This document shows positions 1 to 64,000 of a DNA stretch of 64,000 bases, in pieces. A program made the position numbers and the translations under genes. The notes under the pieces are model-generated. The model saw only the letters and a program-made list of their open reading frames with translations. It ran no database searches and was not told the origin of the DNA. This DNA comes from Verrucosispora sp. NA02020 (GTDB taxonomy: Bacteria; Actinomycetota; Actinomycetes; Mycobacteriales; Micromonosporaceae), in NCBI RefSeq assembly GCF_013364215.1, contig NZ_CP054923.1, positions 5,890,001 to 5,954,000 of the forward strand, read 5' to 3'. Each line of letters opens with the position of its first letter. Position 1 is the stretch's first letter.

Positions 1-827
1 ACGTCGGTGGCGTTGCTGATCCGGGGCAGCCGCACCACGGCCACGTCGAGCCATTCGGTGCCGCGCGGGGCGGCCGGGCGACCCAGCACCCGGCCGTAGG
101 CGAGCGAGTCCTCGGCGTCCAGCCACAGGTCCAGCGCCCAGGGCAGGACGCCGTACGTCGGGCGGCCGGTGAGCTGCCGCAGCGATTCCAGCCCGGGGGC
201 CAGCAGGCCGAGGTCGCCCCGGAACTTGTTGACCACGAACCCCGCGATCATGGCCTGGTCGGCGGGTTCGAGCAGGGCCAGCGTGCCGAACATGGCGGCG
301 AACACGCCGCCCCGATCGATGTCACCGACCACGATCGTCGGGAACCCGGCGTGCCGGGCCAGCCCCATGTTGACGTAGTCGCCGTCGCGCAGGTTGATCT
401 CCGCCGGGCTGCCCGCCCCCTCGCAGACCACCACGTCGTACGCCGACCGCAACTCGGCCAGCGCCGCGTACGCGGTCTCGGACAACCGGGGACGCAGGGT
501 CCGGAACGAACCGGCGGTCATCGTGTCGACCGCCTCGCCGAGCAGCACCACCTGACTGCTCAGGTCGCTGCCCGGCTTGAGCAGCACCGGATTGAACCGC
601 AGGTCCGGGGCGAGCCCGCAGGCCGCCGCCTGCATCGCCTGTGCCCGCCCGATCTCGCCGCCCCGGCCGTCCGGCCCGACGACCACGGCGGAGTTGTTCG
701 ACATGTTCTGTGCCTTGAAGGGTGCCACCCGGACGCCCTCGCGGTGCAGCCAGCGGCAGATGCCGGCGGTGAGCACGCTCTTGCCGGCGTCGGAGGTGGT
801 CCCGGCGACCAGCAGGCCACCGCTCAC
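1..827 (-). CDS. cobQ: Cobyric acid synthase CobQ, N-terminal 275 residues (cut by window edge)
   Basis: Glutamine-dependent amidation of adenosylcobyrinic acid a,c-diamide to cobyric acid in cobalamin synthesis (cytoplasmic). Visible: P-loop-like GTTSDAGKS at residues 9-17, [10 protein letters not shown] at 37-46 and a DRGG motif typical of the synthetase domain. The sequence runs into the start of the glutamine amidotransferase half and is cut by the left window edge. The GTG start at 827 overlaps the TGA of cbiB by 4 bases (GTGA), so the two genes are translationally coupled in an operon transcribed leftwards. CobB/CbiA is the nearest relative, but the QNMSNNS stretch favours CobQ. Very confident. 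Confidence 0.95.
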
Positions 828-1819
828 CGTGTGCCTGTGAGGCGTCGGGCCACCGCGCCGACCAGCCGGCCGGCGGTCAGCGGGTACGCCGCCGCGAGGC
901 CGAGCGCGGCCAGTCCGACCGCACCGGAGATCCGGGCGGCCCGAGGCAGGTGCCGTGCCTCGGGACGGGGACCGTCGCCGAGGAAGGGCCGCACCTCGGA
1001 CCGGCCGAAGTAGACGTTGCGCCCACCGAGCCGGACGCCCAACGCACCGGCCATCGCCGCCTCGCACTGCCCGGCGTTGGGGCTGGGGTGGTCGTCGCGG
1101 TCCCGACGCCACACCCGCCAGGCCCGCTCCCGGTCGCCCTTGCCGGCCGGTGCCAGCGCGACGGTCAGCAGGCCGGTCAGCCGGGCCGGCGCCAGGTTCA
1201 GCAGGTCGTCGAGGCGGGCGGCCGGGGTGCCGAACCGGGCGTAGCGCGCGTTGCGGTGACCGACCATGGCGTCGAGGGTGTTCACCGCCCGGTAGCCGAG
1301 CAGGCCCGGCAGCCCGGCCACCGCACCCCAGAAGAGCGGGGCGACCACGGCGTCCGAGGTGTTCTCGGCCACCGACTCGACCGTGGCCCGGGCCAACTCC
1401 GACTCGTCGAGGGTCGACGGGTCCCGACCGCACAGGTGCCCGAGCCGTGCCCGGGCGGCCGGCAGGTCCCCGCCGCGCAGCGCCCGACCCATGGTCCTCG
1501 CCTCGTGCCGCAGGCTCTGCCCGCCCAGCACCGCGAACGTGCCGGCGGCCACCAGCGCCGCACGGGCCAGCGGCTGCCGCCGGGTCGCGTACGCGAGGGC
1601 GGCCCCGGCCAGCACCGGCCCGCCGACACAGAGCGCGGTGTGGGTGCCACCGGCCAGCCGGTCGGGCCGGTAGAGCCGACGTTCCAGGGCGGCGGCGGCC
1701 CGGCCGAAGCCGGCGACGGGATGGCCGCGACGTGGGTCACCGAAGTACGCGTCGAGCGCGTACCCGGCGACGAGTCCCGCCGCGTTCGCCACTGCGCCCG
1801 TATGCCGCACCCGCACCAC
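824..1819 (-). CDS. cbiB: Adenosylcobinamide-phosphate synthase CbiB/CobD
   Basis: Integral membrane enzyme that joins cobyric acid to the aminopropanol side chain, giving adenosylcobinamide(-phosphate). About 330 residues, the usual family length. Near the N-terminus it has the family hallmark D-x-x-x-G-D-P with HPV shortly after ([13 protein letters not shown]), followed by several hydrophobic segments and a TSDA motif in a [15 protein letters not shown] stretch. The longest frame starts GTGGTG at 1819, directly on a GGAGG; the GTG at codon 4 has better spacing and may be the true start. Its stop overlaps the cobQ start. Confidence 0.94.
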
Positions 1820-1882
1820 CTCCGGCCGGCCAGCCTAGCCGAGCCCGGCCACCGGAACCGCTGCTCGACCGCCCCGCCCAGT

Positions 1883-2737
1883 TCAGACGGGCTGCGGCAG
1901 TCGACCCCGCCCCCGCCGGCCACGCCCGGTCGCCGCCGCCCCGCTGCCGGACTCCGCCGGAGCGTCCGCCGAGGCCGTCGTCGACTCCTCGGCGTCGCCG
2001 CCCCGCTCGCCCGACTCGGACCCACCCGGCGTGCCGTCACCCGTGCCCGGGATCTCGCCCGTGGCCGAGAAGTCGCCCGTGCTCGGGGGATCGCCCGCGA
2101 GGCCGCCCGTGCGGGTGCGACCGTCCGTGCCGGAGTGGCCGTCCGTCCCGGTGACGTCGCCCGTGCCGGGCAGGTCGTCGAAGGGGTCGGTCCCGCCCAG
2201 GTGCTGTGGGTATCCGGTGCCCGCCGGGACGTACTCGGACAGCTCGAAGTCGTCGTCCAGCGGCCCGTCCTCGGGCAGGGCGGGCGCGTCGTCGTCCGAC
2301 ACGGCCTCGGTCAGTTCGCCGTGCACCCGCTGCTCGGTCTCGGCGTCGGACACGGTGCTGGTCGCCAGGTTCGGCTTGTTGCGCAGGAAGCGCCCGCGTC
2401 CCCGGGACAGGTCGTGACCCACCGCCACCGCCTCCAACTCGTAGAGAGTGCGGTGGTTGCCGGCGTCGTCGGTCCAGTCGCGGGTGTAGAGGCGACCGCA
2501 GACCACCACCGGGTCCCCGACCATCACCGACGAGGCCACTCCCTCGGCGAGCTTCCGCCAGCAGTTGACGCGTACGCGCAGGCTGTTGCCGTCCACCCAG
2601 CGCCCGCTGTCCCGGTCGAGACGGCGGGCGGTGGAGGCGACCTTGAAGTTGGCCACCAGCGTGTTGCTCTGCGTGGTGCGACGCCATTCGGGGGCGGTGA
2701 GCACGTTCCCGACGACCGTCACGTAGGTATCGAACAT
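1883..2737 (-). CDS. Single-stranded DNA-binding protein (SSB paralogue)
   Basis: Binds single-stranded DNA. The first ~115 residues form the OB fold (start MFDTYVTVVGNV, then WRRTTQSNT, a VNCWRKLAE strand and VVVCGRLYTRDW). ATG 2737 is chosen over an upstream in-frame start because GGAGG sits 5 bases before it. The protein is 284 residues, long for an SSB, because of a low-complexity tail (about 170-284) with degenerate TGD/TGE/TGTD repeats that ends in RGRRGRGRLPQPV. The acidic DDxPF-like tip that recruits partner proteins in housekeeping SSBs is absent, so this is probably a second, specialised SSB. It stands alone on the minus strand between cbiB and a rightward gene. Confidence 0.88.
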   Translation of the reverse strand: MFDTYVTVVGNVLTAPEWRRTTQSNTLVANFKVASTARRLDRDSGRWVDGNSLRVRVNCWRKLAEGVASSVMVGDPVVVCGRLYTRDWTDDAGNHRTLYELEAVAVGHDLSRGRGRFLRNKPNLATSTVSDAETEQRVHGELTEAVSDDDAPALPEDGPLDDDFELSEYVPAGTGYPQHLGGTDPFDDLPGTGDVTGTDGHSGTDGRTRTGGLAGDPPSTGDFSATGEIPGTGDGTPGGSESGERGGDAEESTTASADAPAESGSGAAATGRGRRGRGRLPQPV

Positions 2738-2830
2738 CGTTCCTCCAGCGGAGATCCGGGTCGGCTGGTACCGACTCGCCGCCCAGCCTCGCGCCACGCG
2801 GCCCACCCGAGCAGCCCCTCCGGTCGTACC

Positions 2831-2858
2831 TGTGGACAACCTGGCGGCCTGTGGACGA
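2831..2858. promoter_or_regulatory. Pair of DnaA-box-like sites upstream of the SSB gene
   Basis: TGTGGACAA at 2831-2839 is the reverse complement of the actinobacterial DnaA box TTGTCCACA. A second copy, TGTGGACGA, with one mismatch, lies at 2850-2858, 19 bp further on and on the same face of the helix. They sit about 95-120 bp upstream of the SSB start. The rest of the 2738-3071 gap shows no gene; it must hold the divergent promoters of the SSB gene and of the gene at 3072. Confidence 0.4.
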
Positions 2859-3071
2859 ACGCCTGATCAAGGTCCCGATGTGCTAGGCCGACCGCCCCTG
2901 CCCGGCGCGGGCCCGGCGGCGGACGATCGGATCGCACAGGAAACCGTCAGGTTCCGGACCGGTCCGCCTGGGTAGGAAATCGCCAACCGCACCTGCGACG
3001 TCGAACGAAAGGTCAGCGATCATGATGATGACCATCGCTTGTTCCGCCCGCGTCCCTGGTCAGGTGCGGCG

Positions 3072-3497
3072 ATGAGCGAGAACCCGGCCACCGTCGACAA
3101 GTGCCTGCGAATGGGCGCCGGATTCTCGCAGGCCGACCGGGACTGGATCGTGGTCCAGTTCGCCACGCTCGACGCCCGTCTGGCCGGTTTCCACGCCGAC
3201 TCCACCGAACTCGAACTCTCGGTCAAGGACCGGGAGGCCAAGGGCCAGCGGGTCACGCTGGAGTGCTGGATCGCCGGCCGACAGAAGATCGTCACGACCT
3301 CCTCCGAGGAGGACCTGCGCGCGGCGCTCAACGACGCCCGTGACGACCTGCGCCGCAAGCTCAACGACTCCAAGACCCGTCAGGAGCCGCGCAACAACAA
3401 GCACCTGCGGGTCACGCCCCCGCCCGGCGAGCCGACCCCGGTCGACGAACTGGCCGAGGAACTGGCCGCCGCCGGGACGAAGACCGACGAGAGGTGA
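3072..3497 (+). CDS. HPF/RaiA-like ribosome hibernation-type protein
   Basis: 141 residues resembling the S30AE fold of ribosome hibernation/modulation factors: a beta-alpha-beta-beta-beta-alpha pattern (VQFATLDARLAGFHADSTELELSV, then TLECWI, KIVTT, DLRAALNDARDDLRRKLND) followed by a charged tail. Proteins of this type sit in the decoding centre of stalled or stationary-phase ribosomes. It lacks the long C-terminal dimerisation domain of long HPF. ATG 3072 gives MSENPATVDK; there is no strong ribosome site. Probably co-transcribed with the 68-residue gene at 3558 and closed by the hairpin at 3769. Family placement is moderate; biochemical role is inferred. Confidence 0.72.
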   Translation: MSENPATVDKCLRMGAGFSQADRDWIVVQFATLDARLAGFHADSTELELSVKDREAKGQRVTLECWIAGRQKIVTTSSEEDLRAALNDARDDLRRKLNDSKTRQEPRNNKHLRVTPPPGEPTPVDELAEELAAAGTKTDER

Positions 3498-3557
3498 CCG
3501 TGTCGCCGTCCGGACACCCGTCCGGTCGGCGGCGCTGAACAGGGAGAGGTGAACGGC

Positions 3558-3764
3558 ATGCCCAACGTGCAGCAACCGGAGATGCGCCGCAGCGGCGAGA
3601 CCCGGCTGGTCCAGGACAGCGACGGACCGATCCCGGGGGGTGGCTCCGCGACCAAGCAGGAGCACCGGACGGTCCCGGTGGACCAGGTCTCGCCGTACGG
3701 GCCGGATCGTGGGCGGGCCTCGACCTCGCACGAACCGACCGACCGCGACGCCCACGGCGACTGA
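3558..3764 (+). CDS. Small hydrophilic protein, function unknown
   Basis: 68 residues, very rich in charged residues, Gly, Ser and Pro, with no hydrophobic core, so probably disordered. ATG 3558 is preceded by GGGAGAGG at 8-base spacing, a strong ribosome site; a GTG at 3549 overlaps that site and is unlikely to be used. It follows the HPF-like gene by 60 bases and is followed 4 bases later by a strong terminator hairpin, which supports it as the last gene of a two-gene transcript. No recognised family. Confidence 0.6.
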   Translation: MPNVQQPEMRRSGETRLVQDSDGPIPGGGSATKQEHRTVPVDQVSPYGPDRGRASTSHEPTDRDAHGD

Positions 3765-3768
3765 CCCG

Positions 3769-3819
3769 CCGCACGGTCGTAGCCCCCGCCCACGCTGGGC
3801 GGGGGCTACTACCGTGCGG
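3769..3819 (+). terminator. Strong 24-bp hairpin terminator
   Basis: Near-perfect inverted repeat: a 9-bp outer stem (CCGCACGGT / ACCGTGCGG), one mismatched pair, then a 14-bp inner stem (GTAGCCCCCGCCCA and its complement) with a 3-base loop. It starts 4 bases after the stop of the 68-residue gene and ends 26 bases before the next same-strand gene. No U-tract follows, as is common in actinomycetes. Confidence 0.8.
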
Positions 3820-3845
3820 TAGCTTCCTGGCGTACCGTCGGTCCG

Positions 3846-4865
3846 GTGGAACCCGACGTGCTGGGACCGCCCTACGAGCGGCACACCATCGACCTTGGCC
3901 GCGACGACGAGGGACCGGTGGTCGCGACCCTGGTCCGCCGCCGGGCCGAGCGACCCACCGGGCGCGCGGTGCTCTACGTGCACGGCTTCGTCGACTACTT
4001 CTTCCAGACCCACGTGGCCGACTTCTTCGCCGCCCGGGGCTGGGACTTCTACGCGCTCGACCTGCGCAAGTACGGCCGCAGCCTGCTCCCCCACCAGACC
4101 GCCAACTTCTGCCGCGACCTCGCCGACTACTTCCCCGAACTGGACGCCGCCGCCCAGATCATCCGCACCGAGGACGAACACGACACGCTGCTGGCCATGG
4201 GCCACTCCACCGGCGGGCTGATCGTCTCGCTCTGGGCGGACGCCCGCCGCGACACCGGGCTGGTCGACGGCATCTTCCTGAACAGCCCCTTCTTCGACCT
4301 CAACGCCCCCTGGGTCGTGCGTCGCCCCCTCGCGGCCGCCGTCGCGCGCCTGGGCCGTCGGGCACCCCACCGCGTCCTCCCCTTCGGCCTCGGCACCGTG
4401 TACGGCGAGAGCCTGCACGCCGACCATCGCGGCGAATGGAGCTACGACCTGGCCTGGAAGCCGCTCGCCGGATTCCCCGTCCGGGCCGGCTGGCTCAACG
4501 CCGTCCGCACCGGCCAACGACGCCTGCGCGCCGGACTCGACATCCCGGTGCCGGTGCTGCTGGCCTGCTCGACCCGCTCGTTTCGGGGCGTCAAGTGGCA
4601 CGATTCGGCGACCCTCGCCGACGCCGTCCTCGACGTCGAACACATGGTCCGCTGGGCTCCCCGCCTCGGCCAGCACGTCACGCTCGCCCGCTTCGACGGC
4701 GGCCTGCACGACCTGACGTTGTCCGGCCCCGCCGTACGCGACAAGGTCCTCACCGAGGTCGGCCGCTGGGCGGACGCCTTCCTCGACGCCGGACCGACGC
4801 CCCCTCCCCCACCAGCCCCACGCCGCCCGGCCGACAGCGAGTCCACCTCGCACGCCACCCCCTGA
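3846..4865 (+). CDS. Alpha/beta hydrolase (S33 / monoacylglycerol-lipase-like)
   Basis: 339 residues, serine hydrolase of the lysophospholipase/serine aminopeptidase S33 type. Visible: the oxyanion strand AVLYVHGF (41-48), nucleophile elbow GHSTG (119-123, Ser121), and a likely catalytic His288 in GGLHDL; the acid is probably an Asp near 255-263. There is no signal peptide, so cytoplasmic. The C-terminal ~25 residues are Pro/Ser rich. The GTG start at 3846 follows the terminator hairpin closely, so a promoter must lie within about 30 bases or inside the hairpin, unless there is read-through. Substrate unknown. Confidence 0.85.
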   Translation: MEPDVLGPPYERHTIDLGRDDEGPVVATLVRRRAERPTGRAVLYVHGFVDYFFQTHVADFFAARGWDFYALDLRKYGRSLLPHQTANFCRDLADYFPELDAAAQIIRTEDEHDTLLAMGHSTGGLIVSLWADARRDTGLVDGIFLNSPFFDLNAPWVVRRPLAAAVARLGRRAPHRVLPFGLGTVYGESLHADHRGEWSYDLAWKPLAGFPVRAGWLNAVRTGQRRLRAGLDIPVPVLLACSTRSFRGVKWHDSATLADAVLDVEHMVRWAPRLGQHVTLARFDGGLHDLTLSGPAVRDKVLTEVGRWADAFLDAGPTPPPPPAPRRPADSESTSHATP

Positions 4866-5034
4866 TCCATCGGCCGCCTGGGCCGCCGTCTCGCCTGACC
4901 CCGGGTCCGCCCGGGTCTGCCGACGCCGTGGATTCGCAGGTGCGCGGGGTCCATGGCGCGTGCGACGCTGACCGGGCACCCGTTCCGTCGCGCCGGGCCG
5001 GTGCGGCGGTACCCTTCTCGCGCGATACCACAGC

Positions 5035-5107
5035 GCGCCCGTAGCTCAGCGGATAGAGCAGGGGACTTCTAATCCCAAGGCCGCAGGTTCGAATCCTGCC
5101 GGGCGCA
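5035..5107 (+). tRNA. tRNA-Arg (anticodon TCT)
   Basis: Cloverleaf can be folded by hand: acceptor GCGCCCG / CGGGCGC (perfect), D arm GCTC / GAGC, anticodon loop CTTCTAA with TCT at 5068-5070, T arm GCAGG-TTCGAAT-CCTGC, discriminator A at 5107. The top pair of the anticodon stem is a G-A mismatch. CCA is not encoded. It reads AGA codons, rare in DNA this GC-rich. Confidence 0.96.
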
Positions 5108-5218
5108 CCTCTGTTCGCACTGCTCAGCGGCTAGTCGCCGAGTCGAGTCGACACCCGGATCGCGGCGATGGCGGACATCGGAACCGCCTCGCGCGCTCTT
5201 TGCTCTCGCATCCACCAC

Positions 5219-5295
5219 GAGATCGCGCTCGATCCGGGATCAAGTGGCTATCGTCGCGCTCCGAAACCACTCGATCCCGGATCCGGCGTGATCTC
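5219..5295. repeat. Intergenic inverted repeat, family A copy 1 (CGATCCnGGATCGAGTGG)
   Basis: Two 29-base arms in inverted orientation (5219-5247 and 5267-5295) with 4 mismatches. Each arm carries the near-palindrome GATCCGGGATC followed by (A/G)AGTGG. A second copy with the same architecture is at 47127-47199. It lies between the tRNA and the secreted peptidase gene; nothing else is seen in 5108-5218. Confidence 0.8.
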
Positions 5296-5312
5296 GAATC
5301 GCGGATTAGACA

Positions 5313-5338
5313 CTGTGTGTATAGCCTGTGTGTATAGC
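5313..5338 (+). promoter_or_regulatory. Exact 13-bp tandem repeat upstream of the secreted peptidase
   Basis: CTGTGTGTATAGC occurs twice head to tail (5313-5325, 5326-5338), 62 bases before the peptidase start. The TATAG blocks are the most AT-rich stretch nearby. This could be a doubled operator or a duplicated -10 region; the sequence does not decide between them. Confidence 0.45.
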
Positions 5339-5399
5339 GGCCCGGACACCGTCGGACTCCGGTGGGCACGGGCGGGCCGCGAGAGACGGAGGCTGTGAC

Positions 5400-6920
5400 G
5401 TGAGACGACAGACGCTGACCGGGACGGCGGCCGCCGCGCTGGCGACCGTGGTGGCGCTCGGCATCACACCCGCCCAGGCGAACCCACGGACCGAGGCACC
5501 CGCCGCCGGTACGGGCATCGCGTGGGAGCCGTGTGCCGACGAGCCGGAGGCGGAGTGCGGCAGCGTGACCGTACCCGTCGACTGGTCCGATCCGGACGGC
5601 CCGACGATCGACGTCGCGCTGGCCCGCCGGACCGCCACGGACCCGACCGCCCGGATCGGCACGATCCTCACCAACCCCGGCGGACCGGGTGCATCGGGGG
5701 TGCAGGACGCCATCCTCGGCGGCATCGGCGGCAGCTTCAGTGACGAGGTCCGCCGCCGCTTCGACGTGGTCGGCTTCGATCCTCGGGGTGTGGGCGGCAG
5801 CGACCCGATCCGGTGTCAGGTGCCGGAGGGCCCGGAGCCGAAACTGTTCCCCACCACCGCCGAGGAGTTCGACGGCCTGCGCGCCTGGACCCGCGCGTAC
5901 GGCGAGAGCTGCCGGGAGCACAGCGGCCCGCACGTCGACTTCCTCGACAGCCGGACCGTCGCCCGTGACATGGACGCCATCCGGGCCGCGCTCGGCGAGA
6001 AGAAGCTGACCTTCTACGGCAACTCGTACGCCACGATGATGGGACAGCAGTACGCCACGCTGTTCCCGCAGCGGGTGCGGGCGATGGTGCTCGACAGCAC
6101 GATGGACCACAGCGCGGCTACCACGTGGGACTTCCTGCGCAGCGAGACGAAGGCGACGCAGGACAGCTTCGACAGGTACGTCGAGTGGTGCCGCACCTCG
6201 ACCGAGTGTGCGCTGCACGGCCAGGACGCCCGCACGGTCTTCCGGGACCTGTACGCCGAGGCCGAACGCGGTGAGCTGGTCGACCCGGGCAGCTCGCGGA
6301 CGATGAGCCCGACCGATCTGCTGGAGGACATCCAGTGGACGTTCCTCGGCCCGTACTGGACGCAGTTGTCGGAGCGGCTGGCGGGCCTGTCGGCGGGCGA
6401 GCCCGGCCCCACGACGGACGCCGCCCGCCCCACCACGGCGCGGACGGCGATCACAGAGCAGGAGCCGGAGCAAGAGCCGGGGCAGGAGCCGGTCGAGGAT
6501 CCGAGCCTCGCCATCTTCTGCCAGGACTGGAGGTTGCCGGTGCGCGACGTCGACCAGCTACGGGCGTACCAGGAACGACTGGCCCGGGTGGCACCGGAGA
6601 TGAAGCTCAACCTCCAGGCGTGGGGCTCGACGATGGCCTGCCTGGGCTGGCCGACCGAGGTCCGCAACCCGCAGGCGCCGCTGCGGTGGAAGGGCGTGCC
6701 GCCGGTGCTGGTGCTCAACAGCCGGTACGACCCGGTCACGCCGCACGAGTGGGCCCGGAACGTGGCGCGCCAGTCGGGTGCGACCCTGCTGACCTACGAG
6801 GGTGCGGGGCACGGGGTCTACTCGTTCGGCAGCGACTGCGTCGGCGACGCCACCACGCGGTACCTGATCCACGTCAAGACGCCCCCGCAGGGCACCCGGT
6901 GCCCGGCCGTGGCGCAGTGA
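5400..6920 (+). CDS. Secreted tripeptidyl-aminopeptidase-like S33 hydrolase
   Basis: 506 residues, exported alpha/beta hydrolase of the Streptomyces SlpD/SlpE/TAP type that cleaves short N-terminal peptides outside the cell. Signal peptide: MRRQTLTG, a hydrophobic run, then AQA before NPRTEA. Motifs in order: NPGGPGASG oxyanion region, GFDPRGVGGSD, nucleophile GNSYAT, YDPVTP for the catalytic Asp, GAGHGV for the His. Four or more Cys in the mature part fit disulfides. Start GTG 5400 has GGAGG 7 bases upstream; the longer frame from 5328 runs through the tandem repeat and is rejected. It has a short low-complexity EQEPEQEPGQEP insert. Monocistronic. Confidence 0.9.
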   Translation: MRRQTLTGTAAAALATVVALGITPAQANPRTEAPAAGTGIAWEPCADEPEAECGSVTVPVDWSDPDGPTIDVALARRTATDPTARIGTILTNPGGPGASGVQDAILGGIGGSFSDEVRRRFDVVGFDPRGVGGSDPIRCQVPEGPEPKLFPTTAEEFDGLRAWTRAYGESCREHSGPHVDFLDSRTVARDMDAIRAALGEKKLTFYGNSYATMMGQQYATLFPQRVRAMVLDSTMDHSAATTWDFLRSETKATQDSFDRYVEWCRTSTECALHGQDARTVFRDLYAEAERGELVDPGSSRTMSPTDLLEDIQWTFLGPYWTQLSERLAGLSAGEPGPTTDAARPTTARTAITEQEPEQEPGQEPVEDPSLAIFCQDWRLPVRDVDQLRAYQERLARVAPEMKLNLQAWGSTMACLGWPTEVRNPQAPLRWKGVPPVLVLNSRYDPVTPHEWARNVARQSGATLLTYEGAGHGVYSFGSDCVGDATTRYLIHVKTPPQGTRCPAVAQ

Positions 6921-6966
6921 CCGGCGTCTTGACCTGAACTGACAGCCACGTCGTAGTGTTGCCGGC

Positions 6967-7755
6967 GTGGGGCTGGTGAACACGTCGCGTTCCTCGGACT
7001 CACCGTGGATCTCCTCGGTGTGGACCGGTCACAGCACCCAGGTCTCGCAGATGACGTCCGTCGCCAGCGAGACCTGGGGGCTCGTGTTCTGGGAGTCCAG
7101 GGGTACGCCGTTCGCCGCTGTCGTCGGCCCGGAGGACCGCACCGTCTCGGCACCCGTACCGCAGGAAGCCCGGTTCGTCGGCGTCCAGTTCGCGGTCGGC
7201 ACCGTCCTGCGGGCGGCACCCACGTCGACGCTGCTGAACTCGGGAATCGAACTGCCCGACACCACCTCCGGGCGGTTCTGGCTCGACGGCGGGCGCTGGC
7301 ACACGCCGCGTGTCGACGACGACGCCGAGGCCCTGGTGGCGAGGCTCGTCCGCGCCGGCGTGCTGGTGCGCGACCCGCTGGTGCAGGCGACACTGGACGG
7401 CAGTCCGGTGGCCACCGCGAGCCGCACGGTGGAGCGCCGCTTCCGGGCCGCCACCGGCCTCACCCGGGGCACCGTCGCGCAGATCGGACGCGTCCGGGCC
7501 GCCGCGGAGTTGCTGTCGGCGGGCGTCCAGGTCAGCACCGTCGTGCACCGGCTCGGCTACTACGACGAGCCGCATCTCGCGCGGGCGTTGCGACGGTACG
7601 TGGGGCGTACCGCCGGTCAACTCCGCAGCGGCGCCGGCGGCGCGATCGCGCTCCCGGCGCCAGCCGACGACGCCGCGCTCACGGCGCTAGCGGACGACGT
7701 CGTAGACGGCCTTGAGCACGCCGTTGCCGTAGGCAGCGGAGTCGCGCAGCGCTAG
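6967..7755 (+). CDS. AraC-type transcriptional regulator
   Basis: 262 residues. The C-terminal part has an AraC-type double helix-turn-helix (TVERRFRAATGLTRGTVAQI, RVRAAAELLSAG, VVHRLGYYDEPHLARALRRY), with the usual GYYDEPHLARALRR second recognition region. The N-terminal part resembles the compact beta-rich sensor of short AraC regulators. After the HTH (TAGQLR) a ~40-residue Ala-rich tail extends beyond the family norm and overlaps the opposite-strand DHFR-like gene by 69 bases. It probably regulates the convergent gene or the upstream peptidase, but no operator is identifiable. Confidence 0.82.
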   Translation: MGLVNTSRSSDSPWISSVWTGHSTQVSQMTSVASETWGLVFWESRGTPFAAVVGPEDRTVSAPVPQEARFVGVQFAVGTVLRAAPTSTLLNSGIELPDTTSGRFWLDGGRWHTPRVDDDAEALVARLVRAGVLVRDPLVQATLDGSPVATASRTVERRFRAATGLTRGTVAQIGRVRAAAELLSAGVQVSTVVHRLGYYDEPHLARALRRYVGRTAGQLRSGAGGAIALPAPADDAALTALADDVVDGLEHAVAVGSGVAQR

Positions 7756-8262
7756 CCGCTGCTCCCGCTGCTCACGCCGGGGGAACACGCTCTTGCCGTC
7801 ACCGAGCAACACCGGAAAGACCAGCAGGTGGTACCGGTCGACCAGCCCGGCCTCGGCCAGGCTCCGCGCGAGTTCCGCGCTGCCGTGTACGAAGATCGCC
7901 CCACCCTCGGTCTCCTCGAGCGCGGCCACGTCGTCCGTCGACCGCAGAACGTGCTGATCACCCCAGTCACCGACCAGCGCGTCCGCCCCGAGCGTCGAGG
8001 ACACCACGTACTTCGGCAGATCCCGGTAGGCCACGTGGTCCTCGGACTGCGGCCAGATCGGTGCGAACGCCTCGTAGCTGCGGCGTCCGAACATCAGCGC
8101 GCTGGTCTCGGCGAGTTCCTCTTCCTTCAGCGAGTACGCCTCGGGGTCGAACTCGGTCCGGAACACCCATCCCCCAGCGGGGTGCCCTTCGACCGTACCG
8201 CCGGGCGAGTCGACGATCCCGTCGATCGACATGAATCCGGTCCACACCAGTTCGCGCGTCAC
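7687..8262 (-). CDS. DHFR-like (RibD C-terminal domain) family protein
   Basis: 191 residues. Family start TRELVWTGFMSIDGIVDSPGG, MFGRRSYE, a KYVVSST strand, IFVHGSAELARSL and FPVLLGDGKSVF are the hallmarks of RibD-C/dihydrofolate-reductase-like stand-alone proteins common in actinomycetes. These are NADPH-binding reductases of mostly unknown substrate. GTG 8262 is chosen from family alignment, with GGAGA upstream; GTG 8289 is also possible. The last 23 codons overlap the AraC gene tail to tail. Confidence 0.85.
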   Translation of the reverse strand: MTRELVWTGFMSIDGIVDSPGGTVEGHPAGGWVFRTEFDPEAYSLKEEELAETSALMFGRRSYEAFAPIWPQSEDHVAYRDLPKYVVSSTLGADALVGDWGDQHVLRSTDDVAALEETEGGAIFVHGSAELARSLAEAGLVDRYHLLVFPVLLGDGKSVFPRREQREQRLALRDSAAYGNGVLKAVYDVVR

Positions 8263-8445
8263 CACTGTCTCCGCTTCGGTCCTCGTCACACCTGCACCTC
8301 GGCCCGAAGGTCCCACACCCCGCGCCACACGGGTGACGCTATCGCCCCCGCCCCCACCGGTCTTGTACGAAACCGACACCCCTCCGACTCACTCCCCCGA
8401 CTCACTCCCCGGCTCATCGACGCCCACCCAACGACCCGGGCCCAC

Positions 8446-8510
8446 CGGAGATGACCAAGAAGTTTGCACCCTCAGACCTGCCCCCTCCGCGACCAAACCT
8501 CTTGATCAAG
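8446..8510. repeat. Intergenic repeat family B copy 1 (TGACCAAGAAGTTTG hairpin)
   Basis: Outer arms TGACCAAGAAGTTTG (from 8452) and CAAACCTCTTGATCA are near inverted complements, so the ~60-base unit can fold into a hairpin. The middle reads CACCCTCAGACCTGCC. Further copies are at 8817-8882 (same orientation) and 38545-38606 (inverted). The 941-base gap 8263-9203 holds no credible gene; it consists of this copy, the palindrome at 8565, copy B2, the inverted repeat at 8929 and a terminator. Confidence 0.85.
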
Positions 8511-8564
8511 ATGCCGAATCTGTCGGACGCGCCCGGAGGGGTGGTGGTGTGCTGGTGAGTCCCG

Positions 8565-8618
8565 GGGAGGTGGGTAGATCTGTTGTCGTCCGGACGACAA
8601 CAGATCTACCCACCTCCC
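8565..8618. repeat. Perfect 54-bp palindrome with no loop
   Basis: Arms 8565-8591 and 8592-8618 are perfect 27-base reverse complements meeting at GTCC/GGAC, with an internal AGATCT. No spacer separates them. It could extrude as a cruciform or act as a bidirectional terminator. Confidence 0.9.
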
Positions 8619-8816
8619 TACGGGGCGACAGCCCCTGTTCCGCTAGCACCGAACGGGTACAGGCGCAGGGCACGCGCCAGGCGCGGGCAGGGGCTGGACG
8701 AGGCGGCGCCGCAGGCGGACGACCCGACGCTCTCCCCACCGACCCTCCCCAGCCAGGGCATCATTCCCCCACAGACCGACCCCATGGAGGGCGACGCACG
8801 CCTCGACGGTGTGCGC

Positions 8817-8882
8817 CACCGGAGATGACCAAGGAGTTTGCACGCTCAGACCTGCCCCTCCGTGACCAAACTCCTTGATCGA
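8817..8882. repeat. Intergenic repeat family B copy 2
   Basis: Same order as copy 1: CACCGGAGATGACCAAG, GAGTTTGCACGCTCAGACC, then GTGACCAAACTCCTTGATC. The changes in the two arms are compensatory: AAGAAG/CCTCTT in copy 1 becomes AAGGAG/CTCCTT here, so stem pairing is kept or improved. Confidence 0.85.
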
Positions 8883-8928
8883 TCCGGGGTTCGGCGTGGG
8901 GGCGGGATGCTTGCGCTGGACGGGGCAA

Positions 8929-9003
8929 GATCCGCACAACTTCAGCGATATTGCTGTCTCCGAGCACGCCTGAGGCAGCAGTATCCGTGAAGTTGCGCGG
9001 ATC
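8929..9003. repeat. Imperfect inverted repeat, 28-base arms
   Basis: Left arm begins GATCCGCACAACTTCA and right arm ends TGAAGTTGCGCGGATC. Over 28 bases there are about 4 mismatches around a ~19-base loop. It is a third, unrelated hairpin type in the same gap. Confidence 0.8.
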
Positions 9004-9090
9004 ATGATGAGCCGCAAGGGGTGTGCCGACACTATGCACAACGAGCGGCACCGGCACAGGCACGGACGGGCATCTGGCGACGGGGATGGT

Positions 9091-9127
9091 CCCGGGCAGC
9101 CCACCGTCGACGGGTGGGCTGCCCGGG
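9091..9127 (-). terminator. Terminator of the sugar dehydrogenase gene
   Basis: 15-bp perfect stem (CCCGGGCAGCCCACC and complement) with a 7-base loop, located 77 bases past the stop of the minus-strand gene ending at 9204. Confidence 0.75.
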
Positions 9128-9203
9128 TCGGCGCCGTGGCGCCGGTCGCCCGGGGACGCGGGCGGGAATCAGCTGAGCCGGCGCAACGTGCTGCCGACGG
9201 CAA

Positions 9204-10724
9204 TCAGCTCAGCTGGCAGGACGTGCCGTTGAGGCGGAAGTCGCCGGGACGGTCGTTGGTGCCGGAGTAGGTGGCCTGGAGGCCGAAGGTGGCCGTGCCG
9301 TTGGTCGGCAGGCTGCCGTTCCAGGACACGTTGCGCGCGGTGACGGTCCGGCCGGACTGGGTGACCTGGGCGTTCCAGGCGTTGGTGACCTGCTGGTTGC
9401 CGGCGAACGTCCAGGTCAGCGTCCAACTGGTCAGGGCGGACCCACTGTTGGTGACGCGCACGTCGGCGGTGAAGCCGTTGCTCCACTGGTTGGCCGTCCA
9501 GCTCACCGCGCAGGCAGCCGGGCCGGTCGTCGGCGGGGGCGTCGTGGGAGGGGGAGTCGTGGGAGGGGGCGTGGTCGGCGGGGGCGTGCTGGGCGGCGGG
9601 GTGGTGCCGTCGCGGGGCGGGAAGCGCAGCACCCGGTCGTCGGTGGACGCCGGGGTGCCCCGGCCGTCACGGTTGCTGGTGGTGACCCAGAGCCAGCCGT
9701 CGGGGCCGTACTCGACGGTGCGCAGGCGTCCGTAGGTGCCCAGCAGTTCGGCGGTGGGGGTGCCGACGCCACCGGAGCCGTTCAGCGGCACGTTCCAGAG
9801 CCGGGTGCCGCGTAGGCCGGCCACGAAGAGGCGGTTCCCGGCGATGGTTACGCCGCTCGGGGACGCCTCGGCCGGCGCCCAGACGAGCAGGGGGTCGCGG
9901 AACCGGGGGTCGTTGGCGCGGCCCTCGACAGTGGGCCAGCCGTAGTTGCCGCCCGCGACGATCAGGTTGAGCTCGTCCCAGGTGTTCTGACCGAACTCGC
10001 TGGCATATAGTCGGCCTTGGGCGTCCCAGGCTAGACCCTGCACGTGGCGGTGGCCGAGGCTGTAGACGGGTGAGCCGGCCGTCGGGTTGTCCGGCGGGAC
10101 GGTGCCGTCGGGTCGGATGCGCAGGATCTTGCCGTTGCGGCTCTGTGGGTTCTGGGCAGTCGCGGTCTGTCCGGCGTCACCCACTCCGACATAGAGCATG
10201 CCGTCCGGTCCGAAGGCGATCCGGCCTCCGTTGTGGATCGACGCACGGGTCAGTCCGGTGAGGATCGGTTGCTGGTCCTGCACGGCGGTGAGCCGGAACC
10301 GGGAGATGCGGTTGTCGGTCGCGGTGGTGAAGTAGACGTAGATCCAGCCGTCCTGCGCGTAGGTCGGCGAGACGGCGAGACCGAGCAGGCCACCCTCGCT
10401 GGTCGCGGCCACTCCGGAGATCGTGACGACGGGTACGGGCTGCTGGCCGGGACGGACCCGGACCACCTGGCCGGTGGGACGTTGGGCGACCAGGGCGCTG
10501 CCGTCGGGCAGGAAGTCCATGCCCCATGGCACCTGGAGCCCGGTGGCGACCGTTTCCGGGCGGGTGAAGTCGAAGTCGCCGACGGCGAGCAGCCCGGGGG
10601 CTGCGGCGGTGCCGGCGGACGGGCGTTCGACGGCGGGTACCGCGCCGGCGAGACCACCGACACCGACGGCACCGGCGACCAGCCCGGCGGTGAGTACGGC
10701 CCCGACCCTGAGTCGGATTTTCAT
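9204..10724 (-). CDS. Secreted PQQ-type glucose/sorbosone dehydrogenase with C-terminal CBM2
   Basis: 506 residues, exported. Signal peptide MKIRLRVGAVLTAGLVAG... with an Ala cleavage region. Residues ~50-370: six-bladed beta-propeller of the glucose/sorbosone dehydrogenase family (LQVPWGMDFLPDG, ATSEGGLLGLAVSP, NGGRIAFGPDGMLYVGVGD, LGHRHVQGLAWD, NYGWPTVEG). Then a Pro/Thr linker of (PPPTT) repeats and a ~100-residue carbohydrate-binding module 2 (CAVSWTANQWSNGFTADVRVTN ... CQLS) with the terminal Cys pair. It probably oxidises sugars or oligosaccharides while tethered to a polysaccharide. ATG 10724 has GGGAGGTGG directly upstream. Expressed alone, closed by the hairpin at 9091. Confidence 0.92.
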   Translation of the reverse strand: MKIRLRVGAVLTAGLVAGAVGVGGLAGAVPAVERPSAGTAAAPGLLAVGDFDFTRPETVATGLQVPWGMDFLPDGSALVAQRPTGQVVRVRPGQQPVPVVTISGVAATSEGGLLGLAVSPTYAQDGWIYVYFTTATDNRISRFRLTAVQDQQPILTGLTRASIHNGGRIAFGPDGMLYVGVGDAGQTATAQNPQSRNGKILRIRPDGTVPPDNPTAGSPVYSLGHRHVQGLAWDAQGRLYASEFGQNTWDELNLIVAGGNYGWPTVEGRANDPRFRDPLLVWAPAEASPSGVTIAGNRLFVAGLRGTRLWNVPLNGSGGVGTPTAELLGTYGRLRTVEYGPDGWLWVTTSNRDGRGTPASTDDRVLRFPPRDGTTPPPSTPPPTTPPPTTPPPTTPPPTTGPAACAVSWTANQWSNGFTADVRVTNSGSALTSWTLTWTFAGNQQVTNAWNAQVTQSGRTVTARNVSWNGSLPTNGTATFGLQATYSGTNDRPGDFRLNGTSCQLS

Positions 10725-11043
10725 GCCACCTCCCGAAATAGAGATGTTTATCAATGTAACATGCGCGAATTCCTGACGCGCGGGATCACGCCCCGAAGCA
10801 ACAGCCACGGAGCAGGAAAAGGTGGGGAGAATTCATATTTCTGTCTCGGACTCGCATCGACTACGGTAGGAAACACAGGTGATCCAGACCGGGTCGCCAG
10901 ACGACGGCGACGGCCGCCCGCACAGCAGCAACAGCCTCGACACGCTCGGTCACCGAGAACGCCGACACGTGCTATTCTCCGGCGTCGATCTCCGCAGCGC
11001 GGACCCGGATCGGGTCGATTGTCGCAAAGGACGCCCTCCCCCG
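10725..11043. other. Divergent promoter region
   Basis: No gene is supported here. AT-rich ATGTTTATCAATGTAACAT at 10744-10762 (5-base ATGTT/AACAT arms) lies 20 bases before the sugar dehydrogenase start and may be its promoter or operator. On the other side, TATTCT at 10973-10978 fits an actinobacterial -10 for the histidine kinase gene, 66 bases before its start. Confidence 0.35.
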
Positions 11044-12222
11044 ATGTCGGTCCACACCGCTTCGACCGCGCCACCCACTTCGGTGCAGCGCCCCGCCACC
11101 GGTGCGTTCACGCTGATCTTCACCCGGTTACCGGCATTGCTGCGACTGTCCTGCGGCCTTTTCGTCGCGGTGGTGGCGCTCTCCGTCCGTACCCCTCCGG
11201 TCCGGGTCGAGTTGTTGATCCCGGCCGTGACGGTGTTGACCGCCTGGGCCGTCTGGTATTCGCTGCGTGCCTTCCGGCACGGCATCGGTGCGGCCATGGT
11301 CACCGGGGACGTGGCCCTGACCACCGTCGCGTGCCTGGCGATGCCGGTCCTGGTCGCCCCGGAGGTGCTGCCCGGCGAGGCGAGCTGGATCGCGGTGCTG
11401 GCCAGCACCACGGTCATCAACGCCCAGGCGACCGCTCCGGCGCGCTGGTCGATCACCGCCGGTCTACTGGTCACCGCGAGCTACGCCGTCGGCGCGTACG
11501 CGGCCGCGGACCCCGTCGAGGCCGGCGCCCACTCGGTGACGCTGCTGGCACAGATCGCCTGCACCGCCATGATGACCGCGGTGATGCGTCGCCGGATGCT
11601 CCGCGCCGACGCCGAGTTCGTGACGAGCCAGAAGGCCACCCGGGAGGCGCTGCTCGCACGCACCTCGCGGGAGTCGGAACGGCAGCAGAACCGCGACCTG
11701 CACGACACCGTCCTGGCGACGCTGACCATGGTCGGACAGGGTGCCGTACCCGGCCCGTCGCCGGCCCTGCGCGACCGGTGCGCCACCGATCTGCGTACCC
11801 TCGCCGCCCTGGCGGACGCCCGGTCGGTGCCGGCGGGCGGCACGGCCCGGGTGGACGAACGGCTGCGGGCGGTGTTCGCCCGGCTGCCCGGACTGCCGGT
11901 CAACGCCGACCTGCCGCCGTGCCCGGCACCGGCGCCGGTCGCCGAGGCGCTCGCGGAGAGCACCCACGCGGCGCTGACCAACGTGCTCCGGCACGCGCCC
12001 GGCGCCGCCACCACCGTGCGGCTGCGGCGCATCACCGGCACCGTCGCGGTCGAGGTGGTCGACGACGGTCCCGGTTTCGACCCCAGCACCGTCCCGGCGC
12101 ACCGGTACGGCCTGCGCGAGTCGATCCACGGCCGGATGGCCACGATCGGCGGGCGGGCCGAGGTGGACTCCGCCCCCGGTCACGGCACCCGGATCCGGTT
12201 GGAGTGGTCGGATGTCGGCTGA
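11044..12222 (+). CDS. Sensor histidine kinase (NarL/DesK-type)
   Basis: 392 residues. The N-terminal ~190 hold about six hydrophobic segments. A coiled stretch follows, then the phospho-acceptor region QQNRDLHDTVLATLT (the DLHDTV His), then an HATPase with N box HAALTNVLRHAPGA, G1 VVDDGPGFDPS, G2 YGLRESIHGRM and GHGTRIRLEW. This class pairs with LuxR-type response regulators, as encoded two genes on. ATG 11044 is used; the longer frame upstream lacks support and the ribosome site is weak. The stop lies 11 bases inside the next gene. Confidence 0.87.
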   Translation: MSVHTASTAPPTSVQRPATGAFTLIFTRLPALLRLSCGLFVAVVALSVRTPPVRVELLIPAVTVLTAWAVWYSLRAFRHGIGAAMVTGDVALTTVACLAMPVLVAPEVLPGEASWIAVLASTTVINAQATAPARWSITAGLLVTASYAVGAYAAADPVEAGAHSVTLLAQIACTAMMTAVMRRRMLRADAEFVTSQKATREALLARTSRESERQQNRDLHDTVLATLTMVGQGAVPGPSPALRDRCATDLRTLAALADARSVPAGGTARVDERLRAVFARLPGLPVNADLPPCPAPAPVAEALAESTHAALTNVLRHAPGAATTVRLRRITGTVAVEVVDDGPGFDPSTVPAHRYGLRESIHGRMATIGGRAEVDSAPGHGTRIRLEWSDVG

Positions 12223-13402
12223 GGCGGGGACGGCACCCGGGGCGGTGGTGCGGCCTGCGGCGCGTACCCCCGGGATGGTCGACGGTGCCGACGCCGGCCG
12301 GGCGGCGGCTGCGGTGGCGCGGATCTCCGACCGGGGTGCCCGGGTCGTCGCGGTGACCATCGCGCTGGTCTGGCACCTGGCGATCGGGCTGCCGGCGGTG
12401 CTGTCCGCCTGGTCCGAGCTGGCGGTGCCGCAGGTGGTGCTCGGCGGCTGGCTGCTGGTGACGGCGGCCGGGGTGACCGCCGGCGTACGCCTGCTGCACG
12501 ACCACCCGCTGCCGGCGGCGCCGATGGCCGGGCTGCTGCTGGCGGTCGACGTGGTGGTCTTCGCGGCGGTCGGCCGGGTGCACCTGTTCAGTCCCGCCAA
12601 CTGGGTCTGGGGCACGCTCGCCTGGTTCTTCCTGGTGGTGCTCTGGGGGCAGCGGGTGCGCTGGCTGCTCGCCCTGCTGGTGGCGCACGCGGCGATCGCG
12701 ATGTCCGCCGTCGCGTTGTACGGCGCGACCGGCGCGGCGGACCTGGCCCGTTCCACGATGGCGCTGTACGGCACCTCCTCGCTGCCGGCGGCGGTCTTCG
12801 TCGGCGCGGTGGCCCTGTCGCTGCTCTCTCGCGAGCGGGCCGCCACCGTCGCGACCACGAACGCGATGGTGGCCGAACGGGAGGCCGCCGAGCACGCCCG
12901 ACGGGAGCGGCGGGAGCGGCTGGCGCTGGCCAGCGCGGCGGCCAGCGAGGTGTTGACCGAGCTGGCGCAGGGCCGGGCCGATCCGGCCGACCCGGAGGTG
13001 CAGCGCCGCTGCGTACGCGCGGCCGGACAGTTGCGTCGGTTGATCGCCGAGTCCGACGACGTGCCGCATCCGCTCCTGCACGAGCTTCGTGCCGCAGCCG
13101 ACCTGGCGGAGCGCAACGGTCTGCCCATCGACCTGGTCACAATTGGTGCACCGCCACCGTTGCCGGTGCAGGTCCGCCGGAGCCTGACCGATCCGCTCAT
13201 CGCCGTCCTCGCCGAGGCACGGGAGTGGGCCCGGATGACAGTCGTCGCCGGCCCCGACGAGGTGGTGGTCAGCCTGGTCACACCGGACCGGGGCGGCCCG
13301 GAGGCCACCGGGCCGCCGCCGGAGGACGGTGACGCGCAGGTCGAACAGGTACACGAACGGGACGGGGAGATCAGATGGACGCAGACGCGGTGGCGCCGTT
13401 GA
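12212..13402 (+). CDS. Kinase-like membrane protein lacking recognisable catalytic motifs
   Basis: 396 residues. Residues ~40-210 contain about six membrane segments. A coiled coil (EREAAEHARRERRERLALASAAASEVLTEL) follows, then a C-terminal domain laid out like a histidine kinase ATPase domain (PIDLVTIGAPPPLPVQVRRSLTDPLIAVLAEA ... VVAGPDEVVVSLV) but without a recognisable phospho-acceptor His, N box or G boxes. It overlaps the upstream kinase gene by 11 bases and the response regulator gene by 28, so all three are coupled. Likely a partner or modulator of the kinase rather than an enzyme; this is inference. Confidence 0.75.
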   Translation: MSAEAGTAPGAVVRPAARTPGMVDGADAGRAAAAVARISDRGARVVAVTIALVWHLAIGLPAVLSAWSELAVPQVVLGGWLLVTAAGVTAGVRLLHDHPLPAAPMAGLLLAVDVVVFAAVGRVHLFSPANWVWGTLAWFFLVVLWGQRVRWLLALLVAHAAIAMSAVALYGATGAADLARSTMALYGTSSLPAAVFVGAVALSLLSRERAATVATTNAMVAEREAAEHARRERRERLALASAAASEVLTELAQGRADPADPEVQRRCVRAAGQLRRLIAESDDVPHPLLHELRAAADLAERNGLPIDLVTIGAPPPLPVQVRRSLTDPLIAVLAEAREWARMTVVAGPDEVVVSLVTPDRGGPEATGPPPEDGDAQVEQVHERDGEIRWTQTRWRR

Positions 13403-14088
13403 CGCCACACCGCCCCGTCGGAGTGGCCATTGTGGACGATCATCCGGTGGTCATCGACGGGGTACGCGCCTGGCTGGCCACCGAGCCGCGACTGACCGTA
13501 CTCGCCACCGGCGACGACCCCGACGAGGTGCTGCGCGCCGCGCCCGAGGCCGACGTGGTGCTGCTGGACCTGCGCCTGCACGGCCGGCTGGTGCTGGACA
13601 AGCTCGCCGAGCTCTGCGCCTCGGGCCGGCGGGTGGTGGTCTACTCCGAACACTCCGATCCGCGCACCATGCTCGCCGCGCTCGATGCCGGGGCGGTGGC
13701 CTTCCTCGCCAAGCACGAGGGGCGGGAGCACTGCGTGGCGACGGTGCTGGACGCGGCGAGCGACCGTCCGTACGTCGCCCCGTCGTTGGCGGGCGCGATG
13801 GTCGGTGACCCCCGACCGGACCGGCCGGTCCTCTCCGACAAGGAGCGCGAGGCGCTGCTGCTCTGGTTCCAGTCGATGTCCAAGGCGTCGGTGGCCCGCC
13901 GGATGCGGATCAGCGAACACACCGTCAAGCAGTACGTCGACCGGGCGCGGATCAAGTACACCCGGGCCGGACGGCCGGCGGCCACCAAGGCGGCACTGCT
14001 CGCCCGGGCGATCGAGGACGGACTAGTCCGACCAGAGGAAATAGGCATCTATCGGTCGCACGCGTCGACCGATTGGCCGACCCCCTAA
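13375..14088 (+). CDS. LuxR/NarL-type response regulator
   Basis: 237 residues. Receiver domain: acidic pair Asp21-Asp22, phospho-acceptor Asp65 in VVLLDLRLHG, conserved Ser/Lys region (VVYSE, AFLAKH). DNA-binding domain: LSDKEREALLLWFQSMSKASVARRMRISEHTVKQYVDRARIKY; compared with typical LuxR domains the first helix diverges (ALLLWFQSMS), but the recognition helix SEHTVKQYVDRAR is intact. ATG 13375 is preceded by GGGGAGA and lies inside the previous gene. Output target unknown. Confidence 0.9.
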   Translation: MDADAVAPLTPHRPVGVAIVDDHPVVIDGVRAWLATEPRLTVLATGDDPDEVLRAAPEADVVLLDLRLHGRLVLDKLAELCASGRRVVVYSEHSDPRTMLAALDAGAVAFLAKHEGREHCVATVLDAASDRPYVAPSLAGAMVGDPRPDRPVLSDKEREALLLWFQSMSKASVARRMRISEHTVKQYVDRARIKYTRAGRPAATKAALLARAIEDGLVRPEEIGIYRSHASTDWPTP

Positions 14089-14167
14089 CGGGCGTCATGA
14101 CAGGGAGTGTCGGATTGGGCGAGGCTCGTGATCAGATGCCCCCGCCAGCACCGGAGGTTCCGTCCCG

Positions 14168-14869
14168 ATGCACGATGATGCGTCCCCGTTCTTCATCGCC
14201 CCGCATCGCTTCGACGCGGTGCACGACGACGCCGGCCCGGTCCTGGACCGCCGGCACGAGCTGGTGCCGGAGGCCGGCGAGCAGGTGCTCGGCCGCCACC
14301 GACTGAACGTGGCGGGCTACCTGCTCGGCCCCACGGACGCCTCCCGGTCGTGGACGCTGCCCGCCCCGGTCACCCTCACCGTGACCGATTTCCGCATGGT
14401 CTACGTCGGGACGCGTTCGCACCTCGCCCTGGTCGGTTCCCGTTCCGGCCCGGGCGGCCGGACCCCGGGCCTGGTCAGCGGGCAGATCCGCTGGCAGTGG
14501 CCGTCCCGGCTGGAGTGGCTGCCGGGCACCGGCGACGACGAGATGCGGTTGCTGGTGGTCTGCGACGCGTTGCGGACCATCCGACAGCCGGCGCTCGGCC
14601 TGACCGGGCAGCGTGGCGAGGTGAGTGAGCTGGCCCGGCAGATCCGCCGCGCGGTGGCCGTTTTTCGGCTCACCCGGCCGGAGCTGGTGGACCTGTCGCC
14701 GCCGGAGCGGGACGCGCTGGCCCGGGTCGCCCGCAGTACGCCGCTGGCCGGTCCGGCGCGGGTGGTGCTGCCCGGCTCTCTGCCCGTCGAGTTCCACTCC
14801 CGGGACGACTACTACCGGCCCCGGCACTCCGATCCGATGCCGTACGACGCGGCCTCCGGGCTACGGTGA
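14168..14869 (+). CDS. Conserved actinobacterial-type protein, function unknown
   Basis: 233 residues, soluble, no signal peptide. The first half is beta-rich (YLLGPTD, VTLTVTDFRMVYVG, IRWQWPSRLEWLP, EMRLLVVCDALRTI), giving a PH/GRAM-like impression. The second half is helical with a REVSELARQIRR-type helix, an LSPPERDALARVA helix and a Pro-rich VLPGSLPVEF stretch. ATG 14168 has GGAGG about 11 bases upstream. It follows the response regulator by 79 bases and may be read from the same transcript. I do not recognise the family. Confidence 0.7.
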   Translation: MHDDASPFFIAPHRFDAVHDDAGPVLDRRHELVPEAGEQVLGRHRLNVAGYLLGPTDASRSWTLPAPVTLTVTDFRMVYVGTRSHLALVGSRSGPGGRTPGLVSGQIRWQWPSRLEWLPGTGDDEMRLLVVCDALRTIRQPALGLTGQRGEVSELARQIRRAVAVFRLTRPELVDLSPPERDALARVARSTPLAGPARVVLPGSLPVEFHSRDDYYRPRHSDPMPYDAASGLR

Positions 14870-14946
14870 TCCGCCCGCCGACCTGAACCCGCACAGCCCT
14901 GATCCGCGCCGGTCCGATCGGCACGGTCTGTCGTGCGCCGGGCGGG

Positions 14947-15693
14947 TCAGGGGTTCCGGGCACCCCGTCCGGCGTCGATGGCGTCGGCCTGCTCCGGGGT
15001 CGGCGCGGTGCCGCCGAGGTGGGCCGGCAGCCACCAGCGGTCCTCCGGCCCGGCGGGCTGGTCCGGGTACTCCCGTTGGACCCGGTCCACCATCGCGCCG
15101 AGCCGGGCGGCCAGGTCGGCGGTCATCGCGGCGGTGTCCGGGTACGCGCCGGGCAGCATCGGCTCGCCGACCAGGATGGTGATCGGGGTGTGCCGCCGGC
15201 TCAGCGTGCGCGGTCGGCCCTTGGTCCAGAGGCGCTGGCCGCCCCAGAGCGCCACCGGCAGCACCGGCACGTCGGCGTCGCGGGCCATCCGGGCGGTCCC
15301 GCTCTTGAGAGTCCGCAGGGTCAGAGACCGGCTGACGGTGGCCTCCGGGAACACTCCGACCGCCTCGCCGGCCCGCAACGCGCGCACGGCGGCGGCGTAC
15401 GACTCGGCACCCGCCTGCCGGTCCACCGGGATGTGCCGCATCCCGCGCATCAGCGGGCCGGACACCCGATGCCGGAACACCGCGTCCTTCGCCATGAACC
15501 GGACCAGTCGCCGGGAATCCAGCGCCCCCAACCCGCAGAAGATGAAGTCCAGGTAGCTGACGTGGTTGCTGGCCAGCACCACACCACCGGTGCGGGGCAC
15601 GTGGTGCGCCCCCTCCACGGCCAGCTTCAGGTCGAGTACGCGGAACATCGTCTTACAGGCGGCGATCACGGGCGGATACACGAGTTCCGGCAT
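14947..15693 (-). CDS. 1-acyl-sn-glycerol-3-phosphate acyltransferase (PlsC family)
   Basis: 248 residues. Transfers an acyl chain to lysophosphatidic acid or a similar acceptor at the membrane. Motif I is NHVSYLDF with the H-x4-D pair His44/Asp49. Motif III is FPEATVSRS, where FPEGTRS is usual, so Gly is replaced by Ala. Motif IV is VLPVALWGG. The N-terminal ~20 residues are amphipathic. It ends in an acidic, Pro-rich tail. Alone on its strand; its promoter carries an inverted repeat at 15697-15720. Confidence 0.9.
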   Translation of the reverse strand: MPELVYPPVIAACKTMFRVLDLKLAVEGAHHVPRTGGVVLASNHVSYLDFIFCGLGALDSRRLVRFMAKDAVFRHRVSGPLMRGMRHIPVDRQAGAESYAAAVRALRAGEAVGVFPEATVSRSLTLRTLKSGTARMARDADVPVLPVALWGGQRLWTKGRPRTLSRRHTPITILVGEPMLPGAYPDTAAMTADLAARLGAMVDRVQREYPDQPAGPEDRWWLPAHLGGTAPTPEQADAIDAGRGARNP

Positions 15694-15696
15694 CCG

Positions 15697-15720
15697 GTAA
15701 CTTTACCCCTAGTAGGTTAC
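15697..15720 (-). promoter_or_regulatory. Inverted repeat in the plsC-like gene promoter
   Basis: GTAAC and GTTAC end a 24-base segment starting 4 bases upstream of the start codon. Inside it GGTAA/TTACC forms a shorter palindrome, part of which extends into the first bases before the ATG. Position and symmetry suggest an operator, possibly of a TetR-type lipid regulator; not proven. Confidence 0.35.
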
Positions 15721-15769
15721 GCGCTGGTAGGACGCCCGTCCGGGCTGCTCAGCCACCATGACCGCGCCC

Positions 15770-17830
15770 TCAGTCGGCGAGTTTGTGCAGTTCGAGCCGA
15801 CCACGGGCGAAGGCGTCCACCCGGCCCCATCGGCCCGGGATGTCCAACACCTCGATCCGACCCATGCCCACCGGCAACCGTGGCTCGACCGCCAGGTGAC
15901 CCTCGTGCGGCTCCAGGCCCAGCATGGTGCGCAGCAGCAACAGTGGGGCCCCCGTCGACCAGGCCTGCGGGCTGCACGCCGTCGGGTACTCCACCGGGAA
16001 CTTCGTCTGCTCACGCTGGTAGCCGCCGAACGCCTCGGGCAGCCGCCCGTCGAAGTAGCGGGCGGCGTCCAGGATGCCGTTGGCGATGACGGCCGCCTCC
16101 TCGGCGAAGCCGTACCGGCGCAGGCCCCAGGCACAGAACGAGGTGTCGAACGGCCAGACCGTGCCGTTGTGGTAGCCGATCGGGTTGTACCGCACCTCGC
16201 CCTCGGCCAGCGTGCGTACCCCCCAGCCGGAGAAGAGTCGCGGCCCGACCAGGTGGTGCGCGATCTGCGCGGCCCGGTCCTCGTCGACGATCCCGCTCCA
16301 CAGCAGGTGACCGATGTTCGAGGTGAGCACGTCGCACTGTCGTCCCTCCGGGTCCAGCGCCAACGCGTAGTAGCCGCCGTCGGAGACCCACCAGTCCCGG
16401 TTGAACCGCTCCTTGAGCGCCGCCGCCTCCCGCTCCAACTGGTCGGCGAACCCCGGGTCGTCCCAGAACTCGCGGGCCAGCCGGGTGCCGCGCATCTTCG
16501 CGTCGTACGCGTACCCCTGCACCTCACACGTGGCCCGGGGAAACGGCGGCAGGCTGCCGTCGGCGTACGAGATGGAGTCCCAGGAGTCCTTCCAGCACTG
16601 GTTCTCCAGGCCGGTGTCGGTGTTGCGGCGTTCGTACCAGATGTAGCCGGTGCCGACGAGGTCCGCGTAATCGTCCATCCACCGGAACGCCCGACGGCAC
16701 TCCTGCTCCAACTCCTTGACCAGCGCCGCGTCTCCGCTCCACCGCTCGTACTCGTCGAGCAGCACCACGAACAGCGGGGTGGCGTCCACCGAGCCGTAGT
16801 ACGGCGAGTGCGGCTGCTCCTCGAATGCGGCACTCTCGCCGTAGCGCATCTCGTGCAGGATCCGACCCGGGTCCTCCTCCCGGAAGTCGTCGCACCGGGT
16901 GCCCTGGAGTGCGCCGAGGATCCGCAGCGTGGTGGCGCTCAGCTCGGGCGTGAACGGCAGGGTCTGCAGGCAGGTCAGGATGCTGTCCCGGCCGAACATG
17001 GTCATGAACCAGGGCAGGCCGGCCGCCGGCAGCGTCTGTCCGCCGAGCGAGAGCGGCGCGAACCGCAGCGCGGCCAGGTCCACGATGCACCGCCGGTACG
17101 TCGCCGCGACCTGGTCGTGCTCGCTGTTCACCTTCGGCGCCTTGGCGATCCACTCCTCCAGGTCGTGCTGGAGGGCGAGCCGCTCGGTGCCGTGCACCCG
17201 CAACCCGATCCGCAGGTCCCGGTGGTCCGGGCCGAGCGCCAGCGTCTGCACGTCGATGGTGGTGTGCCACTGCTCGTTCGGTTCCAGGTGGATCGTGTAC
17301 GAGAAGCCGTTGCGGTCGTACCGGGTCGGCTCGGAGGAGGAGATGACGGTCTCCCGCCGGAAGTTGCCGCGCCGGTAGCCGATGCGCAGCTTGTCCGAGT
17401 CCACCTCGGCGTACGTCTCGCCCTTCTTGTTCAAGATCTCGTCCTTGACCTCGAACAGGTCGGCGAAGTCGCACGCCGCGTCCATCCGCACCTGGAGGTC
17501 GACGGCCTTCTCGTCGTGGTTGAGGATGGTGATGTTCTCCCGGAAGCTGCCCCCGACGGCCCGCTCGCGGATGATCGACAGTTTCGCGTCCACGTAGTGC
17601 GTGGCCAGGCCGGGCACCAGGAAGAAGCGCGACTCGAAGTACTGGAGATCGTCGTAGGAGAGCGCGTTCAGCCGCTCACCGTTGACGGTGAGCACCCACT
17701 TCGACAGGTAGCGGGTGTCGAAGGAGAACAACCCGGTCGGCTCGGTCGGTGTCGCCTCGATGTCGCCGGTGGCCTCGCAGACCACGAAGGTGCTGCCGTC
17801 GAGGATCCGTACGGTGTGACTGGGAGCCAT
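15770..17830 (-). CDS. Glycogen debranching-type enzyme (amylo-alpha-1,6-glucosidase family)
   Basis: 686 residues. N-terminal beta-sandwich (LDGSTFVVCEATGDIE ... GLFSFDTRYLSKWVLTVNG), then an (alpha/alpha)6 barrel: WFMTMFGRDSILTCLQTL, GSVDATPLFVVLLDEY, CWKDSWDSISYADG, HNGTVWPFDTSFCAWGLRRYG. Catalytic acids probably lie in the FGRDS, SVDAT and VWPFD neighbourhoods. Family members act on alpha-1,6 branches of glycogen-like glucans. ATG 17830 shares one base with the stop of the upstream small gene (TGATG), so the two are coupled. A longer frame reaching 18469 is out of register with the real upstream gene and is rejected. Confidence 0.9.
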   Translation of the reverse strand: MAPSHTVRILDGSTFVVCEATGDIEATPTEPTGLFSFDTRYLSKWVLTVNGERLNALSYDDLQYFESRFFLVPGLATHYVDAKLSIIRERAVGGSFRENITILNHDEKAVDLQVRMDAACDFADLFEVKDEILNKKGETYAEVDSDKLRIGYRRGNFRRETVISSSEPTRYDRNGFSYTIHLEPNEQWHTTIDVQTLALGPDHRDLRIGLRVHGTERLALQHDLEEWIAKAPKVNSEHDQVAATYRRCIVDLAALRFAPLSLGGQTLPAAGLPWFMTMFGRDSILTCLQTLPFTPELSATTLRILGALQGTRCDDFREEDPGRILHEMRYGESAAFEEQPHSPYYGSVDATPLFVVLLDEYERWSGDAALVKELEQECRRAFRWMDDYADLVGTGYIWYERRNTDTGLENQCWKDSWDSISYADGSLPPFPRATCEVQGYAYDAKMRGTRLAREFWDDPGFADQLEREAAALKERFNRDWWVSDGGYYALALDPEGRQCDVLTSNIGHLLWSGIVDEDRAAQIAHHLVGPRLFSGWGVRTLAEGEVRYNPIGYHNGTVWPFDTSFCAWGLRRYGFAEEAAVIANGILDAARYFDGRLPEAFGGYQREQTKFPVEYPTACSPQAWSTGAPLLLLRTMLGLEPHEGHLAVEPRLPVGMGRIEVLDIPGRWGRVDAFARGRLELHKLAD

Positions 17831-18198
17831 CAGCGGACCCCCTTGCGGTACCGACGCGGCCCCTCGGCCTGCGGCGGCCCGGGAAAGAGCCGGTCCACCT
17901 GGACGACCAGGCGCGCGTCGCCGGAGACCGTGACGTCCCCGCGCAGCAGCGCCGCCAGCCCGTTCTCCCGACCGGTCACCAGGTCCTCGAACAGCTCCGG
18001 GCTGGTCCCGACCACGGTGTCGGCCGCCAGGTCCTCCCGGGAGACCGTCAGGTTCCCCCGGTCGATGCGCAGCAGCCAGTGGCTGGTCCGGGGCCCCTCG
18101 TGCAGATCGAAGCGCAGGGCGCCCGACGACTTCGCCAGCAGGGGCTCGTACCCCCGGTGGTCGAGGTCCTCGAAGAACCGTGTGGTCGCGTCCGACAT
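17830..18198 (-). CDS. SCP2 sterol-carrier-like domain protein
   Basis: 122 residues. Pattern of an SCP2-like domain: FFEDLDHRGYEPLLAKSSGALRFDL, WLLRIDRGNLTVSRED, ADTVVGTSPELFEDLVTGRENGLAALLRGDVTVSGDARLVVQVDRLFPG. The SPELFEDLVTGRENGLAALLRGDVTVSGD block is typical of bacterial stand-alone SCP2 proteins, which bind hydrophobic ligands. ATG 18198 has GGGAGGAG upstream. Its coupling to a glucan-debranching gene is unexplained. Confidence 0.78.
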   Translation of the reverse strand: MSDATTRFFEDLDHRGYEPLLAKSSGALRFDLHEGPRTSHWLLRIDRGNLTVSREDLAADTVVGTSPELFEDLVTGRENGLAALLRGDVTVSGDARLVVQVDRLFPGPPQAEGPRRYRKGVR

Positions 18199-18350
18199 CA
18201 CCGCACTCCTCCCGGTCGCTGTGCTCTCCGGAAGGCGGGTCCCCATGCGCGACGGGGTCAACCTCGCCCGGATCGGGTGAGCTGAGCGGGATCCTCACCG
18301 CGACCGACGGGCGGCGCGGCGCTGCCGGCACGCCTGCGGCGGGAAGCGTC

Positions 18351-18381
18351 GACGCCGGCCCCCGAGGCGGGGACCGGCGTC
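18351..18381 (-). terminator. Terminator of the CBS-domain gene
   Basis: GACGCCGG and CCGGCGTC arms with an inner CCCC/GGGG stem, beginning 17 bases past the stop at 18399. Confidence 0.65.
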
Positions 18382-18398
18382 GCACGGGCGGGGAGGCG

Positions 18399-18815
18399 TC
18401 AGTTGTTGGGATCGTCGGCGCTGATGTCGGCCAGCACCGACTGGGGCTCCCGCTCCACGGCCAGGTCACCCATGGAGACCAGACCGATCAGCCGGCCGTC
18501 CTCGACCACCGGCAGCCGGCGTACGGCATACGTCCGCATCAGGTCGGCGGCGGCCACGGCGTCGTCGTACTGACTGACCGTGATCACGTCCTTCGAGGTG
18601 ATCTGGTCGAGCTGAGCGGTGTTCGGGTCCATGTCCTCCGCGACGCCCCGGACCGTGATGTCCCGGTCCGTGATGATGCCGACTACGTTGTCGCCGTCGC
18701 ACACCACCACGTCGCCGATGGCGGAATCCCGCATCTCCTGCGCGGCGGCGGCGAGCGTGGCGCTGCCGTCCATGGTCACCACCCGGGTCGTCATGAAGTC
18801 TCCGACCGTTGTCAT
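18399..18815 (-). CDS. Two-CBS-domain protein
   Basis: 138 residues made of a tandem CBS pair: MTTRVVTMDGSATLAAAAQEMRDSAIGDVVVCDGDNVVGIITDRDITVR and MTSKDV-like ITVSQYDDAVAAADLMRTYAVRRLPVVEDGRLIGLVSMGDLA. CBS pairs bind adenosine nucleotides and act as energy sensors; this one has no effector domain. ATG 18815 has GGGAGG upstream. Actinobacteria carry many such stand-alone proteins, often dormancy- or stress-linked (family knowledge). Confidence 0.92.
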   Translation of the reverse strand: MTTVGDFMTTRVVTMDGSATLAAAAQEMRDSAIGDVVVCDGDNVVGIITDRDITVRGVAEDMDPNTAQLDQITSKDVITVSQYDDAVAAADLMRTYAVRRLPVVEDGRLIGLVSMGDLAVEREPQSVLADISADDPNN

Positions 18816-18875
18816 GGCGCCTCCCTCTCGGTGTGGGCAACCCGGTGTCTACCCCACGACCGCAGGCAGTAACGC

Positions 18876-21314
<2,439 letters not shown>

Positions 21315-21318
<4 letters not shown>

Positions 21319-21407
21319 TGGGCTTTCCTTTCGTTCGCGACTGCGGGGCTCGCGCACACCAGGCCACGGCCACCAACCGGTCCGCGCCGCTCACTCCTCG
21401 CGCTCAC
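21315..21407 (-). CDS. Coupled 30-codon mini-ORF, copy 2 (next to non-catalytic M16 subunit)
   Basis: GTG at 21407, TGA at 21317-21315. The peptide starts MSARSERRGPVGG and ends VANERKAQ: basic, Arg/Gly rich, no membrane segment. AAAGGAAAG lies 3 bases before the GTG, supplied by the end of the upstream repeat copy. Its stop overlaps the GTG of the M16 gene. It may be a translated spacer that passes ribosomes on rather than a functional peptide; whether it is translated is not known. Confidence 0.4.
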
Positions 21408-21497
21408 CGGGCTTTCCTTTCGTTCGCGACTGCGGGGCTCGCGCACACCAGGCCACGGCCACCAACCGGTCCGCGCCGCTCACTCCTCGCGCTCACC
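21320..21497 (-). repeat. Perfect 89-bp tandem duplication between the M16 genes
   Basis: Copies at 21320-21408 and 21409-21497 are identical base for base. Read on the minus strand each copy begins with the GTGAGCGCGAGG block at a stop/start overlap and ends with a GAACGAAAGGAAAGCCC ribosome-binding region. The length 89 equals 31 codons minus the 4-base GTGA overlap, so each copy is exactly one coupled reading unit. Confidence 0.95.
21404..21496 (-). CDS. Coupled 30-codon mini-ORF, copy 1 (next to catalytic M16 subunit)
   Basis: GTG at 21496 overlaps the TGA of the catalytic M16 gene (GTGA); the stop TGA at 21406-21404 overlaps the GTG of copy 2. Same 29 residues as copy 2, with the last codon CGG instead of CAG. 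Unlike copy 2 it has no ribosome site of its own beyond GGAGGAC near the end of the M16 gene, so it would depend on re-initiation. Confidence 0.4.
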   Translation of the reverse strand: MSARSERRGPVGGRGLVCASPAVANERKAR

Positions 21498-22785
21498 GGT
21501 TGTCCTCCGGAACGTAGGTCAGAGTCGCCCGGTCGGCGGGGGCGAGCACGTCGGCGGCGACCTCGGCGATCTGCTCGGCGGTCACCGCGAGCCAGCCCGG
21601 CAGCCGATCGGCGAGCACCCGGGGGTCACCGAACTGGGTGGTGTACCGGCCCAACGCGTCGGCCCGACCGTCCACCGTGGACATCTGCCGCCACCAGGCG
21701 GTGGTCAGCAGCGCCTTGGCGCGGTCCAGCTCGGCGGCGGTGACCGGCACGGTGGTCAGCTCGTCGATCACCTCGGCCAGCCCGGCGGCCAGTCGCTCGG
21801 CGTCCACGCCGGGACGGGCGGTGGCGGTGGCGATCAGCGGTGCCGGCGCGTGCGCCAGGTCCACCCCGTACGCCCCGACCAGATCCGGCTGGGCGATCCG
21901 CTCACCGTCGGCGAGGCGCTGGTAGAGGCGACTGCCCCGACCGCTGCCGAGCACGGTGGCGAGCACCGTCACCACGTCGTACCCGGGGGTGCCGAAGGGG
22001 TGCGTGCGGTGCGCGACGTACACCCGGGGCGCCGGAACGTCCGCGACCACCGTCTCCCCCACCGGCTCGCCGCTACCGGCGACGACCAGGCCGTCCGGGG
22101 CGGAGGGGATCTCCGGCCGGGGCGGGATGGCGCCGAAGTACTTCTCGGCCAGCGCGGTGACCTCGTCGACGGTCGTGTCACCGACCACGGTCAGCACCGC
22201 GTTGTTCGGTGCGTAGTACGTCCGGTGGAACGCCTGGAAGGTGGCCAGGTCGGCGGCGTTCAGGTCGGCCATCGAGCCGATGGTGGCGTGATGATACGGA
22301 TGGCCCGGCGGATAGAGCAGCGGCAGCAGGCGCAGCCAGGCGTCGCCGTACGGCACGTTCTCGTAGCGCTGACGGCGCTCGTTCTTGACCACGTCCCGCT
22401 GGTTGTCCAGCGTCTCCTGGGTCAGCGCCGGCACCAGGCCGCCCATCCGGTCGGCCTCCAGCCACAGCGCCAGTTCGAGGTGCTCGGCCGGGACCGTCTC
22501 GAAGTAGTTCGTGCGGTCCGGGTTGGTGGTGGCGTTGAGCGAACCCCCCGCGCCCTGCACCAACTTCATGTGTTCGGTCTTGGCGACGTTCACCGAGCCC
22601 TCGAACATCAGGTGCTCGAAGAGGTGTGCGAAACCGGTCTGTCCGGCCGGCTCGTGCCGCGAGCCGACGTCGTACCAGAGGTTGACCGCGACCGCCGGGG
22701 CGGTGCGGTCCTCGCTGACCACCACGCGCAGGCCGTTGTCCAGTCGGGTCGTCGAGATGGGCCAGGGATAACCGCTGTCGGGCAT
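21493..22785 (-). CDS. M16-family zinc peptidase, catalytic subunit
   Basis: 430 residues. Inverzincin motif HLFEH (His54, Glu57, His58) with the third zinc ligand probably Glu136 in KNERRQRYENVPYG. A typical START MPDSGYPWPISTTRLDNGLRVVVSED and the NATTNPDRTNYFETVP block are as in pitrilysin/processing-peptidase-like bacterial enzymes. It cleaves short peptides, probably in the cytoplasm since no signal peptide is seen. First gene of the operon; ends in a GTGA overlap with mini-ORF copy 1. M16 pairs are usually adjacent; here the 89-bp duplication is wedged between them. Confidence 0.95.
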   Translation of the reverse strand: MPDSGYPWPISTTRLDNGLRVVVSEDRTAPAVAVNLWYDVGSRHEPAGQTGFAHLFEHLMFEGSVNVAKTEHMKLVQGAGGSLNATTNPDRTNYFETVPAEHLELALWLEADRMGGLVPALTQETLDNQRDVVKNERRQRYENVPYGDAWLRLLPLLYPPGHPYHHATIGSMADLNAADLATFQAFHRTYYAPNNAVLTVVGDTTVDEVTALAEKYFGAIPPRPEIPSAPDGLVVAGSGEPVGETVVADVPAPRVYVAHRTHPFGTPGYDVVTVLATVLGSGRGSRLYQRLADGERIAQPDLVGAYGVDLAHAPAPLIATATARPGVDAERLAAGLAEVIDELTTVPVTAAELDRAKALLTTAWWRQMSTVDGRADALGRYTTQFGDPRVLADRLPGWLAVTAEQIAEVAADVLAPADRATLTYVPEDNR

Positions 22786-22867
22786 GGCCCCGACGCTATC
22801 CGATCTCCCGGCCCGGGCGGGGGTGGGACGCGGCGCCCGTGTCGCGGGCGTCCGCGTCCCGACACGG

Positions 22868-23083
22868 TCAGTCCGGCGGCTCGATCGGGGTCACCGTCTG
22901 CTCCGAGGTACGCCGTTCCAGGACGGTGTCCGGTGCGGCGTTGCGGTCGGCCTCGCGGAGGTCCGACTCGGTCAGGATCGCGTCGGCCTGGGCCTGGGGG
23001 TCGTCGCTGCCGACCGCCGCCTCCTCCGGCAGCAGGTGGGCCCGCGACTCGATCCGCTCCTGGTCGCTCTGCGCGTTCGTCAT
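22868..23083 (-). CDS. Small acidic protein, function unknown
   Basis: 71 residues, highly charged (many Asp, Glu, Arg, Gln), with no hydrophobic core: MTNAQSDQERIESRAHLL ... TVTPIEPPD. ATG 23083 with AAGGAA 5 bases upstream supports a real gene. It looks like the short acidic hypothetical proteins common in actinomycetes. It lies 82 bases ahead of the M16 operon and could be co-transcribed with it. Confidence 0.62.
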   Translation of the reverse strand: MTNAQSDQERIESRAHLLPEEAAVGSDDPQAQADAILTESDLREADRNAAPDTVLERRTSEQTVTPIEPPD

Positions 23084-23120
23084 GCCGGTTCCTTACCCCC
23101 ACCCCGTTGCTCACACGCGT

Positions 23121-23178
23121 GTAAGGAAGGGCCCCTTACTAACGCCTCGTGTCGTACCCGGGTCCCCTCCTTGCATCT
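23121..23178. repeat. Intergenic repeat family D copy 1 (GTAAGGAAGGGCCCCTTACTAACGCC)
   Basis: GTAAGGAAGGGCCCCTTAC at 23121-23139, followed by TAACGCCTC, is itself a partly palindromic unit. A degenerate right arm (GGGTCCCCTCCTTGCATCT) ends at the stop of the PhoX-like gene. The same unit forms the arms of the large element at 45311-45498. It probably serves as terminator of the gene ending at 23178. Confidence 0.75.
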
Positions 23179-24332
23179 CAGGCGCGGAACGGCCCACGGA
23201 CCTCGTAGGTGATACCGCCCGAGGAGGACCCGCTGGCGCCGCGCTGCGAGGAGAAGTAGAACCGGGTGCCGTCGGGCGAGAAGGCCGGCCCGCAGATCTC
23301 CGAGGAGGACTGGCCGGTGATCCGTAGGAACGGCGCCACCACCTCGTCCGGAGTGATCACGCAGATCTCCATGGTGCCGCCGTCCTCGGCGACGTAGAGA
23401 TCACCCGAGCGGGCACCGGTGATGTTGTCCACCCCGGTCAGCGGTGCGGTGCCGGAGACCAGCGAGTCGTCGTACGCCAGGTCGATCCGCTGCCGGACCG
23501 CGTCGTACGCCCAGACCCGGTTGTCGCCCTTCGTGGTGAACCAGCAGGTGCCGTCGGCGTACCAGCAGCCCTCTCCACCGTTGAAGCCCTTGGCGCCGGA
23601 GACCTGGCGGCGGGTGAGCGTGCTCGACGCCGCCGGGTCGGGCACCCGCGCCCAGGTGATCGGGCCACTGGTGCCGCTGCCGGCGACCAGCACCTCCAGC
23701 GTGCCGGTGGAGAGGTCGCCCCAGTTCGTCGGCCGGAAACGGTAGAAGCAGCCGTCGGTCTCGTCCTCGGTCAGATAGATCACCCGCCGGTCCGGGTCGC
23801 AGGCGGCGGCCTCGTGCCTGAAGCGGCCCATCGCCGCCCGCCGCACCGCCGTGGTGCCGCCCTGCGGGTACGTCTCGTAGACGTACCCGCGGCTCACCTC
23901 CTCGCAGGAGAGCCAGGTGCCCCACCCGGTGGCGCCCCCGGCGCAGTTCTGGTTGGTGCCGGAGAGGAGCCGGTACGCCGACGCGACGCTTCCGTCGGCG
24001 TGGAACCGGACCGCCGAGGCCCCGCCGCCCGGTGTGATCTCAGAGTTCGAGACGTAGATCCAGCCGGTGCCGGCGGCGAAACAGGCGCCGCCGTCGGGAG
24101 CGTCGTGCCAGACGTATGACGTGCCGGGCACCGCCTGACGGGACCGGGCGATCACCCGGCTGGTGAATCCGGTCGGCAGCATGATGCCGTTGGCGTCGGC
24201 GGTGCGCAGCGGACCGTACGGGCCGGCACCGGGTTGAGCAGGGGCGGCGACGGCAGCGCCGGCCCAGAGACCGCCGGAGAAGGCGGCGGCGCCACCGGCG
24301 ACGGCGGTACGCAGAACGGTACGACGATCCAT
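23178..24332 (-). CDS. Tat-exported PhoX-like protein (DUF839)
   Basis: 384 residues. Twin-arginine signal MDRRTVLRTAVAGGAAAFSGGLWAG followed by an Ala-rich cleavage region. The mature part looks like a beta-propeller of the PhoX/DUF839 type: GIMLPTGFTSRVIARS, WHDAPDGGACF, WVYVSNSE-like strand, GTWLSCEE, VYLTEDE-like strand IYLTEDETDGCFYRF, GAKGFNGGEGCW, and FSPDGTRFYFSSQRG at the end. PhoX enzymes are Ca/Fe phosphatases folded in the cytoplasm and exported by Tat; here phosphatase activity is inferred from fold only. ATG 24332 follows GAGGGG. Confidence 0.87.
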   Translation of the reverse strand: MDRRTVLRTAVAGGAAAFSGGLWAGAAVAAPAQPGAGPYGPLRTADANGIMLPTGFTSRVIARSRQAVPGTSYVWHDAPDGGACFAAGTGWIYVSNSEITPGGGASAVRFHADGSVASAYRLLSGTNQNCAGGATGWGTWLSCEEVSRGYVYETYPQGGTTAVRRAAMGRFRHEAAACDPDRRVIYLTEDETDGCFYRFRPTNWGDLSTGTLEVLVAGSGTSGPITWARVPDPAASSTLTRRQVSGAKGFNGGEGCWYADGTCWFTTKGDNRVWAYDAVRQRIDLAYDDSLVSGTAPLTGVDNITGARSGDLYVAEDGGTMEICVITPDEVVAPFLRITGQSSSEICGPAFSPDGTRFYFSSQRGASGSSSGGITYEVRGPFRA

Positions 24333-24450
24333 CGGAACCCCTCGGGAGACGTCTGTCGGTCGCGCCGAAACTACCGAGCGTTTCATCGACGAGGGTGAAC
24401 ATGAGGCGAGGCTTCGGCGACGAGAAGGTGAGCATCCGCGCACCGTCAGG

Positions 24451-24456
24451 TACTCT
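24451..24456 (+). promoter_or_regulatory. Candidate -10 box of the DAHP synthase leader
   Basis: TACTCT fits the actinobacterial TAnnnT pattern and ends 8 bases before the leader-peptide GTG at 24464, so the transcript could be leaderless. No clear -35 is seen. It sits in the 24333-24631 spacer, which otherwise holds the attenuator. Confidence 0.4.
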
Positions 24457-24463
24457 TACCGCC

Positions 24464-24520
24464 GTGACGCGGTCGTATCGATGGTTTAGGCAGCCGGCTC
24501 GGCCGGTGACCTCACCATGA
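24464..24520 (+). CDS. Leader peptide with Tyr-Arg-Trp-Phe run (attenuation of DAHP synthase)
   Basis: GTG-started 18-codon ORF reading MTRSYRWFRQPARPVTSP, with Tyr5, Trp7 and Phe8 clustered. These are the three end products of the pathway that the downstream gene begins. Short leaders rich in the regulated amino acid are the hallmark of ribosome-mediated attenuation. A candidate -10 box just upstream suggests a leaderless mRNA. Downstream RNA strands can form mutually exclusive hairpins (see 24490-24595). Confidence 0.65.
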   Translation: MTRSYRWFRQPARPVTSP

Positions 24521-24595
24521 TCTGACGTCACCGAATTCGAGCCGGCCGGGCAGGAGCTTTCGTTCCTGCCCTTTCGCGTACGAGCAGCCGGCTCG
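24490..24595 (+). promoter_or_regulatory. Candidate transcription attenuator of the DAHP synthase gene
   Basis: Strand CGAGCCGGC at 24538-24546 can pair with either of two identical copies of GCAGCCGGCTCG, one inside the leader ORF (24490-24501), one downstream (24584-24595). Between them GGGCAGGA / TCCTGCCC at 24548-24571 forms an 8-bp hairpin followed by TTT, a terminator candidate. Ribosome position on the leader should decide which pairing forms. Confidence 0.6.
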
Positions 24596-24640
24596 ACCCG
24601 GGCACCGGCCCCGGGTGCGGTCGGCGAAAGGATGCCCACC

Positions 24641-25738
24641 GTGACGACCCCGGAGAACCACCGGGTCATCGACCAGCGGATCGACCGCGTCGTGCCGCTG
24701 ACCACCCCGGCTCTGCTGCTGCACGAGTTGCCCCTGGACGCCGGCCTCACCTCGGCCGTGCTGTCCGGGCGACGCGCCGTCGGGCAGGTCCTCGACCGTG
24801 CCGACGACCGCCTGCTGGTGGTGGTCGGGCCGTGCTCGGTGCACGACCCCGCCGCCGCCCTGGACTACGCGCACCGGCTGCGCGAGGCGGCCGACCGGGT
24901 CTCGGACGACCTGTTGGTGGTGATGCGGGTCTACTTCGAGAAGCCGCGTTCCACGGTGGGCTGGAAGGGCCTGATCAACGACCCGGGGCTGGACGGTTCC
25001 GGTGACGTGAACACCGGCCTGCGGCTGGCCCGGGCGCTGCTGCTCGACGTGCTGCGCCTGGGGCTGCCGGTGGGCTGCGAGTTCCTCGACCCGATCACCC
25101 CGCAGTACATCGCCGACACGGTGGCGTGGGGTGCGATCGGGGCGCGCACGGTGGAGAGCCAGGTGCACCGCCAGCTCGCCTCCGGCCTCTCCATGCCGAT
25201 CGGCATGAAGAACCGCCCCGACGGCAGCATCTCCACCGCGGTGGACGCGATCCGGGCGGCCGGCGTACCGCACGTCTTCCCCGGCATCGACGTCTCCGGC
25301 ACCCCGGCGATCATGCACACCCGGGGCAACGCGGACGGCCACCTGGTGCTGCGCGGCGGTGGCGGTCGGCCCAACTACGACGCCGAGTCGGTCGCCGGCG
25401 CGCTGGAGCTGCTGCGGGCCGCCGGCCTGCCGGAGCGGCTGGTGGTGGACGCCAGCCACGCCAACAGCGGCAAGGACCACCGCAACCAGCCCACCGTGGC
25501 CGCCGACGTGGCCGCGCAGATCGCCGCCGGCCAGCAGGGCATCGTCGGGATCATGCTGGAGAGCTTCCTGGAGCCCGGCCGGCAGGACCTGGACCCGACC
25601 CGCGAGCTGACCTACGGGCAGTCCGTGACCGACGCCTGCATCGGCTGGGACAGCACCGACGAGGTGCTCGACGCACTGGCCACCGCCGTCCGCACCCGCC
25701 GCGCCCACCACTCGCAGACCCTGCCCACTCCCGCCTGA
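24641..25738 (+). CDS. 3-deoxy-7-phosphoheptulonate (DAHP) synthase, class I
   Basis: 365 residues. Condenses phosphoenolpyruvate with erythrose 4-phosphate, the first step of the shikimate pathway. Type I (AroF/G/H-like) features: GPCSVHDP, MRVYFEKPRSTVGWKG, LINDPGLDGS, GARTVESQVHR, MKNRPDGS, VDASHANSGKDHRNQP, MLESFLEPGRQ. Start GTG 24641 gives MTTPENHRVIDQRI and has AAAGG at 9-base spacing; the ATG at 24632 abuts that ribosome site and is less likely. Expression is probably controlled by the aromatic leader upstream. Ends with a terminator hairpin at 25756. Confidence 0.96.
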   Translation: MTTPENHRVIDQRIDRVVPLTTPALLLHELPLDAGLTSAVLSGRRAVGQVLDRADDRLLVVVGPCSVHDPAAALDYAHRLREAADRVSDDLLVVMRVYFEKPRSTVGWKGLINDPGLDGSGDVNTGLRLARALLLDVLRLGLPVGCEFLDPITPQYIADTVAWGAIGARTVESQVHRQLASGLSMPIGMKNRPDGSISTAVDAIRAAGVPHVFPGIDVSGTPAIMHTRGNADGHLVLRGGGGRPNYDAESVAGALELLRAAGLPERLVVDASHANSGKDHRNQPTVAADVAAQIAAGQQGIVGIMLESFLEPGRQDLDPTRELTYGQSVTDACIGWDSTDEVLDALATAVRTRRAHHSQTLPTPA

Positions 25739-25755
25739 CCTGCTCCCGTCGATCG

Positions 25756-25798
25756 GAGGTCGGCGTGCGGCGCGACCAGCGAGAACGCCGCCGACCTC
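25756..25798 (+). terminator. Terminator of the DAHP synthase gene
   Basis: 10-bp perfect stem GAGGTCGGCG / CGCCGACCTC with a 23-base loop, 18 bases past the stop. Confidence 0.65.
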
Positions 25799-25847
25799 AT
25801 GATCGCCACGGATACAGGGGGAGTTTGGCCGGGTGGGGTGGGGGTAG

Positions 25848-26234
25848 GTGGCGGACGTGACCGATGACGTACCCGTGACCGGGGCACCCGTGGTGCCCAC
25901 GGCACCGACGACCGAGGCGCGGCTGCCCGACGCCATCCTGGCCGACGTGCCCGTGGTCGACACCGCGGGCATCGACCCGGCCGTCACCGACCTGCCCGGT
26001 ACGGCTGCCGCCGTACCCGACGAGGTGGAGACGGAGGAGGTGGAGACCCGGCCGCTCGTCGATCTGCTCGACGACCTCTACCACGGTCAGGAGCGGATCA
26101 GTCAGGTGGACATCTACCGGCGGGCGGTCGCCGCGGAGTTGCCGGCGCAGCTGCTCTCCCGGCTCAACGCGCTGCCCCAGGGCGAGTACGCGGTCGACGA
26201 GGTGACCGACCTGCTGGGTGGTACGGCGGGGTGA
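25848..26234 (+). CDS. Small acidic protein with a helical C-terminal domain, function unknown
   Basis: 128 residues. The first ~65 are acidic, Val/Pro/Thr rich and probably disordered. The C-terminal ~60 form a compact helical domain (RPLVDLLDDLYHGQERISQVDIYRRAVAAELPAQLLSRLNALP ... VDEVTDLLGG), reminiscent of the DUF2795-like stress proteins. GTG 25848 or, with better ribosome-site spacing, GTG 25857. The TGA overlaps a GTG of the next frame, so it is probably the first gene of a pair. Confidence 0.65.
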   Translation: MADVTDDVPVTGAPVVPTAPTTEARLPDAILADVPVVDTAGIDPAVTDLPGTAAAVPDEVETEEVETRPLVDLLDDLYHGQERISQVDIYRRAVAAELPAQLLSRLNALPQGEYAVDEVTDLLGGTAG

Positions 26235-26281
26235 CGTCCGGCGCCGACCCGGCCGGTGCCGGCGACGAGAAGAGGAACACG

Positions 26282-26479
26282 ATGTCGCAGCCCGAGGAAG
26301 ACCAGGACGACCGGATGCCCGCGCTCGGCCAACCCCCGGAGGGCACCGACACCCTCCCCGAGCCGGACTTCGCCAACGAGCACGACCGCACGGCCGTGGA
26401 CCGGGACATCATCACCGGCGACGACGAGGGCGAACGCGAACCGGAGTCGCCGCGCGGCTGGTCCGGCATGCAGCGCTGA
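26282..26479 (+). CDS. Small acidic protein, function unknown
   Basis: 65 residues (MSQPEEDQDDRMPALGQPP ... RGWSGMQR), rich in Asp/Glu/Pro, probably disordered. ATG 26282 has AGAGGAA at 6-7 base spacing. A GTG at 26231 that overlaps the previous stop would add 17 residues. It ends 38 bases before a strong bidirectional hairpin. No family recognised. Confidence 0.6.
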   Translation: MSQPEEDQDDRMPALGQPPEGTDTLPEPDFANEHDRTAVDRDIITGDDEGEREPESPRGWSGMQR

Positions 26480-26517
26480 CACGACCGGCGTGCGGCGCTG
26501 ACGCACGCGCACGGAGA

Positions 26518-26562
26518 GGCCCGGTGTCCCGGCGGCACACGCCACCGGAGGGACACCGGGCC
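26518..26562. terminator. Bidirectional terminator between convergent genes
   Basis: 13-bp perfect stem GGCCCGGTGTCCC / GGGACACCGGGCC around a 19-base loop. It separates the rightward pair ending at 26479 from the leftward gene ending at 26567. Confidence 0.8.
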
Positions 26563-26566
26563 CACG

Positions 26567-27097
26567 TCACTCCTTGTGGTCGCCCTCGGCACCTCGCTGC
26601 GCCATCGCGTACGCCATCTGGAGGAAGTCCGACGCGGTCACCGCGGTCAGGGCGGTGGCCACCAGTCGGGTCAGCCTCGGCGTGAGCACCAGCGCACCGG
26701 TGAACCCGGTGGCCACCCAGACCGCCAGGCAGAACGGGCAACTCAGCAGTTCACCTATGGCGTGCCGGGTGGAGCTGCCGGAGTCGCGTACCTGCTCCAT
26801 CACCTCGCCGCTGCCGATCGGCCGGTCGTACTGCGTGAACGGCGCCCGCAACGGACTGGTCACCGCGTCCTTGGACAGCAGCCGGCTGAGCTTGTGGGTG
26901 GCGATGGCCAGGAGCACGACGTCGGACGTGGCGGGCCGCTCCGGCACCGGGCGGCCGGTCGCCTTGACCAGTCCGGCGATGGCACCGGTCACCGCGGCGT
27001 AGGTGCCCATCGCCGCCAGGTAACCGCCCAGCGGGCGGTGCTCGTGCGGGGCGTACGCCTGACGCAACCGCGCCACCTTCTGCTTCAGCTCGCTCAC
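26567..27097 (-). CDS. DUF1360 family membrane protein
   Basis: 176 residues. Two or three hydrophobic segments (YLAAMGTYAAVTGAIAGLV, DVVLLAIATHKLSRLL, ELLSCPFCLAVWVATGFTGALVL). The CPFCLAVWV motif with two Cys and the HKLSRLLSKD motif are typical of DUF1360, found in actinobacteria and spore formers; function unknown. GTG 27097 with GGAGG 4 bases upstream. Confidence 0.85.
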   Translation of the reverse strand: MSELKQKVARLRQAYAPHEHRPLGGYLAAMGTYAAVTGAIAGLVKATGRPVPERPATSDVVLLAIATHKLSRLLSKDAVTSPLRAPFTQYDRPIGSGEVMEQVRDSGSSTRHAIGELLSCPFCLAVWVATGFTGALVLTPRLTRLVATALTAVTASDFLQMAYAMAQRGAEGDHKE

Positions 27098-27127
27098 CCG
27101 GCCTCCTTCGTCTCACGCGGGGGTGAG

Positions 27128-27174
27128 CCGTCCCGGCCGGGACGGCCCAGATCGCCGCCCGGACTCCGGGCGGC
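27128..27174 (-). terminator. Double hairpin terminator
   Basis: Two adjacent hairpins, GCCGCCCGGA-CT-CCGGGCGGC (27154-27174) and the loopless palindrome CCGTCCCGGCCGGGACGG (27128-27145), lie just after the stop of the gene ending at 27196. Confidence 0.6.
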
Positions 27175-27195
27175 TCTGGTCGGTGTTTCGGCGGG

Positions 27196-27519
27196 TCAGC
27201 CGGCCTGGAGGTTGTCGTCCACCTCGCGGGCCAGCTTGGTGAGGGCCTCGTCGGCGAGCCGGTCGGTCTCGGCACCGCCGCCGGAGATGTCCAGGCGGAC
27301 CCGGGCACCACCGGCGTCGACCGGCTCCACCCGCAGCTCGGCCCACCAGTCGGTGCCGTGGCCCGCCCACCGGGCCCGCATCCGGTCGCCGTCGCCCTGG
27401 TCGGACGAGTCGCCGGTGCGCAGGGGTTCGGGCAGCCAGGCGGCGACCCGGTCGGGATCGGTCGCGGTGTTGAAGACGACCTCGGGGGGCGCGGACACAC
27501 CGCGTTCGGCGTACGCCAT
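27196..27519 (-). CDS. SRPBCC (START-like) domain protein
   Basis: 107 residues. Short polyketide-cyclase/START-type fold: MAYAERGVSAPPEVVFNTATDPDRVAAWLP, WAELRVEPVDAGGARVRLDISG, then a helix ADEALTKLAREVDDNLQ. Such proteins bind small hydrophobic ligands. ATG 27519 overlaps the TGA of the DUF6158 gene by one base (TGATG), hence coupled to it. Confidence 0.82.
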   Translation of the reverse strand: MAYAERGVSAPPEVVFNTATDPDRVAAWLPEPLRTGDSSDQGDGDRMRARWAGHGTDWWAELRVEPVDAGGARVRLDISGGGAETDRLADEALTKLAREVDDNLQAG

Positions 27520-27842
27520 CACGCGTCCCGCAGCCGGCTCGGGTCGACCTCCCGCCCGGGGTGCCGGGCGAGGTACTCGGTCTCGAGTTCGGCGGTGCGC
27601 CGCAGGTGGTTGGCCAACGCCGAGTCGGTGGCGTGGCGCAAGGTGTCCAGGCGGGTGCGGTGCAGGCTCTGCACCTCACGGATCAGGTCGTCCTCGCTCA
27701 GCTCGGCCGGGTCGACGCCGGGCAGGTCCCCGTCGAGCGGGCCGGCTGTCGTCCGGTCCTCGCCCCACTCGGGGATCCGCTGCTCGGGGCTCACCTCGGT
27801 GCCACCGCCGGGAAACCCGTCCGATCGTCCTGATCCGGTCAT
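27519..27842 (-). CDS. DUF6158-like small protein
   Basis: 107 residues, disordered acidic N-terminus then a helical region LSEDDLIREVQSLHRTRLDTLRHATDSALANHLRRTAELETEYLARHPGREVDPSRLRDA. The pattern of LxEDDLxREVxSLHxTRxDTLRH with HLRRTAELExEYLxRxPxREVDP is that of a family widespread in actinobacteria (DUF6158 from memory). ATG 27842 is preceded by GAGGGGG. Coupled to the downstream SRPBCC gene. Confidence 0.75.
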   Translation of the reverse strand: MTGSGRSDGFPGGGTEVSPEQRIPEWGEDRTTAGPLDGDLPGVDPAELSEDDLIREVQSLHRTRLDTLRHATDSALANHLRRTAELETEYLARHPGREVDPSRLRDA

Positions 27843-27967
27843 CTCGCGCCCCCTCGTCCGTGCTGGGCTGGCATCTGTACGGTTGCCCACGCCGGGTGCG
27901 GCCAAACCAGCGCGGCCACTACGACACCGCGTCGGAGAGCGGAGCCGCTCCCGGTACCCTCGTTGCC

Positions 27968-28441
27968 ATGAAGCGGCTCTGGACCCCGGCGTGGATCGCC
28001 CGCCACGTGGCCCTGGTCGTGCTGGTCACCACCTTCCTCAGCCTCGGCTGGTGGCAGGTCAGCCGGGCCGCCGCCGGCAACGCCATCAGTTGGGGTTACG
28101 CCGTGGAGTGGCCGATCTTCGCGGGTTTCGTGGTCTTCGTGTGGTGGCGCGAGGTGCGCCACACGCTGCGGGAGCAGCCGACCGCCGAGTCCGGCGACAG
28201 CACGGGAGCGCCCGACACCTCGACGGCGCCCGACACCTCGGCCGGCGGCGACCAGGCCGGAGTGATCGCCGGTACGCCGGAGGCGGACCGGCCGCGATCC
28301 GGATTCCGCCGCCCGGTACGGGTGGCCCGCGCCACCGCCGTCGAGGAGGTCTCCGACGACGCGGACCTGGCCGCCTACAACCGCTACCTGTCATGGTTGA
28401 ACGCCAATCCGGGCGCCAAGCCCGGTGACTACCCCGGCTGA
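27968..28441 (+). CDS. Two-span membrane protein, function unknown
   Basis: 157 residues. Two hydrophobic segments near the N-terminus (IARHVALVVLVTTFLSLGWW and AVEWPIFAGFVVFVWW), then a long hydrophilic tail with a tandem PDTSTAPDTS repeat, ending in a conserved-looking YNRYLSWLNANPGAKPGDYPG. The terminal YNxYLxxLNA motif is familiar from small actinobacterial membrane proteins next to DUF3817 genes. The stop lies 17 bases inside the next gene, indicating an operon. Confidence 0.72.
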   Translation: MKRLWTPAWIARHVALVVLVTTFLSLGWWQVSRAAAGNAISWGYAVEWPIFAGFVVFVWWREVRHTLREQPTAESGDSTGAPDTSTAPDTSAGGDQAGVIAGTPEADRPRSGFRRPVRVARATAVEEVSDDADLAAYNRYLSWLNANPGAKPGDYPG

Positions 28442-28805
28442 GCCCGGGCCGGAAGGACTGACGGACGTGCGCGCTGCCCTCACCCGCTACCGCGTGATCG
28501 CCTGGATCGTCGGCGTGGTGCTGATCCTGCTCGTCGTGATCGGCATGCCGCTCAAGTACGGCTTCGACAACCCGATCCTGGTGGAGACCGTCGGCCAGGC
28601 GCACGGCTTCCTCTACATGCTCTACCTGGTCGCCGCGTTCGACCTGTCCCGGCGGGTCAACTGGCCGCTCAAGCGGATGGTCCTGGTGATGCTGGCCGGC
28701 ACCGTGCCGTTCGTCTCCTTCTGGGCCGAGCGCCGGGTGAGCGCGTTGTACCTGGCCGAGCAGCGGGAGCGGGAGCAGCAGACGCCGGAGCCGGTGGCCG
28801 GCTGA
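28425..28805 (+). CDS. DUF3817 family membrane protein
   Basis: 126 residues with three membrane segments (VIAWIVGVVLILLVVIGMPL, QAHGFLYMLYLVAAFDLS, MVLVMLAGTVPFVSFWAE) and the family signature VGQAHGFLYMLYL ... GTVPFVSFWAERRV. DUF3817 proteins are of unknown function. GTG 28425 overlaps the preceding gene; GTG 28467 (after GGAAGG) is an alternative that still keeps the whole domain. Confidence 0.85.
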   Translation: MTTPAEPGPEGLTDVRAALTRYRVIAWIVGVVLILLVVIGMPLKYGFDNPILVETVGQAHGFLYMLYLVAAFDLSRRVNWPLKRMVLVMLAGTVPFVSFWAERRVSALYLAEQREREQQTPEPVAG

Positions 28806-28808
28806 CCA

Positions 28809-28826
28809 CCCGCCCCGCGCGGCGGG
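28809..28826. terminator. Short bidirectional hairpin
   Basis: CCCGCC / GGCGGG 6-bp stem in the 24-base gap between two convergent genes. Confidence 0.4.
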
Positions 28827-28829
28827 CTC

Positions 28830-29360
28830 TCACCGGCCCGGTCGCCACGGGTCGGCGGTCGCCATCGGGTCCTCCCACCCGCCGTAGCTGTGCATCTCCC
28901 GGGCCCGGCGCAACGCCCGGCTCACCTGGCCGAACTGCTGCTCGTCGTCGCTGCTGAACAGCAGTTCCTCACGATCGCCGCGACGTCCCCACAGCTCGTA
29001 CGGCGGCGGGCGCCAGCGGTCCCCGGCCGCCGCGAGCAGCACCGGCACCAGGAAGACCGCCCCCAGCAGCAGGTACGCCTCGGCGGTGAGCCGGTGCAGT
29101 CCCCCGGTGAAGCCGAGCACCAGGCCGATGCCACCGATCACCACGGCGGAGACCAGTACGGCCCGGGCCGCCACCGGGTCGTGATCCCCCCGGGTGGTGT
29201 GCAGATGGGTCAGCTCGGCGACCCGCCAGCTGCTGCGCCCGACGGTGAACCGGTCGGCGGTGACGACGATCCCGGGTCGGGCGTAGAGCAGCCGTTGGCT
29301 CCGACGGGCACCCCCGGGCGCGGAGCGTGGTGGTCGTGTCCTCGCACCATCCGGATTCAC
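28830..29360 (-). CDS. DUF6232-like membrane protein
   Basis: 176 residues. Begins with a beta-rich portion (LYARPGIVVTADRFTVGRSSWRVAELTHLHTTRG), then two membrane segments (AVLVSAVVIGGIGLVLGFTGG, AYLLLGAVFLVPVLLAAAG) and a cytoplasmic tail (YELWGRRGDREELLFSSDDEQQFGQVSRALRRARE). This is the layout of actinobacterial DUF6232 proteins. GTG 29360 has GGGAGGAGG right upstream and is preferred to the long frame from 29447. Confidence 0.78.
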   Translation of the reverse strand: MNPDGARTRPPRSAPGGARRSQRLLYARPGIVVTADRFTVGRSSWRVAELTHLHTTRGDHDPVAARAVLVSAVVIGGIGLVLGFTGGLHRLTAEAYLLLGAVFLVPVLLAAAGDRWRPPPYELWGRRGDREELLFSSDDEQQFGQVSRALRRAREMHSYGGWEDPMATADPWRPGR

Positions 29361-29812
29361 GGCACCTCCTCCCCCACCACCGGGCACCGCCGGACCGGTC
29401 ACCGATCCTCGGTGCCGGGCTGACGGGAATCCCGGCTGTGCGCCCATTGTCTGCCGGACGCGCCAGCCTCACCGGCCTGTTTCCGGTGGTCACGCCGCTT
29501 CCTCGGCCCGCCAATGCCGGAAAGAGCCGCCCAAGTCCGTCTTATCGGTTATAGCGCCGAGGCATCCGACGTCATATGCCGAGAGCGACCAGTACGGCAT
29601 CTGCCCAGATAACCCTACATACCCCCTTAGGGTGAATCAGATTCGCCACACGCTCCTCACATGTCCCGACAATCCCTGCCGGTAACTCTGTTCCCGTACT
29701 ACCTTGGGCAGGTCGGCCCGGTCGACCGCCGTCCACCCGGACGGCACCGGGTCGGTGCCGTCGCGGAGCGTCAGCAGGCCCGCGCCGGCCCTGGGAGAGG
29801 AGCATCGAGCTC
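29361..29812. other. Long regulatory gap ahead of the NlpC/P60 gene
   Basis: 452 bases without a gene. An inverted repeat GGTGAATC-A-GATTCGCC occupies 29631-29647 just after an AT-rich stretch (ATAACCCTACATACCCCC). The 29530-29630 part is the most AT-rich DNA nearby and probably contains the promoter. The length would allow a structured 5' leader: actinobacterial cell-wall hydrolase genes are often under a c-di-AMP riboswitch, but I could not assemble its full conserved core here. Confidence 0.35.
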
Positions 29813-30784
29813 TTGTCGTCCCTGACGAACACGCTGCGCGCTCTGGCCGTGGCCGCCTGCTCGCTGGCGCTTGTCGCGCCCGCCACGGTGGCCCGAGCCG
29901 AGCCGTCGACCGCCGAGTTGACCCGGCGGATCGACAAGTCCTCCGCCGAACTCCAGGACGTGGTGGAGTCACACAACGAGCTGCGCGAAAAGATCAAGGA
30001 CAACCGGACCGCTGTCGACCGGTTGCAGGAGCGGATCGGTCCGCTGGAGCAGCAGGCCGAACAGAGCCGGGCGGACGTCGGCCAGATGGCCGTGACCGCG
30101 TACAAGACCGGCAACCTCGGCGCCGCCGAGGCCCTGCTGCGCACCGACGACTCGACGTCCATGCTCGACCGGCTCGGCACGCTGGACCACCTGACCCGGC
30201 AACGCCAGGCGACCGTGGCCAGCTACACCGCCGACCAGCAGCGGCTGCTCGACGAGAAGACCCGGCTGGACGTCACGCTCAGCCGACAGGCCGCACAGTC
30301 CCGGGAGTTGGCCGCCGCGAAACGGCGGATCGAGCGGGACCTGGCCAAGCTCTACGAGATGCGCCGGCAGGCGTACGGCCGGGCGACCGAACGCCCGACC
30401 AGCAACTCCGGCGGCGCCGACAACGCGCCCTCGGTCTCCGGGCAGGCCGGTGTGGCCGTCCGGTTCGCCTACGGCGCGCTCGGCAAGCCGTACGCCTGGG
30501 GGCAGGACGGGCCGAACGGCTACGACTGCTCCGGGTTGACCTCGGCCGCCTGGCGGGCCGCGGGCAAGTCCCTGCCACACAACACCCGGATGCAGTGGGG
30601 CAAGGTGGCACAAATCAGCCGTGGCGAGCTACGCCCCGGCGACCTGGTCTTCTATCGCAGCCTCGGGCACGTGGCGATCTACGTGGGCGACGGTCAGGTG
30701 ATCCACGCCCCCACGTTCGGCCGCAACGTGGAGAAACGTGCCGTCGACCTGATGCCCCCGTACGGCTACGGACGGGTGCGCTGA
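29813..30784 (+). CDS. Secreted NlpC/P60 peptidoglycan endopeptidase
   Basis: 323 residues. Signal peptide (LTNTLRALAVAACSLALVAPATVARA), a long coiled coil at ~35-190 typical of RipA-like hydrolases, then an NlpC/P60 catalytic domain with Cys239 in NGYDCSGLTSAAW, His286 in LGHVAIYVG and His298 in VIHAPTFG. It cleaves the D-gamma-glutamyl-diaminopimelate bond of wall peptides during growth or division; the coiled coil usually regulates access. TTG 29813 is the apparent start, with GGAGAGGAG upstream. A very strong terminator follows. Confidence 0.9.
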   Translation: MSSLTNTLRALAVAACSLALVAPATVARAEPSTAELTRRIDKSSAELQDVVESHNELREKIKDNRTAVDRLQERIGPLEQQAEQSRADVGQMAVTAYKTGNLGAAEALLRTDDSTSMLDRLGTLDHLTRQRQATVASYTADQQRLLDEKTRLDVTLSRQAAQSRELAAAKRRIERDLAKLYEMRRQAYGRATERPTSNSGGADNAPSVSGQAGVAVRFAYGALGKPYAWGQDGPNGYDCSGLTSAAWRAAGKSLPHNTRMQWGKVAQISRGELRPGDLVFYRSLGHVAIYVGDGQVIHAPTFGRNVEKRAVDLMPPYGYGRVR

Positions 30785-30807
30785 GTCGACGGTTCGGCGC
30801 GCCCGCA

Positions 30808-30856
30808 GACGGTGAACGGCCGGCGTCCCCCTATCGGACGCCGGCCGTTCGCCGTC
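30808..30856. terminator. 21-bp bidirectional terminator
   Basis: GACGGTGAACGGCCGGCGT-type left arm and its complement (one G-T pair) with the 7-base loop CCCTATC, between the convergent NlpC/P60 and sigma factor genes. Confidence 0.85.
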
Positions 30857-30868
30857 ATTGATACCAGC

Positions 30869-31870
30869 TCAGGCGGCCTGTAGGCCCTCCGCGCGAGCCA
30901 GCTCGCGCAGGCGCCCGAGCGCCTGGATCTCCAACTGCCGGATCCGCTCCCGGGAGAGCGAGAACCGCGAGGCCACCTCGGTGAGCGAGTGCTCCCGACC
31001 GTCCTCCAGCCCGTAGCGGGCCCGCATGATCCCGGCCGAACGGTCGTCGAGGTGGTTGAGCAACCCCTCGATCCGCTGCCGCTCCAGCCCGGTGAGCACG
31101 ATCTCCTCCGGCGACGGCGCGTCGCTGTCGGCAACCAGGTCACCCAGGTTGGTGTCGCCGTCGTCGCCGACCGGCGTGTCCAGCGACACGGTGTCCTGCG
31201 ACCAACGGACCAGCTCGTTGACCCGCTCGACGGTCACGCCGAGCGCCGCGGCGATCTGCTCCGGCTCCGGGTCGCCGCCCAACTCGCGGGTGAGCTGGCG
31301 AGCCACGTTGCGCATCCGGTTGACGTCCTCCACCAGGTGCACCGGCAGCCGCACGGTGCGCTCCTGCTGGGCGATGGCCCGGCTGATCGCCTGGCGGATC
31401 CACCAGGTCGCGTAGGTGGAGAACTTGTAGCCGCGCTCGTAGTCGAACTTCTCGACCGCCCGGACCAGACCGGTGTTGCCCTCCTGGATCAGGTCCAGCA
31501 TGGGCATCCCGGAGCGGACGTAACGGCGGGCGATCGACACGACGAGCCGGAGGTTGGCCCGGATGAACAGGTCCTTTGCCCGCTCGCCCTCGGCGACCAG
31601 CCGGGCCAGGTCGTCCCGGGTGGCACCGTCGGGAATCCGGTCCTCACCGAGCAGGTGCTCGGCATAGAGGCCGGCCTCGATCGCCTTGGAGAGATCGACC
31701 TCCTTGGCGGCGTCCAGCAGTGGCGTCCGGGAGATCTCGTGCAGGTAGACTCCGACCAGGTCGCGCTCCTCGGCGACCTCGTCGGTGCGCATTCCGATGT
31801 TCTTGTCCACGTTGCCCACGGTCCCCTCGCTCGCGCCGGTTGCCCGGTTCCTTGCCATCCCCACGCCCAT
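30869..31870 (-). CDS. Group 2 sigma-70 factor (SigB/HrdD-like)
   Basis: 333 residues. Region 1.2 (LVGVYLHEISRTPLLDAAKEVDLSKAIEAG), region 2 (LRLVVSIARRYVRSGMPMLDLIQEGNTGLVRAVEKFDYERGYKFSTYATWWIRQAISRAIAQQ), region 3 and region 4 (LTEVASRFSLSRERIRQLEIQALGRLRELA) are all intact and close to the principal sigma, but region 1.1 is missing and the protein is short. That makes it a group 2, principal-like, non-essential sigma factor used in stationary phase or stress. ATG 31870 has GGGAGGG 3 bases upstream; the longer frame is rejected. Opposite-facing terminator at 30808. Confidence 0.93.
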   Translation of the reverse strand: MGVGMARNRATGASEGTVGNVDKNIGMRTDEVAEERDLVGVYLHEISRTPLLDAAKEVDLSKAIEAGLYAEHLLGEDRIPDGATRDDLARLVAEGERAKDLFIRANLRLVVSIARRYVRSGMPMLDLIQEGNTGLVRAVEKFDYERGYKFSTYATWWIRQAISRAIAQQERTVRLPVHLVEDVNRMRNVARQLTRELGGDPEPEQIAAALGVTVERVNELVRWSQDTVSLDTPVGDDGDTNLGDLVADSDAPSPEEIVLTGLERQRIEGLLNHLDDRSAGIMRARYGLEDGREHSLTEVASRFSLSRERIRQLEIQALGRLRELARAEGLQAA

Positions 31871-32277
31871 CGGCCCTCCCCGCGCCTTCCGCTGTGCCCA
31901 CCGGAGCCGGCATCTACACAACAGATGAGACGTGTCAGGGATTCCTTGTCGTGGGTCGAAAGTGTCACGAATGCCTGATAATCCGCTGAGAGCGCGGTCC
32001 ACGTTTGCTGTCAGCACCCTGCCTGACTGGGGTCGGCAGGCACCTCGTGAGGTCGACGGATCGACGGATCGCCGTCCGTCCCGGTCCATGGCAACACTGC
32101 CCGGCCGACCGACACAGCGACCCGGGTCACCGCCGTGCTGCGATCCTGGTCACTGGCTGATACGCGTACGCGGACCAGTCGGTTCATCCACGCCGGTGGT
32201 AATACCCCACGCCCAGATGAACAATCCGTGCCCCGCTTCTATGCCCGGCCCGTCGGGCGCCCGTGGGCGTGTCGGAT
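31871..32277. other. Promoter region of the sigma factor gene
   Basis: 407 bases, no credible gene. On the minus strand CTGACA with, 16 bases on, TAGATG (near 31914-31941) could be a promoter of the sigma gene, and CATCTGTTGTGTAGATG forms an inverted repeat over the same spot. The remainder (32000-32277) is ordinary high-GC spacer after murQ. Confidence 0.3.
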
Positions 32278-33231
32278 TCAGGACGCGAGGAGCGCGAGCG
32301 CACCGCGTACCTGGTCGGCGGAACGCGCCAGAGCCGCCCGCGCGGTCGGCGCCCCCACCCCCGAGACGAGGCTGACCAGGGCGGTCTTCAGATCGCCGTC
32401 CGCCTCGTCGAGGGCCTGCCGGGCCCGCTCCTCGGCACAGCCGGTCGCCTCGACCAGGATCGAGAGCATTCGCCCCCGGAGCTTCGCGTTGGTCGCCACC
32501 ATGTCGATCATCAGGTTCGAGTAGACCCGGCCCAGCCGCACCATGACCGCGGTGGAGAAGCTGTTCAGCACGATCTTCTGGGCCGTGCCCGCCTTCATCC
32601 GGGTCGACCCGGCGACCACCTCCGGCCCGGTGTCCAGGCCGATGAAGACGTCCACCGACCGGGCGGCCGGAGCGTCCGGGTTCGCGCAGAGCAGCACCGT
32701 CGAGGCGCCCTCGGTCCGGGACGCGGCGAGCGCCCCGAGGACGTACGGGGTGCGACCGCTGGCGGTGAGACCGACCACCACGTCACCGCTACGTACGCAG
32801 TCGGCCGCCTCGGCCACGCCTCGGTTGTCGTCGTCCTCGGCGTCCTCCACCGCCCGCCACACGGCGTCCGGTCCGCCGGCCACGTGGGCGCAGAACCAGT
32901 GGCGGGGTGAGTTGAAGGTGGGGGCCAGCTCGGCGGCGTCCAGCACGCCCAGCCGCCCCGAGGTGCCGGCCCCGAAGTAGTGCACCCGGCATCCACCGCG
33001 CAGCGCCGTGACGGCGAGGTCGACGCTCTCGGCGATCCGGTCGAGGGCGGCGGCCACCGCGGCCGGTACTCGCCGGTCGGCTTCGTTGATCACGGCCAGC
33101 ACGTCCCGGGTGGACATCAGGTCCAGATCGACGCTGAGGGGGTTGCGCCGCTCGGTCGGCGCACCGACCCGGATCGTCGGGCGGACGGCGACCGGGGCCA
33201 CCGCGTCGGGCTCCACCGCACCGGCGGTCAT
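32278..33231 (-). CDS. murQ: N-acetylmuramic acid 6-phosphate etherase
   Basis: 317 residues. Cleaves the lactyl ether of MurNAc-6-phosphate to GlcNAc-6-phosphate plus lactate in cell-wall recycling. SIS fold with phosphosugar loop YFGAGTSGRLG (85-95), catalytic Glu101 in DAAELAPTFN, GLTASGRTPYVLGAL, GPEVVAGSTRMKAGTAQKIVLNSFSTAVMVRLGRVYSNLMIDM, all diagnostic. ATG 33231 overlaps the regulator stop (ATGA). No MurNAc transporter is adjacent. Confidence 0.96.
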   Translation of the reverse strand: MTAGAVEPDAVAPVAVRPTIRVGAPTERRNPLSVDLDLMSTRDVLAVINEADRRVPAAVAAALDRIAESVDLAVTALRGGCRVHYFGAGTSGRLGVLDAAELAPTFNSPRHWFCAHVAGGPDAVWRAVEDAEDDDNRGVAEAADCVRSGDVVVGLTASGRTPYVLGALAASRTEGASTVLLCANPDAPAARSVDVFIGLDTGPEVVAGSTRMKAGTAQKIVLNSFSTAVMVRLGRVYSNLMIDMVATNAKLRGRMLSILVEATGCAEERARQALDEADGDLKTALVSLVSGVGAPTARAALARSADQVRGALALLAS

Positions 33232-34142
33232 GCCCGCCTCCGGGCGGACCCGACCCGGTGGGACCGGACCGCCTCGGCGGTCGCCTCCAGCGCCTTGCGG
33301 GCCCGGGGACGGTTGCGCGCGGCCACCCCGACGAAAAGGCAGTCGACCACGGTGAGCTGGGCGATCCGGCTGGCGGTGGCGCCGGAACGGTACGTCGTCT
33401 CCCGGGCGGCGGTGGTCAGGATGTGGTCGGCGACGTCGGTCACCGGCGAGCGCGGGAAGTTGGTCAGCACCACCGTGGTGGCACCTCGGCCCCGCGCCTG
33501 CTCCAGCACCTCCACCACGTCCGACGTGGTGCCGGTGTGCGAGATGCCGACCGCGACGTCGCCCCGGCCGAGCAGGGCCGCCGAGGTCAACGCGGTGTGC
33601 ACGTCCGGGAAGTAGAAGGCGGTCCGACCGATACGGTGCAGCTTCTGCTGGAAGTCCGAGGCCACGAATCCGCTCGCCCCGGCACCGTAGATGTCGATCC
33701 GTCCGGCGGCGACGATGGCGTCCACCACCCGCTCGCAGACCGCCGGGTCGAGTTGCTCGGCGGTCTCCTCGACGGCACGGGCGTCGTTGAACGCGATGGT
33801 CGCGATGATCTGGGCGAAGTCGGCCCCGGGCGGGATGTCACCGCCCACCACCCGCGCGTCCGGCGGTTCGATCCGCCGGGCCGCCTCGGCGGCGAGCCGG
33901 ATCCGCAGTTGCGGGTAGCCGTCCATACCGACCGAGCGGCAGAACCGGATGACGGTGGCCTCCGATGTCTGGGCGGTGGTGGCGAGGTCGGTGATGGTGC
34001 GCCGGGCCGCGTCGGCGGGGTCGGCGACCACCAGCCGGGCGACGCGCTGCTCGGCCGGTGACAGCGACGGGAGCAGGCCGCTGATGTGGACGATCAGTCC
34101 ACCCGGCTCCTGACTCGCGGAAATCTTCGGACTCTTCCCCAC
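33228..34142 (-). CDS. MurR/RpiR-type regulator of murQ
   Basis: 304 residues. N-terminal RpiR helix-turn-helix (LSPAEQRVARLVVADPADAARRTITDLATTAQTSEATVIRFCRSVGMDGYPQLRIRLA), then a C-terminal SIS sugar-phosphate-binding domain (IDIYGAGASGFVASDFQQKLHRIG, VAVGISHTGTTSDVVEVL, VVLTNFPRSPV). Probably senses MurNAc-6-phosphate or a related sugar phosphate. Coupled to murQ by an ATGA overlap. GTG 34142 lies 4 bases from an operator-like palindrome, consistent with autoregulation. Confidence 0.9.
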   Translation of the reverse strand: MGKSPKISASQEPGGLIVHISGLLPSLSPAEQRVARLVVADPADAARRTITDLATTAQTSEATVIRFCRSVGMDGYPQLRIRLAAEAARRIEPPDARVVGGDIPPGADFAQIIATIAFNDARAVEETAEQLDPAVCERVVDAIVAAGRIDIYGAGASGFVASDFQQKLHRIGRTAFYFPDVHTALTSAALLGRGDVAVGISHTGTTSDVVEVLEQARGRGATTVVLTNFPRSPVTDVADHILTTAARETTYRSGATASRIAQLTVVDCLFVGVAARNRPRARKALEATAEAVRSHRVGSARRRA

Positions 34143-34145
34143 GTA

Positions 34146-34160
34146 TGAAACTTACTTTCA
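34146..34160. promoter_or_regulatory. RpiR-type operator in front of the murR-like gene
   Basis: Perfect TGAAA-N5-TTTCA palindrome, 4 bases upstream of the regulator start. RpiR-family proteins commonly bind GAAA/TTTC inverted repeats. The closeness to the start suggests a very short or leaderless mRNA that is blocked by the repressor. Confidence 0.6.
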
Positions 34161-34331
34161 CACGCCGTGAGCGTCAACCACGCCGCGCCCGCCCGACGGA
34201 CGACACGTAGCGGGCGCACGACCACAGCCTGCCACCCGTCCGAAGGGGCCCGCCTCCTCCGGCGGGCCGGGTCCGGCCGGTCGGGTGGGGCCGACCGGGG
34301 GCCGACCGGACGGCGGCACTAGCGTGAAGCC

Positions 34332-35027
34332 ATGACGCGACGCAGTGTGCTGGTCACCGGGGGCACGGGCGGGCTGGGCGGGGCGGTTACCGCCGCGTTC
34401 GCCGAGGCGGGCTGGCGGGTGGTCGCGCCGCACCGCGACCGGTCGACGCCGGAGGCCGACCCCGAGGGCGACGCACCGGTCCGACCCGTCGCGGACCTCA
34501 CCGACCCGCAGGACGTCGCCCGCGCCGTCGAGGTGGCCGCCGGCGACCCCGACGCGCCGTTGCGCGCCGTGGTCAACCTGGTCGGCGGGTACGCCAGCGG
34601 TGGCCTGGTGCACGAGACCCCGATCGAGGAGTTCGAGCGGATGCTCACCCTCAACCTGCGCCCGACCCACCTGGTGACCCGGGCGGCCCTGCCGCACCTG
34701 GTCGCGGCCGGCGGCGGCGCGGTGGTGTGCGTGGCGGCCCGGGCGGCCCTCGCGCCGTTCCCCGGGGTGGCCGGCTACGTGACCGCCAAGGCCGCCGTGC
34801 TCGGTTTCGCCTCGGCTGTGGCGGTGGAGTACAAGGCTGCGGGCGTGCGCTGCAACACGGTGCTGCCCAGCGTCATCGACACGCCTTCCAACCGGACCGC
34901 GATGCCCGACGCCGACCACTCTCGCTGGGTGGTCCCCGCCGAGATCGCCTCGGTGATCCGCTTTCTGGCCTCCGACGATTCCGCGCCGACCAGCGGCGCC
35001 GCGGTGCCGGTCTACGGCCGGGCCTGA
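34332..35027 (+). CDS. Short-chain dehydrogenase/reductase
   Basis: 231 residues, Rossmann fold. Cofactor loop TGGTGGLG (9-16), VNLVGGYASGG in place of the usual NNAG, catalytic Tyr-x3-Lys in GYVTAKAAV, then LPSVIDTPSNR. It is an NAD(P)-dependent oxidoreductase of unknown substrate. The active-site Ser region reads VVCVAARAA, i.e. Ala replaces the usual Ser, which could impair catalysis. Divergent from the murR-like gene; its 3' end overlaps the next minus-strand gene by 16 bases. Confidence 0.86.
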   Translation: MTRRSVLVTGGTGGLGGAVTAAFAEAGWRVVAPHRDRSTPEADPEGDAPVRPVADLTDPQDVARAVEVAAGDPDAPLRAVVNLVGGYASGGLVHETPIEEFERMLTLNLRPTHLVTRAALPHLVAAGGGAVVCVAARAALAPFPGVAGYVTAKAAVLGFASAVAVEYKAAGVRCNTVLPSVIDTPSNRTAMPDADHSRWVVPAEIASVIRFLASDDSAPTSGAAVPVYGRA

Positions 35028-35818
35028 ATCGCGACCGGCCCGGTCGCCCACGGCAGGGCCTGGATCGGGACCAGCGCGGTCGCCGGACCGGGCAGCCACG
35101 GCCTGACCCGCCGTGGACCCGGCTCGTCCGGCTCGTCGTCGGCGGGAAGCCATGCGGCGAGATGGTCACGGATCTCGCGGGCCACCAGGTCCGCCGGCCG
35201 GTCCCCGTCGACCGGTACGAAGCCCGGCGACTCCGGCAGGGTGCGGTAGGCGAGGTCGGCGGCGGTCAGGTAGGGCAGGCTCTCCTGGTCGGTGCCGCGC
35301 CGCTCGATCCGCCGGTACGCCTCGGACGGCGGCACCGTCAACAGGAACGTCACCTGCGGCTGCGGGAAGACCCGGTACGCGGCCCGGACCAGCCGCTCCC
35401 AGCGCTGGCCCCCGTGTGCCCGCAGGCTCGCGTACTGGCATGCGGCGTACCGGTCCATCACCGCCACCCGGCCGGTGCACAGGCTGCCGAGCAGGGCCAT
35501 GGCGATGGCGAGCCAGCGCAGCACGGACTCCAGCAGCAGCATGCCGTCGCGCCCGACCAGTCCCTGGGCGTCCGGTCGGCCGAGCCGGTGCGCGGCTCGC
35601 CCCAACCAGAGACGCCCCCCGGCGTTGCGGTGATAGGTGGCCGGGTGGCCGGCCGCGGTGAGCGCCTCGGCGAGCCGGTGCGCCTGAGTGGTCTTGCCCG
35701 AGCCGTCCACGCCGATCAGGGCCACGGTGCGCAGTCGGGCCGTGCCGCACCGAATACCCGTCGATCTGGCCACTCTCGACAGGATATCCGAGCCCCGCAT
35801 CACGGCCGGGAGGTTCAT
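35012..35818 (-). CDS. Thymidylate kinase-like P-loop protein
   Basis: 268 residues. Walker A GVDGSGKTTQ, the NMP-kinase DRY motif in VMDRYAACQY, FLLTVPPSEAYRRI, a short LID-like RRGTDQESLPYL, VDGDRPADLVAREI. Overall TMK-like, but the N-terminal ~30 residues and the Pro-rich tail are extra, and the AMP-binding part is shortened, so the substrate may be another nucleotide or lipid/sugar. Weak ribosome site; ATG 35818 or ATG 35800. Convergent overlap of 16 bases with the SDR gene. Confidence 0.8.
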   Translation of the reverse strand: MNLPAVMRGSDILSRVARSTGIRCGTARLRTVALIGVDGSGKTTQAHRLAEALTAAGHPATYHRNAGGRLWLGRAAHRLGRPDAQGLVGRDGMLLLESVLRWLAIAMALLGSLCTGRVAVMDRYAACQYASLRAHGGQRWERLVRAAYRVFPQPQVTFLLTVPPSEAYRRIERRGTDQESLPYLTAADLAYRTLPESPGFVPVDGDRPADLVAREIRDHLAAWLPADDEPDEPGPRRVRPWLPGPATALVPIQALPWATGPVAIQARP

Positions 35819-35936
35819 CCCGTTATGTGGTTGATCGCGCCCTTACCCGCGCCGCACAGGTGTGGGCGACCGGATTGCCGGGTACCGATCCGGCATCCCA
35901 CCGGTAGCACTGAACGAGTTCGACGGGAGAGGCGAC

Positions 35937-36521
35937 ATGGCCGAGCGCGACGACGAGACTCTCCTGCACACACTGAAGAAGGTCGCCGCCGTGCTCAAGC
36001 AGTCGGACATTCCGTTCGCACTCGGCGGCAGCTTCGCCGTGTACGCGCACGGCGGTCACTCCAGCGAGCACGACGTCGACTTCCTCATCCGTGAGCCCGA
36101 CGTCGAAGCCGCCCTGGAGGCGCTGGTGGCGGCCGGGTTCACCGCCGAGCGGCCCCCGGAGGACTGGCTGGTCAAGGTCTACGACGGCGGCCGGATGGTG
36201 GACCTGATCCACCGCCCGATCGAGACCCCGGTGACCGAGGAGACCTTCGCCGACACGGTCGTGCGGCCGGTCGACGCCATCCACATGCCGGTGCTGTCCG
36301 CCTCACAGTTGATGGTGCACAAACTGCTCAGCTTCTCCCAGCACTACTGCGACTTCGCGCGAGGGCTGCCGCTGGCCCGGTCGCTGCGGGAGCAGATCGA
36401 CTGGGAACGGGTACGCAAGGAGACGCAGCACTCGCCGTACGCGGAGGCGTTCCTGGTGCTGCTGGACAGGCTGGACGTCGTGCCCGACGGCGGCACGGCC
36501 GACGGGAGGGGAACACCGTGA
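35937..36521 (+). CDS. Nucleotidyltransferase-fold protein
   Basis: 194 residues. NTase core: LKQSDIPFALGGSFAVYAHGGHSSEHDVDFLIREPD, with the GG-S and D-x-D motif, followed by AALEALVAAGFTAER and VDLIHRP. Similar to MazG/AbiEii-like and lincosamide-type nucleotidyltransferases; target unknown (toxin-like AMPylation is possible but not shown). ATG 35937 with GGGAGAGG upstream; the longer frame lacks a ribosome site. First of a series coupled by GTGA to the BON-domain gene. Confidence 0.82.
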   Translation: MAERDDETLLHTLKKVAAVLKQSDIPFALGGSFAVYAHGGHSSEHDVDFLIREPDVEAALEALVAAGFTAERPPEDWLVKVYDGGRMVDLIHRPIETPVTEETFADTVVRPVDAIHMPVLSASQLMVHKLLSFSQHYCDFARGLPLARSLREQIDWERVRKETQHSPYAEAFLVLLDRLDVVPDGGTADGRGTP

Positions 36522-36793
36522 CCACGTACCGCGACCCCGGCGCCGGGCCGCCGGACGAGTACGTCGAGGCGGAGATCCACCGGCTGCTCGCCGAGGATCC
36601 CGCCGTCGCCGAGCAGGGCATCTCCGTGATCCGTACGGAACGCGGTCTGGTGCTCCGGGGTGAGGTGGAGAGCGCCCACCGGCGGGAGGAGATCCTGCGC
36701 CGGGTGGCCGAGCGCTTCCCCGAGGAGCCGGTCACCAGCGACATCGGGGTGATCCGCACGCAGGCGCCCACTGAGATCGAGCAACTGCCCTGA
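36518..36793 (+). CDS. BON-domain protein
   Basis: 91 residues, short protein made of a single BON-like fold: EYVEAEIHRLLAEDPAVAEQGISVIRTERGLVLRGEVESAHRREEILRRVAERFP ... SDIGV. The pattern alpha-beta-beta-GEV-x5-HRREEILRRVAE is typical of BON domains, which bind membranes or partner proteins. No signal peptide, so cytoplasmic. GTG 36518 overlaps the nucleotidyltransferase stop by 4 bases (GTGA), so it is coupled to it. Confidence 0.78.
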   Translation: MTTYRDPGAGPPDEYVEAEIHRLLAEDPAVAEQGISVIRTERGLVLRGEVESAHRREEILRRVAERFPEEPVTSDIGVIRTQAPTEIEQLP

Positions 36794-36802
36794 GGAGGCG
36801 CG

Positions 36803-37579
36803 ATGGCTATCCGGATCGCCGCGGTGGGCGACGTACACGTGGACGAGGATGTGGTCGGCCGTTTCCGGCCGGCCCTGGAGGAACTGCCGGACAAGGCCGA
36901 CGCGCTGCTGCTCGCCGGTGACCTGACCCGGCACGGCACCGAGGCGGAGGCCCGGTGCGTGGCACGGGAGTTCGGCGGGCTGGGGGTACCGGTCATCGCC
37001 GTACTCGGCAACCACGACCACCAGTGCGACCAGGTGCCGCAGGTGGTCGGCGCGTTGCAGGAGGCGGGGATCATCGTGCTGGAGGGCGACGGCGTGGTGC
37101 TGGACTGCGCCGGCGGCCGACTCGGCGTCGCCGGGGTGAAGGGCTTCGGCGGCGGGTTCGCCGGTCGGTGCGCCAGCGACTTCGGCGAACCGGAGATGAA
37201 GGCGTTCGTCCGCACCACGACCGAGAGCGCGGACCGGCTGAGTGCCGCGCTGCGCTCACTGGACTGCGACACGTTGGTGGCGTTGACCCACTATTCGCCG
37301 GTGCCGGACACGCTGGCCGGGGAGCCGCTGGAGATCTACCCGTTCCTGGGCTGCTACCAGCTCGGGCAGGCGGTCGACTCGGCACCCACCGCGCTGGCCC
37401 TGCACGGGCACGCGCACCACGGCTCGGAGCGCGGCACGACGCCGGGCGGGGTGCGCGTCCGCAACGTCGCACACCCGGTGATCAAGCAGGCGTACAGCGT
37501 CTTCCATCTGGGTGAAGACCTTGATCAGCCGCAGGTTTCCGGAGTCGGAGTGGGGGGTATTCAGCAAACATGGAGCTGA
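36803..37579 (+). CDS. Calcineurin-like metallophosphoesterase
   Basis: 258 residues. Metal-ligand motifs in order: GDVHVD, LLAGDLTRHG, VLGNHDHQ, LTHYSPVP, HGHAHHG. The mature core looks complete and active. Substrate unknown; the family includes phosphodiesterases for cyclic nucleotides, nucleotides and proteins. ATG 36803 follows GAGGAGG. The last three codons overlap the start of the 47-residue membrane protein gene, so it sits in the same operon. Confidence 0.9.
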   Translation: MAIRIAAVGDVHVDEDVVGRFRPALEELPDKADALLLAGDLTRHGTEAEARCVAREFGGLGVPVIAVLGNHDHQCDQVPQVVGALQEAGIIVLEGDGVVLDCAGGRLGVAGVKGFGGGFAGRCASDFGEPEMKAFVRTTTESADRLSAALRSLDCDTLVALTHYSPVPDTLAGEPLEIYPFLGCYQLGQAVDSAPTALALHGHAHHGSERGTTPGGVRVRNVAHPVIKQAYSVFHLGEDLDQPQVSGVGVGGIQQTWS

Positions 37580-37713
37580 TTCTCTGGATTCTCGCAGTCG
37601 TACTGGTGGTCTCCGGCATCCTCGCGCTGTTCCGCCGGCAGATCCTGTGGGGCATCGTCCTCATCGTTGTTGGCCTGCTCGTGGGCCCGGGTGGTGTGAG
37701 CATCTTCAGTTGA
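37570..37713 (+). CDS. 47-residue membrane microprotein with GPGG motif
   Basis: ATG 37570 to TGA 37713: two hydrophobic segments (LILWILAVVLVVSGILALF and ILWGIVLIVVGLLVG) joined by RRQ, ending GPGGVSIFS. The LFRRQILWGIVLIVVGLLVGPGG pattern is one I recall as conserved among short actinobacterial proteins, so it is likely a genuine gene. It overlaps the phosphoesterase gene by 10 bases and may be translationally coupled. Function unknown. Confidence 0.75.
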   Translation: MELILWILAVVLVVSGILALFRRQILWGIVLIVVGLLVGPGGVSIFS

Positions 37714-37923
37714 CGTGGCGGCGCAACGCGTCGCCTGTCCCGGACCCGCCGGGGTCGTCGTGACCGGAACTCCGTCCTCCCGACAGGAGTCACCGGCCAC
37801 GGCGACCCCGGCGTGCTTGCGTCCGGGCCCGGTCCGCGTCGCGGGCCGCGGATACCGCCGATCCACCGAGGCGGAAGCCCGCCCTGCCGGTGGGGTTTGC
37901 CGGCCTGACCGACGGAGAAGCAG

Positions 37924-38424
37924 GTGAGCATGCGAACGAGTGCGAGCGACACCCGGCGAGGCGGCGCCCGGCAGTGGTGGGCGTTGGCCGGGTTCGCGGC
38001 GGCGGTCATCGCGGCAGCGGTCATCGGCAACCTGGCCGCCGTCGGCGCTGCGGACGAGTACCGCAGCGTCGAGCAGCCCTCCTGGGCACCCCCGTCCTGG
38101 TTGTTCGGCCCGGTCTGGACGCTGCTGTACGTGACCATCGCGCTGGCCGGCTGGCTCGTCTGGCGCCGGGTCGGTTTCGGCCCGGCCGTGCTCGCCTGGG
38201 TGGTACAGCTGGCGCTCAACGCCGCCTGGACCCCGCTGTTCTTCGGTGCCGGGCGGTACGGCCTGGCCTTCGCGGAGATCGTGCTGCTGTGGTTGGCGAT
38301 CGGCGTGACCGTCCTGCTGTTCCGGCGGGTCAGCACCGCGGCGGCCGTCCTGCTGCTGCCCTACTGGGCCTGGGTGACCTTCGCGGCGGCGCTGAACTAC
38401 TCGATCTGGCAACTCAACGGCTGA
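37924..38424 (+). CDS. TspO/MBR-like membrane protein
   Basis: 166 residues. Five membrane segments with the TspO signature: QPSWAPPSWLFGPVWTLLYVTIALAGWLVW and QLALNAAWTPLFFGAGRYGLAFAEIVLLWLAI. Family members bind tetrapyrroles/cholesterol-like ligands and act in stress responses. GTG 37924 has GGAG 7 bases upstream. It is preceded by a 210-base spacer without gene. Confidence 0.9.
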   Translation: MSMRTSASDTRRGGARQWWALAGFAAAVIAAAVIGNLAAVGAADEYRSVEQPSWAPPSWLFGPVWTLLYVTIALAGWLVWRRVGFGPAVLAWVVQLALNAAWTPLFFGAGRYGLAFAEIVLLWLAIGVTVLLFRRVSTAAAVLLLPYWAWVTFAAALNYSIWQLNG

Positions 38425-38425
38425 C

Positions 38426-38458
38426 CCGCCCGACGGCCCCTGCCGACCAGACGGGCGG
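38426..38458 (+). terminator. Weak hairpin after TspO
   Basis: CCGCCCG / CGGGCGG 7-bp stem with a 19-base loop, starting 2 bases past the stop. Confidence 0.4.
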
Positions 38459-38544
38459 ATCGCCCCGATCAGCAGCAGGCCACGTCCGGCACCCTTCGCG
38501 ATCGTGCCGAGGCAGCCATCCGCATCCGCGCACCGACCGCCCGT

Positions 38545-38606
38545 GTTGATCAAGAAGTTTGGTCACGGAGCGGGACGACTCAGGGTGCAAACTTCTTGGT
38601 CAACTC
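38545..38606. repeat. Intergenic repeat family B copy 3 (inverted)
   Basis: Reads TTGATCAAGAAGTTTGGTC ... GGTGCAAACTTCTTGGTCA, the reverse complement of copies B1 and B2. Sits in the 601-base gap between TspO and the sugar-binding protein. Confidence 0.85.
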
Positions 38607-38935
38607 CTGCGGACCCGACCCGTTGAGGGTGCGGTCGACCGTCGACGTGGGTCGGCCGTCGGGAATAGGTCGACCGGCGGCGGGTCGCCCTGTCACAGTG
38701 CACCGGGTATTGGGAGTGGGGCGGCGGCAGCAGGTCGCGCCATGACAATCGGCGGCCCTTGGGAGTGGGGCGGGCGTGAGCGTGGGCTTGTCCGGGGGGT
38801 GGTCCGTCGGGCCTGGAGGTCGGGGACGCCGATCGACGAGGGTGATCGCCGACGCTGGGAGCGCACCCACGCAGCGACGACAGGTTTCCGGATTGTTACT
38901 CGGTCGTGTCCGTCCCAGGGCTGGACCGCGCGAGA
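38607..38935. other. Spacer upstream of the sugar ABC operon
   Basis: No gene is supported. The 15-base sequence TTGGGAGTGGGGCGG occurs twice, at 38710-38724 and 38759-38773, 49 bases apart, with no obvious role. TTGTTACTC at 38894-38902 is the only AT-rich patch and may belong to the operon promoter. Confidence 0.4.
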
Positions 38936-38949
38936 TGCAAGCGCTTACA
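38936..38949. promoter_or_regulatory. LacI-family operator for the sugar ABC operon
   Basis: TGCAAGCGCTTACA has the symmetric CG centre typical of LacI/GalR operators and lies 77 bases before the binding-protein start. The LacI-type gene at 42538 in the same operon direction is the likely repressor. Confidence 0.65.
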
Positions 38950-39025
38950 TGTGAAAACGCCCATCGGACCGGCGCCAGGTCACCGGATGCGATCCCGGCC
39001 GGCGCCGGCTAGGAAGGAGGACGGC

Positions 39026-40381
39026 ATGGCAGTCTTTGCCAGGCCACGCCAGGCCCTCGTGATCGCCGGCGCGCTCGGACTGGCGCTCGGCGCCACCGCC
39101 TGCGGCACCGGCAGCAGCACCAGTAGCGGCAACAACACCAACGCCGATTCCGCCGAGTGTGCCCCGTACGAGAAGTACCAGGGCCACGACGGCAAGAAGG
39201 TGTCGATCTACTCGTCGATCCGGGACATCGAGGCCGACCGGCTGGACGAGTCGTGGAAGCAGTTCGAAGAGTGCACCGGCATCGAGATCAACCACGAGGG
39301 CAGTGGTGAGTTCGAGGCGCAGCTGCCCGTACGCGTCGACGGCGGCAACGCCCCCGACCTGGCGTTCATCCCCCAGCCCGGTCTGATCCAGCGGTTCGCC
39401 GAGCGGGACCAGATCAAGGCCGCCGGCGCCGAGACCAAGGCGATGGCCGAGGAGAACTACCCGGCCGACTGGCTGACGTACAGCACGGTCAACGGCACCT
39501 TCTACGGCGCGCCGCTCGGCTCGAACGTGAAGTCCTTCGTCTGGTACTCGCCGAAGATGTTCCAGGAGAAGGGCTGGGCCGTCCCGACCACCTGGGACGA
39601 GATGATCAAGCTCAGCGACACGATCGCGGACAGCGGCACCAAGCCGTGGTGCGCCGGGATCGAGTCCGGCGAGGCCACCGGCTGGCCGGCCACCGACTGG
39701 ATCGAAGACCTGATGCTGCGTACGCAGACTCCCGAGGTCTACGACCAGTGGACCAAGCACGAGATCCCGTTCAACGACCCCCGGGTCGCCGAGGCGCTCG
39801 ACCGCGCCGGCACCATCCTGAAGAACGAGAAGTACGTCAACGGCGGCTTCGGCGGGGTGCGCAGCATCGCCACCACCTCCTTCCAGGAGGCGGGCGTTCC
39901 GATCACGGCCGGCAAGTGCGCGCTGCACCGGCAGGCCTCGTTCTACGCCAACCAGTGGCCGCAGGGCACGCGGGTGGCCGAGGACGGCGACGTGTTCGCG
40001 TTCTACTTCCCGGCCATCGACCCGGCCAAGGGCAAGCCGGTCCTGGGCGGCGGCGAGTTCGTGACGGCGTTCAGCGACCGTCCCGAGGTGCAGGCGGTGC
40101 AGACGTACCTCGCCTCCGGTGAGCACGCCAACAGCCGCGCGAAGATCGGCGACTGGGTGTCGGCCAACAACAAGCTCGACCTGGCCAACGTCGCGAACCC
40201 GATCGACAAGCTGTCCGTGGAGCTTCTCCAGGACGACAGCTCGGTCTTCCGCTTCGACGGGTCCGACCTGATGCCGGCGGCCGTCGGCAACGGCACCTTC
40301 TGGAAGGGCATGGTCGAGTGGATCAACGGGCGGGACACCGCCACGGTCCTCCAGGGCATCGAGAGCAGCTGGCCCAAGTAA
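39026..40381 (+). CDS. Alpha-glucoside-type ABC transporter binding lipoprotein
   Basis: 451 residues. Lipoprotein signal with lipobox LGATAC then G (Cys processed), followed by a Ser/Asn/Thr-rich stretch. Extracellular solute-binding fold: YEKYQGHDGKKVSIYSSIRDIEADRLDESW, GNAPDLAFIPQPGLIQRFAE, WYSPKMFQEKGW-type KGWAVPTTWDEMIKL, WPATDWIEDLMLRTQ, EFVTAFSDRPEVQAVQTYL. Its length and AglE-like features (GGFGGVRSIATTSFQEAG) suggest alpha-glucosides such as maltose, sucrose or trehalose. ATG 39026 has AGGAAGGAGG 5 bases upstream. Confidence 0.9.
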   Translation: MAVFARPRQALVIAGALGLALGATACGTGSSTSSGNNTNADSAECAPYEKYQGHDGKKVSIYSSIRDIEADRLDESWKQFEECTGIEINHEGSGEFEAQLPVRVDGGNAPDLAFIPQPGLIQRFAERDQIKAAGAETKAMAEENYPADWLTYSTVNGTFYGAPLGSNVKSFVWYSPKMFQEKGWAVPTTWDEMIKLSDTIADSGTKPWCAGIESGEATGWPATDWIEDLMLRTQTPEVYDQWTKHEIPFNDPRVAEALDRAGTILKNEKYVNGGFGGVRSIATTSFQEAGVPITAGKCALHRQASFYANQWPQGTRVAEDGDVFAFYFPAIDPAKGKPVLGGGEFVTAFSDRPEVQAVQTYLASGEHANSRAKIGDWVSANNKLDLANVANPIDKLSVELLQDDSSVFRFDGSDLMPAAVGNGTFWKGMVEWINGRDTATVLQGIESSWPK

Positions 40382-40388
40382 GTCCAGT

Positions 40389-40422
40389 GGTGGGCCGGTC
40401 CGCGAGCGCGGGCCGGCCCACC
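40389..40422 (+). other. Intercistronic hairpin after the binding-protein gene
   Basis: 16-bp near-perfect stem (GGTGGGCCGG then CCGCG, one T-G pair) with a 2-base loop. Hairpins here typically stabilise the binding-protein mRNA or partly terminate transcription, so that the binding protein exceeds the permeases. Confidence 0.7.
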
Positions 40423-40450
40423 GGCTCTGCCGACACCTCTGGGAGGGTTG

Positions 40451-41506
40451 ATGAACTTCGACTTCGCCGCACAGGCGCCGAAACTGATGATGTTGCTGTG
40501 GGGGCTGGTCGCCTTCGCAGTGGTGGTCGGCGGCCTGCTCATCCTGCTCGACGTGGTACCGGCGTTCTTCGCCCGGCGCCGTGAGGCGCAACTCGTCGCG
40601 GCCTCCGCCGGCGGCGGCGTGCCCCTGCCCCGCCGGACCAAGCCCCGGGAGGGGCTGTTCGCTCTCTTCTTCCTGCTGCCGACCGTACTGCTGCTGATGA
40701 TCGGCCTGGTCGTCCCGGCGATCCGCACCACGCTCCTGTCCTTCATGGACGGCGGCAGCCAGAACTGGGTCGGTCTGGACAACTACCGCTGGATGTTCGC
40801 CGAGGACGCGATCGTCCGGGTACTGATCAACACGCTGGTCTGGGTGACGCTGGTCCCGCTGGTCGCCACCGGCATGGGCCTGCTCTACGCCGTGCTGGTC
40901 GACAAGGCCCGGCTGGAGTCGCTGGCGAAGTCGCTGATCTTCATGCCGATGGCGATCTCGTTCGTGGGCGCCGCCATCATCTGGCGGTTCGTCTACGCCT
41001 ATCGGGGTGAGGGCCAGGAACAGATCGGTCTGCTCAACCAGATCGTCGTCAGCCTCGGCGGCGAACCCCGACAGTGGCTGCTCGACTCACCACTGAACAC
41101 GCTGCTGCTCATCGTGATCATGGTCTGGATCCAGGCCGGATTCGCCATGGTGGTGCTCTCCGCGGCGATCAAGTCCATTCCGGCCGACATCGTGGAGGCG
41201 GCCCGCCTCGACGGGGTCACCCCCTGGCAGATGTTCCGGCAGATCACCGTGCCCAGCATCCGGCCGGCCATGATCGTCGTCGTGGTCACCATCTCGATCG
41301 CCACGCTGAAGGTCTTCGACATCGTCCGCACCACGACCAACGGCAACTACGACACCAGCGTGATCGCGAACGAGATGTACAACCAGGCGTTCCGGTACGG
41401 CCAGAACGGGCAGGGATCCGCCCTCGCGGTCTTCCTCTTCATCCTGGTGCTACCGATCGTGATCTTCCAGATCCGGAACCTGCGTCAGCAGCGACGGGAG
41501 GGCTGA
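40451..41506 (+). CDS. Sugar ABC transporter permease (AglF/MalF-like)
   Basis: 351 residues, about seven membrane segments. First helix near 10-38 is followed by a long loop, and the EAA loop that docks the ATPase is EAARLDGVTPWQMFRQITVPSI. ATG 40451 has GGGAGGG close upstream. One base separates its stop (TGA) from the next permease start. No ATPase gene is present in the window; actinomycetes commonly share one MsiK-type ATPase among sugar importers. Confidence 0.93.
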   Translation: MNFDFAAQAPKLMMLLWGLVAFAVVVGGLLILLDVVPAFFARRREAQLVAASAGGGVPLPRRTKPREGLFALFFLLPTVLLLMIGLVVPAIRTTLLSFMDGGSQNWVGLDNYRWMFAEDAIVRVLINTLVWVTLVPLVATGMGLLYAVLVDKARLESLAKSLIFMPMAISFVGAAIIWRFVYAYRGEGQEQIGLLNQIVVSLGGEPRQWLLDSPLNTLLLIVIMVWIQAGFAMVVLSAAIKSIPADIVEAARLDGVTPWQMFRQITVPSIRPAMIVVVVTISIATLKVFDIVRTTTNGNYDTSVIANEMYNQAFRYGQNGQGSALAVFLFILVLPIVIFQIRNLRQQRREG

Positions 41507-41507
41507 G

Positions 41508-42473
41508 ATGACCACCACCACTCCCCCGGTCGCCGCCGGCGCCCAGGACACCAACGGCCCGTCGACGCGGGCGTCCCGGGTACGCAAGCGGCTGAACAGC
41601 CGTACCGCGACCGTGGTCGCGATCGTCATCGCGGTCGTCTGGACCATCCCGACGTTCGGCCTGCTCGTCTCCTCGTTCCGGCCGGAGCCCCAACTCAAGA
41701 CCACCGGCTGGTGGACGTTCTTCCGGGACCCGCAGTTCACCCTGCAGAACTACCAGGACGTGCTGTTCGGACAGGCATCCGGCTCGGGACAACTCGCCAA
41801 CTACTTCGTCAACTCGCTGGTCATCACCCTGCCGTCGGTACTGTTCCCGCTCGCGTTCGCCGCGCTGGCCGCGTACGCGCTGGCGTGGATCAACTTCCGC
41901 GGCCGGGACTGGGTCTACATCGGCATCTTCGCGCTCCAGATCGTGCCGTTGCAGATGGCGCTGGTGCCACTGTTGAGCTTCTTCTCGCGCGGAGTCAGCA
42001 TCGGCGGCGTCACCCTGATGCCCGCCTGGAACCTCGACGGCGCGCAGAACTTCGCCCAGGTGTGGTTCGCGCACACCTGTTTCGCGTTGCCCTTCGCCGT
42101 GTTCCTGCTGCACAACTTCATCTCGCAGCTACCGAAGGACCTGATGGAGGCGGCGCGGGTCGACGGGGCCACCCATCCCAGGATCTTCCGCACCATCGTG
42201 TTGCCGCTGGTGGCGCCCGCGCTGGCCGCGTTCGGCATCTTCCAGTTCCTCTGGGTCTGGAACGACCTGCTGGTCGCGCTCATCTTCGCCGGTGGCAGCG
42301 ACGTCACCGCACCACTCACCGTCCGGCTGGCCGAACTGGCCGGTACGCGCGGCAACGAGTGGCAACGGCTGACCGCCGGGGCGTTCGTCTCGATCGTCGT
42401 ACCGCTGATCGTGTTCCTGTCGTTGCAGCGTTACTTCGTTCGAGGGCTGCTCGCCGGCAGCGTCAAGGGCTGA
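41508..42473 (+). CDS. Sugar ABC transporter permease (AglG/MalG-like)
   Basis: 321 residues, six membrane segments after a hydrophilic N-terminus. EAA loop EAARVDGATHPRIFRTIVLPLVAP, and the C-terminus RYFVRGLLAGSVKG typical of MalG-type permeases. Together with the preceding permease it forms the membrane core of the importer. Operon stops with a strong hairpin at 42477 before the regulator gene. Confidence 0.94.
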   Translation: MTTTTPPVAAGAQDTNGPSTRASRVRKRLNSRTATVVAIVIAVVWTIPTFGLLVSSFRPEPQLKTTGWWTFFRDPQFTLQNYQDVLFGQASGSGQLANYFVNSLVITLPSVLFPLAFAALAAYALAWINFRGRDWVYIGIFALQIVPLQMALVPLLSFFSRGVSIGGVTLMPAWNLDGAQNFAQVWFAHTCFALPFAVFLLHNFISQLPKDLMEAARVDGATHPRIFRTIVLPLVAPALAAFGIFQFLWVWNDLLVALIFAGGSDVTAPLTVRLAELAGTRGNEWQRLTAGAFVSIVVPLIVFLSLQRYFVRGLLAGSVKG

Positions 42474-42476
42474 CAC

Positions 42477-42520
42477 CCCGGGTGGTGCCGCCGTCGACGG
42501 CGACGGCGGCACCACCCGGG
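42477..42520 (+). terminator. 20-bp perfect hairpin between permease and lacI-like gene
   Basis: 20-base stem beginning CCCGGGTGGTGCCGCC with an ACGG loop, starting 4 bases past the permease stop. It could terminate or reduce transcription into the regulator gene. Confidence 0.85.
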
Positions 42521-42537
42521 ACATGAGCGGGGTAAGC

Positions 42538-43572
42538 GTGACCAGGATCGACGACGTCGCCCGGCTGGCCGGAGTCTCCACGGCCACCGTCTCCCGGGCA
42601 CTACGCGGACTGCCGACCGTGTCGGCCGCCACGCGACACCGGGTGCTGGCCGCCGCCGAGCAGTTGCAGTACGCCGTGTCGCCGAGCGCCTCCCGGCTGG
42701 CCGGCGGACGCACCGGCACCGTCGCGGTGGTCGTCCCCCGGATCACCCGGTGGTTCTTCGGCGTCGTCGTCGAAGCGGTCGAGGACTTCCTGCACCAGGC
42801 GGGCTACGACCTGCTGCTGCACAACCTCGGTGGCCGGGAGCAGAACCGGCAACGGCTGCTGCACCCCGCCAACCTGCACAAACGGGTGGACGCGGTGATG
42901 CTGGTCGCCACCCCGCTGCGGGCACCCGAGCTGAGCGCCCTCGCCGCACTCGACCTGCCCGGCGTGACCGTCAGCTCCGGCACCGACGTACCGGGCTGGC
43001 CCTGCGTACGCATCGACGACGTGGTTGCCGCGCGGACCGCCACCCGGCACCTGCTGGACCTCGGCCACCGACGCATCGCCCACATCTCCGGCGACCCCGA
43101 CGACGAGCTCGCCTTCACCGCGCACCTGGACCGGCGCCGGGGCTATCAGGAGGCGCTGCGCGCCGCCGGGTTGTCACCCGACCCGAGCCTCGACGTGGAG
43201 TCCCGGTTCGACATCGCCGGTGGCACCCGGGCCACCGAGGAACTGCTGCGTCGGGGCGACCCGCCCACCGCGATCTTCGCCGCCTGTGACGAGATGGCGA
43301 TGGGCGCGCTGACCGCGTTACGCGACGCCGGCCTGCGGGTACCCCAGGACGTCAGCGTGATCGGCATCGACGACCACGCGCTCGCCGGGGTGCTCGGGCT
43401 GAGCACCATCGCCCAGCCCGCCGCCGAGCAGGGCCGGTTGGCCGCGAAACTGCTGCTCGACCCGCTCGCCGGACCGCCCCGGCAGCCCGGACCGCACCGG
43501 GCCACGTCGCCGGTGATCCTGAACACTCGGCTCGTCGTGCGGGAATCGACCGCACCGGCGCGGGCACACTAA
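42538..43572 (+). CDS. LacI-family regulator of the alpha-glucoside operon
   Basis: 344 residues. N-terminal LacI helix-turn-helix VTRIDDVARLAGVSTATVSRALRGLPTVSAATRHRVLAAAEQLQY with the hinge helix, then a periplasmic-binding-like sugar domain (TGTVAVVVPRITRWFFGVVVEAVEDFLHQAGYDLLL, DLGHRRIAHISGD, AIFAACDEMAMGAL, VSVIGIDDH). GTG 42538 has GGGG at 6-base spacing and gives the family start; ATG 42523 is an alternative just past the hairpin. Probably represses via the site at 38936. Confidence 0.93.
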   Translation: MTRIDDVARLAGVSTATVSRALRGLPTVSAATRHRVLAAAEQLQYAVSPSASRLAGGRTGTVAVVVPRITRWFFGVVVEAVEDFLHQAGYDLLLHNLGGREQNRQRLLHPANLHKRVDAVMLVATPLRAPELSALAALDLPGVTVSSGTDVPGWPCVRIDDVVAARTATRHLLDLGHRRIAHISGDPDDELAFTAHLDRRRGYQEALRAAGLSPDPSLDVESRFDIAGGTRATEELLRRGDPPTAIFAACDEMAMGALTALRDAGLRVPQDVSVIGIDDHALAGVLGLSTIAQPAAEQGRLAAKLLLDPLAGPPRQPGPHRATSPVILNTRLVVRESTAPARAH

Positions 43573-43632
43573 CGACCAGTCACCATCGTCGTCCGGCGAC
43601 CCGCCGGGCCGGCTCGATTACGGGAGTCCGTC

Positions 43633-45291
43633 CTGAACGACAACGCGACGCAGCAGACCACGCCCTCCGCCCCGATCACGGGCTGGTGGACCGAGGCGGT
43701 GATCTACCAGATCTACCCGCGCTCGTTCGCCGACGCCAACGGCGACGGGATCGGCGACCTGCCGGGAATCACCGCCCGCCTCGACCACCTCGCCGAACTG
43801 GGGGTCGACGCGGTCTGGCTCTCCCCGTTCTATCCGTCGCCGCAGGCCGACGCCGGTTACGACGTGGCCGACTACCGGGACGTGGAGCCGCTGTTCGGCA
43901 CGCTCGCCGACGCCGACGAGCTGATCGCGCAGGCCCGCGCCCGGGGGCTGCGGGTGATCGTCGACCTGGTGCCCAACCACACCTCGTCGGCACACCGGTG
44001 GTTCCAGGCCGCCCTGGCCGCCGCGCCGGGCAGCCCCGAACGGCAGCGGTACGTCTTCCGCGACGGCCGGGGCCCGGACGGCACCGAGCCGCCCAACGAC
44101 TGGCAGAGCGTCTTCGGCGGACCGGCCTGGACCCGGGTCCCCGACGGGCAGTGGTACCTGCACCTGTTCGACACCGCCCAGCCCGACCTGAACTGGGACG
44201 CACCGGAGGTACGCACCGAGTTCCTGGACGTGCTGCGGTTCTGGCTGGACCGGGGCGTGGACGGCTTCCGCGTCGACGTCGCGCACGGGCTGGTCAAGCA
44301 GGCCGACCTCGCCGACTGGCGGGAGCCGCAGGAGATCCTCTCCGGGCAGGAGGCCGACAAGCCCCGCCCGCCGATGTGGGACCAGGACGGCGTACACGAG
44401 ATCTACCGGGAGTGGCGGCGGCTGTTGGACGGCTACCCCGGGGAACGCGTCCTGGTCGCCGAGGCGTGGGTGGAGCCGGCCGAGCGGCTGGCCCGCTACG
44501 TCCGCCCCGACGAGATGCACCAGGCGTTCAACTTCGAGTACCTGGTCGCCTCCTGGACCGCCCCCGCCCAGTACGCGGTGATCACCCGGTCTCTGGAGGC
44601 CACCGACGCGGTCGGCGCACCCACCACGTGGGTGCTCTCCAACCACGACGTGGTCCGGCACGCGTCCCGGCTCGGGCTGCCGGTCGGCACCGCCCGGCCC
44701 AACGGCATCGGCGTCGGCGACGAGCAGCCGGACGCTGCGCTCGGGCTGCGCCGTGCCCGGGCGGCCACCCTGCTGATGCTCGGTCTGCCCGGTTCGGCCT
44801 ACCTCTACCAGGGCGAGGAGTTGGGTCTGCCCGAGCACACCAGCCTGCCCGACGAGGCCCGGCAGGACCCGACCTGGGAACGCAGTGGGCACACCCAGCG
44901 GGGCCGCGACGGCTGCCGGGTGCCGATCCCGTGGGAGGCCGACGCCCCGTCGTACGGGTTCGGGCCCACCAACGCGAGCTGGCTGCCGCAGCCGCCGGTC
45001 TGGGCCGAGTACGCCCGGGACCGCCAGCGCGACGTGCCCGGCTCGACGTACGAGATGTACCGCACGGCGTTGCGGCTGCGGCGTACGCACGGGTTGGGTC
45101 GGGGCACCCTGGAGTGGCTCTCCTCCGGCGACGACGTGCTGACCTTCCGCAACGGCGACCTGGTCGTCTCGACCAACTTCGGCCCGGAGTCCGTGCCGGT
45201 GCCCGACGGCGAGGTGCTGCACAGCAGCGCCCCGCTCAACGAGGACGGCTCCCTCCCCACCGACGTCACCGTCTGGCTCCACACCCCCTGA
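43633..45291 (+). CDS. GH13 alpha-glucosidase (oligo-1,6-glucosidase-like), CTG start
   Basis: 552 residues if started at CTG 43633. The TIM-barrel core GWWTEAVIYQIYPRSFADANGDGIGDLPGI starts well before the first GTG (43699), and the conserved WW lies at residues 17-18; no ATG/GTG/TTG precedes in frame, while GGGAG sits 7 bases before CTG. Catalytic residues: nucleophile Asp215 in GFRVDVAHG, acid/base Glu277 in VAEAW, Asp339 in SNHDVVRH. It hydrolyses alpha-glucosides imported by the upstream ABC system. Ends just before the 188-bp repeat element. Confidence 0.93.
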   Translation: MNDNATQQTTPSAPITGWWTEAVIYQIYPRSFADANGDGIGDLPGITARLDHLAELGVDAVWLSPFYPSPQADAGYDVADYRDVEPLFGTLADADELIAQARARGLRVIVDLVPNHTSSAHRWFQAALAAAPGSPERQRYVFRDGRGPDGTEPPNDWQSVFGGPAWTRVPDGQWYLHLFDTAQPDLNWDAPEVRTEFLDVLRFWLDRGVDGFRVDVAHGLVKQADLADWREPQEILSGQEADKPRPPMWDQDGVHEIYREWRRLLDGYPGERVLVAEAWVEPAERLARYVRPDEMHQAFNFEYLVASWTAPAQYAVITRSLEATDAVGAPTTWVLSNHDVVRHASRLGLPVGTARPNGIGVGDEQPDAALGLRRARAATLLMLGLPGSAYLYQGEELGLPEHTSLPDEARQDPTWERSGHTQRGRDGCRVPIPWEADAPSYGFGPTNASWLPQPPVWAEYARDRQRDVPGSTYEMYRTALRLRRTHGLGRGTLEWLSSGDDVLTFRNGDLVVSTNFGPESVPVPDGEVLHSSAPLNEDGSLPTDVTVWLHTP

Positions 45292-45310
45292 CCGTGCGCC
45301 GGGGCTGGGT

Positions 45311-45498
45311 GTAAGGAAGGGCACCTTATTAACGCCTCAGGTAGAGGAAGGGCCCCCTGTTAACACCGCCCGTCGCGGACTGCGGCAAGGCGAGCAGCCG
45401 CCGGCCGGGGCTGTCCCGTGCGGCCCGCCGGCTGGCGGTCGTTTGTTAACAGGGGGCCCTTGCTATGCACGAGGCGTTAATAAGGTGCCCTTCCTTAC
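45311..45498. repeat. 188-bp nested inverted-repeat element (family D, copy 2)
   Basis: Perfect 28-bp outer arms (45311-45338 and 45471-45498) that begin GTAAGGAAGGGCACCTTATT. Inside them, perfect 18-bp arms at 45348-45365 and 45444-45461 (AAGGGCCCCCTGTTAACA). Core of 78 bases with no ORF. It occupies almost the whole gap between the convergent GH13 and MFS genes. It resembles a MITE or an over-long bidirectional terminator. Confidence 0.92.
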
Positions 45499-45503
45499 AT
45501 CTG

Positions 45504-46928
45504 TCACAGCTTTTCGGCGCGGGTGTGCAGCAGGTCGCGGACGTCGGCGATGTCCTTGGGCGACGTCCGGGCGGCGAACCAGTACATGATCCCGGTGGGG
45601 ATGAAGAAGAGCTGGAACGCGGCCAGCCCGACGGCGTAGTTCAGCGGCGGCGGGAAGGCCGCCCGCAGGGCGTGGAAGACCACGCCGACCAGCCCGTTGC
45701 CGGCCGCCCGCCCCACCCCGTTGACCAGGTTGCCGAGGCTGTAGACGGTGCCCCGGTGCTCGGGCGGGTTGGCGTCGGCGATCAACGCGAACCAGTTCGG
45801 TGAGTTCGCCGACGTCAACGCCAACGCCAGCATTGCGGTGAGCAGGCTCAGCCCGACCGTCGGCTCGGTGAACACACTGCCCACCACCGCCGCCACCACC
45901 GCGCCGGTACCAGCGCCGTCGGGCACGTCGATGCGGATCGGCACGAAGAACAGCACCAGGTAGAGCGGGACCGCGGCGAGGATGCCGACCGCGGCGACCA
46001 GAGCCCGGCCGGAGGGCGTACGCCGTTGCAGCGCGTCGCCGATCAGACCGCCGACGATGGAGAACACGCCGCCAAGCTGGAACAGGGTGGCGAAGACGCT
46101 GCCCACCACGATCGCCGTCGCCGGTGAGTAGCCCTGGTCGCGTGCCCGCTCGGTGAAGAGCACCGGCAGCCAGACCAGCGAACCGAACGCGGCCTGTGCG
46201 GTGAGGCCCTGCAGGACGAGCCACCGGTTGGTCCGCCGACCGAGGATGACCGGCAGGTCGGAGCGGCTGATCCGGTGGTCGTACTCGGCACCGGTCGCGA
46301 GCGCGGCGGCCAGTTCCGGTTCGCTCTGCCCGCGCCGGATGTCGTAGGTGAACAGGTACGCCGCGGTGGCGGCCAGGCCGACGACGGTGAGCAGGAGGAA
46401 CGGGCGTCGCCAGTCGGCCGCGCCCAGCAGCCCGCCGACCAGCGTGCCGGCCAGCGTGCCGATGCCCTGGGAGAGTCCCCAGAAGCTCATCACCAGGCCA
46501 CGGCGGCGGGGCGAGATCAGGTCGGTGACGACCGAGAAGCCGACCGATCCGACCGCACCGAGCCCGATCGCCGCCAGCAGCTGCGCGGCGAGGAACGTCG
46601 GGTAGTTGTCGGCCAGACCGCTGCCGCCGGTGCCGACCGCCCAGATCAGCGTGCCGATCATGAGCAGTGGCTTGCGGTTGGTGCGGTCCCCGAAATACGC
46701 CCAGCCGACCGCCGCGACGGCACTGACCAGGAAGCTGATCGCAGTGACCAGGCCGAGCAGGCGCTGCGGCACCGCGAAGGAGTCGGCGATCGCGCCGTAG
46801 AGCGGCGGCACCAGCCCGATCGCCACGTTGTCCAGCGAGGCGAGCAGCACGAAGACCACGACGCTGTAGATCCGGTGCGTGGCGCTCCCGCCCCACACCC
46901 GCGCGGATCGGCCCGTGCGCAAGGTCAT
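45504..46928 (-). CDS. MFS transporter, probably sugar or drug
   Basis: 474 residues with about 12 membrane segments. Motif A-like FGDRTNRKPLLMIG in the 2-3 loop, the RRRGLVMSFWGLSQGIGTLAGT segment in helix 5, and NYAVGLAAFQLFFIPTGIMYWFAART at the C-terminus. The family resembles spinster/phthalate-like or sugar permeases; substrate cannot be told. Start ATG 46928 gives MTLRTGRSARVW; ATG 46979 is the alternative. The 3' end touches the inverted-repeat element, which may terminate it. Confidence 0.85.
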   Translation of the reverse strand: MTLRTGRSARVWGGSATHRIYSVVVFVLLASLDNVAIGLVPPLYGAIADSFAVPQRLLGLVTAISFLVSAVAAVGWAYFGDRTNRKPLLMIGTLIWAVGTGGSGLADNYPTFLAAQLLAAIGLGAVGSVGFSVVTDLISPRRRGLVMSFWGLSQGIGTLAGTLVGGLLGAADWRRPFLLLTVVGLAATAAYLFTYDIRRGQSEPELAAALATGAEYDHRISRSDLPVILGRRTNRWLVLQGLTAQAAFGSLVWLPVLFTERARDQGYSPATAIVVGSVFATLFQLGGVFSIVGGLIGDALQRRTPSGRALVAAVGILAAVPLYLVLFFVPIRIDVPDGAGTGAVVAAVVGSVFTEPTVGLSLLTAMLALALTSANSPNWFALIADANPPEHRGTVYSLGNLVNGVGRAAGNGLVGVVFHALRAAFPPPLNYAVGLAAFQLFFIPTGIMYWFAARTSPKDIADVRDLLHTRAEKL

Positions 46929-47126
46929 GCCGGCAGCCAACCAGGACCGGATATCGGCCTGGTCACCGGGTCCACCCATCCCGTCACCGCGACGGGCGGA
47001 CCGGTCCGAACCCGCGCCACCGATCCACCCAGGCCGCCGACCTGCCGAACATGCCACGACTCCGACCGACCGGACGAGGTCCGACGCCCTCATCCGGCCC
47101 GCGGATCGCGTCGCCCGCGTCGCGAT

Positions 47127-47199
47127 GATCACGCTCGATCCTGGATCGAGTGGCATCCCGGCGCCGCAATGACCACTCGATCCTGGATCGAGCACGACC
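47127..47199. repeat. Intergenic inverted repeat, family A copy 2
   Basis: Arms with CTCGATCCTGGATCGAGTGG and CCACTCGATCCTGGATCGAG, each arm itself a palindrome. Matches the copy at 5219-5295. Lies in the 361-base gap 46929-47289 together with the 17-bp tandem repeats and a terminator; that gap holds no gene. Confidence 0.88.
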
Positions 47200-47238
47200 T
47201 TGGGGCGAGCACGACCTTGGGGCGAGCACGACCTTGGG
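47190..47238. repeat. 17-bp tandem repeat, about 3 copies
   Basis: GAGCACGACCTTGGGGC at 47190-47206 and 47207-47223, and 15 bases of a third copy from 47224. The first unit overlaps the right arm of the family A repeat. Confidence 0.9.
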
Positions 47239-47246
47239 CGGCGGGA

Positions 47247-47280
47247 TCCGGGCCGGGGCGGTGTCGCACCCCGGCCCGGA
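47247..47280 (-). terminator. Terminator of the xyl operon
   Basis: 12-bp perfect stem TCCGGGCCGGGG / CCCCGGCCCGGA with a 10-base loop, 10 bases past the xylB stop. Confidence 0.8.
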
Positions 47281-47289
47281 ACGCGTGCG

Positions 47290-48708
47290 CTATCCGGCCG
47301 TCAGGCGGTCCAGGTGACGCTCCCGGGCTTCGGCGTAACGCTCCCGGATGGCCGGCACCGGCTCGGCGGCGTACTCCTCGGTGCCGGACGGTGACCACGA
47401 CGGCGGTTCCGCACCACCGAGGGCCAGCCAGGCGGCCTGGCGGGCGGCCCCGTCGGCGACGTACTCGCCGGGGGGTGGGACGACCACCGGGCTGCCGAAG
47501 ACCTGGGCGGCGATCCGGCGGACGGCGGCGGAGCGGGCCCCACCACCGACCAGGATCACCCGCCGGACGGTCGCCCCGTGGGCGGCCAGCGCGTCCAGCC
47601 CGTCGGCGAGCGCGCAGAGCAGGCCCTCCACCGCTGCCCGGGCCAGGTGGGCCGGGGTCGAGGTACCCAGGGTCAGCCCGTGCACCGCCCCGGTGGCCAG
47701 CGGCCGGTTCGGCGTCCGCTCACCCTCCAGGTACGGCACCAGGACCAGCCCGTCCGCACCGGGCGGTGCCGACAGCGCCAGCTCGGCCAACTCGTCCAAG
47801 CCGACCCGCAGCATCCCGGCGGCGGCGTCCAGCACCCGGGCCGCGTTGAGGGTGCAGACCAGCGGCAGGAACCGGCCGCTGGCGTCGGCGAAGCCGGCGA
47901 CGATCCCGGTCGGGTCGGCGGCCGGGGCGTCGGCGACGCTGAACACGGTGCCGGAGGTGCCGATCGAGACGACCACGTCGCCGGGTCCGGCGCCGACCCC
48001 GAACCCGGCGGCGGCGTTGTCCCCCGCGCCGGGTCCGAGCAGCGCACCGCCGGGCAGCGCGCCGGCCGCCTCGGCGGCACCCAGCACGGTCGGCACCCGT
48101 ACCGTCCGGCCGAGCGCCCGTTCCAGCAGGTCGGGGCGGTACTCGCCGGTGGCCGGCGACCAGTATCCGGTGCCGCTGGCGTCACTGCGGTCGGTCCGCA
48201 ACGCCGCCAGGTCGGACGATCCGGACAGCCGCCAGGTCAACCAGTCGTGCGGCAGGCAGACGGCGGCCACCCGGTCGGCGTTGGCCGGCTCGTGCCGGGC
48301 CAGCCAGCGCAGCTTGGTGACGGTGAAACTCGCCACCGGCACGCTGCCCACCGCGTCAGCCCAGAACTGCCGGCCCGCCGTACCGGCGCCGGCCTCCTCG
48401 ACCAGGTCGGCGGCGGCCTGCGCGGAGCGGGTGTCGTTCCACAGCAGCGCCGGCCGCACCACCTCGCCCGACTCGTCCAGGCAGACCATGCCGTGCTGCT
48501 GGCCGGCGACGGAGACGGCGGCGACGTCGTCCAGCCCACCGGCGGCGTCGATCGCCGTCTGGAGGGCCGACCACCAGGCCGAGGGGTCGACCTCGGTGCC
48601 GTCCGGGTGCGGGGCCCGGCCCTGGCGGACCAGGTCACCGGTGTCCGCGTCCCGGACGACCACCTTGCAGGACTGGGTGGAGGAGTCCACCCCCGCGACG
48701 AGCGGCAT
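47290..48708 (-). CDS. xylB: Xylulokinase
   Basis: 472 residues. ATP-dependent phosphorylation of D-xylulose. FGGY-kinase layout: N-terminal [39 protein letters not shown], then [42 protein letters not shown] and [18 protein letters not shown]. Starts 9 bases after the xylose isomerase stop, in the same operon. Terminator at 47247. Confidence 0.96.
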
Positions 48709-48717
48709 GCCGTCGCC

Positions 48718-49905
48718 TCAGCGCGCGCCGAGCACGTGCTCGACGGCGAGCTGGTTGAGCCGGATGAAGCCGAAGCCCTTGGCGCCGGCCGCGTCGACGT
48801 CGTAGCCCTCGAACGCGCTGGTGTCGGCGAGCAGCTCGGCGTAGCCCTCACCCTCGCCCAGGGTCGGTACGCCCAGCTCGCCGACCTTGGCGGCGGCCAG
48901 TGCCTCGACCACCTCGGGGTCGGCCCGGAACGCCGCGGCCCGCTCCTTGAGCAGCAGGTAGGTCCGCATGTTCGCGGCGGCGGAGACCCACACCCCGTCC
49001 ATGTCCTCGGTGCGGGAGGGCTTGTAGTCGAAGTGGCGCGGCCCGTCGTACCCCGGGCCGCCACCCGGGGCGCCGTGCTCCAGCAGGTCCACCAGCGCGA
49101 ACGCGTTGAGCAGGTCACCGTGGCCGAAGACCAGGTCCTGGTCGTACTTGATGCCGCGCTGGCCGTTGAGGTCGATGTGGAACAGCTTGCCCTGCCAGAG
49201 CGCCTGGGCGATGCCGTGCACGAAGTTCAGCCCGGCCATCTGCTCGTGGCCGACCTCCGGGTTGACGCCGACCCGGTCGGGGTGGGCGAGCGTGGAGATG
49301 AAGGCCAGCGCGTGCCCGACGGTCGGCAGCAGGATGTCGCCGCGCGGCTCGTTCGGCTTGGGCTCCAGCGCGAAACGCAGGTCGTAGCCACGGTCGACGA
49401 CGTACTGGCAGAGCAGGTCGACCGCCTCGCGGTAGCGGTCCAGCGCGGCCTGCACGTCCTTGGCGACGTCGTACTCGCCGCCTTCCCGGCCGCCCCACAT
49501 GACGAAGGTCTGCGCGCCCAGCTCGGCGGCGAGGTCGACGTTGCGCAGCACCTTGCGCAGCGCGTACCGCCGGACGTCGCGGTCGTTGCTGGTGAAGCCG
49601 CCGTCCTTGAAGACGGGCTGCTGGAAGAGGTCGGTGGTGACCATCGGCACCACCAGGCCGGTCTCGTCGAGCGCCTTGCGGAACCGGGCGATCTGGCCGT
49701 CGCGGGCGGCGGCGTCCGCACCGAACGGCACGAGGTCGTCGTCGTGGAAGGTGACGCCGTACGCGCCCAGTTCGGCGAGCCGGTGCACCGACTCCACCGG
49801 GTCCAGGGCCGGTCGGGTGGCGTGACCGAACGGGTCTCGGCCCTGCCAGCCGACCGTCCAGAGGCCGAAGGAGAACTTGTCGACGGGGGTGGGACGGGAT
49901 GCCAT
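48718..49905 (-). CDS. xylA: Xylose isomerase
   Basis: 395 residues, class I actinobacterial type. Isomerises D-xylose to D-xylulose (and glucose to fructose). Catalytic His54 and Asp57 in FHDDDLVP, metal/catalytic Glu181 and Lys183 in [11 protein letters not shown], metal ligands in [17 protein letters not shown] and [19 protein letters not shown]. Residue numbering matches the well-studied Streptomyces enzymes. ATG 49905 has GGAGG upstream. First gene of xylAB; expression is probably controlled at the operator 49933. Confidence 0.97.
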
Positions 49906-49932
49906 TACAGACCTCCGGTGGTGTCGTCCGCT

Positions 49933-49956
49933 ATTTGTTCAGTGGTTGAATTAAAT
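49933..49956. promoter_or_regulatory. XylR-type operator between xylA and xylR
   Basis: ATTTGTTCA and TGAATTAAAT form an imperfect inverted repeat around GTGGT, the only AT-rich stretch in the 76-base divergent spacer. ROK-type XylR proteins of actinomycetes bind TTnGTTnA-like inverted repeats. It lies upstream of GTG 49982, supporting that xylR start. Confidence 0.65.
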
Positions 49957-49981
49957 GGCCGCGATGTGGCAGTGTCAAGGG

Positions 49982-51214
49982 GTGACCCGACTCGCAGCCC
50001 CGGCCGGTGGCGTACGCCAGGGCAGCCTGCGTGAGCTGAACCTCGCCCTCGTCCTCGGCCGGATCGCCGCGGCCGACCGCCCGCCCTCCCGGGCCGCGCT
50101 GGCGGCCGAGACCGGGCTGACCCGAGCCACCGTCTCGGCCGTGGTGGAGGACCTCGTCGCCGGTCGACTGGTCACCGAGGCCGAGCCGACGCCACGCTCC
50201 GGTGCCGGGCGACCCGCCCGTGGCCTGGTGCTCGCCGGTGACGGCCCGGCCGGGCTCGGGCTGGAGATCAACGTCGACTACCTGGCCGCCTGCGTGGTCG
50301 ACCTCTCCGGCGAGGTCCGGCACCACACCGTGCACCGGGCCGACCTGCGCCCGGTCTCCCCCACCGACGCGCTGGCCCGGCTGGCCCGGCTCGCCGCCCA
50401 GGCGCGCGCCGACGCCGACGCCCAGGGCCTCACCCTGGCCGGCGCGGCCCTCGGCGTACCCGGGTTGGTCGACGACACCGGCCGGGTCCGCCTCGCGCCG
50501 AACCTGAGCTGGCGGGACGTGCCGGTGCCGGAACTGCTGGCCGCGCTCCCGCCGCTCACCGAGACCGTCGAGGGCGTACCGGCGCTGGTGGTGGACAACG
50601 AGGCCAACCTCGCCGCGCTCAGCGAACTGCACGCCGGCGCCGGACCGGGCAGCTTCCTGCACCTCTCCGGCGAGGTCGGCATCGGTGCCGGGATCGTGCT
50701 CGACGGCGCGTTGTTCCGGGGCGTCCGGGGCTGGAGCGGCGAGATCGGGCACATCCCGGTGCGGCCGGACGGACCGCCCTGCCGGTGTGGCGGCCGGGGC
50801 TGCCTGGAGCGTTACGCCGGACAGGAGGCGATCCTCGCCGCCGCCGGCCTGGCCGGGGCCGACCTGCCGGCCGACACCGCATCGGTGCGGCTGGCCCAAC
50901 TCGCCGAGGCCGGTGAGCCCACCGCCCGGCACGCGCTGCACGAGGCCGGTACGGCCATCGGGATCACCGTGTCGAGCGTGATCAACCTGCTGGACCTGGA
51001 CACCGTGGTACTCGGCGGTGGTTACGCCCCGCTCGCCCCCTGGATCCGGCCGCCGGTGCTCGCCGAGATCGAACGTCGGGTACTCACCGCCGCCTGGTCA
51101 CCGGTGACCGTACGACCGGCGACCCTCGGCGCCACGGCCGCCGCGGTGGGCGCGGCGGGCTCGGTGGTGCGCCGGATCATCGCCCGACCCGCCGGATGGC
51201 TGGCCCGGCTCTAG
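49982..51214 (+). CDS. xylR: ROK-family xylose regulator
   Basis: 410 residues. N-terminal winged helix (REL-NLALVLGRIAAADRPPSRAALAAETGLTRATVSAVVEDLVAGRLV), then a ROK sugar-kinase-like domain with zinc motif PCRCGGRGCLERY and the GEVGIGAGIVLDGALFRGVRGWSGEIGHIP block. The phosphate-binding DNEAN strand suggests the fold is intact, though ROK regulators usually lack kinase activity. Divergent from xylAB; GTG 49982 is preferred because the ATG at 49955 overlaps the operator. Confidence 0.88.
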   Translation: MTRLAAPAGGVRQGSLRELNLALVLGRIAAADRPPSRAALAAETGLTRATVSAVVEDLVAGRLVTEAEPTPRSGAGRPARGLVLAGDGPAGLGLEINVDYLAACVVDLSGEVRHHTVHRADLRPVSPTDALARLARLAAQARADADAQGLTLAGAALGVPGLVDDTGRVRLAPNLSWRDVPVPELLAALPPLTETVEGVPALVVDNEANLAALSELHAGAGPGSFLHLSGEVGIGAGIVLDGALFRGVRGWSGEIGHIPVRPDGPPCRCGGRGCLERYAGQEAILAAAGLAGADLPADTASVRLAQLAEAGEPTARHALHEAGTAIGITVSSVINLLDLDTVVLGGGYAPLAPWIRPPVLAEIERRVLTAAWSPVTVRPATLGATAAAVGAAGSVVRRIIARPAGWLARL

Positions 51215-51308
51215 GCCCCCGGCGTTCCTGGACGGACGGCCCTCGGAGGACCTCGGTACCCTTGCCCCCAGGCAACAAACCCGTGGACCCGAGGAGCAGA
51301 GCACCGGC

Positions 51309-51353
51309 ATGCGTACAGGTCGACAGCGCGTGGCGCAGGGCGACCGCCGGTGA
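51309..51353 (+). CDS. 14-codon upstream ORF coupled to the phosphatase
   Basis: ATG 51309 reads MRTGRQRVAQGDRR and its TGA overlaps the GTG of the phosphatase gene (GTGA). GAGGAG lies 12 bases upstream. Basic peptide, no known function; it may hand ribosomes on to a gene that lacks a good ribosome site of its own. Confidence 0.4.
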   Translation: MRTGRQRVAQGDRR

Positions 51354-53005
51354 CCAGGACCCGACGGGGCCCGGCCGCCGGCGCCACCGGCCGTGGGCGA
51401 GCCGGCCGCCTCGGCTCCGCCCCCTCGGTGGACCCGGATCTCGCGCGGGAACTCCTCGACGGGCTCGCCGAGGCGGTGCTGATCGCCGACAGCGTCGGGC
51501 AGGTTCTCCTGGTCAACGCCACGGCCAGCGCGCTGCTGCCGGAGCTGCACCCGGGCGTCGCCCTGCCCGGCTCCCCGGTGACGATGCTGTCGCAGGCGTA
51601 CGCGACCGGCGCGGACGACGTCGAGGGTGAGCACCGGGACCGGCGGCTCCGGGGCATCCGCCGCCCGTTGGCCGGTGACCGGTCGGCGTGGTACGTGCGG
51701 GACGTCACCGACGACCACCTGCGCGCCGAGGCGCTGCGGACCGAACGGGGGCGTACCGACTTCCTGGCCCAGGCCGGACGCCGTCTCGGCCTGGCACTAC
51801 AGCGCGAGCAGGCGCTCCAGGCCGCCGCGACGCTGCCGGTGCCGTACCTCGCCGACCTGGCCCTGGTCGTGTACCTGCCGAGCGGGACGGTCGAGTACCA
51901 ACCGCAGTGGATCCGGCACTCCGGCCACGGATCGACGCCGGCCCTCGGCGCCGCCGGCTGGGACGCGGTCAGCGCCGTACCCGGGCTGGTCGAGGCGCTC
52001 GACGGGGAGACCGGCGTCCCACGGCCCTGGCCCGTCACCGAGCGCGGCGGAGCCGGGCCGCTGATCCCCGACGATCTCGATCCGGCCGCGACGCTGCTGG
52101 TCAGCCCGATGCCGGGGGCCGGGCGGACGGCGGGCGCGCTGGTGCTGGTGCGGACCGGAGCACGTGACGGGTTCGACCGGCGCGACGTCGAGCTGGTCCG
52201 GGAGTTCGCCGCCCGAGCCGGTGCCGCCCTGGCCACCGCGCAGCTCTACGACGCGCAGATCCACCTGGCCCGGGTCCTGCAGAACAGCCTGCTCCCGCCG
52301 GGCCTGCCCGCCGTGGGCGGCGTACGGCTCGCCGGTGGGTACCGGGCGGCCGGCGACAGCCTGCGCATCGGCGGTGACTTCTACGACGTGCTCCCGACCG
52401 ACGGGGGCGCGCTCTTCGCCCTCGGCGACGTCAGCGGCAAGGGCGTCGGCGCGGCCGTGCTGACCGGCCGGGTCCGGCAGTCGTTGCAGACGCTGCGGCT
52501 GGTCGAACACCGGCCCCGGGAGTTGCTCGCCCTGCTCGACCGGGCTCTGCTGGACATCCCGGACGCGACCCGTCGCGGCCAGTTCACCACCCTGCTGCTG
52601 GGCGCGCTGCATCCGGAGCCGGACGGCGGGCTACGGGTACGGGTGGCCGGCGGCGGGCACCCGGCGCCGCTGCTGGTCGACGCTGCCGGGACGGTGACCC
52701 CGGTCCAGGTGGGCGGCATGCCGGTGGGTGCGGTGCCGGGGGCGCGGTTCGACGAGGCCGAGATCCGCCTGCGGCCGGGTGAGCTGCTGCTGGCCCGCAC
52801 CGACGGGGTCACCGAGGCCCGGGGCGGGCCGCACGGCACCGAGATGTTCGGCGAGCGGCGGCTGCACCGGGCCCTGGTCGAGGTCGCCGGGTCGTCACCG
52901 TCGGCGCTGGTCGACCGGGTGCTCCGGTTGGTCGACGAGTGGTGCGGCGGGCACCGGCACGACGACGTGGCGATGCTGGCGGTGGGCCCGGCCGGGCACG
53001 GTTGA
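51350..53005 (+). CDS. PP2C SpoIIE-type phosphatase with PAS/GAF-like sensor
   Basis: 551 residues. Residues ~35-125: PAS-like domain; 140-290: GAF-like domain; 300-550: SpoIIE phosphatase. Metal ligands intact: RIGGDFYD, ALGDVSGKGVGAAV, and terminal DDVAMLAVG. Phosphatases of this type dephosphorylate anti-anti-sigma factors, switching stress sigma factors; here no anti-sigma gene is adjacent. GTG 51350 overlaps the small uORF. Confidence 0.93.
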   Translation: MTRTRRGPAAGATGRGRAGRLGSAPSVDPDLARELLDGLAEAVLIADSVGQVLLVNATASALLPELHPGVALPGSPVTMLSQAYATGADDVEGEHRDRRLRGIRRPLAGDRSAWYVRDVTDDHLRAEALRTERGRTDFLAQAGRRLGLALQREQALQAAATLPVPYLADLALVVYLPSGTVEYQPQWIRHSGHGSTPALGAAGWDAVSAVPGLVEALDGETGVPRPWPVTERGGAGPLIPDDLDPAATLLVSPMPGAGRTAGALVLVRTGARDGFDRRDVELVREFAARAGAALATAQLYDAQIHLARVLQNSLLPPGLPAVGGVRLAGGYRAAGDSLRIGGDFYDVLPTDGGALFALGDVSGKGVGAAVLTGRVRQSLQTLRLVEHRPRELLALLDRALLDIPDATRRGQFTTLLLGALHPEPDGGLRVRVAGGGHPAPLLVDAAGTVTPVQVGGMPVGAVPGARFDEAEIRLRPGELLLARTDGVTEARGGPHGTEMFGERRLHRALVEVAGSSPSALVDRVLRLVDEWCGGHRHDDVAMLAVGPAGHG

Positions 53006-53015
53006 GCGCCGCCGG

Positions 53016-53612
53016 TCAGGCGGTGCGGGAGACCGAGGTCTCCCCCGCGGACCAGCCCCGTGCCGGCGGCTCGGCGACGTGCTCCACGGCGGTCAGCCCC
53101 GCCGGCAGCTGTTCCGGGTGCGTCTCCTGCTGCGGCACCAGCGGCGACACCGGCCGCATCACCCGCGCCCGGGCCGCCGCGTCGAACTCGCGCAACCCGT
53201 GCAGCAACGCCTCCCGGGCCTCCGGGGCCATCGCAGCGAGGATCGTGGCCAGATGCTGACGGCGGTCCTCGCGCAGCTCGGCGAGGAGCCGGCGGGCCTC
53301 GGCGGTGAGGTGCAGCGAGATCTCCCGGCGGTCGGCACGGCCGGGCTCGCGTTCCAGCATCCCGGCGGCGACCAGCCGGTCGCAGAGCCGGCTGGCCGAG
53401 GAGAGCAGCATGTCCAGCCCGGCGGCCAACCGGCGCAGGTTGATCCCGTCCTGCCGTTCGACGAGCATGACGGCTCGCAGCTGGGCGGTGGAGATCCGGT
53501 TGGCCGTCCGTTCCCGTGCACCGTCCCAGACGGTCAGCAGGGCGCCTGCCGCGGTATCCAGCTCGGCAGCCATACTCGTCTCAGGTCCCGGTGGACCATG
53601 CAGTTCCGCCAT
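53016..53612 (-). CDS. MarR-type transcriptional regulator
   Basis: 198 residues (or 185 from ATG 53573). Winged helix at ~40-130: ISTAQLRAVMLVERQDGINLRRLAAGLDMLLSSASRLCDRLVAAGMLEREPGRADRREISLHLTAEARRLL. Regulated target unknown; it is divergent from the second phosphatase gene by 59 bases and convergent with the first by 10. Both starts have weak ribosome sites. A Pro-rich tail follows. Confidence 0.85.
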   Translation of the reverse strand: MAELHGPPGPETSMAAELDTAAGALLTVWDGARERTANRISTAQLRAVMLVERQDGINLRRLAAGLDMLLSSASRLCDRLVAAGMLEREPGRADRREISLHLTAEARRLLAELREDRRQHLATILAAMAPEAREALLHGLREFDAAARARVMRPVSPLVPQQETHPEQLPAGLTAVEHVAEPPARGWSAGETSVSRTA

Positions 53613-53671
53613 GGTGGGCCTGAGCGTACTCCGATTCTGTCGCCGCATGGGCTTGTGATCAAGGAGAGACG

Positions 53672-54799
53672 ATGAGCGAGCCGGTCGACGAGGCCCGTGC
53701 CACACTCACGGCGGCCCCGGCAGACCTGCTCGTCCGGCGGGTCGCGGAGCTGCTGGAGCGGGAGTACGGCATCACCGAGACCGAGCTGCTCCAGGTCGAC
53801 TACCGCCTGGCCGCGCTGCTCCCGCTCACCGGGGGCGACGAGGTGACCAGCCCCGGTCACCCCGCCTGGCGCTGTTTCGACCACGAGACCCCGGTGTACG
53901 CGGACGGCACCGGTTACCTGCCGGTCAACATGCGCGGTGAACGGCGCGGAGTGCTCCGGGTCGCGCCGCTGGCCGACGACGGGCTGCTGGGCGAGCTGCT
54001 GGAGATCGCCACGTCCCTGGCCCACGAGCTGACCGCGGTCGACCCCGGCACCGACGTGTACCGCATCGCCCGGCGTACCCGACGGCTCACGCTCGCGGCC
54101 GAGGTGCAGTGGGAACTCCTCCCCGGGCGCAGCCGCACCCGGCCCTCGTTCAGCCTGGCCGGCCAGCTCGAACCCGCGTACGCGGTGCGTGGCGACAGCT
54201 TCGACTGGTCCGACGACGGTGAGCGGGTCTGGACCGCGACGATCAACGGGATGGGCGAGGGGGTGGCCGCCTCGATGCTCACCACGCTGGCCACCTGCGC
54301 ACTGCGCAACGCCCGACGGGCCGGCATCCCGCTGGCCGACCAGGCGACCCTGGCCGACCAGGCGATCTACGACCTGCACCGGGGTGAGCAACATCTCTCC
54401 ACCCTGCTGCTCGAACTCGACCTGCGGACCGGCCTGCTCACCGCCGTCGACGCCGGTTCGCCCCGGCTGGTGCTGCTGCGGGCCGGCCAGGTCACCGTGC
54501 AGCCGCTGGAGGCGCAGTTCCCGCTCGGCATGTTCGAGGGGACGACCTACGTCGAGCAGTACATCCAGCTCCAGCGCGGCGACCGCCTCTTCATGATCAG
54601 CGACGGGGTGATCGACGCCACCGGGCGCAACATCCGGTACGGCGAGACCGCACTGGACCGGATGTTGCGCCGTACCGCGCCGATGACTCCGCTGGACGCG
54701 GTCCGTTCCCTCCTCGGCGATCTGCGGGCCTTCGTCGCCGGCGACCTGACCGACGACGCGGTCGTGGTGTGCCTGGACTGGACCGGCCCGCAGCCGTAG
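53672..54799 (+). CDS. SpoIIE-like phosphatase with a missing metal aspartate
   Basis: 375 residues. N-terminal ~130 residues unassigned, then a PP2C/SpoIIE-like domain: YAVRGDSFDW in place of GGDFYD, TINGMGEGVAASM where D-(V/G)-S/M-G-K/H-G is usual (Asp replaced by Asn), and LTDDAVVVCLDW at the end (intact DD). One of the metal-binding acids is lost, so activity may be weak or absent. ATG 53672 has AAGGAGAG 5-6 bases upstream, strong. Shares its promoter space with the marR-like gene. Confidence 0.88.
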   Translation: MSEPVDEARATLTAAPADLLVRRVAELLEREYGITETELLQVDYRLAALLPLTGGDEVTSPGHPAWRCFDHETPVYADGTGYLPVNMRGERRGVLRVAPLADDGLLGELLEIATSLAHELTAVDPGTDVYRIARRTRRLTLAAEVQWELLPGRSRTRPSFSLAGQLEPAYAVRGDSFDWSDDGERVWTATINGMGEGVAASMLTTLATCALRNARRAGIPLADQATLADQAIYDLHRGEQHLSTLLLELDLRTGLLTAVDAGSPRLVLLRAGQVTVQPLEAQFPLGMFEGTTYVEQYIQLQRGDRLFMISDGVIDATGRNIRYGETALDRMLRRTAPMTPLDAVRSLLGDLRAFVAGDLTDDAVVVCLDWTGPQP

Positions 54800-54809
54800 C
54801 CACCTCGGG

Positions 54810-56297
54810 TCAGTACGCGCCCCGACTGTTGATCACCGCGCCGAAGGTCTTCCAGAGGATGGTCAGGTCGGCCGCGAGCGACCAGTTCTCCACGTAGTAG
54901 AGGTCCAACCGGATGCCGTCCTCCCAACTCAGGTCGGACCGGCCGCTGACCTGCCAGAGACCGGTCATTCCGGGCTTGACCAGCAGGCGGCGGGCCACGT
55001 CGCCGTCGTAGCGGGCCACCTCCGACGGCAGCGGCGGCCGGGGCCCGACCAGGCTCATCTGCCCCAGCAGCACGTTGACCAACTGGGGAAGCTCGTCCAG
55101 GGACCACTTGCGCAGCAGCCGACCGACCCGGGTCACCCGGGGGTCGTCCCGCATCTTGAACATCAGGCCGTCGGTCTCGTTGCGCACGGTCAACTCGGCC
55201 AGCAGGGCGTCCGCGTTCACCACCATGGTGCGGAACTTGAAGACGCCGAACTCACGCCCGCCCTGACCCACCCGGGTCTGCCGGAACAGCACCGGCCCCC
55301 GGCTGTTCACCTTCACCGCGAGCGCGATGGCTGCCAGCAGCGGCAGCAGCAGGGTCAGCGCCACCAGCGAGACCGAACGGTCGACCAGCCCCTTGACCAG
55401 TTTGCGCACCCCACGGAACTCGGGTGCCTCCACGTGGATCAGGGGCAGCCCGGCGACCGGGCGGGTGTGGATGCGCGGGCCCGCGACGTCGGTCAGCGCC
55501 GGGGCCAGCACCAGGTCGATGCCGGTTCCCTCCAGCTGCCACCCGAGTCGGCGCAGCCGGGTGGCGGTCAGCTCCCCGCAGGCGGTGACCGCGACCGTGT
55601 CCGCGCCGATGGCGTCGGCGGCCTCCGGGATGCCCCGGAACGAGCCGACCACCGGCACGTCACCGAGCCGCTGCGCCACCGGAGCCAACAGTGCGTCCGG
55701 GATGCAGGCGCCGACCACCTGGTAGCCGGCGTACGGCTCGCGGCGCAGCGTGTGCACCAGCTCCAACACGTGTGCGGTGTCACCGACCACCAGCACCCGC
55801 CGAGACCAGCCCGTCCCCCGCGACCGGGCTCGGTGCAGACGTTTGCGCGCGGCGAACCGGGCCACTTCCAGCCCGATCGTGCCCACCGCGAACGAGATCG
55901 CCAGGAAGCCACGGGACACGCCGACGTCGGCGACGTACCCGAGGATCGCGACGGCGCCGGCCAGCCGGAGGCTGGCCATGCTCACCCGCCGGTACTCGTC
56001 CGCGCCGTAGCCGACCACCCGGTCGTCGTAGCAGCGCAGGACCTTCAGGGAGACCAACCAGGCCAGCACCAGGGCCGGCGCGAACAGGACGTAGGGCACG
56101 TGGGTACCACGTGGCACGGATTCGCCGAATCGAGCCGCGTAACCGATGAGCACCGCCACGGACAGGACGGTGGCGTCCAGCACGACCAGGGTACGGACGT
56201 ACGTCCGCTGGTCGCCACGCACCGACCCGCTCGATGGCGGAGTGTCACCCGATCGCGATGACGATCTGGCGGGGGTCAACAGCGTCGCCGAGGTCAC
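54810..56297 (-). CDS. Polyprenyl glycosylphosphotransferase (exopolysaccharide initiation)
   Basis: 495 residues. Transfers a sugar-1-phosphate to undecaprenyl phosphate to begin exopolysaccharide synthesis. Four or five N-terminal membrane segments, a CoA-binding-like Rossmann part (VLVVGDTAHVLELV), then a fifth helix (SLVALTLLLPLLAAIAL) and the transferase core: KFRTMVVNAD, RDDPRVTRVGRLLRKWSLDELPQLVNVLLGQMSLVGPRPPLPSE, KPGMTGLWQVSGRSDLSW. GTG 56297 has GGAGG upstream; the longer start at 56309 overlaps that site. No other polysaccharide genes are adjacent. Confidence 0.93.
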   Translation of the reverse strand: MTSATLLTPARSSSRSGDTPPSSGSVRGDQRTYVRTLVVLDATVLSVAVLIGYAARFGESVPRGTHVPYVLFAPALVLAWLVSLKVLRCYDDRVVGYGADEYRRVSMASLRLAGAVAILGYVADVGVSRGFLAISFAVGTIGLEVARFAARKRLHRARSRGTGWSRRVLVVGDTAHVLELVHTLRREPYAGYQVVGACIPDALLAPVAQRLGDVPVVGSFRGIPEAADAIGADTVAVTACGELTATRLRRLGWQLEGTGIDLVLAPALTDVAGPRIHTRPVAGLPLIHVEAPEFRGVRKLVKGLVDRSVSLVALTLLLPLLAAIALAVKVNSRGPVLFRQTRVGQGGREFGVFKFRTMVVNADALLAELTVRNETDGLMFKMRDDPRVTRVGRLLRKWSLDELPQLVNVLLGQMSLVGPRPPLPSEVARYDGDVARRLLVKPGMTGLWQVSGRSDLSWEDGIRLDLYYVENWSLAADLTILWKTFGAVINSRGAY

Positions 56298-56506
56298 CAG
56301 CCCTCCCACACTTCACTCGGAGACGGCCCGGGACCGGCCGGGACGGAGGCCAGATCTGCCGGTGCACGAGAACATCCTGCCTTGATAACTATGACGGCCG
56401 ATTGCTTCGGACGTATTGCCGTCACTTTCCGGGGTGGAGGACGACCGGAAAGGGGCCTGTCGTACCGCTTTCTCCGGTACCGCAGACCCCGTCCCTGTGC
56501 ATTCGC

Positions 56507-58249
56507 TCAGGCCGGCGCCTTCCTCAGGGCGATCGCCCTGAGGAAGATGTCACTGATGTTGGTGGGGTCGGCGGCGATGAACGCCCCGCCACCGGCTGCA
56601 CCGGCGATGGTGTCCAGCTCCGACTTGCTCACCTCGGTGCCGATACCCACGATGATGACCTGGATCGGCTGCTCCGGGTCCTTGATCCGATCGAGCTCGG
56701 CGAGCAGATCACGTTGCGAGATGCCGTCCGGGTTCTCGTTCTTGCCGTCGGTGAAGAGCACGATCGAGTTGACCTTGCCCGGTTCCCAGTTGCGCTGGAC
56801 GTCCTTGTAGGCGGCCAGCAGCGTGTCGTACAGCCCCGTGTCACCGCTGGACGAGGTGACCGTGTCCAGTCCCCGCTCCAGCGTGCCGCGCTGCCGTGAC
56901 AGCGGCCCGATCGGCACCAGCTCGCGGTAGTCCCGCGACCCGGCCAGCTTGGTGGAGAACACCCACAGCCCGATCGACCAGGAGTCGTCGAAGAGGTTCA
57001 GGCCGCGCCGGGCCGCCTCGATGGTGACCTGTTGCCGGGTTGCCCCGTTGGCCGTCGGCACGGTCTTCTTCATCGAGCCCGAGACGTCGATGATGCAGAG
57101 CATCCGGCCGGACAGGGTCGCGATCGACCAACTCGACACCGCCCGCTCCACCGCGTCCGGCGCCAGTCCGCCGGCGGCCACCCCGCCCTGCGGCGGGGGC
57201 GCTGCGGAGGCGTCGCCACCGGCCGGAGAGGGCGCGCCCTGCGGGGCGGCGAAGCCGCTCCCCCAGTTCCCGTCCGGCCCGCGCAGCGACTGCGCGGCCA
57301 GCTTGTCCTTGAACGACGAGGTGGTCAGCGCCTCGAACAGCACACGGGCGGCGGACGCCTTGGCCGGATCGATACCGGGCAGTACCGCGTACGGATAGTC
57401 CAACGGCAGCGGCGCCGGTTTGAGATAGAGCGCCGCCAGCGGCACCGGAGGCTTGCGGGCGTTGTACTGGATGACGTCCTCTTCGGAGAGGGCCGCCGCA
57501 CCGAGCGCACTGGCGAGCGTGGTGTTGTCCGTCGAGGTCGGGAACTTCGCGAGCAGGTCCTGACGCAGCGCCGAGGCGCCCGACGCCAGCGCCCGCAACG
57601 CGCCGACCCGGTCCTGCTCGGCGGTGGCACCACCGGTGGACGACGCCGCGGTCATCAGCGACAGCAGGCCGGACAGCCCGGCGGCGTCCCGGGTCGGCTC
57701 CACGATCCCGGTCCGCAGCGGCCGGTCGCTGTTGACCCGGGCCAGCAACTGGGTCCAGTCGAGTTCCTTCTGCGGCCAGCCCAGCCGGGCGGCGATCGGC
57801 TCGGGCATCGCGACGACCACCGGGCTGCTGGCGATCGACGCCCCGTTGCCCGGCTCGAAGGCCGCCGCGCCACCGGTCTTGAGCCGCAGCAGCCAGGTGG
57901 AGGAGTCCGGGATCCAGACATCGGGGCTCACCGCGGTGCCACTGGCCTGGCCGACGCCGGCCAGGGTCGCGCCGTGCTTGGCCGCCACCACCGCCGCCAC
58001 CTCGACCGGGTCGGCCGCCGAGACCGTCACGTCGATGCAGGTCCCCTCGACGGCGGCACCCTTCTCCTCCCACTCGGTGGCCGCTTGGTCCACCGCGGGA
58101 GCGATCTCGTTGGCCACGGCGACGGACAGCTCGATCTTGCCCGAGCAGTCCTGACCCGCGAGTTGGCGATAGCCGACCCATCCCCCGGCCGTGACGACGA
58201 GAACGCCGACCGCCGCCGCGGCGGCGGCGCCGTGAAAACCTGAACGCAT
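56507..58249 (-). CDS. Fused substrate-binding domain and VWA domain, membrane-anchored
   Basis: 580 residues. N-terminal hydrophobic anchor (GAAAAAAVGVLVVTAGGWVGY), then a periplasmic-binding-like domain (~40-340: KIELSVAVANEIAPAVDQAATEWEEKG, WIPDSSTWLLRL, SPVVVAMPEPIAARLGW, YPYAVLPGIDPAKASAARVLFEAL), a Pro/Ala/Gly linker, then a von Willebrand factor A domain with MIDAS DVSGS at 388-392. Such fusions may bind a ligand outside the cell and use VWA for protein contacts. ATG 58249 has a weak ribosome site. The gene's last codons form a perfect DNA palindrome. The 209-base spacer 56298-56506 downstream holds no gene and probably contains the promoter of the glycosylphosphotransferase gene. Confidence 0.88.
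   Translation of the reverse strand: MRSGFHGAAAAAAVGVLVVTAGGWVGYRQLAGQDCSGKIELSVAVANEIAPAVDQAATEWEEKGAAVEGTCIDVTVSAADPVEVAAVVAAKHGATLAGVGQASGTAVSPDVWIPDSSTWLLRLKTGGAAAFEPGNGASIASSPVVVAMPEPIAARLGWPQKELDWTQLLARVNSDRPLRTGIVEPTRDAAGLSGLLSLMTAASSTGGATAEQDRVGALRALASGASALRQDLLAKFPTSTDNTTLASALGAAALSEEDVIQYNARKPPVPLAALYLKPAPLPLDYPYAVLPGIDPAKASAARVLFEALTTSSFKDKLAAQSLRGPDGNWGSGFAAPQGAPSPAGGDASAAPPPQGGVAAGGLAPDAVERAVSSWSIATLSGRMLCIIDVSGSMKKTVPTANGATRQQVTIEAARRGLNLFDDSWSIGLWVFSTKLAGSRDYRELVPIGPLSRQRGTLERGLDTVTSSSGDTGLYDTLLAAYKDVQRNWEPGKVNSIVLFTDGKNENPDGISQRDLLAELDRIKDPEQPIQVIIVGIGTEVSKSELDTIAGAAGGGAFIAADPTNISDIFLRAIALRKAPA
56519..56546. repeat. Perfect 28-bp palindrome in the 3' end of the VWA gene
   Basis: CTTCCTCAGGGC-GATC-GCCCTGAGGAAG, fully self-complementary, including GCGATCGC at the centre. 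It encodes FLRAIALRK. It may double as the gene's terminator, as no other hairpin is seen just downstream. Confidence 0.85.
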
Positions 58250-58415
58250 GCGATGGCGGCCTGCTGACACGCAGACCATCTTGCGTATCCCGCCGGTGGA
58301 CTGCCATGGCCGTTCGGTCGAAAGTTACAGAGGAGAAACAGTTTCCCTCGATTTGATAACTTTGCGTGACGAAGTCACGGCGCAATGTGGATGCATCTAT
58401 GTCTCAGGCCCACGA

Positions 58416-59450
58416 TCAGGGCAGAACGCAGGTAGGGCTCGCGACCACCAGCGGCTCCCCCAGTGGCGCCGGTACGCCGGTCTCCCGATCGAGGAGAAAA
58501 ATGCGTACCATATCCGCCCGCTCGTCGGCGACATAGAGGTGCTCGCCGATGATGACGAAGTGGCGCGGCCACTCGCCGCCGGTGTCCACCTCGGCGACCT
58601 GCTCCGGAAGTTTCGCGCCGAGGGCGAAGACGGTGATCGTGCCCACTCCCCGGTTGGCGACGTAGAGGAAACGCCCGTCGGCACCCACGGCGATCTCCGA
58701 CGGCTGTACGTGCCCGCCCCTGCTGCTGGCCTCGACCCGACCGAGTTCCTGGAGCCCACCGTCGCCGGCCACCTCGTACGTGAGGACCGAGCCGTCCAAC
58801 TCGCCCGAGACGTAGCAGCGCCGGCCGTCCGGGTGCCGGGCCAGGTGCCGCGGGCCCACCCCCGGGGCGGTCCGTACCCGGGCACCCCGGGGCGACAGTG
58901 CGCCCGCCGCGTCGAGGTCGTACCGGTAGATCGAGTCGGTGCCCAGGTCGACGGCGAACAGCGGTGCGCCGTCCGTGCCGGGCACGACCATGTGGGCGTG
59001 CGCCTGCTCCTGCCGCTCGGGGTCCGGCCCGTGCCCCTGGTGGGCCACCACGTCGGTACGCGCGCCCGGGACACCGTCGGCGTCGAGCGGGAACACCGTC
59101 ACGCTGCCGCTGCTGTAGTTGGCCACCACGAGATGCCCGCCGTCCGGCGTGACTGCCAGGTGGCACGGATCCGCGCCACCGGTCGGCTGCGTGCCGGCGG
59201 CGTCCAGCTCTCCGTCGGCCCCCACCCGCCAGGCGCTGATCTCACCGGTGGGTAGTTCGTTGACGGCGTACAGCATCGGCAGTCGGGGGTGGCGGGCGAG
59301 GAAGGACGGCGACGCGGTGACCGCGACCGTGCCCAGCGACGTCAGGTCGCCGGTGTGCGGATCCCGGCGGGCCGCGACGATGCCGGTGGCCCGGCCGCCG
59401 CTGGACGCCGTGTAGCCGCCGATGTGCACGATCTCGCCCTGAACCGCCAC
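58416..59450 (-). CDS. Lactonase family protein (6-phosphogluconolactonase-like)
   Basis: 344 residues, seven-bladed beta-propeller of the YbhE/Pgl type with repeated strand pairs (LPMLYAVNELPTGEISAWRV, PDGGHLVVANYSSGSVTVFPL, GRRCYVSGELDGSVLTYEV, GRFLYVANRGVGTITVFAL). Typically hydrolyses 6-phosphogluconolactone or carboxy-cis,cis-muconolactone-type lactones; the pathway here is not shown. GTG 59450 is preceded by GGGAGG at ~10 bases; the long frame from 59489 is rejected. The gap 58250-58415 shows only a small CGTGAC hairpin. Confidence 0.88.
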   Translation of the reverse strand: MAVQGEIVHIGGYTASSGGRATGIVAARRDPHTGDLTSLGTVAVTASPSFLARHPRLPMLYAVNELPTGEISAWRVGADGELDAAGTQPTGGADPCHLAVTPDGGHLVVANYSSGSVTVFPLDADGVPGARTDVVAHQGHGPDPERQEQAHAHMVVPGTDGAPLFAVDLGTDSIYRYDLDAAGALSPRGARVRTAPGVGPRHLARHPDGRRCYVSGELDGSVLTYEVAGDGGLQELGRVEASSRGGHVQPSEIAVGADGRFLYVANRGVGTITVFALGAKLPEQVAEVDTGGEWPRHFVIIGEHLYVADERADMVRIFLLDRETGVPAPLGEPLVVASPTCVLP

Positions 59451-59543
59451 CGTGTTCCGCCTCCCTGCCGAATGTCGTGTCGATCTCACCAGAAGCCTTG
59501 CCCCGATGCGGGCCGGTTAGACCTGGAATCCGCGACGGACCTC

Positions 59544-59588
59544 CGGTCCTTCCCGGAGCAGCCCGGCCCCGGCCCGCCTCCGGGACCG
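59544..59588 (-). terminator. Terminator of the conservon
   Basis: CGGTCC-TT-CCCGGAG pairs with CTCCGGG-ACCG, starting just past the GTPase stop. Confidence 0.5.
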
Positions 59589-59590
59589 GG

Positions 59591-60193
59591 TCAGGCGGCC
59601 GGCACCGGCTCGCCCCGCTGCCGGGCCACGTGCTCGACCAGGGAGATCAACACTGTCTTGCCGGACTGCCGGTCGCGGGCGTCGCAGAGCACCATCGGCA
59701 CGTTGCCGTCGAGGTCGAGAGCGCGGCGGACCGCCTCCAGGCTGAACCGCTGCGAGTTGTCGAAGCAGTTGACGCCGACCACGAACGGGATACCACGCTG
59801 CTCGAAGTAGTCGATCGACGGGAAGCAGTCGGCCAGCCGCCGGGTGTCCGCCAGCACCACCGCGCCGAGCGCCCCGAACGCCAGCTCGTCCCAGAGGAAC
59901 CAGAACCGGTCCTGCCCGGGCGTACCGAACAGGTAGAGCTGGAGGTCGTCGTTGATGGTGATGCGGCCGAAGTCCATCGCCACCGTGGTGGTCGACTTGG
60001 TCTCCACCCCGGAGAGGTCGTCGGTCTCGATGCCCGCCCCGGTCAGGATCTCCTCGGTCTGCAACGGCCGGACCTCGCTCAACGCGCTGACCAACGTCGT
60101 CTTGCCGGCGCCGAAGCCACCGGCGACGAGGATCTTCAGCGCGATCGGGATACCGTGTTCCCGCCGCTCGCCGTCATAACGCACGGAGTCCAT
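59591..60193 (-). CDS. Conservon GTPase (CvnD-like)
   Basis: 200 residues. Walker A GGFGAGKTT (25-33), then LQTEEILTGAGIETDD, TTTVAMDFGRI, LFGTPGQDRFWFLWDEL (G3, DxxG in a GTPGQ form), VVLADTRRL and VGVNCFD. These are the marks of the ATP/GTP-binding subunit of actinobacterial conservons, a membrane-associated switch. It overlaps the DUF742 gene by 20 bases. No P450 gene follows, unlike some conservons. Confidence 0.93.
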   Translation of the reverse strand: MDSVRYDGERREHGIPIALKILVAGGFGAGKTTLVSALSEVRPLQTEEILTGAGIETDDLSGVETKSTTTVAMDFGRITINDDLQLYLFGTPGQDRFWFLWDELAFGALGAVVLADTRRLADCFPSIDYFEQRGIPFVVGVNCFDNSQRFSLEAVRRALDLDGNVPMVLCDARDRQSGKTVLISLVEHVARQRGEPVPAA

Positions 60194-60563
60194 CGACCAC
60201 CGCCTTGAGGATGTCGTTGTCGGGCAGGTACGTGGCACGTGGCGGCTGGTGCACGGCGACCAGTCCCCGGGAGAGTAGATCGCCGAGCAGTACCCGGACC
60301 ACACCGATGGCGAGATTGAGGTCGGCGGCGAGTTCCACGACCGGCGTTCCCCGACCGGCGAGTTCCACCAACAGCCGGTGTTCCGGGTACAGCTCCGGGT
60401 AGGCGCCGAGGTCCGGGTCCGGCTTCGCCAGCACGTACGCCACCAGGTCCAAGGCGTCCGCGCTGGCCCGTACCCGGCCACCGGTCAGCGTGTACGGCCG
60501 GACCACCGGCCCGGCATCGGCGTCGAGCCATTCGTGCTGGTTCCCCGGTAAGTCAGTGCGCAT
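60174..60563 (-). CDS. DUF742 protein (CvnC-like)
   Basis: 129 residues. DUF742 pattern: AGPVVRPYTLTGGRVRASADALDLVAYV, LYPEHRLLVELAGRGTPVVELAADLNLAIGVVRVLLGDLLSRGLVAVHQP. The C-terminal half looks like a winged helix, as known for the family, which may bind DNA or the partners. ATG 60563 overlaps the roadblock gene stop by 11 bases; a GTG at 60572 would add 3 residues. Confidence 0.92.
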   Translation of the reverse strand: MRTDLPGNQHEWLDADAGPVVRPYTLTGGRVRASADALDLVAYVLAKPDPDLGAYPELYPEHRLLVELAGRGTPVVELAADLNLAIGVVRVLLGDLLSRGLVAVHQPPRATYLPDNDILKAVVDGLRAL

Positions 60564-60972
60564 CGGCGGCACCCACCGACGCCCGGGTCGGTGTCCCGAG
60601 ATTCTCGCCCACCCGGGTCACCAGCATCGCCATCTCGTACGCCACCAGGCCGATGTCGGCATCGGCGTCACTGGCGACAGCGAGGCAGGCACCCTGCCCC
60701 GCCGCCGTCACGAAGAGGTACGCGTCCTCCATCTCCACCACCGTCTGACGCACCGGCCCGCCGGTGAGGTGGCGGCTCGCGCCCCGGGCCAGGCTGGACA
60801 GTCCGGAGGCCAGCGCACAGAGGTGCTCGGCGTCGGCCTTGTCCATCCCGGTGGAGCAGCCGAGGAGCAGCCCGTCCGCCGAGAGCACCACCGCCTGCCG
60901 CGCGGTCGGTACCCGCTCCAACAAGTCGTCCAACAACCAGCCGAGATCGGCACTCTGCCTCGTCGAATGCAT
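60553..60972 (-). CDS. Roadblock/LC7 domain protein (CvnB-like)
   Basis: 139 residues. Roadblock fold: LGWLLDDLLERVPTARQAVVLSADGLLLGCSTGMDKADAEHLCALASGLSSLARGA, VRQTVVEMEDAYLFVTAAGQGACLAVASDADADIGLVAYEMAMLV. These act as GTPase-regulating partners of CvnD. Its ATG shares one base with the kinase stop (TGATG), showing tight coupling. Length is usual for the family. Confidence 0.94.
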   Translation of the reverse strand: MHSTRQSADLGWLLDDLLERVPTARQAVVLSADGLLLGCSTGMDKADAEHLCALASGLSSLARGASRHLTGGPVRQTVVEMEDAYLFVTAAGQGACLAVASDADADIGLVAYEMAMLVTRVGENLGTPTRASVGAADAH

Positions 60973-63812
60973 CAGGCGTCCCTCTCAGTCGCGGTCGGGG
61001 GTTGCACAGTCGCCGGGTCACCGGCCGGCGGCCCTGCCGGCTCGGTGTCTCGGTCCTGCTCGTGGTCGGCGGAGGTCGCACCGGATCGCCCCGCCTCGCC
61101 GTTCGGCGGTCCGGTACGCACCGCGTCTCCGGTGGACGGTCCGGTGGACCCCGCGTCGTCGTTAGGCGCGACGGCGGCGCGTCGGCCCCGCGCGGTGCCC
61201 GCCTGGAGTGCCGACATGAACCGACGGGCCTCCTCCGGGCTGCGTGGGGTCGGCTCGCCGAGCGGCCGGATCGGCCCGCGCGGGACCACCACCGGTTGCC
61301 GCATCGTCGGCCCGTCGATCGCCGAGGACACCGCCGGCATCTGCACCGTCGGCGCGTCGAGGCCGTCCTGCGCACGGCGCGGTGCCGCCCGGTGCCCGGC
61401 CGGACCGGACGACCCGTCACTGGACGCACCGCTGCCGGACGGACCGGTGCCGGAGGCCACTGGGGGCGTCGACCCGACCGGCGCCGGTCCGGCGGCGTCG
61501 GCGACCGGGGATGAGGTGGCGGCGGAGGGTACGGCGGTGTCTGGCGACGCGGTGGCGGCCGACGGCGTGGTGGCGGCCGGGCCCCGCTGACGGATGCGGC
61601 GGGGCAGACCGTCCGCCTCGGCCGGGCCGACCGTGGAGCCGAAGGTGGGACCGCCCCGGCCACCGGTCGTGCTCGCCGGCACCGCCTCGGTGGTGGTCGG
61701 CTTCTCCGGCTCGGCCTGTGATCGCGTGGTCTGCCGGGGCACTGTGGTCAACCGGGTGGCCCGGGCCAGCCGGCGCTGTTCCGGGGTGGTGGCCTGGTCG
61801 TCTCCGGCGGGAGTGTCCAGGTCGGGCAGGGGTGACGGCTCGGCGGTGATGAGTGCCCCCGGGATCAGCACCACGGCGGTCAGCCCGGTCCCGTCCGACT
61901 CCCGCAACCGCACGCGTACGTCGTGCCGGGCGGCGAGCCGCGCGACCACGAACAGCCCCAGCCGCGCGGTCTCGGCCGGGTCGAAGTCCGGTGACCGGGC
62001 GAGCTTGCGGTTGGCCTCCTCGATGGCGGCGGCCGTCATGCCGAGCCCGTGATCGGTGACGGAGAGCGCGTACCCGTGGGCGACGTGCTCGCCCGAGATC
62101 TCCACACGGGAGTCCGGCGGCGAGTACGCGGTGGCGTTCTCGATCAGTTCGGCGAGCAGGTGGATGACGTCGCCGACGACCCGACCCACCGTGCCGGCGG
62201 CCTGGACGTTGACGATGTCCACCCGGTCGTACGACTCGACCTCGGAGATCGCGCCCCGGATCAGGTCCACCATGGCGACCGGGTTGCGCCAGCCCCGCCC
62301 GGGTGCCGCACCGGCGAGGATGACCAGGTCCTCGGCGTGCCGCCGCAGCCGGGTGGCGAGGTGGTCCACCCGGAACAGTTCGGCCAGGTGGTCCGGATCC
62401 TCGGCGTCGCGTTCCATCCGGTCGAGCACGGTGAGCTGCCGGTGCACCAGGCCCTGGCTGCGTCGGGCGATGTTCAGGAAGACCTCGTTGAGGCCGCGAC
62501 GCAGGCTCACCTCGACCATGGCGGACCGGATCGCGGCCTTGTGCACCTCGGTGAACGCCTGGGCCACCTGGCCGATCTCGTCCGCGCCCCGGTCGGCCAG
62601 CGGCGCCTCGTGGGCCACGTCCACCTGCTCGCCCCGGCGCAGCCGCTCCACCACCTCGGGCAGGCGCTCCTCGGCCTCCTTGACGGTGCCGCGTACCTGG
62701 GTCAACCGCTTCGCCAGCGACCGGCCTACCCGCAGCGCGACGACCAGCGAGAGCACGACGGCGACCAGACCGAGCAGCCCGGCGGCGGCCAGCCGGACCA
62801 GGGTGCGCACCGCCATCGGCACCGAGCGGTCGGCCAGACCGTCGGCCTGGGTCAGCTCGAAGTCGCGCAGCGACCGCTGCACCGTGTCGTAGCTGGTCTG
62901 CCAGGCCTGCTGGTCGATCCGGAGTCGGGCCGAGGGATCGGCGGCGACCAGCTCGTCCTGCATCTGCCGCAACTGCGTGAACTCGTCCTGCTCGGTCAAC
63001 CGCTGGTACGCCACACGGTCCGGCTCCGGCAGGTCGGCCACCGCGCTCTCGGCCAGGAAGCGCTGGTTGGCGATGCCCTGCACGAGCAGCGTGTGCTCGC
63101 CCTCGGCGAGTCGTCCGCCGATCAACGCGCCGGCCAGCAGCGCGTCGGTCTGACCGAGCAGCTCCCGCGAGCGGCCGATGTCGGTCAGCGCCCGCGCCTC
63201 CCGGTTGAGATCCTGGTCCGGCAGGTTCGCCAGCGCGGAGAAGGTGTGGAACGCGGACGAGATCATGCCACTGTAGAGACCGATCACCCCGGCCCGGTCG
63301 AGGTCCCGGCGATCGATGAACGCACGCCCCGACGGCAGCGCCTCCAGTTCGCCGAGGAGCCGGTCCAGCCGGGTCTCCAGCAGCTCACCGGCGGCGTCGC
63401 GCAGTTGCTCTCCGGAGACCCGGCGCTGGAGTTCGGCGATCGCGATGTCGGTGCGGTCCCGCTGTGCGACGAGCTCCGGCAGTACGCAGTTGGTCGGTGG
63501 TTGACCGCAGACCGTGCGCGGCGAGCCGAGATGGACAACCGAGAGCCGCCGCTCCCGTTGCAGCTCGGCCACCACCGTCTCGCCCGGCCGGCCCAGGTCG
63601 TACAGAAGGGTCCGGGCGGCGAGCAGATCCAGTGCGGGGCCGAAGGTGAGCGTGGTCGCGAAGATCCACAGTGCCAGCAGCGCGGTCACCGGCACCACGA
63701 CCAGCGCGGTCAGCTTGGAGCGGATCGGCCAGTCGCGGGTGTTCAATCGGACCTCGCCCGGGAGGGTGGCTGGAAGGGCTCCGGCACGGCCGGGCAGCAC
63801 CGTCACCGACAC
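60972..63812 (-). CDS. Conservon sensor histidine kinase (CvnA-like)
   Basis: 946 residues. First membrane segment ~33-53, a ~270-residue extracytoplasmic nitrate-sensor-like (NIT) domain, second segment ~335-360 then HAMP (VGRSLAKRLTQVRGTVKEAEERLPEVVERLRRG), a dimerisation region (GLNEVFLNIARRSQGLVHRQLTVLDRMERDAEDPDHLAELFRVDHLATRLRRHAEDLVILAG) and an HATPase (HLLAELIENATAYSPP, VTDHGLGM, LGLFVVARLAARHDV). A ~290-residue disordered tail rich in Ala, Pro, Thr and Ser follows. First gene of the operon. GTG 63812; a GTG at 63806 has better ribosome-site spacing. Confidence 0.93.
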   Translation of the reverse strand: MSVTVLPGRAGALPATLPGEVRLNTRDWPIRSKLTALVVVPVTALLALWIFATTLTFGPALDLLAARTLLYDLGRPGETVVAELQRERRLSVVHLGSPRTVCGQPPTNCVLPELVAQRDRTDIAIAELQRRVSGEQLRDAAGELLETRLDRLLGELEALPSGRAFIDRRDLDRAGVIGLYSGMISSAFHTFSALANLPDQDLNREARALTDIGRSRELLGQTDALLAGALIGGRLAEGEHTLLVQGIANQRFLAESAVADLPEPDRVAYQRLTEQDEFTQLRQMQDELVAADPSARLRIDQQAWQTSYDTVQRSLRDFELTQADGLADRSVPMAVRTLVRLAAAGLLGLVAVVLSLVVALRVGRSLAKRLTQVRGTVKEAEERLPEVVERLRRGEQVDVAHEAPLADRGADEIGQVAQAFTEVHKAAIRSAMVEVSLRRGLNEVFLNIARRSQGLVHRQLTVLDRMERDAEDPDHLAELFRVDHLATRLRRHAEDLVILAGAAPGRGWRNPVAMVDLIRGAISEVESYDRVDIVNVQAAGTVGRVVGDVIHLLAELIENATAYSPPDSRVEISGEHVAHGYALSVTDHGLGMTAAAIEEANRKLARSPDFDPAETARLGLFVVARLAARHDVRVRLRESDGTGLTAVVLIPGALITAEPSPLPDLDTPAGDDQATTPEQRRLARATRLTTVPRQTTRSQAEPEKPTTTEAVPASTTGGRGGPTFGSTVGPAEADGLPRRIRQRGPAATTPSAATASPDTAVPSAATSSPVADAAGPAPVGSTPPVASGTGPSGSGASSDGSSGPAGHRAAPRRAQDGLDAPTVQMPAVSSAIDGPTMRQPVVVPRGPIRPLGEPTPRSPEEARRFMSALQAGTARGRRAAVAPNDDAGSTGPSTGDAVRTGPPNGEAGRSGATSADHEQDRDTEPAGPPAGDPATVQPPTATERDA

Positions 63813-64000
63813 GCGCCTCGGCTGCCCGCCGGGGCGCCGGGGTTCGGGCGCCTTGGGCAGGATACGTAATCCCCGCCGGACGCACTACCGTCTGTCGAGA
63901 CTACCTATACGGTGCCGGACGTACCGAGGACGCCCCTGCCGCCCGCAACGGGCGACCGTGCGGTGCCCGTCCCGGTCCCGGCCTCGGTCGATGTGACTGT
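63813..64000. other. Upstream region of the conservon
   Basis: No gene. A TATAGGTAGTCT stretch on the minus strand (near 63897-63913) is the only AT-rich patch and may be the promoter of the four-gene operon. Confidence 0.3.

Follow-up and report, generated by a model that had tools for sequence, protein, structure and literature searches.

Two tandem 89-bp units separate two M16 peptidase genes, and every feature of the locus lies on the minus strand according to the ORF calls for the 64-kb window, the whole stretch of DNA analysed. Pfam assigned Peptidase_M16 and M16_C domains to both genes flanking the array. Each unit forms a frame of 30 codons; its GTG overlaps the preceding stop and its TGA the following GTG. 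The original prediction had described a chain of M16 gene, mini-ORF, mini-ORF and M16 partner joined by GTGA, and the ORF coordinates confirmed this geometry. The features are given in Table 1.

Table 1. Features of the M16 junction (positions in the window)
Feature	Position	Strand	Evidence and remarks
Upstream gene, catalytic-type M16 peptidase	21493..22785	-	Stop TGA 21495-21493 overlaps GTG 21496-21494; ORF; Pfam PF00675 and PF05193
Mini-ORF of unit 1, 30 codons and stop	21404..21496	-	GTG overlaps M16 stop; TGA overlaps next GTG
Mini-ORF of unit 2, 30 codons	21315..21407	-	TGA overlaps GTG of partner; ORF listing extends to in-frame GTG at 21446
Tandem array, period 89, 2.1 copies	21315..21499	.	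Tandem Repeats Finder
Family core, unit 1	21417..21440	-	Core match
Family core, unit 2	21328..21351	-	Core match
Private middle, unit 1	21443..21477	-	35 bases vs 2 in the common 56-bp type; sequence
Shine-Dalgarno-like GAAAGG before unit 2 start	21416..21421	-	Sequence; putative function
Shine-Dalgarno-like GAAAGG before partner start	21327..21332	-	Sequence; putative function
Downstream gene, M16 partner	19972..21318	-	Start GTG 21318-21316, also backed by homologous junctions; Pfam PF00675 and PF05193

Tandem Repeats Finder gave 98% matches for the array. The duplication had been called perfect. The 89-bp repeat was exact once the unit start was shifted 1-3 bases earlier; read from GTG to GTG, the units were identical in 84 of 85 columns, and the sole difference was the last base before GTGA. 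The private middle of the M16 unit was crossed by one weak match in the genome, within a nuoM-N insert (74%, E 3.4e-4; 40 of 91 candidates scored). Immediately upstream of the two M16 genes, an ORF of 71 aa (22868-23083, minus strand) had no Pfam match.

A dispersed repeat family has the same ends as the 89-bp unit, GTGAGCGCGAGGAGTGAGC and GAGYCCCGCAGTCGCGAACGRARG. Unit lengths of 56-65 bp are common in this family, and the 89-bp unit is one variant. The core was matched twice in the window and in none of 100 shuffles. At up to 3 mismatches, 29 cores were found in this genome, while a reversed-pattern control gave 0. The Micromonospora "boilerplate" named in the original prediction is thus a real repeat, and the unit recurs both across this genome and in its relatives. 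All 160 genomes of the genus contained the core at the same threshold, with 5 to 101 copies per genome (control 0 or 1). In a sample of 250 genomes of the family, the core was present in 124: 63 of 63 from the genus and 61 of 187 from other genera. These genomes represented 27 of the 44 genera sampled, own genus included. Three genomes of other genera were rich in cores (G173, G194 and G215, with 65, 58 and 36), and most of those sampled had none or few. The element is real, widespread and informative.

Outside the family, the core (up to 2 mismatches) was found in 0 of 293 genomes of a class sample. When 150 genomes of the order were searched by blastn with two units, strong matches occurred only within the family, and those outside it were short and weak (E 8.2e-4 or worse). 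The nearest named loci belonged to Micromonospora and Salinispora. A phage collection gave no match to the element, and a plasmid search returned one Micromonospora record. This copy lies on plasmid pLB1 of Micromonospora terminaliae (L264:2501-2560), between an acyltransferase gene and a glycerol-3-phosphate dehydrogenase gene; its insert length is 59 and its relay path (defined below) is intact. In the same stretch of pLB1, one acyltransferase protein accession is annotated twice. Among the matches listed in the open-access literature, no report of such elements in Micromonosporaceae was found.

The genomic positions of 103 arrays were read from nine genomes, with gene ends set by a frame-based caller. 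The arrays comprised all but one of the 29 listed sites in this genome, all listed sites in G006, all but two in G003, and samples of the listed sites in six others. Seven rows without both gene ends called and seven with a single-equivalent length outside 40-100 were left out of the junction counts, and 89 were kept. A co-directed gene lay downstream in 101 of 102 scorable arrays and upstream in 97 of 102. Most arrays stood directly behind a stop, so the repeat does not occur mostly outside stop/start junctions, which would have told against the original prediction. The upstream stop was TGA in 83 of the 89 arrays, with a G before the TGA in 79. The downstream start was NTGA in 82 of 89 (GTGA 60, ATGA 21, TTGA 1). 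Host neighbours in this genome were assorted: murG and murC; MurJ-family and glycosyltransferase genes; carboxyltransferase and biotin carboxylase genes; an anthranilate-synthase-like gene and a Trp-operon-associated gene; ArgJ and amino acid kinase genes; two ABC transporter genes; and the nuo operon, whose letters were given from operon order.

Every unit terminated in a GAAAGG/GGAGG-like stretch, and the start followed the end of the core by 7 to 13 bases in 82 of 89 arrays. In five arrays the upstream region was called on the minus strand, and there was nothing there to couple. These three observations fit the view that the inserts go untranslated and act as spacers, the downstream gene being driven by the Shine-Dalgarno-like sequence at their end, with the frame kept by descent only. 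This explanation is judged unlikely in view of the insert lengths and the diverged units described below.

Filled and empty alleles were compared at 13 nuo junctions in each of 20 genomes. Filling was confined to junctions whose empty allele is an overlap: the element was present at 31 of the 160 -4 junctions and 2 of the 20 -1 junctions, and none of the 80 gapped ones had a core. The difference between -4 and gapped junctions gave a Fisher p of 1.9e-6, with orthologous alleles being non-independent. In seven nuo junctions, filling ranged from 2 to 12 of the 20 genomes; nuoE-F and nuoI-J, both of the -4 type, were empty in 20 of 20. A plain 4-base target duplication does not fit the base before the left TGA at -4 junctions, which was G in 30 of 31 filled alleles versus 72 of 129 empty ones.

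For the M16 pair, the best 30 of the 159 genomes having the gene were compared. An insert was present in 15 of the 30, of which 11 carried the CGCAGT of the core and 4 were shortened or diverged without CGCAGT. A -4 overlap was found in 13 and a -1 overlap in 2. In the nearest relative, G025 (97% protein identity), the two genes simply overlap by ATGA. Among 15 named Micromonosporaceae loci, M. craterilacus was the only carrier of the unit. On the M16 tree, at least 8 presence/absence changes were counted (6 when counting starred branches only), and 21 were summed across the seven nuo junctions; the direction of change is not readable from these counts. The filled state of M16 was weakly clustered on the tree, with 54 of 500 shuffles as low. 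Copy number also differed between species, with 0, 1 or 2 units at M16 and 0 to 4 at nuoM-N. The element has been repeatedly gained or lost at these junctions.

A master element or an end-linked transposase was set aside after a scan of this genome for the left end. Of the 20 matches, a single one lay off the known arrays (C1:1259723, 3 mismatches), the control also gave 1 match, and neither a transposase nor an autonomous copy was seen among the 20.

The route by which junctions became filled may not be transposition. Filled junctions could instead have spread between species by homologous recombination or gene transfer, and microhomology near RTGA and the ribosome-binding site would on rare occasions give copies at new junctions. 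The 20 left-end matches yielded no enzyme tied to the ends, the bases preceding the start were alike within a junction even in distant genomes (for example nuoD-E), and one copy is plasmid-borne, all of which agree with this account. However, many unrelated junctions carry the same core, so some copying route to new sites is needed. Spread without transposition is a possible explanation, though not the favoured one.

The reading frame was followed through each insert. A relay path was defined as a path from the upstream stop to the downstream start via starts overlapping stops by 4 or 1 bases, or via in-frame fusion, and the M16 and nuo starts were set by homology for this scoring. An unbroken relay path was found in 48 of 48 filled alleles (15 M16 and 33 nuo); this and the other frame figures overstate the effect and are not probabilities, since alleles and subtypes share ancestry and the length classes 56/59/62/65 may be partly inherited. 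With one random 1-nt indel per insert (300 trials), the mean number of relay paths fell to 9.5 of 15 for M16 and 18.0 of 33 for nuo, about 28 of 48 together, with maxima of 14 and 25. In the wider sample, a path was present in 81 of 89 arrays versus means of 45.8 after indels and 40.4 after shuffling (200 trials each). Of the eight arrays without a strict relay path, seven have a TAG/TAA stop or a non-NTGA start, and one has a doubtful upstream gene.

The inserts at M16 and nuo junctions had lengths of 27, 35, 36, 47, 53, 56, 59, 62, 65, 71, 86, 89, 92, 104, 112, 113, 136, 146, 170, 178 and 227. Inserts of 2 mod 3 held a single mini-ORF ending at the downstream start. Lengths 112, 136 and 178 formed two-step chains, the window array among them, and lengths 27 and 36 formed in-frame fusions with the downstream gene. 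By hand count, 19 of 21 distinct nuo junction-length pairs were 2 mod 3; the remaining two were a two-step chain and an in-frame fusion. An insert of length 65 before nuoH in G149, with the start set from sequence, also kept the relay. The single-equivalent unit length was 2 mod 3 in 67 of 89 arrays. The frame chain is maintained across indels.

The 89-bp unit of G116 had only 54 to 58 of 85 columns in common with the others, yet its length and open frame were kept. Both this openness of diverged 89-bp orthologues and the persistence of the chain through nuo and M16 inserts of many different lengths, including shortened forms and those with several units, argue against spacers that are never translated. 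Conservation of the mini-ORF peptide was considered and set aside: variable columns at codon positions 1, 2 and 3 numbered 10/28, 16/29 and 19/28, only a mild excess at third positions. At the M16 junction of G003, G093 and G125 (L138, L140, L143), a shortened insert of 27 nt is fused in frame to the partner. The direct GTGA overlap is restored there, and the partner is nine codons longer.

A role of the repeat as an RNA structure or a known regulatory RNA was highly improbable. One 59-bp unit folded slightly better than shuffles (z -1.56), but neither window unit outdid its shuffles (z 1.35 and 1.04), and the L009 array barely did so (z -0.62). The sole overlapping Rfam match was far under the gathering score (20.9 vs 40 bits). 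Both forms of this candidate were therefore disfavoured.

The 89-bp unit is probably a variant of a MIRU-like insertion element of Micromonosporaceae, which would survive in operons by virtue of a frame that keeps translation coupled. This reading was made from sequence comparison. The element occupies junctions at which the stop of one gene had overlapped the start of the next (RTGA, occasionally TRATG). At a filled junction, the first TGA of the element would close the upstream gene, and the inner frame would begin on the GTG overlapping that stop. The end of the element would supply a Shine-Dalgarno-like GAAAGG/GGAGG together with RTGA, stop and start in one. A ribosome leaving the upstream gene could then reinitiate on the mini-ORF, which is presumed to be translated, and be handed to the downstream gene. 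Tandem copies may arise by local duplication and be tolerated if the frame chain survives, overlap after overlap or by in-frame fusion.

Termination-reinitiation coupling is reported to be nearly lost at about 20 nt in H. volcanii and E. coli, across six gene pairs (PMC10666635). An untranslated insert of the size found here should then uncouple the genes. Coupling is proposed as the property under selection, and transposition as the means of movement. The element itself would be near-neutral and not a regulator, the surviving copies being those that keep coupling.

The original prediction combined a relay of ribosomes through spacer ORFs with tuning of the subunit ratio. The relay part gained comparative support from the frame chain in all filled alleles; the ratio part did not. 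In this ratio view, selection would keep the units as regulatory spacers that set how much upstream protein is made relative to downstream protein. The intact frame chain and the copy number variation between species at M16 and nuoM-N are compatible with this, but no followed junction was filled in all genomes (M16 15/30; nuo junctions 2 to 12 of 20), and the same element precedes unrelated genes. Regulatory spacers were quite improbable on this evidence. Insertion of the unit as a way for genomes to adjust subunit ratio was likewise not supported, given the patchy distribution in near relatives, the plain overlap in the nearest relative and hosts that are assorted housekeeping operons. The near-neutral, coupling-preserving element proposed above is preferred.

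Several known systems resemble this element. Mycobacterial interspersed repetitive units (MIRU) are reportedly the subject of a 1997 paper by Supply and colleagues (said to be Mol Microbiol 26:991). MIRU are oriented like adjacent genes and are not known to have dyad symmetry. Palindromic repeats of the REP/BIME type occur as many short dispersed intergenic copies. The present element shares with REP/BIME its many short dispersed copies between genes. Unlike REP/BIME, it is oriented with genes and ends at a start codon, and no strong hairpin was found in the stretches folded.

Like MIRU, the element is oriented with the genes in nearly all arrays (101/102 downstream, 97/102 upstream). On dyad symmetry, the four element stretches folded here gave the z-scores above (1.35, 1.04, -1.56 and -0.62). 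MIRU is described as a short, apparently mobile repeat placed at start codons; an ORF inside the repeat is coupled at -4 nt to the gene, and the host operon is little affected (PMC12548453). The present element is likewise located at start codons or stop/start overlaps, with a coupled ORF at -4 nt. Its small ORF overlaps the neighbouring ORFs at both ends (48/48 nuo and M16 alleles; 81/89 arrays), and its tandem copy number is variable, here between species (0-2 at M16, 0 to 4 at nuoM-N). Unlike MIRU, it occurs in a different bacterial family and not in mycobacteria. No clear sequence relative was found in the samples of other families of the class and order, and the likeness rests on description, not sequence. 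The element was classed as MIRU-like and not as MIRU because it is absent from mycobacteria and has no clear relative in the other-family samples, MIRU being known here by description only.

The logic of insertion at stop/start junctions is not new, since it is already described for mycobacterial MIRUs (PMC12548453). Translational coupling by leader peptides or uORFs is also named there (PMC12548453). In such coupling a short ORF delivers the ribosome to the next start, a trait that the present element would share. The present case differs in that the short ORF is part of a repeat at many unrelated operon junctions.

The results suggest that insertion into translational-coupling sites occurs outside mycobacteria as well. 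A broader speculation is that ribosome-passing insertion elements form a general class in Actinobacteria with several independent origins; an open frame together with stop-start ends would hide such elements from operon translation, and the spacer frame would be under lasting selection since broken copies would uncouple important gene pairs. This generalization is rather doubtful at present. The element provides many natural filled/empty pairs in housekeeping operons. As coupling is reported to collapse over about 20 nt, the inserts amount to natural experiments asking whether ribosomes can cross a spacer by way of a short ORF. Caution is also needed with annotation, since the start of a downstream gene can wrongly be placed inside such a mini-ORF.

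A nested second repeat ending in GTCGCGGGC was observed in some inserts: at nuoM-N in L164, at nuoD-E in L170, and at both nuoC-D and nuoD-E in L174. The frame chain was unbroken in these inserts.
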